From Flagellimonas maritima (GTDB lineage: Bacteria; Bacteroidota; Bacteroidia; Flavobacteriales; Flavobacteriaceae), in NCBI RefSeq assembly GCF_003269425.1, contig NZ_CP030104.1, positions 3,629,001 to 3,693,000 on the forward strand: a stretch of 64,000 nt of DNA. Direction: 5' to 3'. The stretch's first letter is position 1. Every line of letters begins with the position of its first letter. Of this stretch, positions 1 to 64,000 are shown piece after piece. The notes under the pieces were generated by a model that was given only the letters and a program-made list of their open reading frames with translations, ran no database searches and was not told where the DNA came from. Both the position numbers and the translations under genes were made by a program.

Positions 1-231
1 TTCTCCCGAAACAATAGCTTCTTTGAAATATTCTTGCAGAGCAGTCTTTAATTTTTGCTGTCGCAAAAGATATATCTGTATTTCTCTCCCAGTGAAATTA
101 CTTTTTTTTGGTTCACTATTATTTTGCGTGTTACCAGTGTCGATTGTTTTGTCAACCCTACCTCCAGCACTTATAATGAAAAACATAACCAGTGCAGACA
201 CGCTAAATCCAAAAATTTTAATCCTATTCAC
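1..231 (-). CDS. N-terminal part of membrane-anchored protein, possibly serine hydrolase (beta-lactamase class C/PBP-like); truncated by window
   Basis: An open minus-strand frame runs from a GTG at 231-229 to the window edge (77 codons, no stop). An in-frame TAA lies at 267-265, so the start must be close to 231. No ATG suits the start: the only one (184-186) would cut into the hydrophobic stretch IFGFSVSALVMFFIISAG (about residues 6-23), which looks like a signal anchor. It is followed by a polar linker and an amphipathic helix ending LQEYFKEAIVSGE. That ending resembles the helix preceding the catalytic domain in flavobacterial secreted serine hydrolases of the beta-lactamase/D-Ala-D-Ala carboxypeptidase superfamily. 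The catalytic SxxK lies outside the window, so the family is a guess from the N-terminus; the reality of the gene is better supported. Confidence 0.5.
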   Translation of the reverse strand, partial: MNRIKIFGFSVSALVMFFIISAGGRVDKTIDTGNTQNNSEPKKSNFTGREIQIYLLRQQKLKTALQEYFKEAIVSGE

Positions 232-322
232 AAGTTTAGTATGATTTGTAGCGTTTTTAATATTTTATGAGAAATACCTACAATAGTAACTTGTTAGTGG
301 ACTATTTTATTGCATTACAATA

Positions 323-357
323 AAAACGTCCCTGAATGATAATTCTAGGAGCGTTTT
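323..357 (-). terminator. intrinsic terminator downstream of the gapN-like gene
   Basis: An 11-bp stem (arms 323-333 and 347-357, one mismatch and one G-T wobble) with a 13-nt loop. In the minus direction it ends in a run of five T. It lies about 130 bp beyond the stop of the gene at 485, and would end the ilv-gapN transcript before the next minus-strand gene. Confidence 0.55.
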
Positions 358-484
358 GGTTGTAAACTGTAAATTTACTGATTGATGATTTTTGATTCAT
401 TTGTATAAAACCCTTATTGCCGGCTTTTTGTGGTAATTCCAAAAAAACGTTTTGCAACTTTTTTAGCCTCACTGATATGGATTT

Positions 485-2074
485 CTACAAAATATAATCC
501 GTACTTAAAAAATTGCTCACTTTAGCTTCCAGTAATTGTTCAATAGTTTCATTGTTCAACTCATTGTCCTTAAATGCCACGAAAGTCCTTATGGAGAAAG
601 AACGCAATGCGTCATGAACACTTAAGGTAGATTGTGCAGAATCTTTCCTCCCTGTAAAAGGATAAACATCTGGACCTCGTTGACAAGAACTGTTCAAATT
701 CACCCTACATACCAGATTGGCCAATGTGTCTATCAGCGGTGAAAGCGTATATACGTCTTTTCCGAACAAGCTTACCTGCTGACCGTAATTGGATTCCGCC
801 ATATCATCCAAAGGTTCTTCTATCTTTTTGAACGGGACAACAGGAATTATTGGGCCAAACTGCTCTTCCTTATACACGCGCATATCCTTTGTAACAGGGT
901 ACAGAACGGCGGGCCAGATATAGTTCTCGGACTGTTTCCCTCCTTTTTTATTCTTTATTTTTGCTCCCTTTGCTTTAGCATCATCCAATAGTTCTTTGAT
1001 ATAGGCCGGTTTTCCTGGTTCTGGCAAAGGCGTCAGTTTTACGCCATCGTCCCAAGGATTGCCAAATTTTAAAGCATCTACCTTTTCAGAAAACCGTTTT
1101 AAAAATTCCTGCTTCACATCTTCGTGGACATATACTACTTTTAAAGCAGTGCAGCGTTGTCCATTAAAGGAGAGTGTGCCAGCAATACATTCATCTACGG
1201 TAAGTTCCAAGTCCGCATCGGGCAGTATAATGGCAGGGTTTTTTGCCTCCAGACCCAATACCAAGCGTAATCTGTTGCTTTTTGGATGTTGGTCCTGTAA
1301 AGCGTTTGCGGATTTACTGTTACCTATGAGTGCCAAAACATCAACTTTTCCTGTTTTCATAATTGGAGCCGCAACTACCCTTCCCCTGCCAAAAATTATG
1401 TTTACCACACCTTTTGGAAAACTACTTTGGAAGGCTTCCAGTAAGTGGGTAATCAATAACACTCCATGCTTTGCTGGCTTAAAAATAGTTGTGTTGCCCA
1501 TTATGATAGCTGGAATTAAAAGCGCAAAGGTTTCGTTCAAGGGATAATTGTAAGGCCCCAGACAAAGAACAATTCCCAAAGGACCCCTACGGATATGCGC
1601 ATAAACTCCATCATTCTTTTGGAACTTTGCGGAATCTCGGTCCAGTTGTTTGTAATCTTCCAGAGTATCGTAGATATATTCCACCGTACGATCGAATTCT
1701 TTATAGGAATCAGGCAATGATTTACCAATTTCCCACATTAAAAGCTTTACGACTTCTTCCCTTTTTCGCTCCATTTTCTTCACAAAGGAAGCTATACATT
1801 CAATACGGTCTTTTACCTTCATGGTTGGCCAGACACCTTGACCTTTTCCAAAAGCTGTAACTGCGGCATTCAATGCTTCTGAGGCTTCTTTTTCACCCAT
1901 ATCAGGAATACTGCCCAAAACGGTATGTCTATAATCTTTTGTAGAAGAAATTGTTGAAATGACTTCGGTAACATTTCCCTTCCACTCTTTGAGATCCCCA
2001 TTGACCAGATAATGCCTCTGATGGATTTGTTCCGTAATTTGGAAATTCTCAGGTATTTCTTTCGTATTCTGCAT
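485..2074 (-). CDS. gapN: NADP-dependent glyceraldehyde-3-phosphate dehydrogenase (GapN-like aldehyde dehydrogenase)
   Basis: 529-residue aldehyde dehydrogenase superfamily protein. The oxyanion Asn is in GPYNYPLNE (N176), the general-base Glu in GLEAKNP (E276), and the nucleophile in [10 protein letters not shown] (C308). The context GQRCTA, and the C-terminal segment with [14 protein letters not shown], are typical of non-phosphorylating GAPDH rather than of general aldehyde dehydrogenases. Such enzymes oxidise glyceraldehyde-3-phosphate directly to 3-phosphoglycerate and yield NADPH. The usual ELGGKN is changed to GLEAKNP. The gene lies 46 bp after ilvA in the same direction and precedes a terminator, so it may be the last gene of the ilv operon, where NADPH would be used by IlvC. 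A different aldehyde substrate cannot be excluded. Confidence 0.78.
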
Positions 2075-2120
2075 TGTTATATGCGTTTTAATTAAAGTCT
2101 GAATAATTTATTAAAAAAAG

Positions 2121-3386
2121 CTAGACCAAATACTGGAAAAGATCAGGCTTATCGTTCAAATAATCCCCAAAAAAATTATTCGTTTTCATTCGCTCGATCA
2201 ATGGTTTTAAATCCGCCGAAGATTTCAATTCAATACCGACAACTGCGGGCGCGTTCTCCCTACTTGATTTTTTTGAGTATTCGAAATGTGTGATATCATC
2301 GTCCGGACCCAAAATATCGGCCACAAACTCTTTGAGTGCACCAGGTCTTTGCGGAAAACGAATTATAAAATAGTGTTTTAGGTTACTATATAGCAACGCC
2401 CTTTCCTTGATTTCCGCCGTACGCGTAATGTCATTGTTACTGCCTCCAATTATGCAAACTATATTTTTTCCACTTATTTCATCCCTAAAATCATCTAATG
2501 CCGCAACGGTCAATGCTGCTGCAGGTTCCACCACAATGGCATCCCTATTGTACAAATCCAAAATGGTTTGGCAAACTTTGCCTTCTGGAATAGTTATCAT
2601 TTTATAAAGATGATCTTTACAAATTGAAAAGGTATATTCCCCAACTTTTTGTACCGCAGCACCATCTACAAACTTATCTATTGTGCGCAGTTTAACGATA
2701 GCGCCCTTCTCAATGGACTTTTTCATAGATGGCGCACCAGCTGGTTCAACACCAATAATTTTTGTCTGCGGGGACAGGGCTTTAAAAATTCCACATAACC
2801 CTGAAGCCAGACCTCCACCTCCAACCGCTACAAAAACATAATCTATGGGTTTGTCCGACTGATTTATGAGTTCTAGCCCTACAGTGGCCTGCCCTTCAAT
2901 TGTTTTTGGGTCATCAAAGGGATGTACAAACGTTTTGCCCTCAGCACTACAATTATCCCTCGCCATTTTATTGGCATCGTCAAAGGTATCACCCGTCAGA
3001 ATTATTTCAATCCATTCTTTACCGAACATCTTAGTTTGTTCAATTTTCTGTTTGGGCGTGACTGTAGGCATATAGATTGTACCCTTTACTCCAAGATGAT
3101 TGCAGGCAAATGCCACTCCTTGGGCATGGTTTCCCGCACTGGCGCAAACTACTCCCTTTTTCAATTGCTCTTCGGTAAGCGAGCTTATCTTATTGAACGC
3201 TCCACGAATTTTATAACTCCGTACCCTGTGCAGGTCTTCCCTTTTTAAAAAGATTGAAGCATCAAATTCTGAAGAATACCGAATACTTTCCATCAGGGGA
3301 GTTTCCGTAGCTACCTTTCTAATTGTTTCAGCAGCTTTTTGGATATCTTCTACTTTAGGAAAATAAGTGCTTATGACATTCTTCAT
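2121..3386 (-). CDS. ilvA: threonine ammonia-lyase (threonine deaminase)
   Basis: PLP-dependent enzyme converting threonine to 2-oxobutanoate, the first step of isoleucine synthesis. The N-terminal fold-type II catalytic domain has the PLP lysine in SYKIRGAFN (K59) and the phosphate-binding glycine loop in VAVGGGGLASG. The last 90 or so residues (from about 330, HYFIIRFPQRPGALKEF) form one ACT-like regulatory domain. This is the shorter form of about 420 residues with a single regulatory domain, as in Bacillus, not the E. coli form with two. It follows ilvC by 56 bp in the same orientation. Operon context favours the biosynthetic over the catabolic role. Confidence 0.93.
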   Translation of the reverse strand: MKNVISTYFPKVEDIQKAAETIRKVATETPLMESIRYSSEFDASIFLKREDLHRVRSYKIRGAFNKISSLTEEQLKKGVVCASAGNHAQGVAFACNHLGVKGTIYMPTVTPKQKIEQTKMFGKEWIEIILTGDTFDDANKMARDNCSAEGKTFVHPFDDPKTIEGQATVGLELINQSDKPIDYVFVAVGGGGLASGLCGIFKALSPQTKIIGVEPAGAPSMKKSIEKGAIVKLRTIDKFVDGAAVQKVGEYTFSICKDHLYKMITIPEGKVCQTILDLYNRDAIVVEPAAALTVAALDDFRDEISGKNIVCIIGGSNNDITRTAEIKERALLYSNLKHYFIIRFPQRPGALKEFVADILGPDDDITHFEYSKKSSRENAPAVVGIELKSSADLKPLIERMKTNNFFGDYLNDKPDLFQYLV

Positions 3387-3442
3387 TAAATCGTTCGATT
3401 TTTACATTGTGTGCACCTCTCTTTTGAAAGGATATGGGTGTA

Positions 3443-4915
3443 CTAAATCGGTTTCATTGCGGTCATTGATTCCCGTAATCTGGTTCCGACTATTTCCACT
3501 GGGTGCCCCCTTAATGCTTTATTGACCGCGATGAGCTTACCATTGTCTACGCCGTTATCTTCTCCTTCGCCGTAATGCTTTCCAATGACATCGGTATCGA
3601 TATTCTTCATAAAATTGTCTAGAAGCGGTTTACAAGCATGGTCGAACAGGTAGCAGCCATATTCAGCCGTGTCCGAAATGACTCGGTTCATTTCAAAAAG
3701 CTTTTTTCTGGCGATGGTGTTTGCGATTAATGGGGTTTCGTGCAAAGACTCATAATACGCGGATTCATCAATAATTCCAGATTCCGTCATGGTTTCAAAG
3801 GCCAATTCAACTCCAGATTTCACAAAGGCAACCATCAATACGCCATTGTTATAGTATTCCTGTTCTGAAATAGTATCGTCTCCCGCGGGAGTTTTTTCAA
3901 AAGCGGTTTCTCCTGTTTCTGCTCTCCATTTCAATAAATTTTTGTCATCGTTCGCCCAATCTTCCATCATGGTTTTGGAAAAATGACCGCTCATAATATC
4001 ATCCATATGCTTTTGGAACAACGGACGCATGATTTCTTTTAATTCTTCGGCCAAATCAAATGCTCTTATTTTAGCTGGATTGGATAATCTGTCCATCATG
4101 TTGGTGATCCCACCCAGTTTTAGTCCTTCGGTAATGGTTTCCCATCCGTATTGGACCAATCTTGAAGCATAACCCGCATCAATCCCTTTTTCCAACATTT
4201 TATTGAAGGATAGGATAGAACCTGTTTGCAATAATCCACAGAGAATGGTCTGTTCTCCCATCAAGTCCGATTTGACCTCCGCAACAAAAGAAGACTCCAG
4301 TACTCCCGCTTTGTGCCCACCAGTACCTGCAGCATAAGCCTTGGCCTGAGCAAGACCTTTACCTTGCGGGTCGTTCTCTGGATGCACGGCTATCAAGGTT
4401 GGCACGCCAAATCCTCTTTTATACTCTTCACGTACCTCCGAACCTGGGCTTTTAGGGGCTACCATGATTACGGTCAAATCTTCCCTTATCTGCATTCCTT
4501 CTTCTACAATATTGAAACCGTGTGAATATGAAAGCGTTGCGCCTTTTTTCATAAGCGGCATAACGGTACTTACAACGCTTGTATGTTGTTTGTCCGGGGT
4601 AAGATTTATGACCAAATCTGCACTCGGAATCAATTCTTCATAAGTACCTACGGTAAAATTGTTCTCTTTGGCATTTTTATAGGATTGCCTTTTTTCTTTT
4701 ATAGCAGCATCCCGTAGTGCGTATGAAATATCCAATCCTGAATCCCGCATGTTCAAGCCTTGGTTAAGGCCTTGGGCCCCGCAGCCTACAATTACGATTT
4801 TCTTTCCTTTTAAAACGCTTACGCCATCTGCAAATTCACCATTTTCCATAAATCTACATTTCCCCAACTGTGTTAATTTATCCCGAAGCGAAAGTGTGTT
4901 AAAGTAATTTGTCAT
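3443..4915 (-). CDS. ilvC: ketol-acid reductoisomerase (NADP+), class II
   Basis: 490 residues, the length of the long class II (E. coli-type) enzyme, with near-colinear similarity from [20 protein letters not shown] onward. The Rossmann motif is [11 protein letters not shown]. Acidic metal-binding positions lie in the C-terminal knotted domains (for example [20 protein letters not shown]). It isomerises and reduces acetolactate and acetohydroxybutyrate with NADPH and Mg2+. It sits between ilvN (22 bp upstream) and ilvA, which fits a shared transcript. Confidence 0.96.
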
Positions 4916-4937
4916 TTTATTTTTTTGGTTTAGTTTA

Positions 4938-5465
4938 TTATTGATTTTGAAATTCTTGTAAAAGATTGGTAATGGGCATTTCAGCTTTACTTACCGCTAT
5001 CCTGCCAGATCTAACAAATTGCATAATACCGTAAGGTTCAAGAGCATCGTGCATTTCATCTATTTCGTTTCTTCTGCCTGTTTTGGAAATAACGAAAAAG
5101 TCCCTAGCAACAGTCACAATTTGAGAATTGCTCTCTTTTATAATATTTTGGATTTGTCTTTCATCAAAAAGTAAATCCGATTTTATTTTGAACAATGCGG
5201 ATTCTTGATAAATGGTTTCATCATCTATATGGTAATAGGCTTTGATGACTTCGACCTGTTTTTCAATTTGCCCAACAATCTTTCTCGTCCATTCTTCTGT
5301 AGTAAAAACTACAATCGTAAATTTTGAAACACCTTCGATTTCTGATTTTGAAACATTTAAACCTTCTATATTAATGTGACGCTTTAAGAATATTCCTGAT
5401 ATTCTATTGAGAAGACCAACATTATTTTCTGAATAAACCGATATGGTATACCATTGCTTTTCCAT
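4938..5465 (-). CDS. ilvN: acetolactate synthase small (regulatory) subunit
   Basis: 175 residues. The N-terminal ACT domain ([20 protein letters not shown], then [11 protein letters not shown]) is the valine-binding feedback module. It is followed by the second ACT-like C-terminal domain of the family (from about residue 75, with SGRIAVSK near the end). It pairs with the catalytic subunit encoded 25 bp upstream. Length and domain order match standard IlvN/IlvH proteins. Confidence 0.93.
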
Positions 5466-5490
5466 GTTTTGTAATCGTAATTATTGTCAA

Positions 5491-7224
5491 TTATTTTAGT
5501 CTGATATCAGATACAGATGCCCCCGAAGGAATCATAGGGAATACATTATCTTCTTTTTCGACCTTTACTTCTAAAAAGTAGGGGTCTTTGGAAGCTATCA
5601 TTTCTTCAACTGCATCTTTAAGTGCTGCCCGTTCTGATACCCTATTTGATTTAATATGATAGCCCTCCGCAATTTTTACAAAGTCAGGATTTACCATTAC
5701 TGTTGAAGCATATCTGCTCTCAAAAAAAAGTTCTTGCCACTGGCGTACCATACCCAAGTGGTCATTGTTTAGAACAACGATTTTTACGGGCACATTATGT
5801 TGAAAAATGACACCAAGTTCCTGAATTGTCATTTGATAGCCCCCATCTCCGATTATGGCCACGACTTCACGGTCCATAGCCCCCATTTTTGCCCCTATTG
5901 CTGCTGGCAATGCAAAACCCATTGTTCCCAATCCACCAGAAGTAATGTTGCTCTTGGATTGTTTGAACTTGGCATATCTGCAAGCAACCATCTGGTGCTG
6001 CCCCACATCGGTTACGATGACCGCTTTATTTTCTGATGCGATATTGATTTGTTCGATTACCTCGCCCATGGTAAGTCCTTCCTTAGAAGGTGTTATATCG
6101 TTCTTAATGACGGTATCATATTCAATTTGATATTTTTTATCGAACTCCGCTTTCCATGTTGCATGGTCGTTTTCTTTGATCATGGGCAGTAACAAATTCA
6201 AAGTTTGCTTGGCATTGCCCAATACAGCCACGTGAGCTTTTACATTTTTATTAATTTCCGCAGGGTCAATTTCAAAATGAACAACTTTTGCTTGCTTGGC
6301 ATAGGTATCCAAACTGCCCGTGACCCTATCGTCAAAACGCATACCTATAGCTACCAGCACATCGCATTCGTTTGTCAGCACGTTTGGTCCATAATTTCCA
6401 TGCATGCCTACCATACCCACATTTAACGGATGATCTGTAGGTATTGCAGATTCACCCATAATGGTCCATGCTGCAGGAATACCAGCTTTCTCGATCAGTT
6501 TTTTCAATTCGGCTTCTGCCTCTCCCAAAATAATACCTTGACCCCAGACAATGTAGGGTTTTTTAGCATCATTGATAAGTTTTGCAGCTGCTTCTATCGA
6601 TTTTAAATCTGGTTTGGGATAAGGTTTATAGCTTCGCACTCCAGTACATTTTTCATAGACAAAATCCAACTCATCAAACTGCGCGTTCTTTGTAATGTCT
6701 ATCAAAACCGGACCTGGCCTTCCAGACTTGGCAATATAAAATGCTTTTGCCATTATTTTGGGTATCTCACTGGCTCTGGTAATTTGATAGTTCCATTTTG
6801 TAACAGGAGTTGAAATTCCTACAATATCGGTTTCTTGAAAGGCATCAGATCCAAGCAGGTGCCTAGCAACTTGACCTGTTATGCATACAATTGGAGTCGA
6901 ATCAATCTGGGCGTCTGCCAATCCAGTTACCAAATTGGTAGCTCCTGGCCCAGAAGTGGCCATGGCCACCCCTACTTTTCCACTGACCCTCGCATAGCCC
7001 TGTGCAGCATGTGTAGCACCTTGCTCGTGTCTTGCCAATATATGCGTTAGTTTATCTTGGAATTTATAAAGTTCATCGTAAACAGGCATAATTGCTCCTC
7101 CTGGATATCCGTAGATCAAGTCTACCCCTTCTTCCAATAAACAATGGATTATAGCTTCGGCCCCACTTATTTTTATAGTGGAATTATTTTTATGTTTTTT
7201 CTTTAGTGCTTTTACTGTTTCCAT
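5491..7224 (-). CDS. ilvB: acetolactate synthase large (catalytic) subunit
   Basis: Thiamine-diphosphate enzyme condensing pyruvate with pyruvate or 2-oxobutanoate. The catalytic Glu is in ARHEQGATHAAQGYAR. The FAD-binding central domain follows. The TPP/Mg motif GDGGYQMTIQELG ends with NND. I take the ATG at 7224 (METVKALKKK) as start. It is preceded by a GGGGAGAGG purine stretch at a ribosome-binding distance. An upstream in-frame TTG at 7248 would add only eight atypical residues. It lies between ilvD (66 bp upstream) and ilvN. Confidence 0.95.
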   Translation of the reverse strand: METVKALKKKHKNNSTIKISGAEAIIHCLLEEGVDLIYGYPGGAIMPVYDELYKFQDKLTHILARHEQGATHAAQGYARVSGKVGVAMATSGPGATNLVTGLADAQIDSTPIVCITGQVARHLLGSDAFQETDIVGISTPVTKWNYQITRASEIPKIMAKAFYIAKSGRPGPVLIDITKNAQFDELDFVYEKCTGVRSYKPYPKPDLKSIEAAAKLINDAKKPYIVWGQGIILGEAEAELKKLIEKAGIPAAWTIMGESAIPTDHPLNVGMVGMHGNYGPNVLTNECDVLVAIGMRFDDRVTGSLDTYAKQAKVVHFEIDPAEINKNVKAHVAVLGNAKQTLNLLLPMIKENDHATWKAEFDKKYQIEYDTVIKNDITPSKEGLTMGEVIEQINIASENKAVIVTDVGQHQMVACRYAKFKQSKSNITSGGLGTMGFALPAAIGAKMGAMDREVVAIIGDGGYQMTIQELGVIFQHNVPVKIVVLNNDHLGMVRQWQELFFESRYASTVMVNPDFVKIAEGYHIKSNRVSERAALKDAVEEMIASKDPYFLEVKVEKEDNVFPMIPSGASVSDIRLK

Positions 7225-7290
7225 AAGCCTCTCCCCCGACCCCTTCAATCAAAAAGAAAGTTGGTCGGTATTTTAGATTAATATTAGTTC

Positions 7291-8967
7291 CTATATTTCA
7301 TCTGTCACACAACCCAATGAAGCCGATGAAACGGTTCTTGCATACTTGTACAAACTTCCCTTTTTCACTTTTAAAGGAGGTTGAATCCAATTTTCTTTTC
7401 TAATGGCCAATTCTTCATCTGATATGTTTACCGAAATACTATTTTTTTCCGCATCAATAGTTATGATATCGCCATTTTCAACTAGTGCTATTGTACCACC
7501 ATCCTGTGCTTCTGGAGCTATGTGACCCACGACAAAGCCATGGGTGCCACCGGAAAATCTCCCATCTGTTATCAAAGCAACATTCTTTCCTAGACCTACG
7601 CCCATAATAGCTGCGGTCGGTTTTAGCATTTCTGGCATTCCAGGTCCTCCTTTTGGTCCTTCGTAACGAATGACAACCACATCTCCTTTATTGACCAATC
7701 CATCGCGAATACCGTCATTGGCCTCAAACTCACCTTCAAATACCTTTGCGGGTCCTGAAAAGTGAAGTCCTTCTTTGCCTGTGATTTTTGCTACAGCGCC
7801 TTCCTTGGCCAAATTCCCATAGAGTATTCTAAGATGCCCTGTTTCTTTAATAGGATTATCTAGATTCTTCATGACTTCTTGTCCTTCGGTCAAGTCCGGT
7901 ACATCTGCTAGATTCTCGGCTATGGTCTTGCCTGTTACGGTAAGGCAATCTCCGTGTAGCATATTATGCTTTAGCATAAATTTCATTACAGCGGGTACAC
8001 CCCCAACCTGATGCAAATCCTCCATTAGATATTTTCCGCTGGGTTTTAAATCAGCTAAAAATGGTGTGGTATCGCTGATCTGTTGAAAATCCTCCAATCC
8101 AAAATCAATTTCGGCCGCTTTGGCAATTGCCAAAAAGTGAAGTACTGCATTAGTGGAACCTCCTAAAATCGTTATCAACCGTACCGCATTTTCCAAAGAT
8201 TTTTTTGAAATGATATCACTCGGTTTGATATCTTTTTCCAATAAATGTTTTAGTGCTTTTCCCGAATCGATACAATCCTGTTTTTTTCTATCGCCCGTAG
8301 CTGGGTTCGATGAATTATAGGGCAATGCCATTCCTAGTGCTTCAATAGCAGAGGCCATTGTATTTGCCGTATACATTCCTCCACATGCTCCCGCTCCGGG
8401 ACACGCGTTCTGGATAACACTTTTATATTCCGCTTCATCAATGGAACCGGCAACTTTTTGGCCCCAAGCCTCAAAAGCCGATACCACATCCAGTTTTTTA
8501 TCTTTTAAACATCCTGAAGCGATGGTTCCGCCATAAACCAAAATTGAAGGTCTATTTAATCGAATCATTGCCATAAGTGCTCCCGGCATGTTCTTATCAC
8601 ATCCAACAACAGTGGCCAGGCCATCATAATTCATCGCCTGTACTACGGTTTCCATGGAATCCGCAATGATATCCCGTGAAGGAAGTGAATAGCGCATACC
8701 GTAAGTTCCCATTGAAATACCGTCGCTGACCCCTATAGTATTAAAAATCAACCCTACTAGATTTCCTTTTTGTGTTCCTTCTTTAACGTAAGTGGAGAGT
8801 TCATTTAAATGCATGTTACAGGGATTGCCTTCATATCCTGTACTCCCAATTCCGACAAACGGTTTTTTAAGGTCTTCTTCCGTTAATCCAATAGCATACA
8901 ACATAGCCTGTGCTGCTGGTTGTGTGGGGTCTTGGGTGACATTTTTACTGTATTTGTTCAATTCCAT
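7291..8967 (-). CDS. ilvD: dihydroxy-acid dehydratase
   Basis: 558-residue IlvD/Edd-family iron-sulfur enzyme for the third common step of valine and isoleucine synthesis. Cluster cysteines are visible in [17 protein letters not shown] and [15 protein letters not shown]. The C-terminal catalytic region contains [21 protein letters not shown]. It is first in the operon and directly follows the only convincing promoter of the block. There is no long leader that could hold a peptide attenuator or T-box. Confidence 0.96.
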
Positions 8968-9016
8968 TAAAGTATTTCTTTCAAATCTGGATTTTCGTTG
9001 AATTTACTCCTATATT

Positions 9017-9024
9017 CAAAGATA
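9017..9024 (-). promoter_or_regulatory. predicted promoter of the ilv operon (-7 box TATCTTTG)
   Basis: On the minus strand, 9024-9017 reads TATCTTTG, a perfect TAnnTTTG Bacteroidota -7 box, 49 bp before the ilvD ATG. A TTG at 9042-9040 could be the -33 element, but its 15-bp spacing is short. The implied leader is only about 40 nt. Confidence 0.5.
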
Positions 9025-9159
9025 GATGTTTCAAAAACCCAATAATTTTAACAGTATTCAGGGTTGTAAATCCATCTAAAATAAAAAATAGTTAACTAAT
9101 TGTTTTTCATTGAATTAATTCAATTTGAAATCCTATATTCAATCATTTTATTAACTATA

Positions 9160-9194
9160 AAAAAGGCCTGTATCAAAAGAAATACAGTCTTTTT
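9160..9194. other. terminator-like hairpin between divergent genes
   Basis: The inner stem CTGTAT/ATACAG (9168-9173 with 9182-9187) is flanked by AAAAAG (9160-9165) and CTTTTT (9189-9194), which also pair. It looks like a bidirectional intrinsic terminator, yet it lies between two genes that diverge from it (ilvD and the nitroreductase). No gene is seen that would need it. Confidence 0.4.
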
Positions 9195-9304
9195 AATCGC
9201 TGGTGAAATTAATCGTTCCAGGGTTGAAACAATAATCACAACACCATTTATTTGTGCTTTTGTAATCATTTTTAAAAAAAAGTGGTATAAAAACCTTGTT
9301 TGGG

Positions 9305-9312
9305 TATCTTTA
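9305..9312 (+). promoter_or_regulatory. possible -7 box for the nitroreductase gene
   Basis: TATCTTTA, one base off TAnnTTTG, ends 5 bp before the ATG at 9318. If it is used, the transcript would be nearly leaderless. No clear -33 element. Confidence 0.3.
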
Positions 9313-9317
9313 GCCAC

Positions 9318-10046
9318 ATGGAAAAATCAGTTACCCAAGCCATAAATTACCGTCGTTCTGTACGCATATTCAAAAGTGATGTTGAATTGGATTCCGAGAA
9401 GGTAAAACATTGTATTGAAAACGCGGTTTTAGCACCTACTAGCAGCAATCTACAATTATGGGAGTTTTATCATATAATAGATAAAAATACTCTAGAACAA
9501 ATGACCAGGGCTTGTTTAGGACAAAATGCTGCAAAAACTGCCAAGCAAATGGTCGTTGTGGTGGCGAGAAAGGATTTATGGCGTATCAGGGCAAAAGCCA
9601 ATCTTGATTTTTTGAAATCCGTCTATGGCGATAAACCCAAAGAGGAATACTCAGGCAGGGAAAAGTTTGCACTGAACTATTACAAAAAACTTATTCCGAC
9701 CGTATATTTTGATTTTTTGGGGATATTGGGATGGCTCAAATATGTAATTTTTCAGTTAGTTGGGCTTTTCAAACCAACCTACCGACAGGTTCGAAAATCT
9801 GATATGCGCATTGTTGCTCACAAGAGTGCTGGTTTGGCCGCACAGAATTTTATGATAAGTATGGCCGCTTTTGGTTATGATACATGTCCTATGGAAGGAA
9901 GTGATACTTTGATGGTGAAACGCATTCTTGGTTTGCCAAGTGGGGCTGAAATCAATATGGTGATAGGTTGTGGGGTCAAGGAAGAAAAAGGAGTGTACGG
10001 ACCACGATTTAGAGTCCCATTTGAAACTGTTTACAAGAAGATTTGA
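9318..10046 (+). CDS. nitroreductase family flavoprotein
   Basis: The N-terminal YRRSVRIFKSD and APTSSNLQLWEFYHI are the FMN-phosphate and isoalloxazine contact regions of NfsA/NfnB-type nitroreductases. The C-terminal half has GLAAQNFMISMAAFGYDTCP and the FMN-binding segment ending INMVIGCGVKEEKG. 242 residues from the ATG at 9318; an upstream in-frame TTG at 9300 is less likely because the family starts right at the first helix. An insertion at about residues 115-155 contains a hydrophobic stretch (YFDFLGILGWLKYVIFQLVG), found in long-form relatives. It is likely an NAD(P)H-dependent reductase; the substrate is unknown. It is transcribed alone and converges on pxpC with a 1-bp gap. Confidence 0.85.
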   Translation: MEKSVTQAINYRRSVRIFKSDVELDSEKVKHCIENAVLAPTSSNLQLWEFYHIIDKNTLEQMTRACLGQNAAKTAKQMVVVVARKDLWRIRAKANLDFLKSVYGDKPKEEYSGREKFALNYYKKLIPTVYFDFLGILGWLKYVIFQLVGLFKPTYRQVRKSDMRIVAHKSAGLAAQNFMISMAAFGYDTCPMEGSDTLMVKRILGLPSGAEINMVIGCGVKEEKGVYGPRFRVPFETVYKKI

Positions 10047-10047
10047 A

Positions 10048-10887
10048 CTAAATCAATTTAAAGGAAATCGTGTCCCTATATCTTTTTTGCGCGAGTATGG
10101 AGATGGATGTATTCGATATTTGTAAAATTCTTGGATATCCGCCAGTAGTTTGCCCATCTTTCATCAAAATTATGATTCTACCTGCAGGGGTAAGCTGAAC
10201 TGTGCCAGGCAAGGTTCCAGAAGTCAACATGGAATGTTTGTGTTTTCCTATCAACTCTTTAATCTGATATGCCATTCTATTGTTCTCTTTGGAAATTGTG
10301 AAGGTTTTTTTGAACAAGCTTGCCAATTGATTTACAGACAGGATAGAGAACTCAGGTCCTTTATAAACTTCAAGGCTTCTTAAATCAAAATTACCTTCAG
10401 TCTTTATCTCTGAAATAGTTGGTTTAAAATCAGGAGTCTCTTTATAAGGAATTTCATCCCAATCTTGAACTGAAGCTTTTTGTGTTACTGGAAAATACTG
10501 GGAACGACTGCCCAAAACCTTCTCTGTTTGAAAACCATCTTTAATTGCAAGGTAACTTCTAAAACCGTTTTTTAATTTTCCGCAAGAAAGTATATCCCCT
10601 TCAGAGACCTTGATTACTCGATAGTTTTCCAAGGTTTTACCATTTAAGGTTGAAGATAGATCTGCACCTGACAAGCAGATGTAGGTAGGGGATTCGAATT
10701 CCAATTCGGGACCGGTCATGGTAATCTCCAAAACCGCCGCATCCAAATCATTATTTAAAAGCATGTTTGCCTTTCTAACCGCTGCATTGTCCATAAATCC
10801 GGACACGGGAACACCGATATTACGGTACCCAAATCGCCCCAGGTCTTGTATACTTGTAAAAAAGCCTGCTTTTAGAACTTTAAGCAT
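10048..10887 (-). CDS. pxpC: 5-oxoprolinase subunit C (KipA/YbgK family, AHS2 domain)
   Basis: 279 residues of the biotin-dependent carboxylase-like AHS2 fold. GFFTSIQDLGRFGYRNIGVPVSG at the N-terminus is the family hallmark. A GTLPGTVQLTPAGRIIILMKDGQTTGGYPRI-type signature lies near the C-terminus (about residues 222-255). With PxpA and PxpB it forms the ATP-dependent 5-oxoprolinase that opens pyroglutamate to glutamate. The start overlaps the pxpB stop by 8 bp, so translation is probably coupled. Confidence 0.92.
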   Translation of the reverse strand: MLKVLKAGFFTSIQDLGRFGYRNIGVPVSGFMDNAAVRKANMLLNNDLDAAVLEITMTGPELEFESPTYICLSGADLSSTLNGKTLENYRVIKVSEGDILSCGKLKNGFRSYLAIKDGFQTEKVLGSRSQYFPVTQKASVQDWDEIPYKETPDFKPTISEIKTEGNFDLRSLEVYKGPEFSILSVNQLASLFKKTFTISKENNRMAYQIKELIGKHKHSMLTSGTLPGTVQLTPAGRIIILMKDGQTTGGYPRILQISNTSISILAQKRYRDTISFKLI

Positions 10888-11614
10888 TCAATTGAACATT
10901 TTCTGGTTTGTATATCCCAACTTCGCCTTCAATTTTATGTAAATCGTATTCAGCTTTGGATATTTTATGAAACATAATCTTATCGCCAACATTGACAAAG
11001 CATGGTTTTTCCAAATTAGGATTGAAAATTGGAATGGGACATCTGCCGATAATATTCCAGCCACCTGGTGAATTCTGTGGATAAATCCCCGTCTGTTTGG
11101 CCGCGAGCCCTACCGATCCTTTGGCCACACGAAGCCTGGGCTCTTTTCTTCTTGGTATTTCCAGAGCTTTTGGCAAACCTCCCAAATACATAAATCCTGG
11201 TAAAAAGCCAATACCATATACCCTATATTCAAATGATGTATGCATCTGAATAATTTCTTCAACTGATAGGCCCAGTCTTCTGGAAGCATCATCAAGGTCT
11301 ATACCGAATGCTTTATCATAGCAGACAGGAATACGCCACAAGTACTCTTTCCTTTTGATTTTTTTTGCTTTTTGCTCCAAATAACAGTCCGCTATCAGTT
11401 TTTTGATTTTGATAAAATCAATCTGTCCTTGGTTATTGACTATGGTCAGCGAATTATATGCTGCCGAAATTTCCCAGTCTTCCATGTTTAGGCGCTGAAA
11501 AGCATCAATAAAATTAAGAATATCTTGTAAAATGTCATCTTCTACCTTAATGGGCCATTCCACTAAGACCGCGCTTTGACCAAATGGTTTGATGCTGATA
11601 GGGTAACTTTTCAC
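10880..11614 (-). CDS. pxpB: 5-oxoprolinase subunit B (KipI/YbgJ family, AHS1 domain)
   Basis: 244 residues with AHS1-domain landmarks: an N-terminal ISIKPFGQSAVLVEWP, the central YGIGFLPGFMYLGGLP, then VAKGSVGLAAKQTGIYPQNSPGGW. B. subtilis KipI was first described as a kinase inhibitor. As part of a pxpABC set, the 5-oxoprolinase role is the safer call. It overlaps pxpA by 4 bp (ATGA). Confidence 0.92.
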   Translation of the reverse strand: MKSYPISIKPFGQSAVLVEWPIKVEDDILQDILNFIDAFQRLNMEDWEISAAYNSLTIVNNQGQIDFIKIKKLIADCYLEQKAKKIKRKEYLWRIPVCYDKAFGIDLDDASRRLGLSVEEIIQMHTSFEYRVYGIGFLPGFMYLGGLPKALEIPRRKEPRLRVAKGSVGLAAKQTGIYPQNSPGGWNIIGRCPIPIFNPNLEKPCFVNVGDKIMFHKISKAEYDLHKIEGEVGIYKPENVQLNA

Positions 11615-12354
11615 TTTTGTAATTGCACCTTTTTAAAAGGTAATTCCTTTGAAAGATACATCAATATTTCCAATGCGGTCTGAGTATCGCTGTGTACGCA
11701 AATAGTATCAGCCATTATCTGAACAATTTTACCATGAATTGTAAATAATCTATGTTCTTTTATAATTGGCAAGATATGTTCAAGAACCTTTTCGGGTTTT
11801 TCTATTAGCGCATTTTTGGATTTTCTTGAAACTAAGCTTAAATCATCATTATAGTTTCTGTCACCAAATGCTTCGTACTTAATTTTTAACCCCTTTTTAA
11901 TGGCAATATTCGCTATTTTAGATCCAAAAGGAACATATAAGAAAACACCGTTATTGTATTCTGATACCGCTTCAAGATAAATTTCTGCAAGAGATTCGTC
12001 TTTTGCGGTTTGATTGTATAATGCCCCATGGGCCTTGATATGGTGCAATGGTACATCTTCATTCCGGATCACTCGGCTGAAAGTATTAAGTTGGTCAACT
12101 ATACTTTGTTTTAGTTCCGACGCTGAAATCTTCATTATTTTACGTCCAAAATTTGGCTTATCAGGATATGAAGGATGTGCACCTACTCTTATTTTATGGA
12201 GTTTTGACAACCTAACGATTTCTGTCATACTTTTTATATCGCCAGCGTGTCCGCCACAAGCAATATTGCACGAACTTATGAAAGGGAAAAGTGCTTCTTC
12301 GTTCCCAATTCCTTCACCAACATCACAGTTGATGTCTATGGTCCAACTTTTCAT
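11611..12354 (-). CDS. pxpA: 5-oxoprolinase subunit A (LamB/YcsF family)
   Basis: 247 residues. DINCDVGEGIGNEEALFPFISSCNIACGGHAGD is the N-terminal signature of the LamB/YcsF family (residues 7-39), and VGAHPSYPDKPNFGR and HHIKAHGALYNQ follow. It supplies one of the three essential subunits of ATP-dependent 5-oxoprolinase. It begins directly after the NRAMP-like gene with no gap. Confidence 0.93.
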   Translation of the reverse strand: MKSWTIDINCDVGEGIGNEEALFPFISSCNIACGGHAGDIKSMTEIVRLSKLHKIRVGAHPSYPDKPNFGRKIMKISASELKQSIVDQLNTFSRVIRNEDVPLHHIKAHGALYNQTAKDESLAEIYLEAVSEYNNGVFLYVPFGSKIANIAIKKGLKIKYEAFGDRNYNDDLSLVSRKSKNALIEKPEKVLEHILPIIKEHRLFTIHGKIVQIMADTICVHSDTQTALEILMYLSKELPFKKVQLQK

Positions 12355-13548
12355 CTATAACGATTCTATAACTTTTAAAATACTCTTTGCTCCCAAGAAA
12401 ATCGAAAAACCTACAATCGTAAATCCCAATACATTTTGAACAATGGTATTTTTATGATTTCCCATGACTGTTTTTTTATTTACGATCCACAGAAGTAATA
12501 TAGCCATTATTGGCAGTAAGATTCCATTGGCAATCTGGGCAAACTGGATTATCTGGATGGGTTTTATATTAAACGATAAAGAAATAATCCCCAACAGTAA
12601 TACCGTGGACCAAACCCATTTAAATTTTTTGTTTTCCATTCCCCCATTCCAGCCAAAACAGCTACCGGCAACAAATGCGGCTGCCAAGGGTGCAGTAATA
12701 GCAGAGGTTATTCCAGCTGCCAGTAGTCCTATTCCCATAAAATAAATTGCTGTTTTTCCAAATAGGGGCTCAAGGCCTTTGGCCATATCCATTACATTGG
12801 TTACCTCTATTATGGGAGCCGCAGAAGCAGTGATTACTATTGCAATGGAAACTATTCCACCAACGGCAATGGAAATGATCGTATCCCATCTTACCTTTTT
12901 TAATTCGCTTTTGGATTTCCATTTTTCCTTTGCCAAGGATGCATGTAAAAAAAGGTTATAGGGCACAACTGTAGTGCCTACAAGTGCAATCACGGTCAAT
13001 AGACTATTTTCAGGTAGTGAAGGAAGAAACATTCCCTTTGCAATCGATATAACTGATGGTTTGGTCATAGCTGCACTTATCAAAAAACAAATTCCCATTA
13101 TGGCCACCAAACCGACAAAGACTTTCTCCAAGGTCTTATAACTACTGAACCATAAAAGAAAAAAGGCCGAACCCCCTATCAAAAAAGGATATAAAAAGGA
13201 TAATTCTTGTCCAAAAATACCCTCTAGGCCCAAGGTAGCCCCTCCAATATTACCCCCTTCATAAGCAGCGTTGCCGACAAGAATTGCACTCAATACTATA
13301 CCTATAATAAAATTCCGGAACCACTTGACCTTCAACTCACGCTTTATTACAGCTACAAGACCGTTTTGGGCAACGACCCCAATCCTACCCGCCATTTCTT
13401 GCAGTACCATAGTGGCCAATATGGACAAAAGTACCGCCCAGATGAGTGTATACCCAAAACGTACTCCTGCAATTGTGCAGATCGTAATTGTGCCTGGTCC
13501 TACAAAGGCAGCTGCTACCAAAACACCCGGGCCTATTTTCTTAAACAT
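12355..13548 (-). CDS. NRAMP-fold transporter with substituted metal-binding motifs (possible oxoproline permease)
   Basis: 397 residues with about 11 hydrophobic segments, related to the NRAMP (MntH) family. The TM1 motif DPGN, which supplies metal ligands in true Mn/Fe transporters, reads GPGT at residues 17-20. The TM6 motif MPHN reads VPYN (195-198). So the Asp, Asn and Met ligands are absent. The gene abuts pxpA without a gap and is the first gene of a pxp operon. B. subtilis has a comparable arrangement, with the NRAMP homologue ycsG beside ycsF-kipI-kipA. I infer that it imports 5-oxoproline or a related organic acid, not a divalent metal. That is inference from motif loss and context. 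Confidence 0.75.
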   Translation of the reverse strand: MFKKIGPGVLVAAAFVGPGTITICTIAGVRFGYTLIWAVLLSILATMVLQEMAGRIGVVAQNGLVAVIKRELKVKWFRNFIIGIVLSAILVGNAAYEGGNIGGATLGLEGIFGQELSFLYPFLIGGSAFFLLWFSSYKTLEKVFVGLVAIMGICFLISAAMTKPSVISIAKGMFLPSLPENSLLTVIALVGTTVVPYNLFLHASLAKEKWKSKSELKKVRWDTIISIAVGGIVSIAIVITASAAPIIEVTNVMDMAKGLEPLFGKTAIYFMGIGLLAAGITSAITAPLAAAFVAGSCFGWNGGMENKKFKWVWSTVLLLGIISLSFNIKPIQIIQFAQIANGILLPIMAILLLWIVNKKTVMGNHKNTIVQNVLGFTIVGFSIFLGAKSILKVIESL

Positions 13549-13601
13549 ACTTGGTGATAATTCTTGGTATCCGAAGTTAAGAGGTTTTATCCTGAACCAT
13601 G

Positions 13602-13637
13602 CATTTCATCCAAAAAAGTGTATTTCGTCTAAAAGTG
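13602..13637. repeat. two direct repeats, candidate regulator-binding site
   Basis: CATTTCATCCAAAA (13602-13615) and TATTTCGTCTAAAA (13621-13634) match at 11 of 14 positions with a 19-bp period, and both are followed by (A)AGTG. They sit between the divergent NRAMP-like gene and the gene at 13733. Half-sites of this size repeated at about two helical turns are typical of LytTR-type regulators, but no such gene is nearby. Confidence 0.35.
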
Positions 13638-13732
13638 GTATGTTATACATCGAAATTTTATACGAATTCGAAAATGGAAAAGTTATAATAGTCCCAAATC
13701 TTGTAAAAGAAAGTAAAACTTAACCTAAACAA

Positions 13733-14176
13733 ATGACATGCAAAGATTGTGATAAAAACATCGGGTACGTACAGCACAAAGAATCAATGGATTCCTTGGG
13801 CGTAGAGCTTTGCGAAAGACATACCCGACTTATCAAGAAAATAATTCTCAATAATAACACACCTTTAGAAGCCATTCAATTGTTCTATGCCCTAAAAGAA
13901 GCAGGTGCAAATCCAATGCTTGAATGGTGGGATGGAAAGAAATCAGTTGATGTCGCAATTTCCAGGGTCAAGCTCAATATAAATATTGACAGAGATTATA
14001 AAATGATTACCCACGAACAGGCAATCAAAGACCTGGAAGAGGCAATGCATTCCTTCAAGGATGGCTTTACCACCATTAAGATACCCCACTTGGCCGTAAA
14101 GTACTATATAGAAGAAACTGTGCAAAATATTCTGGGTATTATTTCTGGGTTAAAGGCGAATATTAAGGTCGTCTAA
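13733..14176 (+). CDS. uncharacterised protein with N-terminal Cys motif and DUF559-like C-terminal domain
   Basis: 147 residues. The N-terminus carries CKDC (residues 3-6) and a later CERH (about 27-30), a plausible zinc-ribbon. The C-terminal half (KSVDVAISRVKLNINID, then HEQAIKDLEEAMHSFKDGFTTIKIP) resembles the DUF559/Vsr-like nuclease core that in relatives reads LNIEIDG.QH. Here the Glu of that motif is Asn, so nuclease activity is doubtful. It is monocistronic and divergent from the pxp operon. The domain call is by eye and tentative. Confidence 0.55.
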   Translation: MTCKDCDKNIGYVQHKESMDSLGVELCERHTRLIKKIILNNNTPLEAIQLFYALKEAGANPMLEWWDGKKSVDVAISRVKLNINIDRDYKMITHEQAIKDLEEAMHSFKDGFTTIKIPHLAVKYYIEETVQNILGIISGLKANIKVV

Positions 14177-14428
14177 TCCGAGATTCAAAAGTACTGCCCT
14201 TTATAAATCAATGAGGAACTTTATGTGATTTTCCCTTTTTGCAGGATAGACTATGTAGAACACTTTTTTTTTAACAGCGACTCGATAATTATTTATGTAA
14301 CCGACAACCGGGATTTTTAATGCTATGAGGTCTGTTTTTATAATTTAGGTCTTTTCCTCGTGAATACTTTATAGGCCTGCCTTGTGATTGTTTACTTTTT
14401 CGTAACTTTTGAAAGTAAATCATCAACC

Positions 14429-15541
14429 ATGAAAAATATAGATAGAAGACATTGGCTAAAAACCGTGGGATTATCCAGCGGTTTTGCTTTTTTGGGAGGA
14501 ATTGATGCCATTGCGGGCAACCTTGAGGCCAGACCATTCAAACTTGATGGTATTGTCAAACTCAATTCCAATGAAAACCCTTTCGGCCCTTCAGAAAAAG
14601 TTAGGGCAGCTATTACCCAATCGTTTGATATTGCCTGTAGATATCCCTCCATAGTTTTTTCAGAATTGGTCGAGATGATTGCAGAAAAGGAAGGTGTTAC
14701 CAAAAATCATATCGTCGTAACGGGCGGCTCAACGGAAGGGCTAAAAGCTACAGGGCTTGCTTATAGTCTAGGTGGAAAAGAGATTATTGCCGCAGACCCC
14801 ACTTTTCAGGCGTTAATGCGCTATGCTGAAAATTTTGGGGCACATGTTCATCGTGTGCCCGTGGATAGTGGTATGGGACATGATTTGGATGCCATGGCCA
14901 AAAGGGTGACCAATAGGACAGGGCTTATTTTTATCTGCAACCCCAATAATCCTACGGGTACTTTGTTGGATAAATCCAAATTAATGGATTTTTGTACTTC
15001 TTTTGACAATAAGTCCATGATTTTTAGTGATGAAGCGTACTACGATTTCATAACGGAACCTGACTATCCGTCTATGGTCGAGTTGGTCAAGAAAGAACGG
15101 AACATCATTGTTTCCAAAACTTTTTCAAAAGTTTACGGAATGGCAGGACTCCGAATAGGTTATCTCGTTGCCAGACCGGATATCGCTTCCCGTTTGCGGA
15201 AAAGTATCATGGCCAACACCAATGTATTGGCTATAGAAGCTGCAAAAACGGCTTTAAAAGATGATGATTTCTATAAGTTCAGTGTTCTAAAAAATAAGCA
15301 GGCCAAAGATTATTTATATAATAGTCTCACCAAAATGGGCTTGGAGTATATCCCCTCGCATACCAACTTTGTATTCTTCAAGACAGGTCGTGATATTACC
15401 GAAGTCAACGCTGCCATGAAAAAGGAGGGTGTACTTATAGGAAGGCCCTTCCCCCCTATGTACGAGTGGGCACGAATTAGTACGGGCACCATGCAAGAAA
15501 TGGAGGCTTTTGTGCAGGCTTTGGGTAGGGTGATGGTTTAG
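14429..15541 (+). CDS. Tat-exported PLP-dependent aminotransferase (histidinol-phosphate aminotransferase-like)
   Basis: I start at the ATG at 14429. The protein then begins MKNIDRRHWLKTVGLSSGFA, a twin-arginine signal peptide (RR at 6-7, hydrophobic core, likely cleavage after DAIAG). An upstream in-frame GTG/ATT-like start at 14384 would bury the signal. The mature part is a class I/II aminotransferase: KLNSNENPFGPS, the Asn/Pro motif CNPNNPTGT, the PLP Lys in SKTFSKVYGMAGLRIGY, and the Arg in WARISTGT. This combination is typical of HisC-like enzymes, but the exported location argues against histidine synthesis. Substrate unknown. The gene stands alone; its stop overlaps the converging phage-like gene at 15538. 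Confidence 0.82.
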   Translation: MKNIDRRHWLKTVGLSSGFAFLGGIDAIAGNLEARPFKLDGIVKLNSNENPFGPSEKVRAAITQSFDIACRYPSIVFSELVEMIAEKEGVTKNHIVVTGGSTEGLKATGLAYSLGGKEIIAADPTFQALMRYAENFGAHVHRVPVDSGMGHDLDAMAKRVTNRTGLIFICNPNNPTGTLLDKSKLMDFCTSFDNKSMIFSDEAYYDFITEPDYPSMVELVKKERNIIVSKTFSKVYGMAGLRIGYLVARPDIASRLRKSIMANTNVLAIEAAKTALKDDDFYKFSVLKNKQAKDYLYNSLTKMGLEYIPSHTNFVFFKTGRDITEVNAAMKKEGVLIGRPFPPMYEWARISTGTMQEMEAFVQALGRVMV

Positions 15542-16308
15542 CTTATTGAATCATAAAGATTAGAATGGTTAAAGGAAGAACCTATTAATATCATACCTAT
15601 TTCCATATCTCCTCGAACACCCCCAACTCTAAAAACTTCAAAATCAGTATCGGGAATTTGATCTGGATTTTTTCCAACTGTTGCTGCTTCAATATTAACT
15701 CCATTTAGTGTTCCTCTGAAAGTTCCCGTCAAAAGTGTTATACCGATAAAACCTATTTGATTGAGATTTATAATTTCTCTAGAGCCTGACCCATTAGAAT
15801 TAATATATTGAAATGTAGCTTGTGTTCTCAATTGTACACACCTACCCGTAATCCCAAAATTAGCTCTTAAACATTCCTCATTTGAAATAAAAGAGGTTAC
15901 AATTTCAAGCATTATTCCTGAGTTATTCAAAGCATAGTTACCCCCATCGTCAGTTGGGTTGTAGCCCAATACTAAACTATTTATTCCATCTCCTTTCACA
16001 CCAGTAGTTGTCCAAACTAACCCTCCTGTTCCATTCTCAATAAATTTAACACCTGTTGGATTTACCCAATTTATACTCTTAAAACCTATATCTCCAGAAC
16101 CTTTAAAATATCCAATTATATCTTTATTGAACCATTCTCCATTCTGTTTAAGATTTGTAACGATTTTATTTTGTTTAGCTTGGTCTGTAGCAATTGGCAA
16201 AGTGTAGCCTTGCAAGATGGCTTCGTCCAAAATAGCTTGGTACTCCGGTTCTTTTATAGCATCAAATATTGCCTTTCTTCTAGATTCTAATAATTCATAA
16301 TATCCCAT
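15538..16308 (-). CDS. phage tail-fibre-associated protein (uncharacterised)
   Basis: 256 residues, no signal peptide. The N-terminal helical part (EAILQGYTLPIATDQAKQNK, then IVTNLKQNGEWFNK) followed by a beta-rich, Gly/Asn-rich domain resembles structural proteins of Bacteroidota phages. Its ATG overlaps the stop of the 979-residue gene as TAATG, so the two are coupled. Its own stop overlaps the stop of the converging aminotransferase. Codon and base usage are more AT-rich than the flanks, which suggests transfer. A chaperone or second receptor-binding role is possible. Confidence 0.6.
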   Translation of the reverse strand: MGYYELLESRRKAIFDAIKEPEYQAILDEAILQGYTLPIATDQAKQNKIVTNLKQNGEWFNKDIIGYFKGSGDIGFKSINWVNPTGVKFIENGTGGLVWTTTGVKGDGINSLVLGYNPTDDGGNYALNNSGIMLEIVTSFISNEECLRANFGITGRCVQLRTQATFQYINSNGSGSREIINLNQIGFIGITLLTGTFRGTLNGVNIEAATVGKNPDQIPDTDFEVFRVGGVRGDMEIGMILIGSSFNHSNLYDSIS

Positions 16309-19247
16309 TAGTAAGGCATAAAATAATATTCACTTCTATTCCCGTTGCTTCTTATAACTAAGTACATATCTATTGAAGGATTGAATGCAGCCCCATCAAT
16401 TAGTGTGGCCCCAGTTACGATAGGTTGACTTACTGAATTAATTCTAATTTTTGCCCAGCCCCCAATATCACTTTGAGAAATAGTATATGATGTTGAACTA
16501 TTGGCTGATAAAGCGTTTCCAATATATCCTGCATATAATACAGGTATTGCTGTTCCAGTACCAGTTTGCAAAGTTGTAAAAAGAGAAAGTGTGGACAGAG
16601 TAACTTGGTTTGCATCAAAATCTATAGGATTAGAGATAGTTATATCGTTTAGTTTTGTTTTATCCAATGGTGAAAGAAGACCTGCATTTGTTTCATCAGC
16701 AATGGGAATTGTTGTATTAGTCCCTGAACTACTTTCTATCGCTACACCTGTTGGGCTAGTAGTATTTGATAAGTTTGTGGTTCCCGAACCTCCACCATAA
16801 TCGACGATATTGTTACCCGTTCCTGAAATCGTTTGAGCGTTCGTTCCTGTTTCAATATCTATATTATTAAATATAAAACTATTGATTAAAGTCCCATCAA
16901 TCAAATTAACACTAGGTCCTTTAACAACTAGCCTATTATCAAATAATTTGTAATTCTCATGACTTCCCGAGCCATCAAACAACATTGCGCTAGTTCCTAA
17001 TGGTTGATAAAACCTATTACTTCCTATAAAATTATTCTCTGATAAAGTTCTACTTTCAAAATCAAAAGCTGCATTAGTATCAGAACTACGAATATCATTT
17101 TCGAACATTTGGAGATTGACCATTCCCCCTCCAGTTCCACCAATTTGTAAACCTTCTTTAAAATCATTATGGTTAATAATCAAATCTGAACTAGAGTTAT
17201 TAAAAACTACTCTATTATAAAATACATTATTGAATAAAACAATACTACTTACAAGTCTGAAATAAGGGAATGTACCACCAGTAGACTCAATAAAATTATC
17301 AGATAATTCTAAATCTAATCTATCTCTATGAAATCCTGTTTGGATACTTGAGTTAAGGTTATTTAATTGAATAGCCTGCTCTGGTACTTTAATTGTATTA
17401 CCTTTTATTTCTAGATTTTCTACATTAATGGAAAGCATTTCAATACCAATACCAATATTATATTCAGTATATGTTTCGATATGATTGAAATTCAATTTGG
17501 CATTCATTAAAGCACCAGTTGCTTTTATTGCTATACCAAGATTATAAAACTTATTACCTTCTAGTGTTAATCCCCAACCTTCTATTCTAGCTCCAATAAA
17601 GTTTTCGGTACCATCACCATAAATAATATTATTAGAAAAGTTAGCGTTATCATTTAATCTAACAGTAGTGCTAAATGTATCTGAACGTACATCTTGCCTA
17701 AATGCAATTTGAGATGCATCATTCCCTAATCTAGCATCAAAAATATTATTATAAAACCTTACATTTTCTGATAGCGGAGCTACAAATGTGCTATTAGATG
17801 TATTTCCATGAGCACTCAGTCCTAATGTATTAAACGCTTCTATACCTCCAAGTCTAGCATCTATTATAGTACAGTTTCTAATTGTACAATTCCTACTAAA
17901 ATTACCATTTGAGATTACCCCTGTGGTTTGATCTCTTTGTCTAAAAGCTTCAAAGTTAAATGCAGTAGCTGGCGAAGTACCTAAATTAATACCATCATGT
18001 TGCCCAGCATTTAAATTAGTAATATTGTGTATATCTATATTTTCTCCTGAGAGGATAGATACATTTATTCTCCGACAATTATCTACAGTAACATTCTTAA
18101 TTTCACCATTTCTAGCTTGTGTACCTCCTACACCTAAAACAAAACCTGATGCGGTTACGATTATGCCGTCGCCATGCATGTCCCTAACAATACCTCCCCG
18201 ACCATTAATTACAAAACCTTCAGCACCAACAGCGTAAATGCCAAATTCTCCTGAATGGTCACTTAAACCTCCAAAAAAATCAATCCCTGAGGTATCTCCA
18301 TTACTCTCGTTCCAATCAAACTGTACACCAGTTTGACCATTGTCAATTGAAAAAATAGTATTTGACACATAGTTGAAAGTCGGTTCTAGCTGGGCCGTAT
18401 AACCAACAACATTATTATTGAAATGATTAACTATATCCTGCGCAATCTGTGCTTCATCTGTAGCATCTGTAATTGTAACAGTAGTAAGAGTAGGGTTTTC
18501 TGCTAGTTCATAGGCAATTTCTATCTGTGTAGTACCGGGGTCTGGTAAATTAGTTATATGCTTGAAAATTTTATATCTATGCGTTAATCTAGTACCATAG
18601 AAATTTCCTCCAATTATAGACGAACCCTTAGTCTGATTTATAGAAAACAAATGTTTTCCGTAAGAAAAATCAGGGTATAATCTATAATGTACATTGCTTG
18701 TGTTATTCCTCAGCGTGAAGCCCGACGGTATTTCAATAGATCTCTCGCTAAGAACAATGTTATTTTGCTCTATAGGTTTCAACGGATCTGCTGTATAAAA
18801 ATATACGTCCAAATCATCGACTACCATTTCATTGCCTCCCAATCTATGACCATCTTCTATCGACTTCTTAAATCTTTCTTTATTTGTATTTGCTATATCT
18901 CTACCTATAACATGATTCCACGCAGGAGATAAAATATTCTCATCAATCCCCCATTTATCCTTTATAAAAAAATATAAAGGTGAAGTTAATTTTCCTTCGG
19001 TAGCAGCACCCCAATTCAATTCATAATTTAAAATAGATGAATCCACCGAGCTATTACCTTCTAAAGTTATGGTGCCATTAGTTAAACCCCCACCCATATC
19101 TTTTAGGTATACACTAGTAGGTAGAGTTACCGAAGCGCCAGTTAAATTTATTGGTGATTGTATTTCCCAGATTTTATTAGCATTCGCTGGATCTGGAGAC
19201 GTAAAGTCCGATGCCGAAGTTGGAATGAAAATATTGGGTCCTGCCAT
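16308..19247 (-). CDS. phage tailspike/tail-fibre-like protein with parallel beta-helix
   Basis: 979 residues, no signal peptide. A long middle region (about 350-800) shows the Asn-rich, short-turn periodicity of right-handed parallel beta-helices, with repeated N-x-I/F-x motifs such as NCTIRNCTIIDARLGG and YNNIFDARLG. Near residue 865, ADETNAGLLSPLDKTKL is the linker seen in many phage tail-fibre proteins. The C-terminal 100 residues are a small beta domain. It is probably a receptor-binding protein, perhaps with glycan-depolymerising activity. No capsid, portal, terminase or integrase genes are near. The 236-bp gap upstream is very AT-rich, with only a weak -7-like box (TATTTTTG at 19472-19465). 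Confidence 0.7.
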   Translation of the reverse strand: MAGPNIFIPTSASDFTSPDPANANKIWEIQSPINLTGASVTLPTSVYLKDMGGGLTNGTITLEGNSSVDSSILNYELNWGAATEGKLTSPLYFFIKDKWGIDENILSPAWNHVIGRDIANTNKERFKKSIEDGHRLGGNEMVVDDLDVYFYTADPLKPIEQNNIVLSERSIEIPSGFTLRNNTSNVHYRLYPDFSYGKHLFSINQTKGSSIIGGNFYGTRLTHRYKIFKHITNLPDPGTTQIEIAYELAENPTLTTVTITDATDEAQIAQDIVNHFNNNVVGYTAQLEPTFNYVSNTIFSIDNGQTGVQFDWNESNGDTSGIDFFGGLSDHSGEFGIYAVGAEGFVINGRGGIVRDMHGDGIIVTASGFVLGVGGTQARNGEIKNVTVDNCRRINVSILSGENIDIHNITNLNAGQHDGINLGTSPATAFNFEAFRQRDQTTGVISNGNFSRNCTIRNCTIIDARLGGIEAFNTLGLSAHGNTSNSTFVAPLSENVRFYNNIFDARLGNDASQIAFRQDVRSDTFSTTVRLNDNANFSNNIIYGDGTENFIGARIEGWGLTLEGNKFYNLGIAIKATGALMNAKLNFNHIETYTEYNIGIGIEMLSINVENLEIKGNTIKVPEQAIQLNNLNSSIQTGFHRDRLDLELSDNFIESTGGTFPYFRLVSSIVLFNNVFYNRVVFNNSSSDLIINHNDFKEGLQIGGTGGGMVNLQMFENDIRSSDTNAAFDFESRTLSENNFIGSNRFYQPLGTSAMLFDGSGSHENYKLFDNRLVVKGPSVNLIDGTLINSFIFNNIDIETGTNAQTISGTGNNIVDYGGGSGTTNLSNTTSPTGVAIESSSGTNTTIPIADETNAGLLSPLDKTKLNDITISNPIDFDANQVTLSTLSLFTTLQTGTGTAIPVLYAGYIGNALSANSSTSYTISQSDIGGWAKIRINSVSQPIVTGATLIDGAAFNPSIDMYLVIRSNGNRSEYYFMPY

Positions 19248-19483
19248 CTTATGATATTTGGAATTTTATTAAAATAGTAGGGTGGCTATAAAGAAATCTA
19301 ATCTCAAAATATAAATGTCTAATTATACTTTCTATTTATTAAGAAATTTGATAGTTATAAAAGCATTAATTTTTGTAAGATAAATTTACCAATAAATTGT
19401 AATATTTTACTTATAATTAACATATTATTAGTATTCTATGTAAATATGGACTATTATAAAGTGACAAAAATAGTTGTTAAAGA

Positions 19484-21019
19484 CTACCCCAACCACCCCT
19501 CCCTATCCAGACTACGGTATTGTATAGCTTCGGAGATATGATTTCCTGAAATGTCGGTTGTACCTTCTAAATCAGCGATGGTTCTGGCGACTTTTAGAAT
19601 TCTATCATAAGCCCTTGCTGAAAGATTTAAACGGTCCATGGCATTTTTCAACAATGCTTTGGAGGCATCGTCCAAAATACAGAACTCCCGTATCTGTTTG
19701 GTGTTCATTTGGGCGTTATAATGTACATGTTCCAAAACTTTAAAACGTTTGGTCTGTAGCTCGCGGGCGGCGGTCACACGTTTACGAATTTCAACGCTTG
19801 GTTCCGCTTTCTTTTCTTCGGAGAGCTTTTCAAAGGGAACAGGGGTCACTTCAATATGGATGTCTATTCTATCCAACAACGGACCTGAGATTTTACCCAA
19901 ATACCGCTGCATTTCTATTGGGGAAGAGGTAACAGGAGCATCCGGGTCGTTAAAGTATCCACCTGGACTTGGGTTCATACTGGCGACCAGCATAAAACTG
20001 CTGGGATAGGTCACCGTAAACCTTGCCCTTGCTATAGTGACTTCCCTGTCTTCCATGGGTTGGCGCATTACCTCGAGTACCCTCCGCTCAAACTCGGGCA
20101 ATTCGTCCAAGAACAACACCCCGTTATGTGATAGGGATATCTCGCCCGGTTGCGGGTAACTTCCGCCACCTACCAAAGCGGCGCTGCTAATGGTATGATG
20201 TGGATTACGAAACGGGCGTTGGCTCATCAGCCCCATATTCTTCACTTTACCGACCACACTATGGATTTTTGTGGTTTCCAATGCCTCGTGCAAGGTCATG
20301 GGCGGTAAAATGGAAGGTAAACGTTTCGCCAACATGGTCTTCCCTGCCCCTGGTGGACCTATAAGTATAATGTTGTGTCCGCCAGCCGCCGCAATTTCCA
20401 TGCACCGCTTTATACTTTCCTGGCCTTTTACATCGGAAAAGTCAAACTCGGGAAAGTTCAGGCTTTCCTGAAATTCTTTTCGGGTATCGACTTTCGTTCT
20501 TGCCAAAGGTTTTCCCTCATCAAAATAAGCAATGACCTCTTTGATGTTTTCCACTCCGTAGACTTCCAAATTTCCTACGATGGCCGCTTCTTTCGCATTT
20601 TCCTTTGGGAGAATGAATCCTTTAAACCCTTCTTCTTGGGCCTTAATGGCTATAGGTAATGCTCCAGTAATAGGTTGCAAGCTACCATCCAAAGAAAGCT
20701 CTCCCATAATCAGATACTGGGCAATCTTTTCCGATTTGATTTGATCAGAAGCTGCCAAAATGCCCAACGCCAATGTAAGGTCATAGGCAGATCCTTCTTT
20801 TCGTAAATCTGCGGGTGCCATGTTGATGGTAATTTTTTTACCTGGAATTTTGTAACCATTGTTTTGGAGGGCCGCGGCAATTCGGTAATTGCTTTCTTTT
20901 ATGGCATTATCAGGCAGCCCAACCAAATGGTAGCCTATACCCCTATCGATATTTACTTCGACGACTATGGTTGTAGCTTCTACCCCAAACACAGCACTGC
21001 CATATACTTTTATGAGCAT
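19484..21019 (-). CDS. comM: YifB/ComM family Mg-chelatase-like AAA+ ATPase
   Basis: 511 residues. The N-terminal Lon-protease-like domain (MLIKVYGSAVFGVEATTIVV) is followed by an Mg-chelatase AAA+ core with Walker A GPPGAGKTM (221-229), Walker B LFLDELPEF and a sensor-type MNPSPGGYF, then the C-terminal Mg-chelatase domain. In other bacteria ComM is a hexameric helicase assisting branch migration during natural transformation. Whether this organism is competent cannot be told. It is monocistronic with its own promoter. Confidence 0.93.
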   Translation of the reverse strand: MLIKVYGSAVFGVEATTIVVEVNIDRGIGYHLVGLPDNAIKESNYRIAAALQNNGYKIPGKKITINMAPADLRKEGSAYDLTLALGILAASDQIKSEKIAQYLIMGELSLDGSLQPITGALPIAIKAQEEGFKGFILPKENAKEAAIVGNLEVYGVENIKEVIAYFDEGKPLARTKVDTRKEFQESLNFPEFDFSDVKGQESIKRCMEIAAAGGHNIILIGPPGAGKTMLAKRLPSILPPMTLHEALETTKIHSVVGKVKNMGLMSQRPFRNPHHTISSAALVGGGSYPQPGEISLSHNGVLFLDELPEFERRVLEVMRQPMEDREVTIARARFTVTYPSSFMLVASMNPSPGGYFNDPDAPVTSSPIEMQRYLGKISGPLLDRIDIHIEVTPVPFEKLSEEKKAEPSVEIRKRVTAARELQTKRFKVLEHVHYNAQMNTKQIREFCILDDASKALLKNAMDRLNLSARAYDRILKVARTIADLEGTTDISGNHISEAIQYRSLDREGWLG

Positions 21020-21097
21020 CTGATAATTTTTTAAAGTCCAAAATGTTGGGGTTAGAAACTATAATGGAAGATGATATTCGGTGCTATGACCAAAATT

Positions 21098-21130
21098 CAA
21101 AAGTAAAATATTTACTACAAATAAACCAAA
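21098..21130 (-). promoter_or_regulatory. predicted comM promoter
   Basis: Minus-strand TTTG (21130-21127), 21 bp, then TACTTTTG (21105-21098). Both elements match the Bacteroidota -33/-7 consensus TTTG-N19-21-TAnnTTTG. About 80 bp upstream of the comM ATG. Confidence 0.5.
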
Positions 21131-21176
21131 CGGCTATTGGTTAAAAACTAATCCGACAAACGTTCAGCGTTCAGCA

Positions 21177-23579
21177 TCAAAAATCACTTTTTGGTTTAAA
21201 CACAAGTTTTGATTCAGCTTTATTTTGAATTTCTTCCCTGTTCATCATCATTTTGCGGAATTCACCTTTGATATAGAGTTTCGCTTGGTCTTTATAATGT
21301 TTACTGAACGGATTACCGGATTGTCCTGTGGGCAATATACTGATACTATTCTCGACATCGGAGAAATCGATAATACGTCGTGTAGATGGGCCTGCACTTA
21401 CTTTGTAAAAACCAGTACTATCATACGGGAACGCCATGTTATTGATAACCTCTCGACTCCCATGCAAAGGAAATGGCCCTACATTGAAAAAACTTCGTAG
21501 TGACTCCACCCGACCAATGGGATGACCATGCTCCAATGTATGCACTTTGTCCCAAGTCCATTGGTTAGGATCCGACCCAAAATCGTTGACTATTGAATTC
21601 CAAGCATCTGCAAAGGATTTTAATACAATATCGTTTCTGGTCTCTACCTCATTTTTTGTAGTTATGTTATCCCACCAAGATCCTTCCTTCATCTTTGTTC
21701 CCCATGCAATTTGACGTTTCATCAAATGCGTAGATAGAAACTGCTTAAACTGTTCGGAGCCAAGTTCATCTTCAAACGTATTTTTTAAAACATAATATTC
21801 ACAGCGATGGTAAAGCAAACCATTTGTATTTTCTAAAGTATATGCACCATCCCAATTCTTGAGTGCATCAACCTGTACCAATTGTTCATCGGAAAGACTT
21901 GAAACGTCCAATAACTTGATCAATTCAGTTACCAATTGAGGGTTTACGGGTGAAGTAACATCCAAAATCATTTTGGAAGCCGATTCCTTATCCCAGTCAT
22001 TTTTTCCGTCCAAGAGCGCTACTATTCTTCTCGCCCTGTTTTCGGGAAGATAATATCCAGGATATAGCATTCCAGCAATAGAATCCGGTTGATTGTTTGC
22101 GGAATAGACATAGTTCCAAGGTGGGTTTATAGCACTTGGATTTTTTGAAAAATCCAGATAACCCAAGGGTTCCTGTCTTCCAGATGCACCATCCAGTATG
22201 AACTTGGTAGAAACACTATCTGGCATGGTATATAGTTTTGCGGAAGCCCACCATGCTACGTTGCCATCAGCATCGCCATACATTACATTAAGTCCAGGTG
22301 CGTGGATTTTTGGAAGTGCAGCTTTAAATCCATCAATATCTTTTGCGTGGGTCATCCCGTAGAGTGCATCCATTACTTCGTTTTTCTCTTTGGTATACAC
22401 CCAGGACATGGCAATGGGAATTTCCCCAGATACTTGCTTGGCAACGCCGTTCATAACAGGTCCATGCCTTGTTTTCTTGTACATAAAGGATATCGTTTCG
22501 GCATCTTTCACCTTGATTTCCTTCGTAACATATTCGTAGTCCTTCCAGCCGAGTTCTGTTCTGTACTTCGTACTGTCCGAAGGGTTTTTTTGCTCATAGT
22601 AAAAATTCAGGTCATCGTTCTGAAACATCGTGAGCCCATAGGCTAGATTTCTATCATGTCCCAATAATGGAAAAGGGACACCAGCGATGTGATACCCATA
22701 TTTCTCGTAATCGGGTGTGCTAACATGCGCTTCGTACCATACCGAGGGCTGCGCAAAACCAATATGTGGGTCGTTGGCAAAAATAACCTTTCCCGATTTC
22801 GTCTTTTCAGGTGACAAGACCCAACTATTGCTCCCTTCAAACTGGGGTACAGGTAATTTTTCCATTACATTGATAACACTTGCCGTAATATTGGTTTCCA
22901 GTGAATCCGAAACAGTATTATTGTAATTTTTGATCCAAACGGTAGAAGTATCCGACATTATGGCCAAATCCTTCAAGTATGCTTCGCCAAGTTGGTTTTT
23001 GATGTTGGTCAATAAAGGATCGGTTTTATGTGCCATTGCAAAGCTAAAAGCCATGTAGCCGACTGCATCATAAATATCCTCCAGTACAAAAGGTTCCTTG
23101 TCCAATCCCGTTAAATAAAACTCCACAGGTGTTGGTCCTTTTTCTATAAACTCATTTATTCCGTCCAGATATGCTTTCGAAAGCACGACCATTTCACTTT
23201 GCATATCGAGTTGGGAAACTGTATGCTTGGTGTGGTCATCTATTCCCAGGGAAAGAAAAAATTTGTCGGTTTCCAACAAATCCTTACCAAAAACTTCCGA
23301 AAGTTTTCCTTTGGCAACACGTCTCAATAATTCCATCTGCCAGAGTCGGTCCTGGGCGTGCACATACCCTAAGGCACGAAAAGCATCTTCTTGCTTGTCC
23401 GCATAAATATGCGGAATTCCATACATATCAAAATAAACGTTTACTTCGCCAGTAAGGTCGGACAGTTTTTTTTCTCCGTCATAATCGGGCTTTAGGGAAT
23501 TTATAAAAATATAAACACCTATAAGCAAGATCAGTAGGATGCCGGCAATGACCAGCAGTACTTTTTTTAACTTCTTCAC
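21177..23579 (-). CDS. penicillin acylase family protein (Ntn-hydrolase)
   Basis: 800 residues. An N-terminal hydrophobic segment (about 6-27, VLLVIAGILLILLIGVYIFI) targets it to the envelope. The presumed alpha chain ends at the autocatalytic site FEGSNSWVLSP, with the nucleophile Ser250 at the start of the beta chain. ANDPHIGFAQPSVWYE, typical of penicillin/AHL acylases, follows. The likely activity is amide hydrolysis of beta-lactams, acyl-homoserine lactones or peptides; the substrate cannot be read from sequence. It is transcribed alone, between dsbD and comM. Confidence 0.9.
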   Translation of the reverse strand: MKKLKKVLLVIAGILLILLIGVYIFINSLKPDYDGEKKLSDLTGEVNVYFDMYGIPHIYADKQEDAFRALGYVHAQDRLWQMELLRRVAKGKLSEVFGKDLLETDKFFLSLGIDDHTKHTVSQLDMQSEMVVLSKAYLDGINEFIEKGPTPVEFYLTGLDKEPFVLEDIYDAVGYMAFSFAMAHKTDPLLTNIKNQLGEAYLKDLAIMSDTSTVWIKNYNNTVSDSLETNITASVINVMEKLPVPQFEGSNSWVLSPEKTKSGKVIFANDPHIGFAQPSVWYEAHVSTPDYEKYGYHIAGVPFPLLGHDRNLAYGLTMFQNDDLNFYYEQKNPSDSTKYRTELGWKDYEYVTKEIKVKDAETISFMYKKTRHGPVMNGVAKQVSGEIPIAMSWVYTKEKNEVMDALYGMTHAKDIDGFKAALPKIHAPGLNVMYGDADGNVAWWASAKLYTMPDSVSTKFILDGASGRQEPLGYLDFSKNPSAINPPWNYVYSANNQPDSIAGMLYPGYYLPENRARRIVALLDGKNDWDKESASKMILDVTSPVNPQLVTELIKLLDVSSLSDEQLVQVDALKNWDGAYTLENTNGLLYHRCEYYVLKNTFEDELGSEQFKQFLSTHLMKRQIAWGTKMKEGSWWDNITTKNEVETRNDIVLKSFADAWNSIVNDFGSDPNQWTWDKVHTLEHGHPIGRVESLRSFFNVGPFPLHGSREVINNMAFPYDSTGFYKVSAGPSTRRIIDFSDVENSISILPTGQSGNPFSKHYKDQAKLYIKGEFRKMMMNREEIQNKAESKLVFKPKSDF

Positions 23580-23658
23580 TGGAAATTTGATTGATTTTTA
23601 GTGAATCGAAGGTAACCTATTTTAGAAAAAAGGCGAAAAAAGTACGATGAAATGGCTC

Positions 23659-25638
23659 TTATTTATTCATGGAAAGATGATATTTTTCCAGACCGGATTT
23701 AAGCCATCTTTCATACTCCTCAGCATCAACATATTGTACAGCATCATTTAAGATTTCAAGATTTGGGGATAGTAATACATAATATGGTTGGGAAGCTGCG
23801 TTAAAATTTATAGTTTGGAAAGTGCCCCACTTTTGTCCTATGGTTTCAATTTCCTTTATTCTTCCCGAATCATATTCAAAATCGAATTTTTCTTTATCCG
23901 GAAGCTCTTTTCTATCGTCAACATATAAGGAAATTAAAACGTATTCCTCTTTCAATATGGGATAAATACTGGAATCGCTCCAAACATTTTCTTCCATTTT
24001 CCTACAATTTACACAGGCCCAACCCGTAAAATCGAGCAGTATTGGTTTATTGACTTTTTGGGCGTAGGCCAAGCCTTCCTCAAAATCCTTGTAGCAATCC
24101 AGTTCCAAGGGACAATCGCTTTCGGTTTCTTTTATGCTATAGAAATCCGGTGGGGGAAAACCACTGAGCAATTTTAGGTTTGTCACATTTAATAGCCCTA
24201 ATATGAGATATACTGAAAAGATAAGACTCAGAAAACCTACGAACTTTCTTGCCGGTGAGAGCTTTTGCTTTGGTCCATCGTGCGGAAACCTGAATATGCC
24301 AAAGAGGTAAAGTGTCATTAAAATGAACAATACTATCCAAACCCCCAAGAAAATCTCCCTTTTAAAAACTCCCCAGTTTCCGACCAAGTCTGCATTTGAA
24401 AGAAACTTAAAGGCCAGTGCCAGTTCCAAAAAGCCCAAGACCACTTTTACCGTTGTCATCCATCCGCCGGATTTTGGCAAAGAATTCAACCACGCAGGAA
24501 AAAGTGCGAAAAGCGCAAACGGCAAGGCCAATGCGAGGCCAAAACCTACCATACCTGCAGAAAGGTTTACGGCCACACTGCCTTCGGCCAAGGTGGTGCT
24601 TCCCAAGAGTCCACCCAAAATGGGCCCGGTGCACGAAAAAGAAACAATGGCCAATGTCAACGCCATAAAAAATATACCCAGCCCTCCTCCTACTTTGGAC
24701 GATGCCGCATCCATTTTGTTGGCCCATGAACTCGGTAAGGTCAGCTCGTAATAACCAAAGAACGAAAAAGCAAAAAAGACAAAAATGACAAAGAAGAGAA
24801 CGTTGAGCCAAATATTTGTGGCTATGGTATTCAAAATCTGTGAATCCACCGAATCAAACAAGTGAAAAGGAAGACTAAGCAAAAAATAAATTAGTACTAT
24901 AAAGAACCCATATAGTAAGGCGTTTGCAATGCCCTTTGATTTCTGCTTGGTCTGCTTGGTGAAAAAAGAAACCGTTAACGGAATCATGGGAAAAACACAT
25001 GGTGTGAGCAACGCAATAAGTCCGCCCAAAAAGCCTAGGCCAAAAATCATCCACAGATTTGATTTGTTCTGTACATTTTCCAGCCCATCTTGGTTGAGCA
25101 ATTCTTTGTTTTTCAAATCTAGTTTTAAAGAAGACCCCAGCGCGGCACTACGGTCATCCAGTTTCTGTTCTGAAGCTTGAAAAGTAGTACCATCCAAGGA
25201 AATTTGAAACAATTCGTCTTTTGGAATACAGACCTCTTTACATATTTGATAAAACAGATTGACCGAAATCTGATTTAAATCGGGCTTCAACAATTTTATG
25301 CGCTGCGTAAAGACAGCATCTTTCTTAAAAAAGGTTTCGTCCACTTCAAAAACATCACTGTACTCGGTTATCGTCTCACTCTCCGTAGTTTTTCCAATCA
25401 GTTCATAATCCTCCCCTGCTCCTTCAAAAGTGAATTCGCTTGGTAGGGAACCTCCTTCGGCGGTGTATTGGGAATACACATGCCAACCCTCCAATATTTT
25501 CCCCTTGAACAGTAACTCGTATTCGGTATCGGATATTTTTTTGACCTCGTGCGACCAGACAGCTGGATTACTCTCTGACTGAGGGGTCATGGATATCGTG
25601 AAAATGAAAAAAAACAAAAATGATACTAGATGCCTCAT
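23659..25638 (-). CDS. dsbD: thiol:disulfide interchange protein DsbD
   Basis: 659 residues with the full three-part layout: signal peptide; periplasmic alpha domain with a Cys pair (YQICKEVCIP); eight-helix transmembrane beta domain with the redox cysteines in TPCVFPMIPLT and FSCTGPILGG; and C-terminal thioredoxin domain with WACVNCRKMEENVW. It carries electrons from cytoplasmic thioredoxin to periplasmic thiol proteins. Its start overlaps the tilS stop by 4 bp, so the two share a transcript. Confidence 0.93.
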   Translation of the reverse strand: MRHLVSFLFFFIFTISMTPQSESNPAVWSHEVKKISDTEYELLFKGKILEGWHVYSQYTAEGGSLPSEFTFEGAGEDYELIGKTTESETITEYSDVFEVDETFFKKDAVFTQRIKLLKPDLNQISVNLFYQICKEVCIPKDELFQISLDGTTFQASEQKLDDRSAALGSSLKLDLKNKELLNQDGLENVQNKSNLWMIFGLGFLGGLIALLTPCVFPMIPLTVSFFTKQTKQKSKGIANALLYGFFIVLIYFLLSLPFHLFDSVDSQILNTIATNIWLNVLFFVIFVFFAFSFFGYYELTLPSSWANKMDAASSKVGGGLGIFFMALTLAIVSFSCTGPILGGLLGSTTLAEGSVAVNLSAGMVGFGLALALPFALFALFPAWLNSLPKSGGWMTTVKVVLGFLELALAFKFLSNADLVGNWGVFKREIFLGVWIVLFILMTLYLFGIFRFPHDGPKQKLSPARKFVGFLSLIFSVYLILGLLNVTNLKLLSGFPPPDFYSIKETESDCPLELDCYKDFEEGLAYAQKVNKPILLDFTGWACVNCRKMEENVWSDSSIYPILKEEYVLISLYVDDRKELPDKEKFDFEYDSGRIKEIETIGQKWGTFQTINFNAASQPYYVLLSPNLEILNDAVQYVDAEEYERWLKSGLEKYHLSMNK

Positions 25639-26942
25639 GTTAGCAGTGTAATTTTTAAGATGCTCCTGGTCGATGCATCTACTTTAAAACGTTCATCCAT
25701 TCGCTTTCCAACAACCCAGATAATCGTATCGCCCGAACACAATAACCATTGTTTGGATTTGGAATACATATCCATTTTTTCATCTTTAAAGAACTTGGAA
25801 ACCTTTTTCGTCCCTTTCATTCCAAATGGATAAAAGTAGTCGCCTTTTTCCCAATTCCTTAATACTAACGGATAGTTTAACTTTTCCTTATCCAAAAAAA
25901 CTACATTTTTTGATGCTTTTCCCAAAGTATCGACCGCTTCAAATATCAATTGGACCGGAACTTCCAACCTTGAATCTTTATCAGAAATAAAAAAAAAACT
26001 ATTTGCAGCATCTTTTCGTTCACTAAGTATCAAATGCGTTCTGTCCTTTAGCAAACTATGTGTCTTTGAACGCACCTCTTTTCCACTGGTTCCTGATAGC
26101 AATGCGCTCACATTATCCCATTCGGTAAATCCAAATTCGTGAAAAAGCTGATACAAGTAGGCATCGATGGGTTGTAGTTTCAGTAATTCGATTATATCAA
26201 TTTTATAGTGATCATCGTCCTTATAAAACAATGCTTTTTTCATCTCGCCAATATGATTTTTCAATATTGCATTGGTTTGATCAAGATGATTTTGCGTCTT
26301 TTGAAAATTCTCGGAAAATGTTGGGTGAAGTTCTTTTAATTTTGGTACAATTTCCAATCGGATTTTATTACGTAGATATTTACTTTCTTTATTGCTACTA
26401 TCCTCTCGCCATTTGATATTTTCGTTTTTAGCATAATTTAAAATATCGTTCCTAGAAAAATCCAATAACGGTCTGACTACCCTTCCGTTCTTTGCGGGAA
26501 TACCTAGTAGGCCATCAATTCCCGTACCTCTCGAAAGGTTTATTATGAAGGTTTCCAAACTATCATCGGCATGGTGTGCAGTAAGGACGTAATCAAATCC
26601 TTCGGTTTCCATTACTTCATTAAACCATTTATAGCGCAACTCCCGAGCTGCCATTTGAACCGAAACTTTATGGTTTTTAGCGTATTGTCCTGTATCAAAG
26701 GATTTTACCAAAAAAGGAGTTTTAAGTTGGTCTGAAAGATTTTGTACAAAGACCTCATCTTCATCGCTTTCTTTTTCCCTAAGATTAAAATTGCAATGGA
26801 CCAGAGTAACATCCAATTCATCGCCGACCGCCAAATACGCCAATGCAACGCTATCAATCCCACCACTACAGGCCAACAACAGCCGTTTCTCCCTTAAAAA
26901 GGAAAAATTTGTATTGATGTGTTCAGTGAATTGTTTAAGCAT
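25635..26942 (-). CDS. tilS: tRNA(Ile)-lysidine synthetase
   Basis: 435 residues. The PP-loop ATPase motif SGGIDSVAL lies near residue 30, followed by TAHHADDSLETFIINLSRGTGIDGL. The C-terminal third is the TilS-specific substrate-binding domain (WEKGDYFYPFGMKGTKKVSKF). It modifies C34 of the CAU-anticodon tRNA to lysidine so that it reads AUA; essential in most bacteria. A consensus -7 box lies only five bases before the ATG. Confidence 0.94.
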   Translation of the reverse strand: MLKQFTEHINTNFSFLREKRLLLACSGGIDSVALAYLAVGDELDVTLVHCNFNLREKESDEDEVFVQNLSDQLKTPFLVKSFDTGQYAKNHKVSVQMAARELRYKWFNEVMETEGFDYVLTAHHADDSLETFIINLSRGTGIDGLLGIPAKNGRVVRPLLDFSRNDILNYAKNENIKWREDSSNKESKYLRNKIRLEIVPKLKELHPTFSENFQKTQNHLDQTNAILKNHIGEMKKALFYKDDDHYKIDIIELLKLQPIDAYLYQLFHEFGFTEWDNVSALLSGTSGKEVRSKTHSLLKDRTHLILSERKDAANSFFFISDKDSRLEVPVQLIFEAVDTLGKASKNVVFLDKEKLNYPLVLRNWEKGDYFYPFGMKGTKKVSKFFKDEKMDMYSKSKQWLLCSGDTIIWVVGKRMDERFKVDASTRSILKITLLT

Positions 26943-26946
26943 TGTA

Positions 26947-26954
26947 CAAAATTA
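26947..26954 (-). promoter_or_regulatory. predicted tilS-dsbD promoter giving a (nearly) leaderless mRNA
   Basis: TAATTTTG on the minus strand (26954-26947), a perfect TAnnTTTG box, with only 4 bp between it and the tilS ATG at 26942. Transcription from the usual distance would start at or next to the A of the ATG. Confidence 0.5.
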
Positions 26955-27001
26955 CCACTAAACCTTGAATTTATAGAGACCGGTTAAAGGTATTGGGTTT
27001 T

Positions 27002-27041
27002 GGGTAAAAGGGTAAAAGGTGAAGGGTAAAGGGTAAAGGGT
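27002..27041. repeat. degenerate heptamer array, unit GGGTAAA
   Basis: Five to six tandem copies of GGGTAAA (with one-base insertions) in the 335-bp gap between tilS and pabB. First of two heptamer arrays in this gap; the gap holds no gene I can support. Confidence 0.7.
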
Positions 27042-27076
27042 GTTAGGCGAAAGATATATGGTGTTGTTCATTGTTT

Positions 27077-27100
27077 GCTTCGGCTACGCTCAGCATAAGG
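27077..27100. repeat. REP-like palindromic sequence
   Basis: GCTTCGGCTACGCTCAGCAT followed by AAGG. It shares the core TTCGRCTRCGCTC with two copies at 30543 and 30605. Such short GC-rich palindromes in an AT-rich genome are typical of REP elements. Confidence 0.5.
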
Positions 27101-27123
27101 GTTGTCGCTTGTCAAAAATTAGA

Positions 27124-27207
27124 CATCGGTCATCGGTCATCAGTCATCTCTCATCGTTCATCAGTCATCTGTCATCTGTCATCTGTCATCGGTCATCGGT
27201 CATCGGT
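27124..27207. repeat. heptamer array, 12 units of CATCNGT
   Basis: Twelve consecutive 7-bp units in strict phase: CATCGGT (x2), CATCAGT, CATCTCT, CATCGTT, CATCAGT, CATCTGT (x3), CATCGGT (x3). The first four bases never vary while positions 5-6 do. An open frame across it is a by-product of the repeat. Confidence 0.9.
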
Positions 27208-27277
27208 CAACCAATCAAAAAATCTTAAAACATGAACCTGTGTACCTAATTATAATAATCTACAAAATCAGACAAAA

Positions 27278-28573
27278 TCAACCCCCCTCCAATACGCTCC
27301 GCATTGCTTTTGCCTTGAGCAAACATTCTTGATATTCTTTTTCAGGGTCGGATTTGGCCGTGATGGCACTTCCTACGGAAAAGGAAACATATTTTGCTTT
27401 TTCATTATAAAGAATACTTCGGATAACTACATTAAAATCAAAATCTCCGTTAGGTTCAAAATAACCGACCGCTCCACTATATAGTCCTCGTTTTGTCTCT
27501 TCCAACGCTTCAATGATTTTCATGGCGGAAACTTTGGGGGCGCCTGTCATACTACCCATGGGGAAAGTCTCTTGAATCAGTTCGAAAGGGTTTTTGCCTT
27601 TTGGAATTTTTGAAACAACCGTAGAAACCATCTGGTGGACCTGTTCAAAAGTATATACCTTACAGAGCTCCTTAACTTCCACACTTCCTTTTAAAGCACT
27701 TTTGGATAGGTCGTTCCGAACCAAATCGGTAATCATAATGTTCTCCGCTCGTTCTTTTTCGTCATGCTCAAGTTGATTTTTGAACAATTCATCTTCTACC
27801 TGATTTTTTCCTCTGGGAGCTGTTCCTTTTATAGGTTGGGAAATAAGCGTTTGGTGTATTTTTCTCAAATAACGCTCGGGTGAAGCACATAATGCATATT
27901 TGTCATTGTGTCTTAAAAAAGCTGCAAAAGGAGGCTTCGAAATAGCATTGAGTTTTCTATAAGTCCCTAAGGGGTCAATCTCCGTATTTTCCGAATAAAA
28001 CTCTTGACAAAAATTTGCTTCATAGATATCGCCACGATGAATATGTCCCAATAATCTATTCAATTTATCAAAATACGCATCTTTATGAATACGCATTTTA
28101 ATATGTACAGGTTGATTCAACTCAATTTTCGACCTTTCACTGTCCGTTATTGATTTTATTTTGATATAGTCTTGTTCAATTTCTTCTCCATAGGCCTCCA
28201 AATACGAAAAACCGATTTCTCCATCTTTAATATGTATAATTTTTGACGGTTGAAAGAAATAAATCTTAGGAAAGTCCAAGCCATCAAAATTATTTGATGA
28301 CAAATTTTCTATATCATTTTTTAAATCGTAGGATAAGTAGCCAAATAGCCAATCTTTGGTTTTACCGATACGTTTGCGTGCTTCATCGACCGTTTTTATT
28401 ACTTGATCATTTGGTACTTGGGAAACCGCCAAAATTGAATCAAATGAGCCGTAGCTATCCGTATGTCCGTTACTGTCCAACCAGACGATCTGTGAATACT
28501 TCTTTGACCATTCGAGCAGAGCATCCTTTATTTCTAAAGACTGGGCAATTGAAAATGAGCGATGCTTTCGCAA
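27278..28573 (-). CDS. pabB: aminodeoxychorismate synthase component I
   Basis: 431 residues of the chorismate-utilising TrpE/PabB family. The motif PIKGTAPRG has the Lys that marks 4-amino-4-deoxychorismate synthases (anthranilate synthases have PIAGTR). The metal-binding SMTGAPKVSAMKIIEALE and RGLYSGAVGYF are near the C-terminus. It supplies p-aminobenzoate for folate. The glutamine amidotransferase (PabA) and lyase (PabC) are not in the window. It begins 7 bp after the FMN reductase gene, probably in one transcript. Confidence 0.88.
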   Translation of the reverse strand: MRKHRSFSIAQSLEIKDALLEWSKKYSQIVWLDSNGHTDSYGSFDSILAVSQVPNDQVIKTVDEARKRIGKTKDWLFGYLSYDLKNDIENLSSNNFDGLDFPKIYFFQPSKIIHIKDGEIGFSYLEAYGEEIEQDYIKIKSITDSERSKIELNQPVHIKMRIHKDAYFDKLNRLLGHIHRGDIYEANFCQEFYSENTEIDPLGTYRKLNAISKPPFAAFLRHNDKYALCASPERYLRKIHQTLISQPIKGTAPRGKNQVEDELFKNQLEHDEKERAENIMITDLVRNDLSKSALKGSVEVKELCKVYTFEQVHQMVSTVVSKIPKGKNPFELIQETFPMGSMTGAPKVSAMKIIEALEETKRGLYSGAVGYFEPNGDFDFNVVIRSILYNEKAKYVSFSVGSAITAKSDPEKEYQECLLKAKAMRSVLEGG

Positions 28574-28580
28574 TTGGTTT

Positions 28581-29114
28581 TTACTTTAAGTTTTGAAGAA
28601 ATGTATCCAAGGCCTTTTGGTGACCGTCTTTTAAATGCTTATCCACAATCCCATCCTCGGTAAAATTTTCTTTGAACGATGGTAGGGAAAATGTTGCAAC
28701 AATATCGGCACCAAATATGGGCAACATATTTTTAACAACTTTCAGTGAATTGGCAGCACCACCTTTCCCACCCGAAGTGGACATCAAAAAAATAGTTTTA
28801 TCCTGTAAAAATTTACGCTCCAATCTGGATAACCAATCTATAACATTTTTAAAGTAACCAGATGGATTTCCATTATATTCATTTACAGAAATCACAAGAG
28901 CATCGGCACGTTGGATATCGTTCTTGAATTCGACCAAGGAATTTGAAAAGCCTTTTCGCTTTTCATCATCTTCGCTATACATGGGGAACGGGTATCTGGT
29001 CATGTCATAAAGCTGAATTTTATGCGTTTTAATCAAAGAGGTAGTGTATTTTACCAGTTTGTGATTAATAGAAGTTGAAGAATTACTGCCTGCGAAAGCC
29101 AAAATTGTAGCCAT
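28581..29114 (-). CDS. NADPH-dependent FMN reductase family protein
   Basis: 177-residue flavodoxin-like fold. The N-terminal strand and phosphate loop ILAFAGSNSSTSINHKLVKY bind FMN phosphate. VISVNEYNGNPSGYFKNVIDWLS and MSTSGGKGGAANS are typical of the NADPH-dependent FMN reductase/azoreductase family. A small soluble quinone, flavin or chromate reductase; the natural substrate is unclear. Upstream partner of pabB. Confidence 0.87.
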   Translation of the reverse strand: MATILAFAGSNSSTSINHKLVKYTTSLIKTHKIQLYDMTRYPFPMYSEDDEKRKGFSNSLVEFKNDIQRADALVISVNEYNGNPSGYFKNVIDWLSRLERKFLQDKTIFLMSTSGGKGGAANSLKVVKNMLPIFGADIVATFSLPSFKENFTEDGIVDKHLKDGHQKALDTFLQNLK

Positions 29115-29179
29115 ATGGAAAATATATTATATGTTTCGCTAAAATACCTCAAATGACCAATACGTGCGAGTATTTTGAC

Positions 29180-29187
29180 TAATTTTG
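29180..29187 (+). promoter_or_regulatory. predicted promoter of the acyltransferase gene
   Basis: TAATTTTG (TAnnTTTG) 55 bp upstream of the ATG at 29243. A matching -33 element is not obvious. Confidence 0.35.
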
Positions 29188-29242
29188 CAGCGCAAAACAT
29201 CCAAACTACCTGTTTAGCAAGTATATAGGGTAATTGTTTTAA

Positions 29243-30439
29243 ATGAAAACCAAAACCAACAGATTATTTTTTATAGACGCCATGCGCGCATGGGCCATTT
29301 TGATGATGCTCCAAGGGCATTTTATCGATGGGCTTCTAGACCCTGTTTTTAGGGATAGGGATAATATACTTTTTAGCGTTTGGCTTTATTTTAGGGGCAT
29401 TACCGCTCCTGTTTTCTTTACCGTCTCTGGTTTTATTTTTACTTATCTGTTGATTAAGGCTCCTAAAAAGGGTTTTGAAAACCCGAGAATAAAAAAGGGT
29501 ATCCGACGTGGGTTACAATTATTGCTGATCGGATACTTGTTGCGAATGAACCTTTTTGGAATATTGATAGGGGAAATTTACGATTCTTTTTATTTGGTCG
29601 ATGTGTTGCATTGTATAGGACTTTCCATTTTGGCACTGATAGGAACCTACCTCTTTTCCATTAAAAGGAAAAAATACGTTTTTCCAAGTATACTTTTAGG
29701 AACTACCCTAGTTTTGTTCCTGTTTGAACCAATATATGATGAGTGGTCATTTTCTTTTTTACCAGCTGCCATTGGAAATTATTTTACTAAGTCAAATGGT
29801 TCCGTATTCACAATAATCCCTTGGCTTGGTTACGCCACGCTTGGCGGATTTGTTTCTACCCTATTTTATAAGTTTAAAAACTACAAGTATTTGTATGAAG
29901 TTGCCATTGGCACGGCATTGGTCTTAGGTTCCTTGCTGATTTTTACTTCTTCCGATGTTTTCCTGTATATACATAGATTGACACGTATTCAGTTGTTCGC
30001 GGATATCTTTTTCAACAATTACCTGTTCATTCGATTGGGCGATGTTTTTATTGTCTTTGCGGTCTTTATGTTGCTCCGTAGATTCATGACCCATACAACG
30101 GTTTTGAAGATAGGTTCCAGTACGCTTTCCATTTACGTGATTCATTTTATCATTTTGTACGGAAGCTTTACGGGATTGGGACTGTATCGGTTTTTTAACC
30201 ATACTTTAATCCCTTCGATTGTTATTCCAGGGGCTTTGGCATTTATGTTCACATGCACCTATTTGGCTTTGAGATACCATAAGCATGAAGCTGAAATTAA
30301 GGCGAATATTGCTACTGGCAAAGATTATGCAAAAAAACAAAGCATTGGCCTTTACAAAGTAAGTAAACCAATGCTTAGAGAAATTTCCGTTAGGGTAAAA
30401 CTCTTTTTGAGCAAGGTTTTTGGTATTGCCAAATCCTAA
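29243..30439 (+). CDS. DUF1624/HGSNAT-like membrane acyltransferase
   Basis: 398 residues with about ten transmembrane segments. It opens RLFFIDAMRAWAILMMLQGHFIDGL, which has the His of the heparan-alpha-glucosaminide acetyltransferase/DUF1624 type, followed by FRGITAPVFFTVSGFIFTYLL. Related proteins move acyl groups across the membrane onto sugars or peptidoglycan. No neighbour indicates the acceptor. A basic soluble tail of about 60 residues follows the last membrane segment. Monocistronic. Confidence 0.75.
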   Translation: MKTKTNRLFFIDAMRAWAILMMLQGHFIDGLLDPVFRDRDNILFSVWLYFRGITAPVFFTVSGFIFTYLLIKAPKKGFENPRIKKGIRRGLQLLLIGYLLRMNLFGILIGEIYDSFYLVDVLHCIGLSILALIGTYLFSIKRKKYVFPSILLGTTLVLFLFEPIYDEWSFSFLPAAIGNYFTKSNGSVFTIIPWLGYATLGGFVSTLFYKFKNYKYLYEVAIGTALVLGSLLIFTSSDVFLYIHRLTRIQLFADIFFNNYLFIRLGDVFIVFAVFMLLRRFMTHTTVLKIGSSTLSIYVIHFIILYGSFTGLGLYRFFNHTLIPSIVIPGALAFMFTCTYLALRYHKHEAEIKANIATGKDYAKKQSIGLYKVSKPMLREISVRVKLFLSKVFGIAKS

Positions 30440-30463
30440 ACCCGATTCCAGTCCCGTCAAATT

Positions 30464-30684
30464 TAATTAACGTGGGTTCGACATAAGAATCATATTATCA
30501 TACTTGTTTTCAATCCTTTATAAAAGTATGTCAGGTCGGGCCTTTCGACTGCGCTCAAGATAAACCAAGGTCGAGACCAGCTTGAAAGATTAAATCATGG
30601 GGACTTCTCGACTGCGCTCGAGGTGACGGCCAACATATATAATGGCTATTTCGTTGTTATTTTATATCGAACTCACGTTAATTA
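30464..30684. mobile_element. candidate MITE: 221 bp bounded by 23-bp inverted repeats
   Basis: Left end TAATTAACGTGGGTTCGACA... (30464-30486) and right end (30662-30684) are inverted copies with 21 of 23 positions identical. The interior has no open frame and contains two REP-like palindromes. It accounts for most of the 405-bp gap between the acyltransferase and lpd. No flanking target duplication is obvious beyond TTAATTA/TAATTA-type ends. The remaining gap up to 30844 holds nothing I can identify. Confidence 0.55.
30543..30628. repeat. two REP-like palindromes inside the inverted-repeat element
   Basis: TTTCGACTGCGCTCAAGATA (from 30543) and TCTCGACTGCGCTCGAGGTG (from 30606) share CTCGACTGCGCTC and form short hairpins (CTCGA...TCGAG in the second). 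They are related to the copy at 27077. Confidence 0.55.
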
Positions 30685-30844
30685 GGAAGCTTACCTCATA
30701 TATTCTGTTCGGGTTGATCGACACGAATTACACGAATTGGCACAAATCCTCCCAAAAAATTTTGTTTGGAATTTGATGCTTAGAATCTTAATTTCTCGTC
30801 AATCTACTCATCGGTAGACAGCCTTTCTACCAAGGGCACTTGTT

Positions 30845-32251
30845 TTAGATATGTATCGCCCTGTCTTCCGTAGCGGCCAATGCAGCCTCTTTTACCGCTT
30901 CGGCATACGTTGGGTGTGCGTGGCTCATGCGGGCCATATCTTCTGCAGATGCCCTAAATTCCATCGCGGTTACTCCTTCGGTTATTAGGTCGGCACAACG
31001 AGCTCCTATCATGTGGACTCCCAATACTTCATCAGTAGTTTTATCTGCCAAAATTTTTACGAACCCATCAATATCCATACTGGCTCTTGCACGTCCTAAA
31101 GCACGCATTGGGAACTGTCCTACTTTGTATTCGATACCCGCATCTTTTAATTCTTCTTCTGTTTTCCCTACTGCTGCAACCTCGGGCCAAGTGTATACTA
31201 CTCCTGGAATCAAATTGTAATCTATATGTGGTTTTTGCCCTGCAATCAATTCAGCTACCATAGTGCCTTCCTCTTCGGCCTTGTGTGCCAACATGGCACC
31301 ACGTACCACATCCCCAATGGCATATATATTGGAAATGTTCGTCTGTAAATGCTCGTTAACCGCTACTCTGCCCCTATCATCCAATTTTACTCCAGCGGCT
31401 TCTGCGTTCAATCCATCGGTAAAAGGGCTTCGCCCAACGGAAACCAAACAATAGTCTCCCGTGAACGTGACTTCTTCTCCTTTTTTGTTGTCTGCTTTTA
31501 TGATAATCTCATCACCTTTTCGCTCGACCGACTTCACCTTGTGGGAAAGATTGAACTTTACCTTCTGTTTTTTCATGGCCTTCATCAACTCCTTGGAAAG
31601 CGCTCCATCCATACCAGGAATAATACGATCCATGTATTCCACAACACTGACTTCAGCACCGAGACGTTTGTATACCTGACCAAGTTCCAGACCAATGACC
31701 CCACCACCAATGATAATCATGTGTTTTGGGATTTCTTTTAGTTTTAAAGCTTCGGTAGATGTTATGATTCGCTCTTTATCTATTTCGATAAAAGGTAAGG
31801 TAGATGGCTTGGAACCCGTGGCTATAATGATATGTTTAGCTTCAATGGTTTCCTTTTCGCCACCGGTCTTGTCAATATTTATATGTGTGGAATCCTTGAA
31901 ACTGCCCAAACCTTCATATACATCTATTTTATTCTTGTCCATCAAAAATTGAATGCCCTTGGTCGTTTGGTCAACTACACCTTGTTTTCTTGCAATCATT
32001 TGCTCCAGATTCACTTTGACTTCGCCGGGAATATCGATTCCGTGTTCTTCAAAATGTTTTACAGCATCCTCGTAATGATGGGAAGAATCCAAAAGTGCTT
32101 TAGAAGGAATACAGCCAACATTAAGACATGTTCCACCAAGGGTACTGTACTTTTCTATTATGGCGGTTTTCATTCCCAATTGTGCACAGCGAATCGCTGC
32201 TACATAGCCTCCAGGCCCAGAGCCAATTACGGCCACATCATATTGATTCAT
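30845..32251 (-). CDS. lpd: dihydrolipoyl dehydrogenase (E3)
   Basis: 468 residues: FAD motif GSGPGGYVAAIRCAQLG at the start, the redox-active disulfide in GGTCLNVGCIPSKALL, a second dinucleotide motif IIGGGVIGLELGQVYKRLGA for NAD, and the C-terminal dimer domain with the active-site His-Glu in HAHPTYAEAVKEAAL. It is shared by the pyruvate, 2-oxoglutarate and branched-chain 2-oxoacid dehydrogenases. The gene is not next to E1/E2 genes here. Confidence 0.96.
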   Translation of the reverse strand: MNQYDVAVIGSGPGGYVAAIRCAQLGMKTAIIEKYSTLGGTCLNVGCIPSKALLDSSHHYEDAVKHFEEHGIDIPGEVKVNLEQMIARKQGVVDQTTKGIQFLMDKNKIDVYEGLGSFKDSTHINIDKTGGEKETIEAKHIIIATGSKPSTLPFIEIDKERIITSTEALKLKEIPKHMIIIGGGVIGLELGQVYKRLGAEVSVVEYMDRIIPGMDGALSKELMKAMKKQKVKFNLSHKVKSVERKGDEIIIKADNKKGEEVTFTGDYCLVSVGRSPFTDGLNAEAAGVKLDDRGRVAVNEHLQTNISNIYAIGDVVRGAMLAHKAEEEGTMVAELIAGQKPHIDYNLIPGVVYTWPEVAAVGKTEEELKDAGIEYKVGQFPMRALGRARASMDIDGFVKILADKTTDEVLGVHMIGARCADLITEGVTAMEFRASAEDMARMSHAHPTYAEAVKEAALAATEDRAIHI

Positions 32252-32290
32252 AGGTTCTATTTGTAAACTGATTTATGATAAAAACGAACA

Positions 32291-32298
32291 CAAAAATA
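32291..32298 (-). promoter_or_regulatory. predicted lpd promoter (-7 box TATTTTTG)
   Basis: Minus-strand TATTTTTG fits TAnnTTTG and lies 39 bp before the lpd ATG. No clear -33 element. Confidence 0.4.
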
Positions 32299-32326
32299 CG
32301 AATGTTTTTCTTTAAAGTATCCTATT

Positions 32327-32716
32327 TCAAAAGGGAGCCAATGGAAACTTGACAGCTCCGTAGCGACCTAACCATAAGCCACCAATAAGCGAAAGATGCA
32401 ATCCGGTCTCGAACCACAGAGGCCCGTGCCATTGACCACAAATTGCCGCAAAGCACAACTTACCAACCAGAAACAAGGATATGAAAATATGTGGAACGAA
32501 ATTATCCTTTACTACGATCAAAGTGGCGATGAAACCCGCTATTATGGCAGATGTAAAGAGTGTAGCGCTACCAAGGGTCAAATCGGCAGTTGAAGAAGTA
32601 CAAAAACTAAGATTATCGAATATAATACTTTCGGTAATCGTTGTGTAGAGTACCAATGACGATCCTCCGATAAGGGTAGCCAACATCGTGAGAAAAATAC
32701 GTGTGCGCGGATTCAT
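32327..32716 (-). CDS. small membrane protein of unknown function
   Basis: 129 residues with three or four hydrophobic segments (about 8-28, 47-68, 74-92 and 103-120) and a short basic N-terminus. Not recognised as a named family. It ends 75 bp before lpd, in the same direction, with the lpd -7 box close to its stop. No enzymatic motif is visible. Confidence 0.6.
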   Translation of the reverse strand: MNPRTRIFLTMLATLIGGSSLVLYTTITESIIFDNLSFCTSSTADLTLGSATLFTSAIIAGFIATLIVVKDNFVPHIFISLFLVGKLCFAAICGQWHGPLWFETGLHLSLIGGLWLGRYGAVKFPLAPF

Positions 32717-32886
32717 TTGTAAAAGGATGTTTTTTGATTGTTTTCTTGATTAGCCAAAAATTAGACATATCATTCCAATACAAATTCCTTTTTAACAGCG
32801 ATTTACGTTAAACTTTGCTAAATACGATAAATATATTAAGTTTAATCAAGCGGTGAATGAAACTCTACCTATTGAAAACACAAGTC

Positions 32887-32942
32887 GGCGGTTGCAGTAA
32901 GCAGTAATACAAACCGTCAACCGTCAACTGTCAACTAAAACG
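32887..32942. repeat. degenerate heptamer array ending in (CGTCAAC)n
   Basis: In-phase 7-mers: GGCGGTT, GCAGTAA, GCAGTAA, TACAAAC, CGTCAAC, CGTCAAC, TGTCAAC, TAAAACG. It lies 36 bp past the lrp stop. Same period as the arrays at 27124, 34866 and 60761, but another unit sequence. Confidence 0.7.
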
Positions 32943-32977
32943 CAAAGAAGTTTTAGGGCTTAAAAAGAAGACGAATC

Positions 32978-33472
32978 TTAATCATCGCCGAAGCCAACAA
33001 AAACTGAAGGACTGTTCTTTACTTCCTTTATGGAAAAGGAACTTTGTGTACTTCCTATATTGCTAATGGCTGTTAACTTAGCTACCATAAATTCGCGATA
33101 CTCTTTCATATTTTTCACGTTTATCTTCAATATGTAGTCATAGTCACCGCTAATATGAAAGCATTCCGAAACTTCATCCAATTTCAAGATTTCCCGTTCA
33201 AACCTGAGTACGTTTTCCTTTGTGTGCTGTACCAGTCTTACATGGCACAATACCGTAAAATCCCGTTGTACTGCTTCTTTATCGATCAATGCTACATACT
33301 TGGTAATAATCCCTTGCCGTTCAAGCCGACGTATACGTTCATAAACTGCTGTTTTTGATAGTTCTAGACTATCCGCATATTCCTTTGTGGTCTTTTTACA
33401 GTTATCCTGAAGGAGTTTTATCAGTTTTTTATCCTTTTCATCCAAATCCATATCGGTATATTTTCTATTCAA
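32978..33472 (-). CDS. Lrp/AsnC family transcriptional regulator
   Basis: 164 residues. An N-terminal winged helix-turn-helix (LIKLLQDNCKKTTKEYADSL, then LSKTAVYERIRRLERQGII) is followed by the RAM/ACT ligand-binding domain (residues 75-150, with VSECFHISGDYDYILKI). It is divergent from methionine gamma-lyase across a 129-bp region holding three copies of a 13-15-bp repeat. It therefore probably responds to methionine or another amino acid and controls that gene and itself. Confidence 0.9.
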   Translation of the reverse strand: MNRKYTDMDLDEKDKKLIKLLQDNCKKTTKEYADSLELSKTAVYERIRRLERQGIITKYVALIDKEAVQRDFTVLCHVRLVQHTKENVLRFEREILKLDEVSECFHISGDYDYILKINVKNMKEYREFMVAKLTAISNIGSTQSSFSIKEVKNSPSVFVGFGDD

Positions 33473-33491
33473 CCCTCTTTATTGTGATAAA

Positions 33492-33569
33492 AATAGAATT
33501 AAAATCTAAAATATTCTTTATAATAGAATTAAAATCAATATAATAAATATATAATTGACTTTGATTCTA
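33492..33569. promoter_or_regulatory. candidate operator: perfect 15-bp direct repeat plus one inverted copy
   Basis: AATAGAATTAAAATC occurs identically at 33492-33506 and 33522-33536, exactly 30 bp apart, three helical turns. An inverted relative (TAGAATCAAAGTC on the minus strand, 11 of 13 matches) is at 33557-33569, overlapping the predicted promoter of the lyase gene. Multiple in-phase sites suit an oligomeric Lrp-type protein. Confidence 0.6.
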
Positions 33570-33583
33570 GTCTTCTATACTTT
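33555..33583 (+). promoter_or_regulatory. predicted promoter of the methionine gamma-lyase gene
   Basis: TTG (33555-33557), 18 bp, then TATACTTT (33576-33583), 18 bp before the ATG. It overlaps the inverted operator copy, so regulator binding there would be expected to block transcription. Confidence 0.35.
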
Positions 33584-33601
33584 TACTAAAATTTAGAACC
33601 A

Positions 33602-34837
33602 ATGGACTACAAGGCATCGGAACATATTCAGGATTTGCAGTATTTTGGAGAATTTGGTGGGGTAAACCCATCTATATCAGACTCATCGACCTATACATTC
33701 CTATCGGCAAAAACCATGTTCGATACTTTTGAAGGAAATACCGAAGGTTGTTATTTATATAGCCGGCATTCCTCCCCATCAAATTTATATTTAGGCGAGG
33801 CTATGGCCCAATTGGAGGGAACCGAAGCTGCTAATGTGTATGCGAGCGGCATGGGAGCCATCAGCGCCGTAATTATGCAACTTTGTAACGCAAACGAGCA
33901 TATCGTTTGTAGCCGAACAATTTATGGGGGCACCTTTGCATTCTTGAAAAACTTTTTGAAGAAATTCAATATTTCCACTTCTTTTATTGATATCACCGAT
34001 CTTGAAATTGTAGAACAAGCGATTACAACGGAAACGAAAATGATTTACTGCGAAGCGGTCAGCAACCCTTTGCTTGAAGTTGCCAATATTAGAGCGCTTT
34101 CAAATCTGGCCAAGAAATATGGAATTCCTTTAGTAGTTGATAATACGTTTTCGCCTTTGAATATCAATGCCGCTAAACTTGGCGCCGATGTTGTTGTTCA
34201 CAGTCTTACCAAATTCATTAATGGAAGTAGTGATTGTGTGGCGGGAGCCGTTTGCGCTTCTTCAGAGTTTTGCCTTAGCTTAAAAGATGTAAACAATGGT
34301 GCCGGGATGCTGTTGGGAAGCACCTTGGACAGCCTTAGAGCAGCCTCTATCCTTAAAAATATGCGAACCTTGCATGTTCGTATAAAAAAGCACAGTGAAA
34401 ATGCACAGTATTTGGCAAATGCCTTTGAAAGAGATGGTCTTAAAGTCGTATACCCGGGCCTAAAAAGTCATCAAGGTCACGAAACCATGAAAACACAGAT
34501 GAATTCAGAATATGGTTTTGGAGGTTTAATGACTTTGGACGTAGGTTCATTGGACAAGGCCAATACACTTATGGAATTGATGCAAAAAGAGAAACTGGGG
34601 TATTTGGCGGTAAGCTTAGGTTTTTACAAAACGTTGTTCAGTGCTCCAGGAACCTCCACATCTTCTGAAATACCATTAGAGGAACAGGAAAAGCTCGGAC
34701 TGTCCCAAGGACTAATTCGATTTTCCATAGGTCTGGACAACAATATTCATGAAACCTACCTGTCCATGCGCTCCTGTATGGAACAATTAGGAATCCTTGG
34801 CAAGACCGTGCGACCAATATTGACAAAAGTACCATAA
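33602..34837 (+). CDS. methionine gamma-lyase-like Cys/Met metabolism PLP enzyme
   Basis: 411 residues. The Cys/Met family signature is visible with phosphate-binding YSRHSSPSNLYLGEAMAQLE and GMGAISAV, and the PLP Lys in VVHSLTKFINGSSDCVAGAV. It probably splits methionine to methanethiol, ammonia and 2-oxobutanoate. O-acetylhomoserine sulfhydrylase is the main alternative. The divergent Lrp-type regulator and the NhaC-family transporter downstream (245 bp) favour catabolism or sulfur homeostasis. Confidence 0.82.
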   Translation: MDYKASEHIQDLQYFGEFGGVNPSISDSSTYTFLSAKTMFDTFEGNTEGCYLYSRHSSPSNLYLGEAMAQLEGTEAANVYASGMGAISAVIMQLCNANEHIVCSRTIYGGTFAFLKNFLKKFNISTSFIDITDLEIVEQAITTETKMIYCEAVSNPLLEVANIRALSNLAKKYGIPLVVDNTFSPLNINAAKLGADVVVHSLTKFINGSSDCVAGAVCASSEFCLSLKDVNNGAGMLLGSTLDSLRAASILKNMRTLHVRIKKHSENAQYLANAFERDGLKVVYPGLKSHQGHETMKTQMNSEYGFGGLMTLDVGSLDKANTLMELMQKEKLGYLAVSLGFYKTLFSAPGTSTSSEIPLEEQEKLGLSQGLIRFSIGLDNNIHETYLSMRSCMEQLGILGKTVRPILTKVP

Positions 34838-34865
34838 TCTCAATTTGACATTTTTAAAATTGTAA

Positions 34866-34886
34866 GCAGTTGATCGTTGGCAGTTG
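34866..34886. repeat. short heptamer array, unit GCAGTTG
   Basis: Three in-phase 7-mers GCAGTTG, ATCGTTG, GCAGTTG in the gap between the lyase and nhaC-like genes. The unit resembles the reverse complement of the CGTCAAC array on the other side of the lrp-lyase pair. Confidence 0.55.
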
Positions 34887-35085
34887 GTATTAAATGTATA
34901 ATCAATCTGCCGACTACAACTAAAAACTTCTCGTTCCAAGAAAAGTAAAAGTAATCCCGTCAAAACTCATAGTTTTCAACTTTAATCGAGACGGAATGCA
35001 CATAGTATAACATTCCCAGAAGTATCGGTTTGCAGAACAAGGTTCAAAATCGTAATATTACCTCTTACCAAACAAACTCCAATTG

Positions 35086-36600
35086 ATGTCAGCAGAAAAG
35101 AAAAAAGCCAAATTTAGAGAAGACGAGCAAATCATTGAAAATAAAGAACTGAATATTTGGGAGGCTTTAATTCCCGTTTTTGCGCTTGTTGGAATGTTGG
35201 CCTATAATGTTTATGTTTTTGGGGACGATGCATTAAGTGGTTCCAATCAGTTCATTCTTCTATTGGGCGGAGCCGTTGCCGCAATCGTTGGTTTTTTTAA
35301 TAAGGTATCCTATAAACGTATGATAGCCGAAGTGGCGGAGAATGTCAAATCCACTACTGGGGCATTGCTCATCCTTTTAATGGTCGGTGCGCTGTCCGGT
35401 ACCTGGTTGGTAAGTGGCATTATTCCCGCCATGATCTATTACGGTTTACAAATCCTGAATCCTACAATTTTCTTGGCAGCTTGTGTAATCATCTGTGCCA
35501 TTATTTCCATTGCTACCGGGAGCAGTTGGACAACCGCAGCTACAGTAGGCATAGCATTGATTGGTATTGGGGAAGCTTTGGGCATATCCTTGGGCATGAC
35601 TGCGGGCGCAGTACTTTCCGGGGCATACTTTGGGGATAAAATGTCTCCATTGAGCGATACTACCAACTTGGCCCCTGCAATGGCCGGGGGCGACCTGTTT
35701 TCACACATTCGGTATATGACCTGGACTACTATTCCTACCATATCCATAACGCTTGTAGTCTTTATTATTCTAGGTTTTACCATAGATACCTCTGGTGTTA
35801 CCGATACGGATGCCATTCTACAAAATATAGGTGCCAGCTTTAATATCAATGGTTGGCTTTTTATTGTTCCGCTGGCGGTTATATTTTTGATAGTAAAAAA
35901 AGCGCCACCCTTGCTTGCGCTATTAATCGGGACCTTGTTGGGCGGTCTGTTCGCTTTAATTTTTCAACCAGAAATCGTTACCGAGCTTGGTGGCGGTACA
36001 AGTTTAAATTTTGAATCCAGTTATAAGGGTATTTTAAACGCCATAACCGTGGATACAGCTATCGCTACAGAAGACCCCGCATTGAACGATTTGTTCTCGT
36101 CAGGTGGCATGGCGGGAATGCTGGGCACCATCTGGCTCATTGTTTGTGCTATGGTCTTTGGCGGTATCATGGACGGTATAGGAGCTTTGGAACGAATTAC
36201 AAAATCATTGTTGAGCATGGCCAAAACCACATTTGGTCTTTTTGCAAGTACTGTAGGCAGCTGTCTGGCTTTAAATATTACGGCATCCGACCAATATCTA
36301 GCCTTGGTGGTTCCAGGCAAAATGTTTTCAAAAGCATATCGAGAAAAAGGATTGGCACCGGAAAACCTGAGTAGAACATTGGAAGATTCGGGAACCGTGA
36401 CTTCGGTTTTGGTACCTTGGAATACTTGCGGCGCTTATCATAGTGGTGTTTTGGGCGTAAGTGTTGGTGAGTATTTCCTATATGCAATTTTCAACTGGTT
36501 AAGTCCATTTATGACGCTGCTTTTCGCGGCATTAAAAATTAAATTAAAACAACTTGCAACTCCCACTTCTACACAAGAAAAATCTATGCAAAAATTTTAA
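35086..36600 (+). CDS. NhaC-family Na+/H+ antiporter or sodium-coupled amino-acid transporter
   Basis: 504 residues from the ATG at 35086 (a TTG lies one codon earlier). About 11-12 transmembrane segments. The region ATGSSWTTAATVGIALIGIG, then SGAYFGDKMSPLSDTTNLAP, is diagnostic for the NhaC family. Some NhaC relatives (MetT) were predicted to import methionine. Position after a methionine gamma-lyase and an Lrp-type regulator makes that plausible here, but antiport of Na+ or malate/lactate is not excluded. Confidence 0.85.
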   Translation: MSAEKKKAKFREDEQIIENKELNIWEALIPVFALVGMLAYNVYVFGDDALSGSNQFILLLGGAVAAIVGFFNKVSYKRMIAEVAENVKSTTGALLILLMVGALSGTWLVSGIIPAMIYYGLQILNPTIFLAACVIICAIISIATGSSWTTAATVGIALIGIGEALGISLGMTAGAVLSGAYFGDKMSPLSDTTNLAPAMAGGDLFSHIRYMTWTTIPTISITLVVFIILGFTIDTSGVTDTDAILQNIGASFNINGWLFIVPLAVIFLIVKKAPPLLALLIGTLLGGLFALIFQPEIVTELGGGTSLNFESSYKGILNAITVDTAIATEDPALNDLFSSGGMAGMLGTIWLIVCAMVFGGIMDGIGALERITKSLLSMAKTTFGLFASTVGSCLALNITASDQYLALVVPGKMFSKAYREKGLAPENLSRTLEDSGTVTSVLVPWNTCGAYHSGVLGVSVGEYFLYAIFNWLSPFMTLLFAALKIKLKQLATPTSTQEKSMQKF

Positions 36601-36659
36601 AACTATCCCTATCTTCAATATTAATATTTTTAACTTCACACCAAAATAAATTTTAAAAC

Positions 36660-37166
36660 ATGGCATCAATAACTTTAGGTGGGGAACCAGCAACCACTGT
36701 TGGCGAACTACCCTCTAAAAATGAAATGGCACCAAATTTCACACTGACCAAATCAGACCTTTCGCCAGTCTCACTTTCAGATTATATAGGTCACAAAATA
36801 ATCATGAATATTTTTCCCAGCGTAGATACGGGTACATGCGCAAAATCAGTGCGGCAGTTTAATGAAGAGGCGACAGAATTGGAAAACACGAAGGTTTTGT
36901 GTATATCCAAAGATCTACCTTTCGCACAAGCCCGTTTTTGTGGTGCCGAAGGAATCGAAAATGTAGATATGCTCTCAGATTACAAAACAGGCAACTTTGG
37001 TAGGGATTACGGTCTTTCGTTCGCTGACAGTGCCTTTGTCACCCTGCATTCCAGATGTATCATAGTATTGGATGGGAACGGAAAAATAATCCATACGGAA
37101 CAAGTAGCTGAAACTGCGGACGAACCTAATTACAAAGCCGCTTTGGAAGCGCTCATGGATGCCTAA
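36660..37166 (+). CDS. tpx: thiol peroxidase (atypical 2-Cys peroxiredoxin)
   Basis: 168 residues. Peroxidatic Cys in FPSVDTGTCAKSVRQF (about residue 60) and resolving Cys in ARFCGAEG (about 94), the spacing of Tpx proteins. It reduces lipid and alkyl hydroperoxides with thioredoxin. The last codons overlap the dgkA start, so both share a transcript. Confidence 0.95.
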   Translation: MASITLGGEPATTVGELPSKNEMAPNFTLTKSDLSPVSLSDYIGHKIIMNIFPSVDTGTCAKSVRQFNEEATELENTKVLCISKDLPFAQARFCGAEGIENVDMLSDYKTGNFGRDYGLSFADSAFVTLHSRCIIVLDGNGKIIHTEQVAETADEPNYKAALEALMDA

Positions 37167-37524
37167 AGAATCTTTCTTAAAAAATAGGATACGGAGTGTT
37201 GGATTCGCACTTAAAGGTATGTTTCTGCTGTTACGGACCGAAGCAAGTATTAAAATCCAATTTGTAATAGCACTATTTATTACAGGCATAGGTTTCTATT
37301 TTGAGATTTCTAGAATGGAATGGATCATGCAGTTATTGGCAATTGGAATGGTCATGGGCATTGAAGGCATGAATACCGCAGTAGAGAAAATAGCTGACTA
37401 TATTCAACCAAAATATGACTTAAAAATAGGCTTGATAAAAGATATTTCCGCCGGGGCCGTTATGATAGTATCCATCATCGCAACTATCGTAGGGCTCATT
37501 ATTTATGTGCCAAAATTGATTTGA
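37159..37524 (+). CDS. dgkA: diacylglycerol/undecaprenol kinase
   Basis: 121 residues, three transmembrane helices, with the family signature EGMNTAVEKIADYI (Glu and Asn of the active site) and an N-terminal amphipathic SVGFALKGMFLLLRTEASI. Related Gram-positive enzymes phosphorylate undecaprenol; E. coli DgkA phosphorylates diacylglycerol. Starts inside the tpx 3' end (8-bp overlap). Confidence 0.9.
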   Translation: MPKESFLKNRIRSVGFALKGMFLLLRTEASIKIQFVIALFITGIGFYFEISRMEWIMQLLAIGMVMGIEGMNTAVEKIADYIQPKYDLKIGLIKDISAGAVMIVSIIATIVGLIIYVPKLI

Positions 37525-37552
37525 GGAAGAGCTGTTTCCGTAGTAAGCAACG

Positions 37553-37560
37553 TAAATTTG
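37553..37560 (+). promoter_or_regulatory. predicted promoter of the ftsK-lolA-lptG-ribBA operon
   Basis: TAAATTTG, a perfect TAnnTTTG box, 27 bp before the ftsK ATG. No TTTG at the usual upstream distance. Confidence 0.4.
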
Positions 37561-37587
37561 TAAATTAGCCCCGTTATTAACTGATTA

Positions 37588-39960
37588 ATGGCAAAAAAAA
37601 GGACAAAATCCAAGCCTACGACCAATAAGAAAAGACTTTCGCTAAAACTATCCAAGCAAAACAAAATTATACTTGGTAGTTTACTGATTGTACTTAGTAT
37701 AGCGCTATTCTTCTCTTTTATTTCCTATTTTTTTACTTGGCAAGAAGACCAGAGTATGCTCTCAGAATTTAAAAACAGAAATGCCGAGGCCAGTAACCTA
37801 CTCAATAAGTTTGGTGCCAGTGTAAGCCATTTTTTCATGTACAAAGGTTTTGGCCTGGCATCATTTGCCTTTCCCCTATTGTTGGCCGTTACCGGATTAT
37901 ACTTTTTTCTTGGGTTGAACAACAAAGGTCTTATTGGGAAATGGATATGGGGTTTGACCGGGACAATATGGGTTTCAGTAGCCTTGGGCTTTTTTGCTAT
38001 TGATCAGCCTCTTTTAGGTGGCCTTATAGGCTATGAAATGAATGATTTCCTTCAAGATTACATGGGGAAAATAGGTGTTTTCTTAACATTGCTATTTGTG
38101 CTAATGGTCATTTTGGTACGCCTTTTCAATTTTACGCCTGAAGGAATTGGCAATTTTTTTCGCTCCCAAAAGGAAAGTATTGCTTCTGACTTTAAGAAAG
38201 AAAGGTCAAAAAAGAAGATGGTCGTCTCTGGAGACGAAAGCAGTATTGAATTTAGCATGGAAACGGATACGCCCATAAAAGTTGATACGTATACCCACAA
38301 AAAAGATATCCCACCTCTACAACAAGAAGCTGGACTTGATGTAAATCTGCCCCAAGAAGAAGAATTGGATATCGATTTAAAAGTTGAAACGGTAACTGAA
38401 GAGAAAGAGGAAAAAGATATCAAAGCTGAAAAGCTCGTAAAGGATTTTGGAGAATTTGACCCAAAATTGGAACTTGGCAATTATAAATTCCCTCCATTGG
38501 ACCTTTTAGACCAGCATGGCGCCACTGGTGGTATTACTATAAATCAAGAAGAGCTTGAAGAGAACAAAAATAAAATTGTAAGCACTCTCAAAAATTACAA
38601 AATAGGTATTGCGCAAATTAAAGCTACTATAGGACCTACGGTAACGCTATATGAGATTGTACCGGAAGCGGGTGTACGAATATCAAAAATTAAAAATCTA
38701 GAGGATGATATTGCACTTTCTTTAGCGGCTTTGGGAATTCGAATCATAGCTCCCATCCCTGGCAAAGGAACCATAGGTATTGAAGTGCCCAACAAAAATG
38801 CCACTATTGTGTCCATGCGATCTGTAATTGCTTCCAATAAGTTTCAAAAAGCAGAGATGGAGCTTCCCATAGCTTTTGGAAAAACCATAAGTAATGAAAC
38901 GTTTGTAGTGGATTTGGCCAAAATGCCCCATATGTTGATGGCGGGAGCAACAGGACAAGGTAAATCCGTTGGTCTCAATGCGGTAATTACATCTTTACTT
39001 TATAAAAAGCATCCTGCCGAGGTCAAATTTATTCTGGTAGATCCAAAGAAAGTAGAACTAACGCTCTACAATAAAATTGAGCGCCACTTTTTGGCAAAGC
39101 TTCCAGATTCAGATGAAGCCATCATTACAGATAATACTAAGGTGATAAACACACTGAACTCGCTCTGTATTGAAATGGACAACAGATATGAATTGTTGAA
39201 AACAGCAATGGTTCGTAACATCAAAGAGTACAATGTTAAGTTCAAGGCAAGAAAACTAAATCCAAACGATGGACATAAATTCCTGCCCTATATTGTTTTG
39301 GTTATTGATGAGTTTGCAGATTTAATTATGACGGCAGGCAAGGAAGTGGAAACCCCCATTGCCAGATTGGCACAATTGGCAAGGGCAATTGGTATTCATT
39401 TGATAATCGCTACGCAAAGGCCGTCCGTCAATGTAATTACTGGTATCATCAAAGCAAATTTCCCTGCACGTATCGCATTTAGGGTAACCTCAAAGATTGA
39501 TTCAAGGACTATTTTAGATGCTCAAGGTGCAGATCAACTAATAGGTCGTGGGGATATGTTATATACACAAGGCAACGATGTTACACGTTTGCAATGTGCA
39601 TTTGTGGATACACCCGAAGTAGGTAAAATAACGGAGTATATTGGGTCGCAACGTGCTTACCCAGATGCCCACCTGCTCCCTGAGTATGTGGGAGAAGAAT
39701 CTGGCACGGGGATTGATTATGACATAGCGGACAGGGATGCCATGTTCCGAGATGCTGCGGAAGTCATTGTAACCGCGCAACAAGGTTCCGCTTCCCTTAT
39801 CCAAAGAAAATTGAAACTAGGATATAATAGAGCCGGTAGAATCATAGATCAATTGGAGGCAGCAGGAATTGTTGGCCCTTTTGAAGGCAGCAAGGCGAGA
39901 CAAGTATTGGTGCCGGATATTTTAGCTCTAGAACAACTTTTACAAAATGAAACAAAATAA
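37588..39960 (+). CDS. ftsK: DNA translocase FtsK/SpoIIIE
   Basis: 790 residues. Four N-terminal membrane segments (about 28-180) anchor it at the septum, followed by an acidic, charged linker (200-300). The alpha/beta motor has Walker A GATGQGKSV (about 453-461), Walker B YIVLVIDEFADL and ATQRPSVNVITG. The C-terminal gamma winged-helix (about 725-790, with GYNRAGRIIDQLEAAGIVGP) reads KOPS-type polarity sequences. It pumps DNA at division and activates XerCD at dif. The linker is much shorter than in E. coli. Confidence 0.96.
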   Translation: MAKKRTKSKPTTNKKRLSLKLSKQNKIILGSLLIVLSIALFFSFISYFFTWQEDQSMLSEFKNRNAEASNLLNKFGASVSHFFMYKGFGLASFAFPLLLAVTGLYFFLGLNNKGLIGKWIWGLTGTIWVSVALGFFAIDQPLLGGLIGYEMNDFLQDYMGKIGVFLTLLFVLMVILVRLFNFTPEGIGNFFRSQKESIASDFKKERSKKKMVVSGDESSIEFSMETDTPIKVDTYTHKKDIPPLQQEAGLDVNLPQEEELDIDLKVETVTEEKEEKDIKAEKLVKDFGEFDPKLELGNYKFPPLDLLDQHGATGGITINQEELEENKNKIVSTLKNYKIGIAQIKATIGPTVTLYEIVPEAGVRISKIKNLEDDIALSLAALGIRIIAPIPGKGTIGIEVPNKNATIVSMRSVIASNKFQKAEMELPIAFGKTISNETFVVDLAKMPHMLMAGATGQGKSVGLNAVITSLLYKKHPAEVKFILVDPKKVELTLYNKIERHFLAKLPDSDEAIITDNTKVINTLNSLCIEMDNRYELLKTAMVRNIKEYNVKFKARKLNPNDGHKFLPYIVLVIDEFADLIMTAGKEVETPIARLAQLARAIGIHLIIATQRPSVNVITGIIKANFPARIAFRVTSKIDSRTILDAQGADQLIGRGDMLYTQGNDVTRLQCAFVDTPEVGKITEYIGSQRAYPDAHLLPEYVGEESGTGIDYDIADRDAMFRDAAEVIVTAQQGSASLIQRKLKLGYNRAGRIIDQLEAAGIVGPFEGSKARQVLVPDILALEQLLQNETK

Positions 39961-40612
39961 AATCATGCTTAAAAAACAACTTCTTTTTATCGCTTTAATA
40001 TTTCTTGGCATTTCTTTAAATGGCCAAAATTCGTCCAAAGCAAAAACACTATTGGATGAAGTTTATAACAAGGTTATTGGTTATGAAAACATTTATATCG
40101 ATTTCAAGTCGACCTTAGAGAATACAGAGGCCAATATCAAACAAGATACCAAGGGCAATGTAACCTTGAGCGGAGACAAATACGTTCTGGATTACTTAGG
40201 TGCGAAACAGATTAGTGACGGAAAGAAGGTCTACACAGTGGTTCCTGATAATGAGGAAGTGACCATTGAAGATGTTTCACAAGAGGCCAATGCGGTCACA
40301 CCTTCAAAAATGTTGACTTTTTATAGGACAGGACACAACTACGAGTGGGATACGTTACAAAATATTGAGGGTAGAAAAATTCAATACATAAAACTCACCC
40401 CAATTGATTCCAATACAGAAATCAAATCAATTCTCTTGGGAATCGATACACAAACAAAACATATTCATAAACTTATTCAAACAGGAGATAACGGTACCAA
40501 AACCTCAATTACTGTTAATTCTTTCAAAACCAATCAAGCGCTTTCAAATACGCTATTTAAATTTGATACGAAAAAGTACGAGGACAAAGGGTATTACATT
40601 ATAAGAAATTAA
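39947..40612 (+). CDS. lolA: outer-membrane lipoprotein carrier LolA-like protein
   Basis: 221 residues with an N-terminal signal peptide (hydrophobic LLFIALIFLGISLNG, cleaved before QNSSKA). The rest is a LolA-fold beta sheet with the motif sequence GNVTLSGDKYVLDYLGAKQI seen in Bacteroidota LolA homologues. The start chosen overlaps ftsK by 14 bp; an ATG at 39965, beyond the ftsK stop, is equally possible and keeps the whole signal peptide. Presumed periplasmic chaperone for lipoproteins. Confidence 0.8.
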   Translation: MKQNKIMLKKQLLFIALIFLGISLNGQNSSKAKTLLDEVYNKVIGYENIYIDFKSTLENTEANIKQDTKGNVTLSGDKYVLDYLGAKQISDGKKVYTVVPDNEEVTIEDVSQEANAVTPSKMLTFYRTGHNYEWDTLQNIEGRKIQYIKLTPIDSNTEIKSILLGIDTQTKHIHKLIQTGDNGTKTSITVNSFKTNQALSNTLFKFDTKKYEDKGYYIIRN

Positions 40613-40621
40613 GGTGCTACG

Positions 40622-42118
40622 TTGAAAATCTTAGACCAATATATACTTTCTAGATTTCTATATAATTTTTTTAGCTCCTTCTTCATTCTAATCGTCATAT
40701 TCATATTTCAGGGAATATGGCTTTTTATTGATGATTTGGCCGGCAAAGGTCTTGGCATTGTAATTATTGGTAAATTCCTCTTTTACTTTATACCGACCTT
40801 GGTTGACAAGGTATTGCCACTCACTGTACTCTTATCCTCAATTTTAACATTCGGGACTTTTGCCGAGAATTATGAATTTGCTGCAATGAAAGCCTCTGGC
40901 ATATCCCTGCAGCGAGGTATGCGAAGTTTGATTATCTATGTGGTCTTCTTGGGTGTTGTCACTTTTTTCTTTGCAAATAATGTAATACCTAAATCTGAAC
41001 AGAAAATTTTCAACCTCAGGAGAAATATTGCAAAAGTAAAACCTGCTGCAGCAATTACAGAAGGTGTTTTCAGCGATTTTGAAGGTACTGGAGAAGGAAT
41101 GAACATAAAGGTCGATAAAAAATATGGGGAACAAGATCGTTTCTTGGACAATGTCATTATACACAAAAAAACCAAACAGAGTGTCAATAATACGGTAATC
41201 AAAGCGAAGTCCGGGGAGCTTATAAGCAGTGAGGCTTCAGACATCATACAATTGGTATTGAAAGATGGTAACTATTATGAAGAATTAAAATCGAAAAACA
41301 ATAAGGAAAAGAGAAAGCATCCATTTGCAAAATCCAAATTTGAGACGTACACCATCAATATTGATATTTCTGAACTCAATAATCAAGATTTTGAAGAGGA
41401 CGGCAATATCACTACGGATAAAATGAAAAATGTGGGAAGGCTTATCAAGGATATTGATTCCCTTAGACAAAACAATCTGGAAAAAGTTGAAGCATTTTCA
41501 AAGAATATTGTTACCCGTATGGGTGCATTTCCAAATCTACGTAGGCAAGACAGCACTAAACTACTGCAACGAATACAAAGAGAAGTAAAAGATACCGTAA
41601 CAAACAAAAATGTTGTAAGAGACAGTATTAAAACTGTGGACGGGTTTTTGGATAGCCTTCAAGTGTGGCAACGTTTGCAAGTCATAAACAACGCAAAAAC
41701 ATCGGTATCGGCAATACTAACTTCGGTTATAGCCAAAAAAGAAGAACTACAAAAGAGATTTAAATTTTACAACAGCCATATTCTTTCTTTGCACAAAAAA
41801 TATGCACTAGCCTTTTCTTGCATCATCCTCTTCTTTGTAGGCGCGCCATTAGGGGCCATTATTAGAAAGGGAGGTTTGGGATTACCCATGGTTGTAGCTA
41901 TTCTTTTATTTTTGACCTATTATTTTATAGGGGTGTTTGCTAGCAATTATGCAAAAGAGGGAAATATACATCCAGCCTTTGGTGCTTGGCTATCCACATT
42001 AATTATGCTTCCATTGGGAATTATTCTAACCAAAAGGGCAACAGCAGACAAAGGTCTAATAGGTTTTGGACATATTATAGACGGCATAAAAAATCTCTTT
42101 AAAAAGAAACAAGAATAA
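40622..42118 (+). CDS. lptG: LptF/LptG family lipopolysaccharide-export permease
   Basis: 498 residues, from a TTG start (MKILDQYILSRFLYNF matches the usual N-terminus of the family). Six transmembrane helices in two groups (about 15-115 and 390-470) flank a large periplasmic jellyroll domain, here enlarged by a charged helical region around 255-370. It works with LptB to extract LPS from the inner membrane. The stop overlaps the ribBA ATG as TAATG. F versus G cannot be decided. Confidence 0.85.
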   Translation: MKILDQYILSRFLYNFFSSFFILIVIFIFQGIWLFIDDLAGKGLGIVIIGKFLFYFIPTLVDKVLPLTVLLSSILTFGTFAENYEFAAMKASGISLQRGMRSLIIYVVFLGVVTFFFANNVIPKSEQKIFNLRRNIAKVKPAAAITEGVFSDFEGTGEGMNIKVDKKYGEQDRFLDNVIIHKKTKQSVNNTVIKAKSGELISSEASDIIQLVLKDGNYYEELKSKNNKEKRKHPFAKSKFETYTINIDISELNNQDFEEDGNITTDKMKNVGRLIKDIDSLRQNNLEKVEAFSKNIVTRMGAFPNLRRQDSTKLLQRIQREVKDTVTNKNVVRDSIKTVDGFLDSLQVWQRLQVINNAKTSVSAILTSVIAKKEELQKRFKFYNSHILSLHKKYALAFSCIILFFVGAPLGAIIRKGGLGLPMVVAILLFLTYYFIGVFASNYAKEGNIHPAFGAWLSTLIMLPLGIILTKRATADKGLIGFGHIIDGIKNLFKKKQE

Positions 42119-43257
42119 TGGTTACCAAACAGAAAATTCAACTGAACGCTATTGAAGATGCCATTGAAGATATTAGACAGGGCAAGGTTATAATTGTTGT
42201 GGATGATGAAAACCGTGAGAACGAAGGAGATTTTCTGGCTGCGGCAGAGCTGATAACACCAGAGACCATCAATTTTATGGCCAAACATGGGCGTGGCCTT
42301 ATATGTACTCCATTAACTGAAGGGAGGTGTGAAGAGTTGGGATTGCATAAAATGGTAGTACACAATTCTGATCCTTTGGAAACTGCTTTCACAGTATCTG
42401 TAGATTTACGTGGAAATGGGGTAACGACCGGAATTTCTGCTGCTGATCGCGCAAAAACGGTTATGGCACTTACAGAAATGGAGACCAAACCTCATGAACT
42501 GGCAAGACCTGGACATATATTTCCATTGATTGCCAAAGAGGGTGGTGTATTGAGAAGAACAGGGCATACGGAAGCTGCCATTGATTTTGCAAGACTTGCG
42601 GGATTGAAACCTGCGGGTGTTATCGTTGAAATCATGAACGAAGATGGTAGTATGGCACGATTGCCGGAACTCTTGAAAGTTGCTGAAAAATTTAATCTAA
42701 AAATTGTTTCCATTGAGGATTTGATTGCTTATCGCATGGAACATGATAGCCTTATTGAACGCAAAGAGGCTTTTGATATTAAGACCCGTTTTGGGGATTT
42801 TAGATTACGAGCATATAAGCAAACTACTAACAATCAAGTTCATATTGCGTTAGTAAGAGGTACATGGAAAGCAGGTGACCCCATATTGACCCGTATAAAC
42901 TCTACTTTGGTCAATAATGATATGCTGGGCACTTTGACAAACAATCCAGACGAAACCTTACAAAAAATGTTCGATGCACTCAATGCAGAAGAACGTAGTG
43001 CCATGATTTTTATAAATCAGGAAAATCAACATATGAACCTTCTTGGGCGTTTGGCAGAACTTAAGGGGCTACAATCTGAAGATGGTATTATCAAAGCACC
43101 AAAAATTGAAATGGATGCCAAGGATTTTGGTATTGGCGCACAAATTCTTCATGATTTGGACATCTCTAAAATCCGATTGCTTACAAATTCAGGAAAAACC
43201 CGTCGTGTGGGTATGGTAGGCTACGGTTTGGAAATTGTGGAGTACGTGAATTATTAA
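42118..43257 (+). CDS. ribB: 3,4-dihydroxy-2-butanone 4-phosphate synthase fused to a degenerate GTP cyclohydrolase II domain
   Basis: 379 residues. The N-terminal RibB domain is intact (VVDDENRENEGDFLAAAE, HGRGLICTPL, RTGHTEAAIDFARLAGL). The C-terminal RibA-like domain has lost what GTP cyclohydrolase II needs. The zinc-binding region that normally reads ECLTGDVFGS..CDCG is here TLVNNDMLGTLTNNPDE (from residue 263), with no Cys. The RQEGRGIGL motif reads NQENQHMNL. The structural tail RLLTNSGKTRRVGMVGYGLEI remains. This is the RibBX-like variant described in proteobacteria; a separate RibA must exist elsewhere. Confidence 0.9.
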   Translation: MVTKQKIQLNAIEDAIEDIRQGKVIIVVDDENRENEGDFLAAAELITPETINFMAKHGRGLICTPLTEGRCEELGLHKMVVHNSDPLETAFTVSVDLRGNGVTTGISAADRAKTVMALTEMETKPHELARPGHIFPLIAKEGGVLRRTGHTEAAIDFARLAGLKPAGVIVEIMNEDGSMARLPELLKVAEKFNLKIVSIEDLIAYRMEHDSLIERKEAFDIKTRFGDFRLRAYKQTTNNQVHIALVRGTWKAGDPILTRINSTLVNNDMLGTLTNNPDETLQKMFDALNAEERSAMIFINQENQHMNLLGRLAELKGLQSEDGIIKAPKIEMDAKDFGIGAQILHDLDISKIRLLTNSGKTRRVGMVGYGLEIVEYVNY

Positions 43258-44447
43258 AGATTCTTTTTAATAGTTTCCGTCAATTTTATTGCTCTTTTCC
43301 GAACTTCTTCTTCGGTCCAACTTAACTTCACCAAACAAGAAATCGTTCGTCCTATCCAATGGTCAGATTTGGAGAAGTCTGTGACACTGTTACGATTAAA
43401 ACCTTTCTTTACTTCACTAGGTAATTTTCCAAGAGATTTTTGTTCCAACAAATGCTCCCATTTCCTGTAATAATGCCAATTGTTATCATACCAATAAAAA
43501 CAAGCATCCACACCATTTTTACCTAAAACTTTGTGCACTTTTCGCGTAATCTCTTCCGTGGGAAGAAAAAAATTGAGAAATGAATAATTTTCCACTCCAC
43601 CATCGGGCACCTTTCTAAAAATGACTTCGGGCAACTTTGAAAGTGCTTCTCTAAGTATCGTATAATTTCGTTTCTGCAATGCCAAAAATTCATCCAATCT
43701 TGATACTTGTGCCAGGCCAACAGCAGCATTAAGTTCAGAAATTCTAAAATTATATCCTAAAAATGGGTGTTCTTCCGCTCCCCTATCACTTCCCAAATGG
43801 TCATGTCCGTGATCGGAATACTTGTGTGCATTCTCGTAGAAAGTTTCATTATTGGTAATTAGAGCCCCTCCTTCACCACATGTTATAGTTTTTACGTAAT
43901 CAAAGGAAAAACAGCCCAAATCTCCAATACTGCCCAATGGTTTACCGTGATAACTACCCCCTATCGCCTGACAGGCATCTTCCAGTAACAATAAATTGTA
44001 TTTTTTACATATTGATTTCAATGCTCCTAAATCTGCCATGGAGCCACACATATGCACGGGCATAACAACTTTAGTATTTTCTGTAATTGCATTTTCAACA
44101 GCCTCTGGATTTAAGGTAAGCGTATCGTCTACATCTACCAAAATAGGTACGGCCCCAATAGCTAAAATTGATTCAAAACTTGCCGCAAAAGTAAACGTGG
44201 GCATAATGACCTCATCCCCTGCCCCTACTCCTGCACTGGCCAAAGCTACGGTTAGGGCAGCAGTGCCACTACTGCACAAATGTGCGTATGTTGTCTGCAT
44301 TCTATGTGAAAGGGCAGTTTCCAATTCCTTGGCTTTCCAGTGTCCGTTGCGCATTCCATCAAAACCGTAACGCATCAAAACTCCGGAATCAAGCACATCT
44401 TGTACCTGTTTCCTTTCACTATCTCCAAAAAGTTCAAATCCCGGCAT
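43254..44447 (-). CDS. DegT/DnrJ/EryC1/StrS family sugar aminotransferase
   Basis: 397 residues. The N-terminal CSSGTAALTVALASAGVGAGDEV PLP-phosphate region, the DEVIMPTFTF strand, LLEDACQAIGGSY, and the PLP Lys in FSFDYVKTITCGEGGALITN are family signatures. Such enzymes aminate keto-sugars for cell-surface glycans. No other sugar-nucleotide genes are adjacent, so the product is unknown. It ends convergently with ribB, overlapping by 4 bp. Confidence 0.88.
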   Translation of the reverse strand: MPGFELFGDSERKQVQDVLDSGVLMRYGFDGMRNGHWKAKELETALSHRMQTTYAHLCSSGTAALTVALASAGVGAGDEVIMPTFTFAASFESILAIGAVPILVDVDDTLTLNPEAVENAITENTKVVMPVHMCGSMADLGALKSICKKYNLLLLEDACQAIGGSYHGKPLGSIGDLGCFSFDYVKTITCGEGGALITNNETFYENAHKYSDHGHDHLGSDRGAEEHPFLGYNFRISELNAAVGLAQVSRLDEFLALQKRNYTILREALSKLPEVIFRKVPDGGVENYSFLNFFLPTEEITRKVHKVLGKNGVDACFYWYDNNWHYYRKWEHLLEQKSLGKLPSEVKKGFNRNSVTDFSKSDHWIGRTISCLVKLSWTEEEVRKRAIKLTETIKKNL

Positions 44448-44498
44448 TTCTATTCTATTTTTTCTGATTACAATTTATACTATTGAATGACTTTTAAC

Positions 44499-45254
44499 TT
44501 ATGTGAAGAACCATAGCTTGATTGCCATAATAACTACCATAACAATTAAAAAGGTTTTTATAAACCCATCCCCTTTTTTTACCGAGAATCGGCTTGCTAT
44601 CCAAGCTCCTGTTCCATTCCCGATTGCTAAAATAAACCCAAGTTTCCAATTTACCTTATCATTATAAGCGAATACGGCCAAAGCGGCCAACATATAAATA
44701 AATACCACTACAACCTTTGTGGCGTTTGCCCTTACAAGGTTCATCTTATTGACAAAATGCATAAAAAGAATCATTAGAAAGCCCAATCCAGCATTGATGA
44801 ATCCACCATAAATACCAAAAAAGAAAAAAATGATTATACTGAGCCATAGGTGTTTGCCAGTAAGACGCTCCTGCATTTCCATTAATTTCATTTTAGGCTT
44901 AAAGATGATAATCAAAACTACTGCCATCATCACAATAGCCAAAATTCTATTAAACGTTTCACCTTTTATATCAATCGCTATTTCCGCACCGATAATCGCA
45001 CCTAAAAATGCAGATATACCCAAATATATATTAAAAGGGTATGTTGAAATCCCTTTACTTTTAAATCCTGCTGTAGCCATTGCTGTCTGGATTACTATAG
45101 CAACCCTATTGGTGCCATTGGCAACACTTGGTGGAAGTCCTAAAAAAATTAAGGTAGGCAACGAAAGCAATGATCCCCCTCCCGCTACGGTATTAATAAA
45201 ACCAACTGCAAAACCAACTACAATCAAAAGCGCATAATGATACCATTGGTCCAT
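44499..45254 (-). CDS. TauE/SafE-family (TSUP) membrane permease
   Basis: 251 residues with about eight hydrophobic helices. The N-terminal GFAVGFINTVAGGGSLLSLPTLIFLGLPPSVANGTNRVA (residues 15-53) and the internal repeat FGIYGGFINAGLGFLMI are typical of TSUP proteins, which export sulfite, sulfonates or related anions. The substrate is not determined; the sulfur-metabolism genes at 33602 are too distant to use as context. Confidence 0.85.
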   Translation of the reverse strand: MDQWYHYALLIVVGFAVGFINTVAGGGSLLSLPTLIFLGLPPSVANGTNRVAIVIQTAMATAGFKSKGISTYPFNIYLGISAFLGAIIGAEIAIDIKGETFNRILAIVMMAVVLIIIFKPKMKLMEMQERLTGKHLWLSIIIFFFFGIYGGFINAGLGFLMILFMHFVNKMNLVRANATKVVVVFIYMLAALAVFAYNDKVNWKLGFILAIGNGTGAWIASRFSVKKGDGFIKTFLIVMVVIMAIKLWFFT

Positions 45255-45427
45255 GGCCGCAAAAATAACCGCTAATATTTAAAAAACTGTTTCACTACAG
45301 CAGAAATTCCAATCTTAATCTTCATATTAAAATTCTTTCAAAATTAAATTATGTCAAATAATTGATAGGATTTTACGTTATAAACTGATTATTTAATAAT
45401 TTTAATTGACTTTAAAACAATTTTATC

Positions 45428-45943
45428 ATGAAAAAAAACGTATTATTTTCTTTTGCAATGCTTTTAGGGTTTGCGCTTGTCCATGCCCAAGGAGATTTTA
45501 AAGCAGGAATTGGAGCTGGTCTCCCAATTGGAGATGCTGGTGATTTAGCCACATTTGCAATTGCAGTAGATTTAGGCTACCTCTTTGAGGTAAGCGATGA
45601 TTTTCAAGTAGGTCCGACTGTTGGTTATTCCCATTCTTTTGGAGAAGAAACTGATATTGTGGTTGACGGTGAAGAGATTGGAAATGTAGAGGTAGACGAT
45701 GTTCAGTTCATTCCAATTGGCGGTGCAGCAAGGTTCAATCTAAGCGAGACTTTTTCTCTAGGTGCCGATTTAGGTTATGCGATTGGAGTTAACGATGGTA
45801 ATGATGGTGGATTCTATTATTCGCCAAGAGCTGCCTATTCAGTAAGTGAAGCATTGGATATTGTCTTTGCATATAGGGGCGTATCCTTGGATGGTGGATC
45901 TTGGGACATTCTATCCTTAGGCTTAGAATTTGATATAAACTAA
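45428..45943 (+). CDS. outer-membrane beta-barrel protein
   Basis: 171 residues: signal peptide (MKKNVLFSFAMLLGFALVHA, cleaved before QGD), then alternating hydrophobic strands with glycine-rich turns ending in the aromatic/hydrophobic pattern DILSLGLEFDIN, expected for an eight-stranded OmpX/OmpW-sized barrel. It is monocistronic, with a strong terminator 22 bp after the stop. Function not known. Confidence 0.8.
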   Translation: MKKNVLFSFAMLLGFALVHAQGDFKAGIGAGLPIGDAGDLATFAIAVDLGYLFEVSDDFQVGPTVGYSHSFGEETDIVVDGEEIGNVEVDDVQFIPIGGAARFNLSETFSLGADLGYAIGVNDGNDGGFYYSPRAAYSVSEALDIVFAYRGVSLDGGSWDILSLGLEFDIN

Positions 45944-45964
45944 TAAACCTTTGGTTATAAAAGT

Positions 45965-46005
45965 AAATCCAGTGCTCTGTAATAATAGCACTGGATTTTT
46001 TTTTT
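45965..46005 (+). terminator. intrinsic terminator after the beta-barrel gene
   Basis: Perfect 12-bp stem AAATCCAGTGCT/AGCACTGGATTT (45965-45976 with 45987-45998), 10-nt loop, followed by a run of T to 46005. Confidence 0.9.
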
Positions 46006-46050
46006 ATTTATATAAATACGAAAAGCTTTTTCTGAAAACCAAAAGGTTAT

Positions 46051-46058
46051 TATATTTG
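46051..46058 (+). promoter_or_regulatory. predicted promoter of tRNA-Ser
   Basis: TATATTTG, a perfect TAnnTTTG box, 71 bp before the tRNA. The DNA between can fold through CCCGC/GCGGG (46061-46065 with 46092-46096) and GGGAA/TTCCC (46070-46074 with 46083-46087). Confidence 0.55.
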
Positions 46059-46129
46059 CACCCGCCTACGGGAAATCTCAAATTCCCTTCAGCGGGCAAA
46101 CCTGTAAAAAGGCAAACGCAAAAGACACT

Positions 46130-46214
46130 GGAGAAATGGCAGAGTGGTCGAATGCGGCAGTCTTGAAAACTGTTGAGGGTCACACCTCCGGGGGTTCGAA
46201 TCCCTCTTTCTCCG
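46130..46214 (+). tRNA. tRNA-Ser(UGA)
   Basis: 85-nt class II tRNA. Acceptor arms GGAGAAA (46130-46136) and TTTCTCC (46207-46213) pair fully; discriminator G at 46214. The anticodon TGA is at 46164-46166 in loop CTTGAAA. A long variable arm and the T-loop GGTTCGAATCC are present. CCA is not encoded. It is the only RNA gene I find in the window. Confidence 0.96.
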
Positions 46215-46222
46215 CTTAGCGC

Positions 46223-46260
46223 AAAGCCCAATTTTCTAACGAAAATTGGGCTTTTGTTTT
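46223..46260 (+). terminator. intrinsic terminator after tRNA-Ser
   Basis: Perfect 14-bp stem AAAGCCCAATTTTC/GAAAATTGGGCTTT (46223-46236 with 46241-46254), 4-nt loop, T-rich tail. Confidence 0.9.
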
Positions 46261-46304
46261 TAGAAATGTCAAAAGCCAAAGCTTTTGTAAGCGGATAAGA
46301 AGAG

Positions 46305-46339
46305 AAAGCCCGGATATCGCCTGAGCGATATCGAGCTTT
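46305..46339. repeat. hairpin element in the 400-bp gap after tRNA-Ser
   Basis: GATATCGC/GCGATATC (46313-46320 with 46325-46332) forms a perfect stem with a 4-nt loop, extended by AAAGC/GCTTT (46305-46309 with 46335-46339) across small bulges. It could be a REP-type element or second terminator. The rest of 46261-46617 is AT-rich, and I see no supportable gene in it. Confidence 0.45.
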
Positions 46340-46617
46340 ATTGTCAGGTGCGTGTGATTATGGGATATGCAATCGCTCTTTCTCCACTATTGAAACAAGC
46401 TGAAAATTTACTCTTAGTTTCTGAAAACTACATTTCCATAGATATACTAAACTTTCCTTTAGAACACCTAAAAGTAATTCCTTTTTTGCAGCTCATAATC
46501 AATGTTCAATATCAGAAAAACGATAAATATTTCATCAATTTATATTCCTTTAAAGCTAAAGGATGTATTTTACATTTGTAAAATGGTAATCCGCTATAAA
46601 CCTATATAAAAAAGAAG

Positions 46618-47478
46618 GTGAAAATTTCAAATCTATTTTATAATGATTTTAAAAAATTGAGATTTATCTGGCGAGTTGTGATATTTATCTGTTTGCTGTC
46701 ACTTGCCATTGCACCGCTCACCTTAATCAATAACACTATTTTACAATTCTTTGGTGCAGTAGTAATATTGATCATATGCTTATATCTTAACTCAAAATAC
46801 CTTGATAAGAGAAACTTTTCAGATTATGGTTTGGTATTCAAAAGAGAAACTTTGACCTATTGCGCTATTGGAGTTTTAATAGGTAGTTTTTCCGTTATAT
46901 TTATTTTTCTTATTGGAATAAATACTGGTATTTTATCAGCATCCAACATGTTAACGGCTCCAAGTTCTATATCATTACTTTCATTTGCTCTAAAAATGTT
47001 TCTGGTCGCTATTTTGGAAGAGACATTTTTTAGGGGATACCTGTTTACAAGTACTAATGATGCTATTAAATCAAAAAAAGTATCAGCAAAAAAAGCGGTT
47101 TTAACAGCACTTGTCCTATCCTCCGTTCTTTTTGGACTTGCGCATTTTAATACTAGTAATGTATCTATTTTTTCAATTGTGCTACTCTCAATAAATGGTA
47201 TGGTCTGGTGTATTCCTTTTATAATGACCAAAAATTTAGGAATGTCCATTGGATTACATACTACTTGGAACTTTGTCCAAACCCAAATTGGGTTTACAAT
47301 GAGCGGCAATAAAGCGGTCCGACCCCTTTATAACATAGAAAATCTTGGTCCCGATTGGTTAACTGGTGGGGCCTATGGTCCAGAAGCCGGGCTCTTGGGG
47401 CTTATTGGCTTTTTAACAATGTTGCTGCTGTCGCTGGCTTACTTGAAGCTAGTTCGCAAAAAATCAAGTATACAATAA
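46618..47478 (+). CDS. CPBP-family intramembrane glutamic endopeptidase
   Basis: 286 residues from a GTG start at 46618 preceded by AAGAAG. Eight or so transmembrane helices. The three ABI/CAAX-protease motifs are present: EETFFRGYLF (Glu pair and Arg), FGLAHF (His) and the C-terminal MSIGLHTTWNFVQ (His/Asn). Bacterial members act in bacteriocin immunity or peptide maturation; no substrate gene is adjacent. Confidence 0.87.
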   Translation: MKISNLFYNDFKKLRFIWRVVIFICLLSLAIAPLTLINNTILQFFGAVVILIICLYLNSKYLDKRNFSDYGLVFKRETLTYCAIGVLIGSFSVIFIFLIGINTGILSASNMLTAPSSISLLSFALKMFLVAILEETFFRGYLFTSTNDAIKSKKVSAKKAVLTALVLSSVLFGLAHFNTSNVSIFSIVLLSINGMVWCIPFIMTKNLGMSIGLHTTWNFVQTQIGFTMSGNKAVRPLYNIENLGPDWLTGGAYGPEAGLLGLIGFLTMLLLSLAYLKLVRKKSSIQ

Positions 47479-47509
47479 CAGGAAACATTATATAGTATTG
47501 ATTTATGTG

Positions 47510-47734
47510 TTATTCGTTTCTAGAAATCGGTTTATCCTCATAAAAATCCTTAAAGGTCTTATCCGTAGTATAGTCATCGGTCAACACTTTATAGACAGTT
47601 ATTACCAACATTGTTTGACCAAATACCGTTAAATAAAATACCCAGTTAAAGGCCATGTTCATGGATGCAAATATCGTAACGGTAACCAAAATCAAGGTCG
47701 TCAATGCCAACCAGTTCATTGCGGAAAATTTCAT
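47510..47734 (-). CDS. small conserved membrane protein
   Basis: 74 residues with two transmembrane helices (about 7-26 and 30-50) and a charged C-terminal tail DDYTTDKTFKDFYEDKPI. I recognise the pattern as a widespread short flavobacterial protein with no assigned function. It lies between the CPBP gene and the photolyase cluster, on the opposite strand to both. Confidence 0.65.
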   Translation of the reverse strand: MKFSAMNWLALTTLILVTVTIFASMNMAFNWVFYLTVFGQTMLVITVYKVLTDDYTTDKTFKDFYEDKPISRNE

Positions 47735-47808
47735 CTTCTATTTTTTACTGCAATTTAATGATAAATATTAGAATGTTTAACTTAAATCTAAAATTGTTAA
47801 ACATTTTG

Positions 47809-47816
47809 TATCTTTA
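47809..47816 (+). promoter_or_regulatory. possible promoter of the photolyase/cryptochrome cluster
   Basis: TATCTTTA, one mismatch from TAnnTTTG, about 56 bp before the first gene of the cluster. Confidence 0.3.
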
Positions 47817-47871
47817 TTTGTAGCTTCGTAAAAGCAATATAACGGTACTAATTTTCAAAATCCCAAAAGAA

Positions 47872-48036
47872 ATGTTCGGATTGTTCAAAAAGAAAACGGA
47901 AAAAGAAAAACTACAGGAGGAATACGCAAAACTCATGCGAGAGGCACATGCACTTTCAACATCCAATAGAAAGTTGAGCGACCAAAAGACCTATGAAGCA
48001 GAAGAAGTCATGAAAAAGATAGACCTTTTAAACTAA
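47872..48036 (+). CDS. Lacal_2735 family small protein
   Basis: 54 residues, very charged: it starts MFGLFKKKTEKEKLQEEYAK and continues as a predicted helical hairpin ending EEVMKKIDLLN. The N-terminus and length match the flavobacterial Lacal_2735 family, of unknown function. It ends 15 bp before the DUF2452 gene and is the first gene of a seven-gene run ending with a photolyase homologue. Confidence 0.75.
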   Translation: MFGLFKKKTEKEKLQEEYAKLMREAHALSTSNRKLSDQKTYEAEEVMKKIDLLN

Positions 48037-48051
48037 AGCGAAAAGATTAGG

Positions 48052-48474
48052 ATGTCAGCAGATAAAAAGCCCGACAATGTAGTTTTCAATACTGAAAATG
48101 AAAAATACGACGCCGCTTTAAAGCCTTACGCCACAAATATAGGTGCACCGAGTATCAAAGCGACCGATAGCATTGCCTGGAAAAATAGAAGCATAAACAA
48201 GTTGAACCATAAGGTTCAGACCAAATTCTTGGAGCTAAAGACGGAGTATGAGAAAATGCTCCAGGAATTTGAATACAATAAACTCATTTTTGAAGCTAAA
48301 TTTAGTTTTGAACCTATAGTTGGTGAAATCTATCATCTTTACCAACGGGAGAATGGCGAATCCTTTTTATCCCTAATCGCTCCCGAGCAATGTAATTTTG
48401 ATGCGCTGGGCAGTTTCTACCTAAATGCAGACCAGATATGGCAAAAAGTAACCTCTAACGATGACGAAAACTAG
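48052..48474 (+). CDS. DUF2452 domain protein
   Basis: 140 residues. PDNVVFNTENEKYDAALKPY at the N-terminus, then a coiled-coil-like segment (about 46-80) and a compact C-terminal part with FEPIVGEIYHLYQRENGESF are the DUF2452 pattern. No catalytic motif is visible. It overlaps the next gene by 14 bp, suggesting co-translation. Its role is inferred only from the neighbouring photolyase genes. Confidence 0.82.
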   Translation: MSADKKPDNVVFNTENEKYDAALKPYATNIGAPSIKATDSIAWKNRSINKLNHKVQTKFLELKTEYEKMLQEFEYNKLIFEAKFSFEPIVGEIYHLYQRENGESFLSLIAPEQCNFDALGSFYLNADQIWQKVTSNDDEN

Positions 48475-48748
48475 AAATTTTAGCGAAAGGGAATTGGACC
48501 GAATCATAGAAATGGCATGGGAAGACCGTACCCCTTTTGAAGCTATACTATTTCAATTCGGTTTACTGGAGAAAGAAGTCATTAAATTGATGCGGAGCAA
48601 CCTTAAGGAAAGTAGTTTTAAACGTTGGCGGAGACGCGTGAACAGTGGGGTAAGCCAAAAACATCTAAAGAAACGCAATCCCGAAATCAACCGTTTTAAA
48701 TGCTCCCGACAAAAAGCAATTTCAGGAAATAAAATCAGTAAACGATAA
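48461..48748 (+). CDS. TIGR03643 family protein
   Basis: 95 residues. ELDRIIEMAWEDRTPFEAIL, then FQFGLLEKEVIKLMR and SSFKRWRRRV, are the family's landmarks. The core looks like a helix-turn-helix, and the C-terminus is strongly basic, compatible with nucleic-acid binding. The family is usually encoded beside photolyase/cryptochrome genes, as here. Its stop overlaps the next ATG (TAATG). Confidence 0.85.
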   Translation: MTKTRNFSERELDRIIEMAWEDRTPFEAILFQFGLLEKEVIKLMRSNLKESSFKRWRRRVNSGVSQKHLKKRNPEINRFKCSRQKAISGNKISKR

Positions 48749-49845
48749 TGCTACCTTTTCCCGTTTCCTTTGATGAGATTCTTAACCGTGTCGATTTGGT
48801 GGATCCTGTTGCTTATGGCTCCTCTAGAAATTATATAGATGGAGCGGTAAGTTATTTATCGCCCTATATTTCAAGAGGCGTCATCTCAACAAAATTTGTG
48901 ATGTCCAAAATATTGGAACGTGGACATCATACATACAAAGTGGAAAAGTTTATCCAAGAACTGGCTTGGCGCGATTATTGGCAACAGGTTTGGATAGCCA
49001 AAGGGAATGAAATCAATACCGATTTAAAACACCAACAAACACCGATAGCAAATTGGTCAATACCTAAATCCATAGTAGAAGCGACTACTGGAATAATAGC
49101 GATAGATAATTCCATTCAACAGCTTTATGAAACAGGCTATATGCACAATCATTTGCGGATGTATGTTGCTTCCATTGCTTGCAATGTGGCCCAAAGTCAC
49201 TGGAAAGCTCCCGCGCAATGGCTCTATTATCATTTATTGGATGGAGATTGGGCCAGCAACGCCTTGAGCTGGCAATGGGTAGCGGGTGCCAATAGCAACA
49301 AAAAGTATTATGCCAATCAGGAGAATATCAATACATATTGCCGAACTAATCAAAAGAATACGTTTTTGGATGTTTCCTATGAAACTTTCAATACTAGCAT
49401 GGAAATTCCGGGTAGGTTAAAAGAAACGGAATCCCTAAATCTGAAAACCGAGCTACCTGAAATGGAACCCCTTTCAATCGATGAAAATCTTCCTGCCTAC
49501 ATTTATAATTTTTACAATCTTGATTCCGAGTGGAAAAAGGATACTTCTGCAAATAGGGTTCTGTTGTTGGAACCTTCTCATTTTAAAAACTATCCCGTGT
49601 CTAAAAAATCAATTGATTTTGTATTGGCGACTTCAAAAAATATTAAGAACATACAGATTTATGTAGGTGAATTTAAAGAACTGGTCGCATCACATAATCT
49701 GAAAGACATCCATTTTAAGGAACATCCATTGAATGCACATTACAAAGGCACCGAAGAACCCAGAGATTGGATGTTTAAGGTAGAAGGATATTTCCCTTCC
49801 TTTTTTGGATTCTGGAAAAAATGTAAAAAACAACTTAAATATTAA
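48748..49845 (+). CDS. photolyase/cryptochrome-like FAD-binding protein lacking the N-terminal antenna domain
   Basis: 365 residues. The FAD-binding domain begins almost at the N-terminus: SYLSPYISRGVIS (35-47), FIQELAWRDYWQQVW (68-82), TGYMHNHLRMYVAS (129-142) and LDGDWASNALSWQWVAG (164-180), all typical photolyase C-terminal-domain motifs. The alpha/beta antenna domain that normally precedes them (about 130 residues) is absent. Instead, about 115 residues from 250 onward follow it, with alternating strands and helices (RVLLLEPSHF, IDFVLATSKNIKNIQIYV). That could be a relocated or unrelated Rossmann-like module. DNA repair versus light sensing is undecided. Confidence 0.8.
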   Translation: MLPFPVSFDEILNRVDLVDPVAYGSSRNYIDGAVSYLSPYISRGVISTKFVMSKILERGHHTYKVEKFIQELAWRDYWQQVWIAKGNEINTDLKHQQTPIANWSIPKSIVEATTGIIAIDNSIQQLYETGYMHNHLRMYVASIACNVAQSHWKAPAQWLYYHLLDGDWASNALSWQWVAGANSNKKYYANQENINTYCRTNQKNTFLDVSYETFNTSMEIPGRLKETESLNLKTELPEMEPLSIDENLPAYIYNFYNLDSEWKKDTSANRVLLLEPSHFKNYPVSKKSIDFVLATSKNIKNIQIYVGEFKELVASHNLKDIHFKEHPLNAHYKGTEEPRDWMFKVEGYFPSFFGFWKKCKKQLKY

Positions 49846-49853
49846 AATCATAG

Positions 49854-50480
49854 ATGCACTATACCAGCGAAGACATTAAACAATTGGATAAAGTAACCCG
49901 CTTAAAAATCATTAATTCGGTTACGGGTATAAAGCCTGCCAATCTTTTAGGTACTATAAATAATGAAGGACTAACGAATCTCGCCGTATTTAGTTCCATT
50001 ATACATTTGGGCAGCAATCCTGCATTATTGGGTTTTATTGTAAGGCCCACTGGCGAAGTACCTAGGCATACCTATGAGAATATTAAGGAAAATGGTTCCT
50101 ATACCATCAACCACATTCATCCAAAATTTGCGGAGAATGCCCACTATACTTCCGCTAAGTTCGATGGGAATATATCCGAGTTTGAACGCTGCGGCTTCAC
50201 CGAAGAGTTTATAGCCGATTTTAAAGCGCCGTTCGTGAAGGAAAGTACATTCAAGATGGGAATGCATTTTAAGGATGCCATCAATATTCCGTTGAACGGG
50301 ACCATTATGGTCATTGGTGAAATTGAACATCTTATTTATCCAGATGATGCGATGATAGCGGACGATATTGACTTGGAAGCTTCCAATAGTGTCGGAATAT
50401 CTGGGCTGAACAGCTATTATTCCCTAAAAAAAATCGGGAAGTACCCCTACGCCAGGGTTAATGAAACTCCCGAATTTTAA
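49854..50480 (+). CDS. flavin reductase-like FMN-binding split-barrel protein
   Basis: 208 residues of the flavin reductase domain type: [26 protein letters not shown] (from about 25) forms the FMN-binding strands, and [20 protein letters not shown] contacts the phosphate. The next ATG overlaps its TAA. In this cluster it might supply or hold reduced flavin for the two FAD photolyase homologues; that is inference. Confidence 0.82.
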
Positions 50481-50611
50481 TGCATAAAAAACAACATCTT
50501 CCAGAAAAAGTCTGCCCTGTTTGCGAACGTCCTTTTTCGTGGCGAAAGAAATGGGAAAAGAACTGGGAAGCGGTTAAATACTGTAGCGAGCGCTGCAGAA
50601 GACATAAGTAG
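50480..50611 (+). CDS. DUF2256 zinc-ribbon-like protein
   Basis: 43 residues with four cysteines, C12-P-V-C15 and C35-S-E-R-C39, surrounding an aromatic/basic segment ([16 protein letters not shown]). This is the complete DUF2256 pattern. It overlaps the flavin reductase stop by one base (TAATG) and ends 3 bp before the photolyase gene. DUF2256 genes commonly neighbour cryptochrome/photolyase genes. It is easily missed because of its size. Confidence 0.88.
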
Positions 50612-50614
50612 AAA

Positions 50615-52099
50615 ATGAAAAGCGTACATCTTATTTTTCCCCATCAATTGTTTGAAGCATCTCCCCTATTTGACATTTCGGCACCTATTTACTTGGTGGA
50701 AGAATACCTGTTTTTTAAACAATACCCGTTTCACAAACAGAAAATAGCGTTTCACAGGGCTTCTATGAAATCTTATGAGGCTTTCTTAAAATCGAAAAAA
50801 TACGAGGTCATCTATGTGGAATCCATTGATGAAATATCGGATATTCGAAAATTGATTCCAAAATTGTCCGAAGAAGGTGTAGAACATATCAATTACATAG
50901 ACCCAACAGACAATTGGCTGGAAAAAAGGATTCTGCAGGCTTGTGCAGCATGTAACATCAGCACAAAAAAGTTTGAGTCTCCACTATTTCTAAATTCAAA
51001 AGATGACCTTGTTTCTTTTTTTAGAAAAGATAAGAAGAAGTACCACCAGACCAAGTTTTATATAGATGAGCGAAAAAAACGTTACATCCTTTTAGACCCT
51101 GGTGAAAAACCCCAAGGGGGAAAGTGGACGTTTGACAAGGAGAATCGAAAAAAATATCCTGCAAAAAAAATACCGCCACCAGTACAATTTCCGGATGTTG
51201 ATGAATTCTATAGGGAAGCCAAAAATTATGTGAAAAAACACTTTTCCGACCATTTGGGAGAACTTACGGAACACGCCCTATACCCAACAAATTTTGAAAC
51301 GTCCAAAGCGTGGCTCAATCAGTTTTTTGAGCATCGCTTTATGGAATTTGGTACTTACGAGGATGCCATAGTAGCTGAGGAGTCCATTCTCAATCACAGC
51401 GTTCTGACACCAATGTTGAATGTTGGGCTATTAACGCCCTCCCAGATAGTCGATGCAAGTCTGGACTATGCAGAAAAAAATAATGTTCCCATAAACTCCA
51501 CAGAAGGTTTTGTACGACAGATTATTGGGTGGCGCGAATTTATCAGGGGCATGTACGAAGCTCGTGGCACCGATGAGCGAACATGTAATTTCTGGGGATT
51601 CACCAGAAAAATTCCAGCATCATTTTATGATGGCACAACTGGGATATACCCCGTGGACCAAACCATAAAAAAGTTATTAAAGTCTGGTTATTCCCATCAT
51701 ATAGAGCGATTGATGGTGCTTGGAAACTTTATGTTGCTCTGCGAATTCGACCCAAACGAAGTGTACAGATGGTTCATGGAACTATATATTGACGCGTATG
51801 ATTGGGTCATGGTGCCTAACATCTATGGAATGAGCCAGTTTTCAGATGGTGGGCTAATGGCGACCAAACCCTATATAAGCGGCAGTAATTACCTAATGAA
51901 GATGAGCAACCACAAAAAAGGCGAATGGCAAGAAGTATGGGACGGTATGTTTTGGCTATTTATGGATACACATAGGGATTTTTTCACCCAAAACCCAAGA
52001 TTGGGTATGCTCGTTGGCACTTTGGATAGAATGTCTGCCGATAAGAAAGAACGTCTTTTCAATAAAGCAGAGGGATACTTGTCAAGCTTGGAAAGCTAA
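50615..52099 (+). CDS. PhrB-type (FeS-BCP family) photolyase/cryptochrome without the Fe-S cysteines
   Basis: 494 residues. The fold matches the prokaryotic (6-4) photolyase/CryB group: N-terminal antenna domain (VHLIFPHQLF), SHHIERLMVLGNF with the conserved His pair (361-362), and WVMVPNIYGMSQFSDGGLMATKPYISG (397-423). In Agrobacterium PhrB four cysteines bind a 4Fe-4S cluster. Here the aligned places (about 345, 434 and 437, and the following loop) hold Tyr/Pro, Lys and Glu, and the loop itself is short (SNHKKGEWQEVWDG). The only cysteines are 110, 113, 324 and 376. So the cluster is probably absent. Last gene of the operon. Confidence 0.88.
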   Translation: MKSVHLIFPHQLFEASPLFDISAPIYLVEEYLFFKQYPFHKQKIAFHRASMKSYEAFLKSKKYEVIYVESIDEISDIRKLIPKLSEEGVEHINYIDPTDNWLEKRILQACAACNISTKKFESPLFLNSKDDLVSFFRKDKKKYHQTKFYIDERKKRYILLDPGEKPQGGKWTFDKENRKKYPAKKIPPPVQFPDVDEFYREAKNYVKKHFSDHLGELTEHALYPTNFETSKAWLNQFFEHRFMEFGTYEDAIVAEESILNHSVLTPMLNVGLLTPSQIVDASLDYAEKNNVPINSTEGFVRQIIGWREFIRGMYEARGTDERTCNFWGFTRKIPASFYDGTTGIYPVDQTIKKLLKSGYSHHIERLMVLGNFMLLCEFDPNEVYRWFMELYIDAYDWVMVPNIYGMSQFSDGGLMATKPYISGSNYLMKMSNHKKGEWQEVWDGMFWLFMDTHRDFFTQNPRLGMLVGTLDRMSADKKERLFNKAEGYLSSLES

Positions 52100-52288
52100 T
52101 CCAATACAGATAATTCAGGAAATTCCAATTATTCACTACTCGTTCTTATGTAATTGACTCTTCACTATTGCCCATTAAAACCAACCAAAGCAAAAACATA
52201 GCGTCCAGCGAAAATTAAGTGCTATTGTACCCAAACACACTACAACAATACATTTAAAAACTATTTTTGAAGATAATTAAACACCTAC

Positions 52289-53407
52289 ATGGCATCTTTT
52301 GGTTTTGTGGACATCATTTTGTTTTTGGGAGTCAGCCAAGGTCTCTTTCTGTCTATTTCCCTACGATTGATCCAGAATAGAAATGTTGGTGCGAACAGAG
52401 TACTTTCCTTGCTATTATTGATAGCGGCCTTAATGCTTTTTTGTAGAATCTCTGCATATCGGATTCCAGAAGATTGGATATGGCGTTTTGGCATTTTGAT
52501 AGATACTACAATTTTTCTCTTCCCACCGTTACTCTATTTATACGTAAAACGATTGGTTTTCAGGAGTACACCCCCGTTTAAATTGCATTGGTTACATTAT
52601 GCTCCCGCCCTACTTCATGTTTGTTATTATTTCTGGACATTGAGCATTCCGTTATCGGATTTTAATAAACGTTACTTTACAGGAGGTCTAAACTTTATGT
52701 TTTTTCTGGTTGAAGCCACTGGGTTGCTTTCGCTCATTTTTTATTGGATCAAGACATTTTTGCTTATCAAAAACTATCGGGAAGAAGAAAAAAAAGAACT
52801 TTCATACCATCAAAATATAGCTCAGTTTCTCAAATTCTTCATGTTCGCCCTGTTAACTTTTATACTTTTATGGTCGGTCAGCTTTTTAAGCGCAAACATT
52901 CTGGGAAAATATTTTACCTACATCAATTATGTGACCATGTGGATTTCCATTCCTATTTTCATTTACGTTGTAGGATATTTTAGCCTTCGGCAGCCCGAAA
53001 TTTTCAGGGTTCCCGTTCCTTCGAAGGAAAAATCTGAAAAACAGCGTTTAAAGCCCGATGAAATCCAGAAACTTCAAAAACGCCTGCATTACTTCATTTC
53101 GGAAGAAAAAGTATTTCTCCAACCCGACTTTACGCTGAAAAGCTTGGCAGAAAAGATGAACACCTCACGCAACAATCTTTCTTGGTTGCTGAACCAAACC
53201 TATCAAATCTCCTTTTATGATTATATCAATCGTTTCAGAATTAAGGAATTTCTTCTTAAAGTGAATAATGGGGAACATCTGAGCCATACACTTTTGGCAT
53301 TGGCCATGGACGTAGGTTTCAATTCAAAATCTACATTTAATAAGGCCTTCAAAAATGAGATGGGCACTACTCCAAGCGAATACATCAAAAAACATAAAGT
53401 AGCCTAA
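52289..53407 (+). CDS. membrane-bound AraC-family transcriptional regulator
   Basis: 372 residues. The N-terminal 240 carry about seven hydrophobic helices (for example FGILIDTTIFLFPPLLYLYV). The C-terminal 100 form an AraC/XylS domain with two helix-turn-helices: FTLKSLAEKMNTSRNNLSWLL and LLALAMDVGFNSKSTFNKAFKNEMGTTPSEY. This 7TM-AraC arrangement is common in Bacteroidota. It may control the lipoprotein gene 80 bp downstream. Confidence 0.87.
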   Translation: MASFGFVDIILFLGVSQGLFLSISLRLIQNRNVGANRVLSLLLLIAALMLFCRISAYRIPEDWIWRFGILIDTTIFLFPPLLYLYVKRLVFRSTPPFKLHWLHYAPALLHVCYYFWTLSIPLSDFNKRYFTGGLNFMFFLVEATGLLSLIFYWIKTFLLIKNYREEEKKELSYHQNIAQFLKFFMFALLTFILLWSVSFLSANILGKYFTYINYVTMWISIPIFIYVVGYFSLRQPEIFRVPVPSKEKSEKQRLKPDEIQKLQKRLHYFISEEKVFLQPDFTLKSLAEKMNTSRNNLSWLLNQTYQISFYDYINRFRIKEFLLKVNNGEHLSHTLLALAMDVGFNSKSTFNKAFKNEMGTTPSEYIKKHKVA

Positions 53408-53487
53408 AAAGGTCTCATTGTGCCCAAAGGGTCGATACCCATACTCCACACCACTAGTTTTATCCCATAACAATTAAAACTTTAAAT

Positions 53488-54426
53488 ATGAAAACTGGTA
53501 AACTATTATTAAAATCTGGACTTGCATTGGCCTGTCTGGCACTTTTTACACTCACTTCCTGTATTGACGATTTTGACGGTGGAGGCCCTAAGCCCAAAAA
53601 AGTAATCACACTTTTTGGATCGGATTTTCCTGCAAATGACGGACTTCATGTAAACGGCAAAGGAACCGTTTTTGCTTCCAATTTTGGTAAGTTCGACAGC
53701 GTTAAACAGAAATATAGTGGAACCAAAGTATTCAAAATTAAGCGAAATGGTTCTATCTCCGTTAAAGCGAGTGGTTTTGAAGCGCCTATGGGCGGGGTTC
53801 AAGACAGTAAAGGGAATTTCTATTTTAACAATGAGAACAATGACGATGGTATATCTGGGGTGTTGGTCAAGATTGCCCCAGATGGCACTTCATCGCAAGT
53901 AGGAGAAATAGCAGGCTGGCCTTCTGGTCTTGCCATTGATGATTACGATACAATTTATGTGGCCAACTTTAATGCCAGTACGATACACAAGGTCTCACCA
54001 GATGGTGTCATCTCTTTATTAGCCACCGATAATAGGCTTTTTGGATGCGTTGGAATCGATGTGGATAAGGAGGGGAATATAATTACTTCCAATTTTTACA
54101 ATGCAAATATATTGAAGGTGACCCCCCAAGGAGAGGTTTCTCTAATTGCTAATATACCCGATACCACTTTTGGTTTCGCCATAGGCTATATGACTATTTT
54201 GGATGATTATATTTATGCCACGGGTATCAACGAAAATGTTATTTATAAGGTTTCTTTTGATGGAACTTCCGAGATTTTCGCTGGAACAGGGGAAAATTCC
54301 ACTACCGATGGTCTTTTGAACGAGGCAACTTTCTCCCAGCCCAACGGAATAGCTGCGGATGAAAAACGAAAAATACTGTACATTTCCCAATTCGATGAAC
54401 CGGGATTGCGGATGATCAAGCTTTAG
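53488..54426 (+). CDS. NHL/SMP-30-like beta-propeller lipoprotein
   Basis: 312 residues. A lipoprotein signal with lipobox LTSC (Cys about 25) is followed by a beta-propeller of NHL-type blades, recognisable by repeats such as GLAIDDYDTIYVANFNASTI, GIDVDKEGNIITSNFYNANI and GIAADEKRKILYISQFDEPG. It is surface-exposed or periplasmic; binding or lactonase activity is possible but no metal ligands are certain. It follows the AraC regulator and precedes a very strong terminator. Confidence 0.82.
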   Translation: MKTGKLLLKSGLALACLALFTLTSCIDDFDGGGPKPKKVITLFGSDFPANDGLHVNGKGTVFASNFGKFDSVKQKYSGTKVFKIKRNGSISVKASGFEAPMGGVQDSKGNFYFNNENNDDGISGVLVKIAPDGTSSQVGEIAGWPSGLAIDDYDTIYVANFNASTIHKVSPDGVISLLATDNRLFGCVGIDVDKEGNIITSNFYNANILKVTPQGEVSLIANIPDTTFGFAIGYMTILDDYIYATGINENVIYKVSFDGTSEIFAGTGENSTTDGLLNEATFSQPNGIAADEKRKILYISQFDEPGLRMIKL

Positions 54427-54553
54427 TAAAGGTGGCTTCACAATATTCCAGATCAAATTTAGCTTAGGTGCTCAAGACGTTTTGAATCAAGAATGAGGAT
54501 AAAAGAGTTTTGTTCCTAAAACTTTTATGCCTCTTCATAGCAGTAGTTTGCTT

Positions 54554-54595
54554 AAAACCCGTTGTACTTTATTATAATAAAGTACAACGGGTTTT
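54554..54595. terminator. strong bidirectional intrinsic terminator
   Basis: A perfect 42-bp palindrome: AAAACCCGTTGTACTTTATT is fully complementary to the second half, followed by a T-run. It ends the lipoprotein transcript. Confidence 0.92.
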
Positions 54596-54714
54596 TATAT
54601 ATTTCTTGACCTATGGTTTAAATCATAAGTTTTTGACCAAATTAGTATTGCTAAACTGATTATATTACAACCATAATTAAATTCTTGGACACAAATCAAA
54701 AATAATATCGGGTC

Positions 54715-55452
54715 TTGAAACACAAACTATTCTTTATTTTAATCTTTCTTGTATATAAGGGCAATAATGCCCAATCCGCTGAAGAAGTCTATAAATCCAA
54801 GGATTTGAAGATAATTCAGCTTACCGAAAATACATTTGTCCACGTATCGTATTTAGAAACAGAAGATTATGGCAAAGTCGGTTGTAACGGTCTGGTTTTT
54901 CAAAATAATGGAGAGACCGCTGTTTTTGATACGCCAGTGACCAATGCCGCTTCCAAAGAACTGATTGACTGGATAAAGGAATATCTCAACTCAAAAGTAG
55001 CAGCTGTTATCGTAACACATTCACATGAAGACTGCTTGGGAGGATTAAAAGTGTTTCATGAAGCGGGAATAACATCTTATGCCAGCCAGTTAACCTGTGA
55101 ATTCGCAAAAGAGGCAGACCAAGTCGTTCCCCAAAATAGTTTTAAAGGCAAACTTTCGACCAAGGTTGGAAATGAACGTGTACAAAGTTTGTTTTTTGGG
55201 GAAGGGCATACAAAGGATAATATTGTAGGCTATGTTCCCACGGAAAATGTGCTTTTTGGTGGTTGTTTGATAAAAGCGAAGGGAGCTGGAAAGGGTTACA
55301 TTAAAGAAAGTAATTTAAAAGAGTGGCCAAAAACGGTTAAAAAAGTAAAAAGTACACTTACGGATATTAAATTTGTGGTGCCAGGCCATGGAAAATATGG
55401 AGGAACCAACTTGTTGGACTATACGATTACAATGTTCAAAAATGAAATGTGA
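54715..55452 (+). CDS. subclass B1 metallo-beta-lactamase homologue
   Basis: 245 residues from a TTG start that yields a signal peptide ([20 protein letters not shown]). All six zinc ligands of subclass B1 are present: H102, H104 and D106 in [11 protein letters not shown]165 in GEGHTKDN; C184 in GGCLIKA; and H225 in PGHGKYGG. The Lys after the Cys (K187), which contacts the beta-lactam carboxylate in B1 enzymes, is also kept. Usual B1 length. Hydrolysis of beta-lactams including carbapenems is therefore possible, but environmental relatives may have other substrates. It overlaps the rluF reading frame slightly upstream of its chosen start. Confidence 0.87.
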
Positions 55453-55472
55453 TTCTCTGGACCGAACCAAAG

Positions 55473-56195
55473 ATGAAAGAAACCCGAATCAATAAATATT
55501 TAAGTGAAGTTGGCTACTGCTCTCGACGGGCAGCCGATAAGCTGATAGACCAAGGAAGGGTCACCATTAATGGTAAAGTACCCGAAATGGGCACAAAAAT
55601 AAAGCCAACTGATGAGGTTCGTGTGGACGGTGAACTAATCTCAGAAACCAAGGAAAAGCCTGTTTATCTAGCGTTCAATAAACCTATCGGGATTGTCTGT
55701 ACTACCGATACCAGGGTCGAAAAAGACAATATTATCGATTTTATCAATTATCCAAAACGGATTTTTCCCATAGGACGACTTGATAAACCCAGCGAGGGAC
55801 TTATTTTTATGACCAACGATGGAGATATCGTCAACAAAATCCTCAGGGCAAGAAATCATCACGAAAAGGAATACGTGGTTACGGTCAACAAACCGATTAC
55901 GCCTGAATTTTTAAAGAAAATGCGAAATGGCGTTCCAATTCTAGGCACCGTGACCAGAAAATGTGAAGTAGAGCAATTGGGAAAACATCAATTTAAAATT
56001 ATATTGACCCAAGGACTGAACAGACAGATACGTAGAATGTGCGAATATTTAGATTATAGCGTAAAGAAATTAAAGCGAGTGCGTATTATGAATGTTCATT
56101 TGGATATTCCTGTCGGTAAATGGCGACACTTAACAATTGATGAACTTAAAGAAATAAATACAATGGTCGCAGATTCCTCCAAGACCCATAGCTAA
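55473..56195 (+). CDS. rluF: 23S rRNA pseudouridine synthase, RluF type
   Basis: 240 residues from the ATG at 55473 ([20 protein letters not shown]). An in-frame ATG at 55449, inside the lactamase gene, would add eight unusual residues. An N-terminal S4 domain is followed by the RsuA-family catalytic domain with the Asp in [12 protein letters not shown] and the KxLxR-type end [13 protein letters not shown]. RluF makes pseudouridine 2604. It starts 20 bp after the lactamase stop. Confidence 0.9.
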
Positions 56196-56315
56196 GGGTA
56201 TTAATATATGGAATTTAAGGCAAGAAACCTCTTCTCCTTTAAATTGAAAATCGAAAATACAAAGATCACTAAGTATTTTGACCATCTTTCAAGCATTGTA
56301 ATAAATATCCGTTTA

Positions 56316-56407
56316 AATACACTTATTGCCGTTAATCGACATATTTAACAATTTTGATAAAAAAATTGAAAAATATATTCGATGAAATGCACTTATTACT
56401 CGTTAAA
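56316..56407. repeat. direct repeat pair, candidate operator upstream of the PD40 gene
   Basis: AAATACACTTATTGCCGTTA (from 56316) and AAATGCACTTATTACTCGTT (from 56386) match at all but a few positions with a 70-bp period. They lie in the 297-bp gap between rluF and the PD40 gene, which otherwise holds no gene. Confidence 0.4.
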
Positions 56408-56492
56408 ATCAAAAACCTATGAAAAATTAATAAGTAATCCTCGAAATTATTTCTGCAATTTTGTCCTGTATTAACCCCCAAATCCCAAAACC

Positions 56493-57347
56493 ATGATACG
56501 CACATTAACCTACAGTTTAACATTAATTATCGGATTTTTTCAGACAGCTCAAATTGCTGCCCAAAAACCGATTGAATTTGAAAATAGTAAAGAAGTAATC
56601 AAAAATTATAGTGGTTCTTTATCCACACTTGAAGGGTATATTCCTTCTATCTCTGTAACCAAAGATGGTAAAACAGCATATTTTAGCCAATCTAGCGAGC
56701 AGAAACCATTATATGGAGTATTTTCCAAAAAAGAACAGATACATGAGGTCTATCGCGCCGAAAAAATAAATGGCAAATGGAGCAATGTCACCAAATTAAA
56801 AGTCTGCCCAAAGTATGCTTCTGCCAAACATCCCACCGTTTCAGAAGATGGCAAACGTCTTTTCTTTGCTTCAAACATGAAAGGAAGCTATGGAAAATAT
56901 GATATCTATGTTGCTGATATAAATGCGAATGGTAGTTTAGGTGTATCCAAAAATCTTGGTCCTAAAGTAAACACTAAAGATGATGAACTATATCCCAATA
57001 TATATAACGGAACACTTTTGTTCTTTGCTTCTGAAGGACGTGATGGCTTTGGAGGTCTTGACCTATATGCTACGCAGGTTACCCAGAATAGTCTAACCTC
57101 TTCTGTAAACCTAGGAAGTCATATCAATAGCAGTAGAGATGATTATGCCATTCAACTTGATACTAAAAAAGGAGAAAGTTATGTGGTGTCCAATAGGGGT
57201 GCAAACCACACCATTGAAAAAGTAACTATTGCCTACAGAAAGAAATCCATGGATAATACCATGGTCGCTTATAACGATGAAAACCTGGAAACAGCTTTGG
57301 AGGCAGAGACTTCAAACGAGATTACCAGTACTTCCTTTGATGAATAA
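56493..57347 (+). CDS. secreted PD40/WD40-like beta-propeller protein
   Basis: 284 residues with a signal peptide (cleaved after AQIAA). Tandem PD40 blades are visible: TKDGKTAYFSQ, SEDGKRLFFASNMKGSYGKYDIYVA, and YPNIYNGTLLFFASEGRDGFGGLDLYA. In Bacteroidota such modules usually precede OmpA domains and accompany gliding or type IX secretion proteins; here the OmpA domain is missing and the C-terminus is acidic. Monocistronic, function unknown. Confidence 0.78.
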   Translation: MIRTLTYSLTLIIGFFQTAQIAAQKPIEFENSKEVIKNYSGSLSTLEGYIPSISVTKDGKTAYFSQSSEQKPLYGVFSKKEQIHEVYRAEKINGKWSNVTKLKVCPKYASAKHPTVSEDGKRLFFASNMKGSYGKYDIYVADINANGSLGVSKNLGPKVNTKDDELYPNIYNGTLLFFASEGRDGFGGLDLYATQVTQNSLTSSVNLGSHINSSRDDYAIQLDTKKGESYVVSNRGANHTIEKVTIAYRKKSMDNTMVAYNDENLETALEAETSNEITSTSFDE

Positions 57348-57506
57348 AATATAATAAAATAAATCGGTCCACGCCTGAAGGTTAATCTGATTTTGTCTAT
57401 TGACGAGACACTAAATATCGTTGACATATGATAAATTATACAGGGGGAAACTGCACTTTATCATAGAAGCGGGTCGTATTATTTCACTCGGACTGATTTT
57501 ACTAAG

Positions 57507-57541
57507 AATAGGATGCTCCAAAAGGGGGCATCCTATTTTTT
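57507..57541 (+). terminator. intrinsic terminator after the PD40 gene
   Basis: Stem AATAGGATGC/GCATCCTATT (57507-57516 with 57528-57537), extended inward by three pairs, with a T-run to 57542. About 160 bp beyond the stop. Confidence 0.85.
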
Positions 57542-57544
57542 TAT

Positions 57545-57995
57545 ATAAAGATTTGAAATCAGTTTTGAAGTCCTTATAACTCATGCGGATTCTACATATT
57601 CTATCTATCCACACAAAAATTAAAAAAGTGTATTTGAACGAAAAGGACTACAAAAAATTTTTAAGAAAGAAAAAAAAGCTTAATTTAGTTTTTGAAATAA
57701 TACAAGATCCCAAATCTTATACCTATGAAAGAAACTACAAATTTTAGTGCAACATTAAGTCCCCCACTCCATAAGCGGGTTCTTTTCTAGCATTTTAAAA
57801 CCTTTTCTAAACTTTTTTTTGATTTAATCCTTCACAGGATTTTTATCAACATGTCCCAATTAGGGCAATGGTGAAGCTTACTTCGTGTTTAAAATCAATA
57901 TTTTAAAACGCAAAAGCTTTTCTCCTTGTAATCCCGTTCGGACATGAAAGACATGATGCGTTTTGCTCTATATCTAGGCAAAATGAAGGCAAACT
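57545..57995 (+). other. 450-bp intergenic region with a possible 21-codon ORF
   Basis: AT-rich, no gene of normal size. A short frame at 57725-57790 (MKETTNFSATLSPPLHKRVL plus F) is followed by a small hairpin AATCCT/AGGATT (57826-57831 with 57836-57841) and four T. A leader peptide or remnant is possible but unproven. Confidence 0.3.
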
Positions 57996-58673
57996 ATGAC
58001 AAAATCAGATGACCAAAATCTAACACACATGGAGACTAACACATTAAAAATTACCATCATTGACAATGATGAAAAATTACACCCCCTTTATCGATTCTAT
58101 TTTAGCGATGAGTCGCGTTATGAATTGATAGAAATACATACTTCGGTAAATAAATTTTTATCCCATTCTGCAAGGAATGATACGGACATTATTGTTTCTG
58201 AAGTTGATTTGAACGGAATCTCGGGCATTGATGGTATTCCATATTTCAATAAACTGAACAAAGCTCCAAAAGTTTTGATGACGAGCCAGACCAGTGATTT
58301 CAAAATTATAAAAGAAGCCTTTAAGAAGGGGGCGGACGGTTTTTTGACCAAACCTTTAACCAAAACCCGATTCTTTAATGCATTGGATGAACTGCGACAA
58401 CACGGGGTAGCCCTGGAACACGATGTAGTTAAAAAAATCATCCATTCATTCCAAATTAAGACTCTTGAGCGATTCTCGAAAAAGGAAAATCAGATTATTG
58501 GGTTGCTCACCCAAGGATATACCTATAAAATGATTGCAGATAGGCTCTTTGTAACGCCAAGCGCAGTAAATTTCCATATTCAGAATATTTACGTAAAACT
58601 TAATGTAAACTCAAAAGGCGAGGCATTAAAGAAGCTTCAAGAGTTGGAAGTACGCCAATTGAATGCAGCATGA
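57996..58673 (+). CDS. NarL/LuxR-type response regulator with atypical receiver domain
   Basis: 225 residues (a second ATG at 58029 would give 214). The receiver has the acidic pair region IIDNDE (21-26), the Thr in LMTSQT and the Lys in FLTKPL (119). The place of the phosphorylated Asp reads IIVSEVDLNG, with Glu69 where Asp is expected. The C-terminal LuxR helix-turn-helix is intact: FSKKENQIIGLLTQGYTYKM, then IADRLFVTPSAVNFHIQNIY. No histidine kinase gene is nearby. It is probably phosphorylation-independent or constitutively active. It converges on dnaK. Confidence 0.85.
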   Translation: MTKSDDQNLTHMETNTLKITIIDNDEKLHPLYRFYFSDESRYELIEIHTSVNKFLSHSARNDTDIIVSEVDLNGISGIDGIPYFNKLNKAPKVLMTSQTSDFKIIKEAFKKGADGFLTKPLTKTRFFNALDELRQHGVALEHDVVKKIIHSFQIKTLERFSKKENQIIGLLTQGYTYKMIADRLFVTPSAVNFHIQNIYVKLNVNSKGEALKKLQELEVRQLNAA

Positions 58674-58685
58674 TATATGGCTAAT

Positions 58686-58713
58686 AAAAAACCCGCCAAT
58701 GGGCGGGTTTTTT
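58686..58713. terminator. bidirectional terminator between the response regulator and dnaK
   Basis: 12-bp stem AAAAAACCCGCC/GGCGGGTTTTTT (58686-58697 with 58702-58713), 4-nt loop, serving both convergent genes. Confidence 0.93.
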
Positions 58714-58732
58714 TATCTATTCCAAAGTGGAA

Positions 58733-60655
58733 TTATTTGACTTCTTCGAAATCTACGTCTTCAACGTTATCGCCTTCTGCAGCACTGTCACTCGCAGAAC
58801 CATTGGCAGAAGAATTTCCTCCTGCAGACTCACCTCCAGCTTGTGCGCTTTCTGCCTGTGCTTTGTACATTTCTTCTGAAGCAACTTTCCATGCTTCGTT
58901 GATTTTTTCCAAAGCAGGTTCAATTAGCGCTAAGTCTTTGGTTTCGTAAGCTTTCTTCAATTCCTCCAAAGCATCTTCGATTGGCTTTTTCTTATCATCG
59001 GAAAGTTTATCGCCAAATTCTTTTAGCTGCTTTTCAGTTTGGAAAATCATCCCATCAGCCTCATTCAATTTGTCTGCGGTTTCTTTTACTTTTTTATCAG
59101 CTTCGGCATTTGCCTCAGCTTCGGCCTTCATCTTTTGGATTTCTTCTTCTGTCAACCCAGAAGAGGCTTCGATTCGAATATCCTGTGATTTGTTCGTTGC
59201 CTTGTCCGTAGCAGAAACTTTAATGATACCATTGGCATCAATATCAAAGGTGACCTCAATTTGTGGCGTACCCCTTGGTGCTGGTGGAATACCATCTAAA
59301 TGAAACCTGCCAATGGTTTTATTGTCTGCGGCCATTGGTCTTTCTCCTTGCAATACATGGATTTCAACCGATGGTTGATTATCCGCAGCGGTAGAGAATA
59401 CCTGTGATTTTTTTGTTGGGATTGTCGTGTTCGATTCAATCAACTTGGTAAAAACACTTCCCATGGTTTCAATTCCTAAAGAAAGTGGAGTAACGTCCAA
59501 TAACAGGACATCTTTTACGTCTCCCGTCAAAACACCCCCCTGTATTGCAGCTCCTACAGCAACTACCTCATCAGGATTCACCCCCTTTGAAGGTTTCTTG
59601 CCAAAGAATTTTTCCACAGCTTCTTGAACTGCTGGAATTCGCGTGGAACCACCAACAAGGATGATTTCGTCAATATCACTTTTGGACAATCCTGCTGATT
59701 TTAAAGCCGTCTCACATGGAGCTATTGTCCTTTTGACCAAGTCCTCTATCAATTGTTCAAATTTTGCACGCGTCAAAGTTCTTACCAAGTGCTTGGGTCC
59801 AGAAGATGTTGCCGTTACATAAGGCAAATTGATTTCGGTCTGCGCAGAAGAAGACAATTCAATCTTTGCTTTTTCGGCAGCTTCACGTAAACGTTGTAAT
59901 GCCATGGCATCTTCACGAAGGTCCATATTCTCGTCCTTCTTGAACTCCTCTGCCAACCAATCGATGATTTTTTGGTCAACATCATCACCACCTAAATGTG
60001 TATCACCATCAGTTGCCAATACTTCAAAAACACCGTCCCCTAATTCCAATATGGATACATCATGTGTACCACCACCAAAATCGAATACAACTATTTTTTG
60101 ATCCTTATCTTTTTTGTCCAAACCGTAGGCTAAAGATGCGGCTGTAGGCTCGTTAATTATACGTTCTACTGTTAAACCAGCAATTTCACCAGCCTCTTTT
60201 GTAGCTTGTCTTTGCGAATCGTTAAAGTATGCAGGTACGGTAACTACCGCCCTTGTTACATCTTGTCCCAAGTAATCTTCTGCTGTCTTCTTCATTTTCT
60301 GAAGAATCATGGCAGATAGTTCTTGGGGAGTATACAAACGCCCATCAATATCTACACGTGGCGTATCGTTATCACCTTTTACTACTTTATAAGGAACCCT
60401 ATTCGCTTCTTTTGAAGATTCTGAAAACTTGTTCCCCATAAATCTCTTGATGGAGTAAATCGTTTTGTGCGGATTTGTTACCGCTTGTCTCTTTGCCGGG
60501 TCACCAACCTTTATTTCACCGCCCTCTACAAATGCAATGACAGAAGGAGTAGTCCTTTTGCCCTCAGCATTTGGAATTACGACAGGTTCGTTACCTTCCA
60601 TAACGGAAACACAGGAGTTGGTCGTACCCAAGTCTATACCTATTATCTTGCTCAT
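58733..60655 (-). CDS. dnaK: molecular chaperone DnaK (Hsp70)
   Basis: 640 residues. N-terminal ATPase domain with [35 protein letters not shown] and [14 protein letters not shown]; substrate domain from about 390 ([20 protein letters not shown]); C-terminal helical lid; and terminal [12 protein letters not shown]. Full-length and intact. grpE and dnaJ are not adjacent, so the gene stands alone here. No CIRCE inverted repeat is visible upstream. Confidence 0.98.
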
Positions 60656-60760
60656 TGTATAATGTTATTTCTGTTGAAAATTTATTTTTATCTCGTCCAG
60701 TAAATGTCAATGATTATGCCATGCAAAATAATATGACAAGGTGGCAGGTTTATATAGACA

Positions 60761-60844
60761 TAAGAAGTAAGAGGTTAGAGGTCGGAAACAAGAGACAGGA
60801 GACAGGAAATAAAAACTCTGAACTCATAATTCATAACTCTGGAC
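60761..60844. repeat. degenerate heptamer array of 12 units (YWAGARR-like)
   Basis: In-phase 7-mers: TAAGAAG, TAAGAGG, TTAGAGG, TCGGAAA, CAAGAGA, CAGGAGA, CAGGAAA, TAAAAAC, TCTGAAC, TCATAAT, TCATAAC, TCTGGAC. It fills much of the 320-bp divergent gap between dnaK and the serine dehydratase. The rest of the gap is AT-rich promoter DNA. Confidence 0.7.
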
Positions 60845-60952
60845 TTTACATCCCAGAAACTCTGAAACTTTAAATACATCCATTACCAACTATACACTTT
60901 GTATTTTACAAATTCTAAACTTTTATTTCGTGTTTTATATTTTTCCTCGTAT

Positions 60953-60960
60953 TATATTTG
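60953..60960 (+). promoter_or_regulatory. predicted promoter of the L-serine dehydratase gene
   Basis: TATATTTG, a perfect TAnnTTTG box, 15 bp before the ATG at 60976. A very short leader is implied. Confidence 0.5.
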
Positions 60961-60975
60961 AAGGAAATCTAATCA

Positions 60976-62400
60976 ATGGAATGTATCAGTGTTTTTGATA
61001 TGCTCAAAATTGGTGTGGGACCATCCAGTTCCCATACTCTGGGTCCTTGGCGAGCAGCTGAACGCTGGATAAATGAACTTAAGCAACAAGGAATTTTTGA
61101 TTCAACATTACGTATAAAAGTCCATTTATATGGTTCTTTGGCATTGACAGGCAAGGGCCATGCTACCGACATTGCCGTTGTGATGGGATTATTGGGCAGT
61201 AATCCAGAAACAGTAGCTACAGAAAATATAGGAAGAACCGTAGAAAAAGTAAAAGCTGAAAACCAAATCAATCTGGGAGGCATACGAACAATCCCTTTCA
61301 GCTTCACGGAGGATATCATCTTCAAAAAAGAATTTTTACAATTCCATGCCAACGCACTACAATTCGAAGCTTTTTTAAATGATGGAACTTTTTCCATGGA
61401 AACATACTATTCCATTGGTGGTGGTTTTGTGGTAAAAGAAGAACGCATTAATTCCAAAGAAAATAAAGAAGTATTCAAAACTTTTCCATGTCCGGTCAGA
61501 ACAGGAGTTGATTTACTCAGCTTTTGTAAAGAGAAAAACAATTCAATCTCTGAGGTTGTTTTGGAAAATGAACTTTCATTACGGTCGAGCCATGAAATCG
61601 ATACGGAATTAAACCGTATTTGGAATACGATGCTGGAGTGTATGTATTTAGGGTGCCACACCCAGGGGACACTGCCGGGCGGACTAAGTGTACGTAGACG
61701 TGCTTTTGAAATGCATGAAAAACTAAAAGGTGATGTCCCCTACTCCAATCCTGTGGAATGGCTACATGCCATACGAAAAACCGAGGTTAAATTTAGGCAG
61801 ATTTTAAAATGGGTAAGCTGTTTTGCCCTTAGTGTAAATGAGGTAAATGCCTCATTGGGACGTGTGGTCACAGCTCCAACAAACGGGAGCGCAGGTGTTA
61901 TTCCAGCCGTTTTAATGTACTATATGGTGATTGAAAACCATGATGCCGACCTTGAACATATTAAAAAATTCTTGCTCGTTGCGGGAGAAATAGGCAGTAT
62001 TTTTAAGAAAGGGGCAACCATATCTGCGGCCATGGGAGGATGCCAAGCAGAAATTGGAGTTTCGTCATCCATGGCCGCTGGAGCCTTGACCGAGCTATTG
62101 GGCGGTACACCCGAACAGGTTTTGGTGGCCGCAGAAATTGCAATGGAACACCATTTGGGCTTAACCTGCGACCCCATCGGAGGGTTGGTGCAAGTTCCCT
62201 GTATCGAGCGTAATTCCATGGGAGCCATAAAAGCCATAAATGCTGCCGAACTTGCTTTAGAGACCGACCCCAAAGATGTAAAAGTGCCTTTTGACAAAGT
62301 GGTAAATACCATGTGGGAAACTGCAAAGGATATGAGCTCAAAATATAAGGAAACCTCTGAGGGGGGACTGGCTGTGGGTGTATTTTTAAGTGATTGCTAA
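60976..62400 (+). CDS. sdaA: L-serine ammonia-lyase (L-serine dehydratase), iron-sulfur type
   Basis: 474 residues, single-chain type with beta domain first: [21 protein letters not shown] is the classic N-terminus. The alpha domain carries the cluster cysteines in [26 protein letters not shown] and its catalytic glycine-rich [12 protein letters not shown]. It converts serine to pyruvate and ammonia with an oxygen-sensitive 4Fe-4S cluster. Monocistronic. Confidence 0.95.
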
Positions 62401-62503
62401 ATTTATAATTATCACTTCTAAAACAAAATATGGTGAAAACGTCGCACGATTTTGAAAATTCTGTACATATTCAAATCTCAAGAAACTCTAAGCAATTAAG
62501 AAA

Positions 62504-62929
62504 TTGACAAAAAAAATCGGCATCGGGTTATTTCTTTTGGTTTTTGCTTCTTGTAAATTTTCAAACACGCTAGAATCGGATAAAAAGCTATCAACAAAAA
62601 TAGAAACAGCTTTTGTGGCTAAGGATAAAAAAGTCGACTTTTCCCAATTTGATGGTTTTAATTGGAATCAATTATTGATTCTTGGACCTTACTTGGCAGT
62701 TGGTCACATTGAAAAAGGACTGGGATTGGATTTAAGTAACATCAAAGAAAATGGAATCGAGTATAGCGACGCATTCAATTTATTGATATTTATTGAAAAT
62801 GGGAAATCCATCAAAATTTCTGAAGTTTCTCGAAGCATTGGAGACTTTACTCCAATAGGAATTTTGATTGATAAAAATGAAGCAATATTCCAGAAAACAG
62901 CGAATGGGAAAATCACGTTGGTAAAATAA
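62504..62929 (+). CDS. small lipoprotein of unknown function
   Basis: 141 residues from a TTG start (no ATG suits). The signal peptide has lipobox VFASC (Cys about 17). The mature part is a compact alpha/beta sequence with LLILGPYLAVGHIEKGLGLD and no motif I recognise. About 100 bp after the serine dehydratase gene; probably independent of it. Confidence 0.6.
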   Translation: MTKKIGIGLFLLVFASCKFSNTLESDKKLSTKIETAFVAKDKKVDFSQFDGFNWNQLLILGPYLAVGHIEKGLGLDLSNIKENGIEYSDAFNLLIFIENGKSIKISEVSRSIGDFTPIGILIDKNEAIFQKTANGKITLVK

Positions 62930-62990
62930 AATGTGTAATTCAGTTAATTTTTACAAAAACACTTCACGATTTTAGTTGCCACTGAAATAT

Positions 62991-64000
62991 ATGAAAAGAA
63001 CTCTTGTAAGATATCGGAACAGTAAACTTAGAAGGTTGATAAGAAAGCATGAAAAATATGCTCCCGTACTTTTCTTCATTGGTGGTTTTATTTTCGATTC
63101 ATTGACCCTGGGGCGTATTGACAGATTGTACGATCTTATAGTCCTCTGCTTGCACATGACCGCACTGACCATTATGCTATATATCTACAATCTCGTGGAT
63201 GATGGAAAATGGAAAAATTCGATTATTGGACGGTATGATGAATATTTGCCTTTGGCGATTCAGTTTTTCTTCGGAGGACTTTCAAGTGCATACGTCATTT
63301 ATTTCTCTAGGAGTGTTTCCCTCTCAAAAACCGTATCATTCTTTGTAATTCTTGTTCTGTTGCTTTTTGCCAATGAATTTTTGAAGAAACGTATATCCAA
63401 TAAGTATTTGCAATTTGGGGTATATTTCTTTATCAATTTTACCTTTTTTGCTTTTATGGTACCTGTGTTCATAAAAGAAATGAATACAAATATTTTTTTA
63501 ATATCAGGAGCTGTCAGTTTGGTCAGCACTTTAATTTTAATAGTTTTTATCTATCTCAAAAGCCCTAGTACGCGGGCAGAAGTAGGCTTGGGCAAATTGA
63601 TTGGAATTGTATTTTCTATCTATATTACAATCAATCTTTTTTATCTGTTCAGGTTGATACCGCCTGTTCCACTGGCTCTTGAAAATGGTATTGTAGCTCA
63701 TGACATAAAGCTTGAAAATAACAATTATATCGTTTCCTACGAAGCGGATGGTTCTCATATATTTTGGAGAAGACATCGATTAAAATTTATTTATAAACCC
63801 GAAGAAAGTGTCTATGTGTTCTCTTCGATTTTTGCCCCTACAGACATTGAAAAATCGATATTGCACAGATGGAAATGGTATGACCCAAATACAAACGATT
63901 GGAAAATTGTTGAGGATATTGGATATGATATTGTTGGAGGAAGGGACGGAGGATATCGTGGTTATACGTTTAAAAACAACGTGAAGAAAGGCACTTGGAG
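62991..64000 (+). CDS. DUF2914 membrane protein, 3' end cut by the window
   Basis: Open from the ATG at 62991 to the window edge (336 full codons). The N-terminal basic segment is followed by about six transmembrane helices (30-220). The soluble end matches DUF2914: FYLFRLIPPVPLALENGIVA, then VYVFSSIFAPTDIEKSILHRW and GGRDGGYRGYTFKNN. Function unknown. Its last residues lie beyond the window. Confidence 0.83.
   Translation, partial: MKRTLVRYRNSKLRRLIRKHEKYAPVLFFIGGFIFDSLTLGRIDRLYDLIVLCLHMTALTIMLYIYNLVDDGKWKNSIIGRYDEYLPLAIQFFFGGLSSAYVIYFSRSVSLSKTVSFFVILVLLLFANEFLKKRISNKYLQFGVYFFINFTFFAFMVPVFIKEMNTNIFLISGAVSLVSTLILIVFIYLKSPSTRAEVGLGKLIGIVFSIYITINLFYLFRLIPPVPLALENGIVAHDIKLENNNYIVSYEADGSHIFWRRHRLKFIYKPEESVYVFSSIFAPTDIEKSILHRWKWYDPNTNDWKIVEDIGYDIVGGRDGGYRGYTFKNNVKKGTW

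Follow-up and report, generated by a model that had tools for sequence, protein, structure and literature searches.

Photolyase genes are found among the light-induced targets of MerR/LitR relatives (PMC5241685), and the published LitR-family operator, TGTACA-N12-TGTACA, is that of the class II LitR of Pseudomonas (PMC9758184). In flavobacteria, photolyase genes accompany rhodopsin (PMC2668756, PMC5932025); the portions of these two papers considered here describe the photolyase cluster of rhodopsin-bearing Flavobacteriia without its gene-by-gene anatomy, an operator, a regulator or a shared mechanism. The UV-B operon of Synechococcus sp. PCC 7335 resembles the locus described below in containing more than one photolyase, but it consists of two genes, is UV-B induced and, in the part of the report used here, lacks the accessory families of our operon (PMC9649867); the same part names just two earlier photolyase operons.

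The window, that is the whole analysed stretch of 64,000 nucleotides from Flagellimonas maritima, carries seven plus-strand genes which form a conserved, tightly packed operon. The first product, G1 (47872..48036; 54 aa), belongs to the Lacal_2735 family, or DUF6435 (NF033487 88 bits, PF20027 40 bits), and is followed by the DUF2452 protein G2 (48052..48474; 140 aa; PF10504 50 bits) and by G3 (48461..48748; 95 aa), a member of DUF2805, which equals TIGR03643 (PF10985 117 bits, TIGR03643 113 bits). G4 (48748..49845; 365 aa; FAD_binding_7) is a NewPHL/SPL-like photolyase with inverted domain order, and G5 (49854..50480; 208 aa; Flavin_Reduct PF01613 55 bits) is a flavin reductase-like protein whose closest solved relative is 3fge, a putative flavin reductase (197 bits). 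G6 (50480..50611; 43 aa; PF10013 80 bits) is a DUF2256 protein with a CxxC...CxxxC pattern, and G7 (50615..52099; 494 aa; DPRP PF04244 186 bits) is, by its sequence, a prokaryotic (6-4) photolyase in which the four [4Fe-4S] cysteines are missing. The gaps between these genes are, in order, 15, -14, -1, 8, -1 and 3 bp, within the 17 bp proposed in an earlier sequence-only reading, which had also named all seven families correctly. An Rfam scan gave no match within the operon.

Conservation of the gene order, suggested there as a check, proved to exceed chance. Eighty loci with a G4 orthologue were fetched, and 60 with at least 2.5 kb upstream and at least 5 kb downstream of it were kept, 20 being dropped for short flanks. 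Same-strand neighbours of the orthologue included DPRP in 50 of these 60 loci, DUF2805 and DUF2256 in 48 each, Lacal_2735 in 40, flavin reductase in 34 and DUF2452 in 33. DUF2805, DUF2256 and DPRP were present together in 43/60 and the complete set of seven families in 16/60, and eight loci had neither DUF2256 nor DPRP.

The main new result is the operator preceding the operon. An inverted repeat, TGTTTAA-N16-TTAAACA, which we propose as a LitR site, is matched exactly at 47774..47803 of the plus strand, and 5 bp past it lies a -7 promoter box, TATCTTTA (47809..47816, plus strand; consensus TAnnTTTA/G); the flavobacterial sigma-A -7 box is reported as TAnnTTTG at -12 to -5 (PMC9723704). The 5-bp spacing is fixed, and positions 6, 7, 10, 11 and 12 after the operator are T, A, T, T and T in 30, 31, 32, 32 and 30 of 34 cases, respectively. 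A scan for sigma-70 type promoters was uninformative (14 found versus 14.2 in shuffles). At up to 2 mismatches the window holds three operator matches, a number reached by 15 of 100 shuffles, and therefore only the exact site counts. Of 81 cases, comprising the window and 80 loci, 77 had upstream regions of sufficient length; the operator, one mismatch at most being allowed, occurs in 45 of these 77, as compared with 0.5 per 77 in shuffles, and is missing at that threshold from 32. Where Lacal_2735 is the first gene, it is found in 33 of 39 regions. The site at 47774-47803 had been overlooked in the sequence-only reading.

A candidate to bind this operator is encoded in the same genome, at C1:2832492-2833391, by litR, a gene for a putative B12 photoreceptor of the CarH/LitR type with MerR_1 and B12-binding_2 domains (MerR HTH PF13411 49 bits, B12-binding PF02607 47 bits). 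As in known CarH/LitR regulons, such a protein is encoded in front of carotenoid genes and retains the cobalamin-side residues, which align with those of CarH 3whp. A Trp, a Glu, a His and a second His are conserved in 18/18 genomes (19 rows, our own genome appearing twice), and we take them to be the residues around the cobalamin, including the lower-ligand His. Unlike in those regulons, the operator differs from the published TGTACA-N12-TGTACA (PMC9758184), and the putative targets include rhodopsin/blh and the seven-gene operon.

We consider the locus most likely to be a photorepair operon rather than an unknown sensory complex, and assign a probability of about three in four to this reading, with its transcription induced by light and LitR as the proposed repressor. 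In the dark, LitR loaded with adenosylcobalamin would bind the operator and block the promoter; in the light, the cofactor would be destroyed and LitR would release the DNA, allowing transcription of the operon and, along with it, of further photoprotection genes, among them those for rhodopsin and carotenoids. G4 would then repair CPDs (by family, in single-stranded DNA) and G7 (6-4) lesions, G5 may hold flavin reduced, and DUF2256 and DUF2805 would serve as photolyase-linked helpers of unspecified chemistry.

The repair functions are suggested by G4 and G7 themselves, whose families include characterised photolyases, contrary to the earlier statement that none has an assigned biochemical role. 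G4 was previously called antenna-less, which holds for the missing N-terminal alpha/beta antenna domain; its FAD domain is N-terminal, yet the structure model contains a C-terminal alpha/beta domain (residues 250-364 form strands and helices, most of them with pLDDT >90), by which a bare photolyase FAD domain is ruled out. W152 and W175 are invariant in 54/54 sequences, the W103 column is variable (H16, T11, Y8, N6 and others) and there is no third conserved Trp, giving the dyad, not triad, of NewPHL/SPL; equivalence of these positions to those of E. coli photolyase is our assumption. E71, W74, R75, N134, D165, D167 and N171, presumably FAD/substrate-side residues, are also unchanged in 54/54. 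The leading FAD domain, the C-terminal alpha/beta domain and the two invariant Trp are shared with NewPHL/SPL photolyases, a likeness drawn from published descriptions and not from direct comparison with the sequence of any member. Inverted topology and CPD repair in single-stranded DNA are reported for that group (PMC13274461, PMC9426592), as is a Trp dyad for its D. shibae representative (PMC8948257), and the same activity would be expected of G4 as a family member. The C-terminal domain of G4 gave a weak, 34-residue BLAST match to the N-terminal domain of G7 (E 0.002 in a one-sequence search); a circularly permuted copy of that domain of G7 was considered as a separate claim and abandoned, the match being too weak and the inverted layout already described.

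As for G7, it shares with prokaryotic (6-4) photolyases the DPRP N-terminal domain (PF04244, E 1.6e-54), the HH motif and a full-length match to solved members (7ykn, 261 bits, E 2.6e-76 over residues 6-494; 3zxs, 258 bits). It differs from the FeS-BCP type in lacking all four cluster cysteines: in the alignment the first is replaced by Phe378, and a deletion removes the loop that holds the last Cys and the CxxC. The same is described for subgroup M of these enzymes, which includes PromaPL (PMC9178010); RsCryB, a relative of G7, is reported in that source as a cryptochrome in R. sphaeroides. The cysteine motif is missing from 82 of 92 scorable DPRP rows, and from 72 of 73 with NewPHL in the locus, some rows being truncated copies of one gene and 1 of 93 partial. 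The cluster-less clade of G7 offers a natural comparison set for studying the [4Fe-4S] cluster, the function of which in (6-4) photolyases is still called unknown (PMC12082625). DUF2256 was considered as a substitute for the lost cluster and rejected, for it also accompanies cluster-bearing DPRPs (e.g. L077, L106).

The small proteins could instead be passengers of light-regulated operons, unrelated to photolyases, a reading to which we give a smaller but real chance. It would be consistent with the positions of two of them elsewhere: a photolyase lies within 4 kb of DUF2805 in 11 of 32 cases (21 are away from one) and near DUF2452 in 1 of 10, solely at this locus, and Lacal_2735-DUF2452 also stands beside an amine oxidase, under its own operator (L285). 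DUF2256 behaves differently, with a photolyase at most 4 kb away in 22/29 cases where about 0.65% would be expected. It and DPRP each occur in 29 of 99 genomes, 27 of them common (Fisher p 1e-19), DUF2805 is present in 25 of the 29 DPRP genomes, and both small families recur in photolyase clusters of other gene order (L101, L106, L288). The DUF2256 count comprises matches above the cut-off, one below it (G011) being dropped; second-domain matches of the same genes, and two matches from genomes that lack the small families (G080 DPRP and G026), were omitted from co-occurrence and operator-proximity counts, which were unaffected. Of the ties to photolyases supposed earlier, that of DUF2256 is strongly supported. 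The seven proteins are not an obligate complex, because DUF2805 and DUF2452 so often lie apart from photolyases; together with the 16/60 figure for the full set, this leaves the defined seven-part complex proposed before unsupported, and what finds support is a conserved operon, compactly built round its two FAD proteins of the photolyase family. DUF2256 has been placed in the TRASH metal-binding clan (PMC4047054), and the model of G3 combines four helices (9-62) with a basic tail (pLDDT 75.7). Roles in photorepair may be supposed for these proteins, and experiments on DUF2256 and DUF2805, both large families of uncharacterised proteins, are given a definite context.

It is unlikely, in our estimation, that the operator serves another regulator, of oxidative-stress, ECF/anti-sigma or TetR type. 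The exact operator occurs 5 times in the own genome of 3.77 Mb (reversed-pattern control, 0), 48 times across 21 relatives (control, 5) and 46 times across 99 Bacteroidota (control, 6), and 10 of 41 sites outside the own genome have a photolyase no more than 5 kb away (binomial p 7e-13). When up to 2 mismatches are allowed, 77 sites are counted in the own genome against 84 for the control, so that imperfect sites mean little alone; a weak, one-mismatch operator separates a cobalamin riboswitch from an operon for an ABC transporter. In the own genome or relatives the operator stands in front of rhodopsin/blh, folE, nth/bcp, carotenoid genes and an operon with a class I photolyase, and also of genes encoding an ECF sigma factor and a fasciclin protein; nth/bcp and the latter two would fit an oxidative-stress regulator, and in some relatives the first gene past the operator encodes a 226-aa protein, TetR-like by eye, with no NCBIfam match. 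Against this, the operator overlaps the litR start codon in 15/18 homologues (13/13 within the genus), these sites having 2 mismatches (1 in L271) and lying partly inside the coding sequence, and an exact copy directly follows litR in three distant genomes. Moreover, a LitR homologue is present in 16/16 relatives with exact sites versus 2/5 without (n=21; Fisher p 0.0075, which ignores kinship, genomes of one genus being non-independent samples). We propose a LitR-repressed, light-induced regulon sharing this operator. Genomes without LitR (G012) retain DUF2256/DUF2805/photolyase clusters, and therefore the cluster is independent of LitR.

It is very improbable that the operon is itself a blue-light sensing complex, in which G4 and/or G7 would be cryptochromes signalling via DUF2805 and the flavin reductase: two FAD proteins and a small basic helical protein do share one operon, and RsCryB offers a precedent, but the presumed FAD/substrate-side residues of G4 are fully kept, DUF2805 is mostly found away from photolyases, its HTH nature is putative (a fold search against the PDB gave no match at E <= 0.001), and the sensor role once suggested for the operon becomes superfluous because the proposed operator of another photosensor candidate, LitR, to which light sensing is better assigned, precedes it.

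A broader and decidedly tentative reading, to which we give less than even odds, is that marine Bacteroidota possess one B12-controlled regulon, acting via TGTTTAA-N16-TTAAACA on rhodopsin phototrophy, carotenoids, several photolyases, folE and perhaps B12 uptake, with DUF2256 and DUF2805 as dedicated photolyase accessories travelling under it despite operon reshuffling; they would then serve lesion access, flavin loading or flavin reduction. Operon gene families relocated elsewhere retain the operator in some genomes, relocated DUF2452 genes in just 2 of 9 loci. An operator common to photorepair, light-driven pump and pigment genes suggests one B12-based sensor for the whole sunlight response, and with its candidate photoreceptor it would explain the association of photolyases with rhodopsin, which is testable in culturable strains.

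An additional photolyase-family gene was found in the set at 36/60 G4 loci, with proteins of 435 and 499 aa as seeds and with the classes of the extra photolyases in relatives assigned roughly. The 435-aa seed scores best with the models of class I CPD photolyases (358 bits to TIGR03556; 230 to crypto_DASH, below cut-off), and the best solved relative of the 499-aa seed is the Drosophila (6-4) photolyase; the CRY-DASH of the genome, left out as a seed, is a separate protein of 469 aa (431 bits, above cut-off).

The sequence-only reading had described seven tightly packed plus-strand genes, and both their positions and their family names were confirmed, with intergenic gaps of -14 to 15 bp. In order they encode Lacal_2735/DUF6435, DUF2452, DUF2805, a NewPHL/SPL-like photolyase, a flavin reductase-like protein, DUF2256 and a DPRP photolyase. 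They lie in a genome of a single 3.77 Mb contig (the window being C1:3629001-3693000), and the strains that match it best belong to Flagellimonas, with 81-82% identity for the NewPHL protein. A tRNA gene occupies the plus strand upstream of the operon region (window 46130-46214). The inverted repeat TGTTTAA-N16-TTAAACA (window 47774-47803), referred to here as the operator, was present exactly in 30 of 77 operon upstream regions and with at most one mismatch in 45 of 77, versus 0.5 of 77 in shuffled regions; where Lacal_2735 is the first gene, 33 of 39 regions carry it at this tolerance. When half-site spacings of 0-40 were scanned, a spacing of 16 was found in 30 of 32 inverted repeats. Five bases 3' of the operator stands a TAnnTTT(A/G) box, corresponding to the flavobacterial -7 box as described in PMC9723704, and the operator would therefore span the -33 region, the position where a repressor would act.

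Exact operators were also found elsewhere: 5 in this genome, 48 in 21 relatives and 46 in 99 Bacteroidota genomes, versus 0, 5 and 6, respectively, for a reversed-pattern control; no excess was seen in this genome at up to two mismatches (77 versus 84). Recurring genes adjoin the 48 sites of the relatives, one member of most groups having been checked against Pfam and the remainder named by likeness. At 11 sites the neighbour is the leading gene of a class I photolyase operon, the downstream photolyase itself having been observed in our genome, and at 10 a fasciclin protein. In nine loci (L193, L209, L211, L223, L227, L228, L233, L239, L246) the operator precedes a conserved fasciclin-domain lipoprotein of about 500 aa, at a distance of 14-23 bp in those with a clear start, and mnmA adjoins in several. 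The bcp gene stands at 5 sites (L195, L208, L230, L236, L242), four of which separate bcp from a divergently oriented nth (endonuclease III), so that base-excision repair and peroxide defence join the proposed regulon. Further genes include folE (3 sites), phytoene-desaturase-like genes (2), rhodopsin/blh, TspO, DUF2256 and an ECF sigma gene; the rhodopsin/blh operator has one mismatch in our genome and is exact in a relative (L215). Among the 99 genomes, a photolyase lies within 5 kb of 10 of 41 exact sites outside our own genome. Operon families that have moved may keep the operator, as do flavin reductase-DPRP (L287), DUF2256-photolyase-DPRP (L286), Lacal_2735-DUF2452 (L285) and DUF2452 (L284); 7 of 9 relocated DUF2452 loci are without it at up to one mismatch. 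In L237, L240 and L285 the gene immediately 3' of the operator encodes a conserved protein (MSHMSTSDRV...) about 73-81 aa long, and in 15 of 81 loci a member of its family lies close to the photolyase operon.

The best candidate for the operator's regulator, not proven as such, is LitR (C1:2832492-2833391), one of two MerR_1 proteins in this genome, which combines MerR_1 and B12-binding_2 domains, can be aligned with CarH and has its residues on the cobalamin side conserved in all 18 genomes compared. Its gene is the first of a carotenoid operon (crt names assigned by eye). Among 18 litR homologues, 15 have an operator-like site overlapping the start codon (13 of 13 within the genus), which differs from the operator at two positions, or at one in L271; as this site is partly coding, protein conservation may contribute to its own. 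In three distant genomes exact operators lie directly 3' of litR. The gene was present in 16 of 16 relatives with exact sites versus 2 of 5 without (p 0.0075, relatives being counted as independent despite kinship). A single imperfect site (one mismatch; L252:6482-6511, C1:70481-70510) has on one side a cobalamin riboswitch together with a TonB receptor most similar to B12 receptors, and on the other a Peripla_BP_2/FecCD transporter operon in divergent orientation; uptake of B12 might here be controlled by the B12-dependent regulator.

The DPRP protein resembles solved prokaryotic (6-4) photolyases over its full length and, judged by sequence, belongs to them, with its cluster cysteines replaced or deleted. 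The cluster motif is kept in 10 of 92 scorable DPRP rows (93 taken from loci) and in 1 of 73 with a NewPHL gene in the same locus; members that lack the cluster have been described as subgroup M (PMC9178010). The nearest solved relative of the flavin reductase-like protein is 3fge, a putative flavin reductase. DUF2256 has four cysteines, and its family is placed in the TRASH metal-binding clan (PMC4047054). The predicted structure of DUF2805, a basic tail and four helices, had no match in the PDB.

While the operon, its families, the operator, the -7 box and the shared sites are evident at the sequence level, a mechanism may be proposed in which LitR loaded with adenosylcobalamin would repress in the dark and be released in the light. 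CPD lesions would then be repaired by the NewPHL protein and (6-4) lesions by the DPRP protein, while the flavin reductase-like protein might help to hold FAD reduced, and DUF2256 and DUF2805 might assist the photolyases; these two last roles are the weakest points. Every enzyme family here and the LitR principle are already known, and photolyase clusters of rhodopsin-bearing Flavobacteriia were noticed earlier (PMC2668756, PMC5932025); in the literature searched, the operon anatomy, the operator and the operator-LitR link were not found.

Conservation of gene order was assessed in 80 loci with NewPHL orthologues, 60 of which had enough flank for counting. The commonest order is Lacal_2735, DUF2452, DUF2805, NewPHL, often an extra photolyase-family gene, flavin reductase, DUF2256 and DPRP. 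DUF2805, DUF2256 and DPRP occur together in 43 of 60 loci and all seven families in 16, while DUF2256 and DPRP are both absent in 8. Of the 99 Bacteroidota genomes, 29 carry DUF2256, 29 DUF2805 and 29 DPRP; DPRP is shared with DUF2256 in 27 and with DUF2805 in 25. A photolyase lies within 4 kb of DUF2256 in 22 of 29 cases, of DUF2805 in 11 of 32 and of DUF2452 in 1 of 10. These locus and proximity counts indicate that the proposed seven-gene complex or pathway corresponds to a real operon and not to an obligate unit. The families reappear in other Flavobacteriaceae, arranged in different orders. One locus (L288; genome G087, C2:556000-569000) has an exact operator followed by a 13-gene same-strand run with an ABC1/UbiB-like kinase, flavin reductase, DUF2256, three photolyase-family genes, DUF2805, SDR, TspO and others. 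Our genome also holds two neighbouring photolyase-family genes (L006:10477-13382, C1:274-277 kb). One encodes a 469-aa CRY-DASH; the product of the other, 499 aa long, is most similar to the Drosophila (6-4) photolyase, and many relatives carry a gene of this second type within the operon. Two genomes without DPRP and DUF2256 (G020 and G024) have divergent DUF2805 copies (76-77 bits versus 99-129), perhaps a second lineage of this family with another role.
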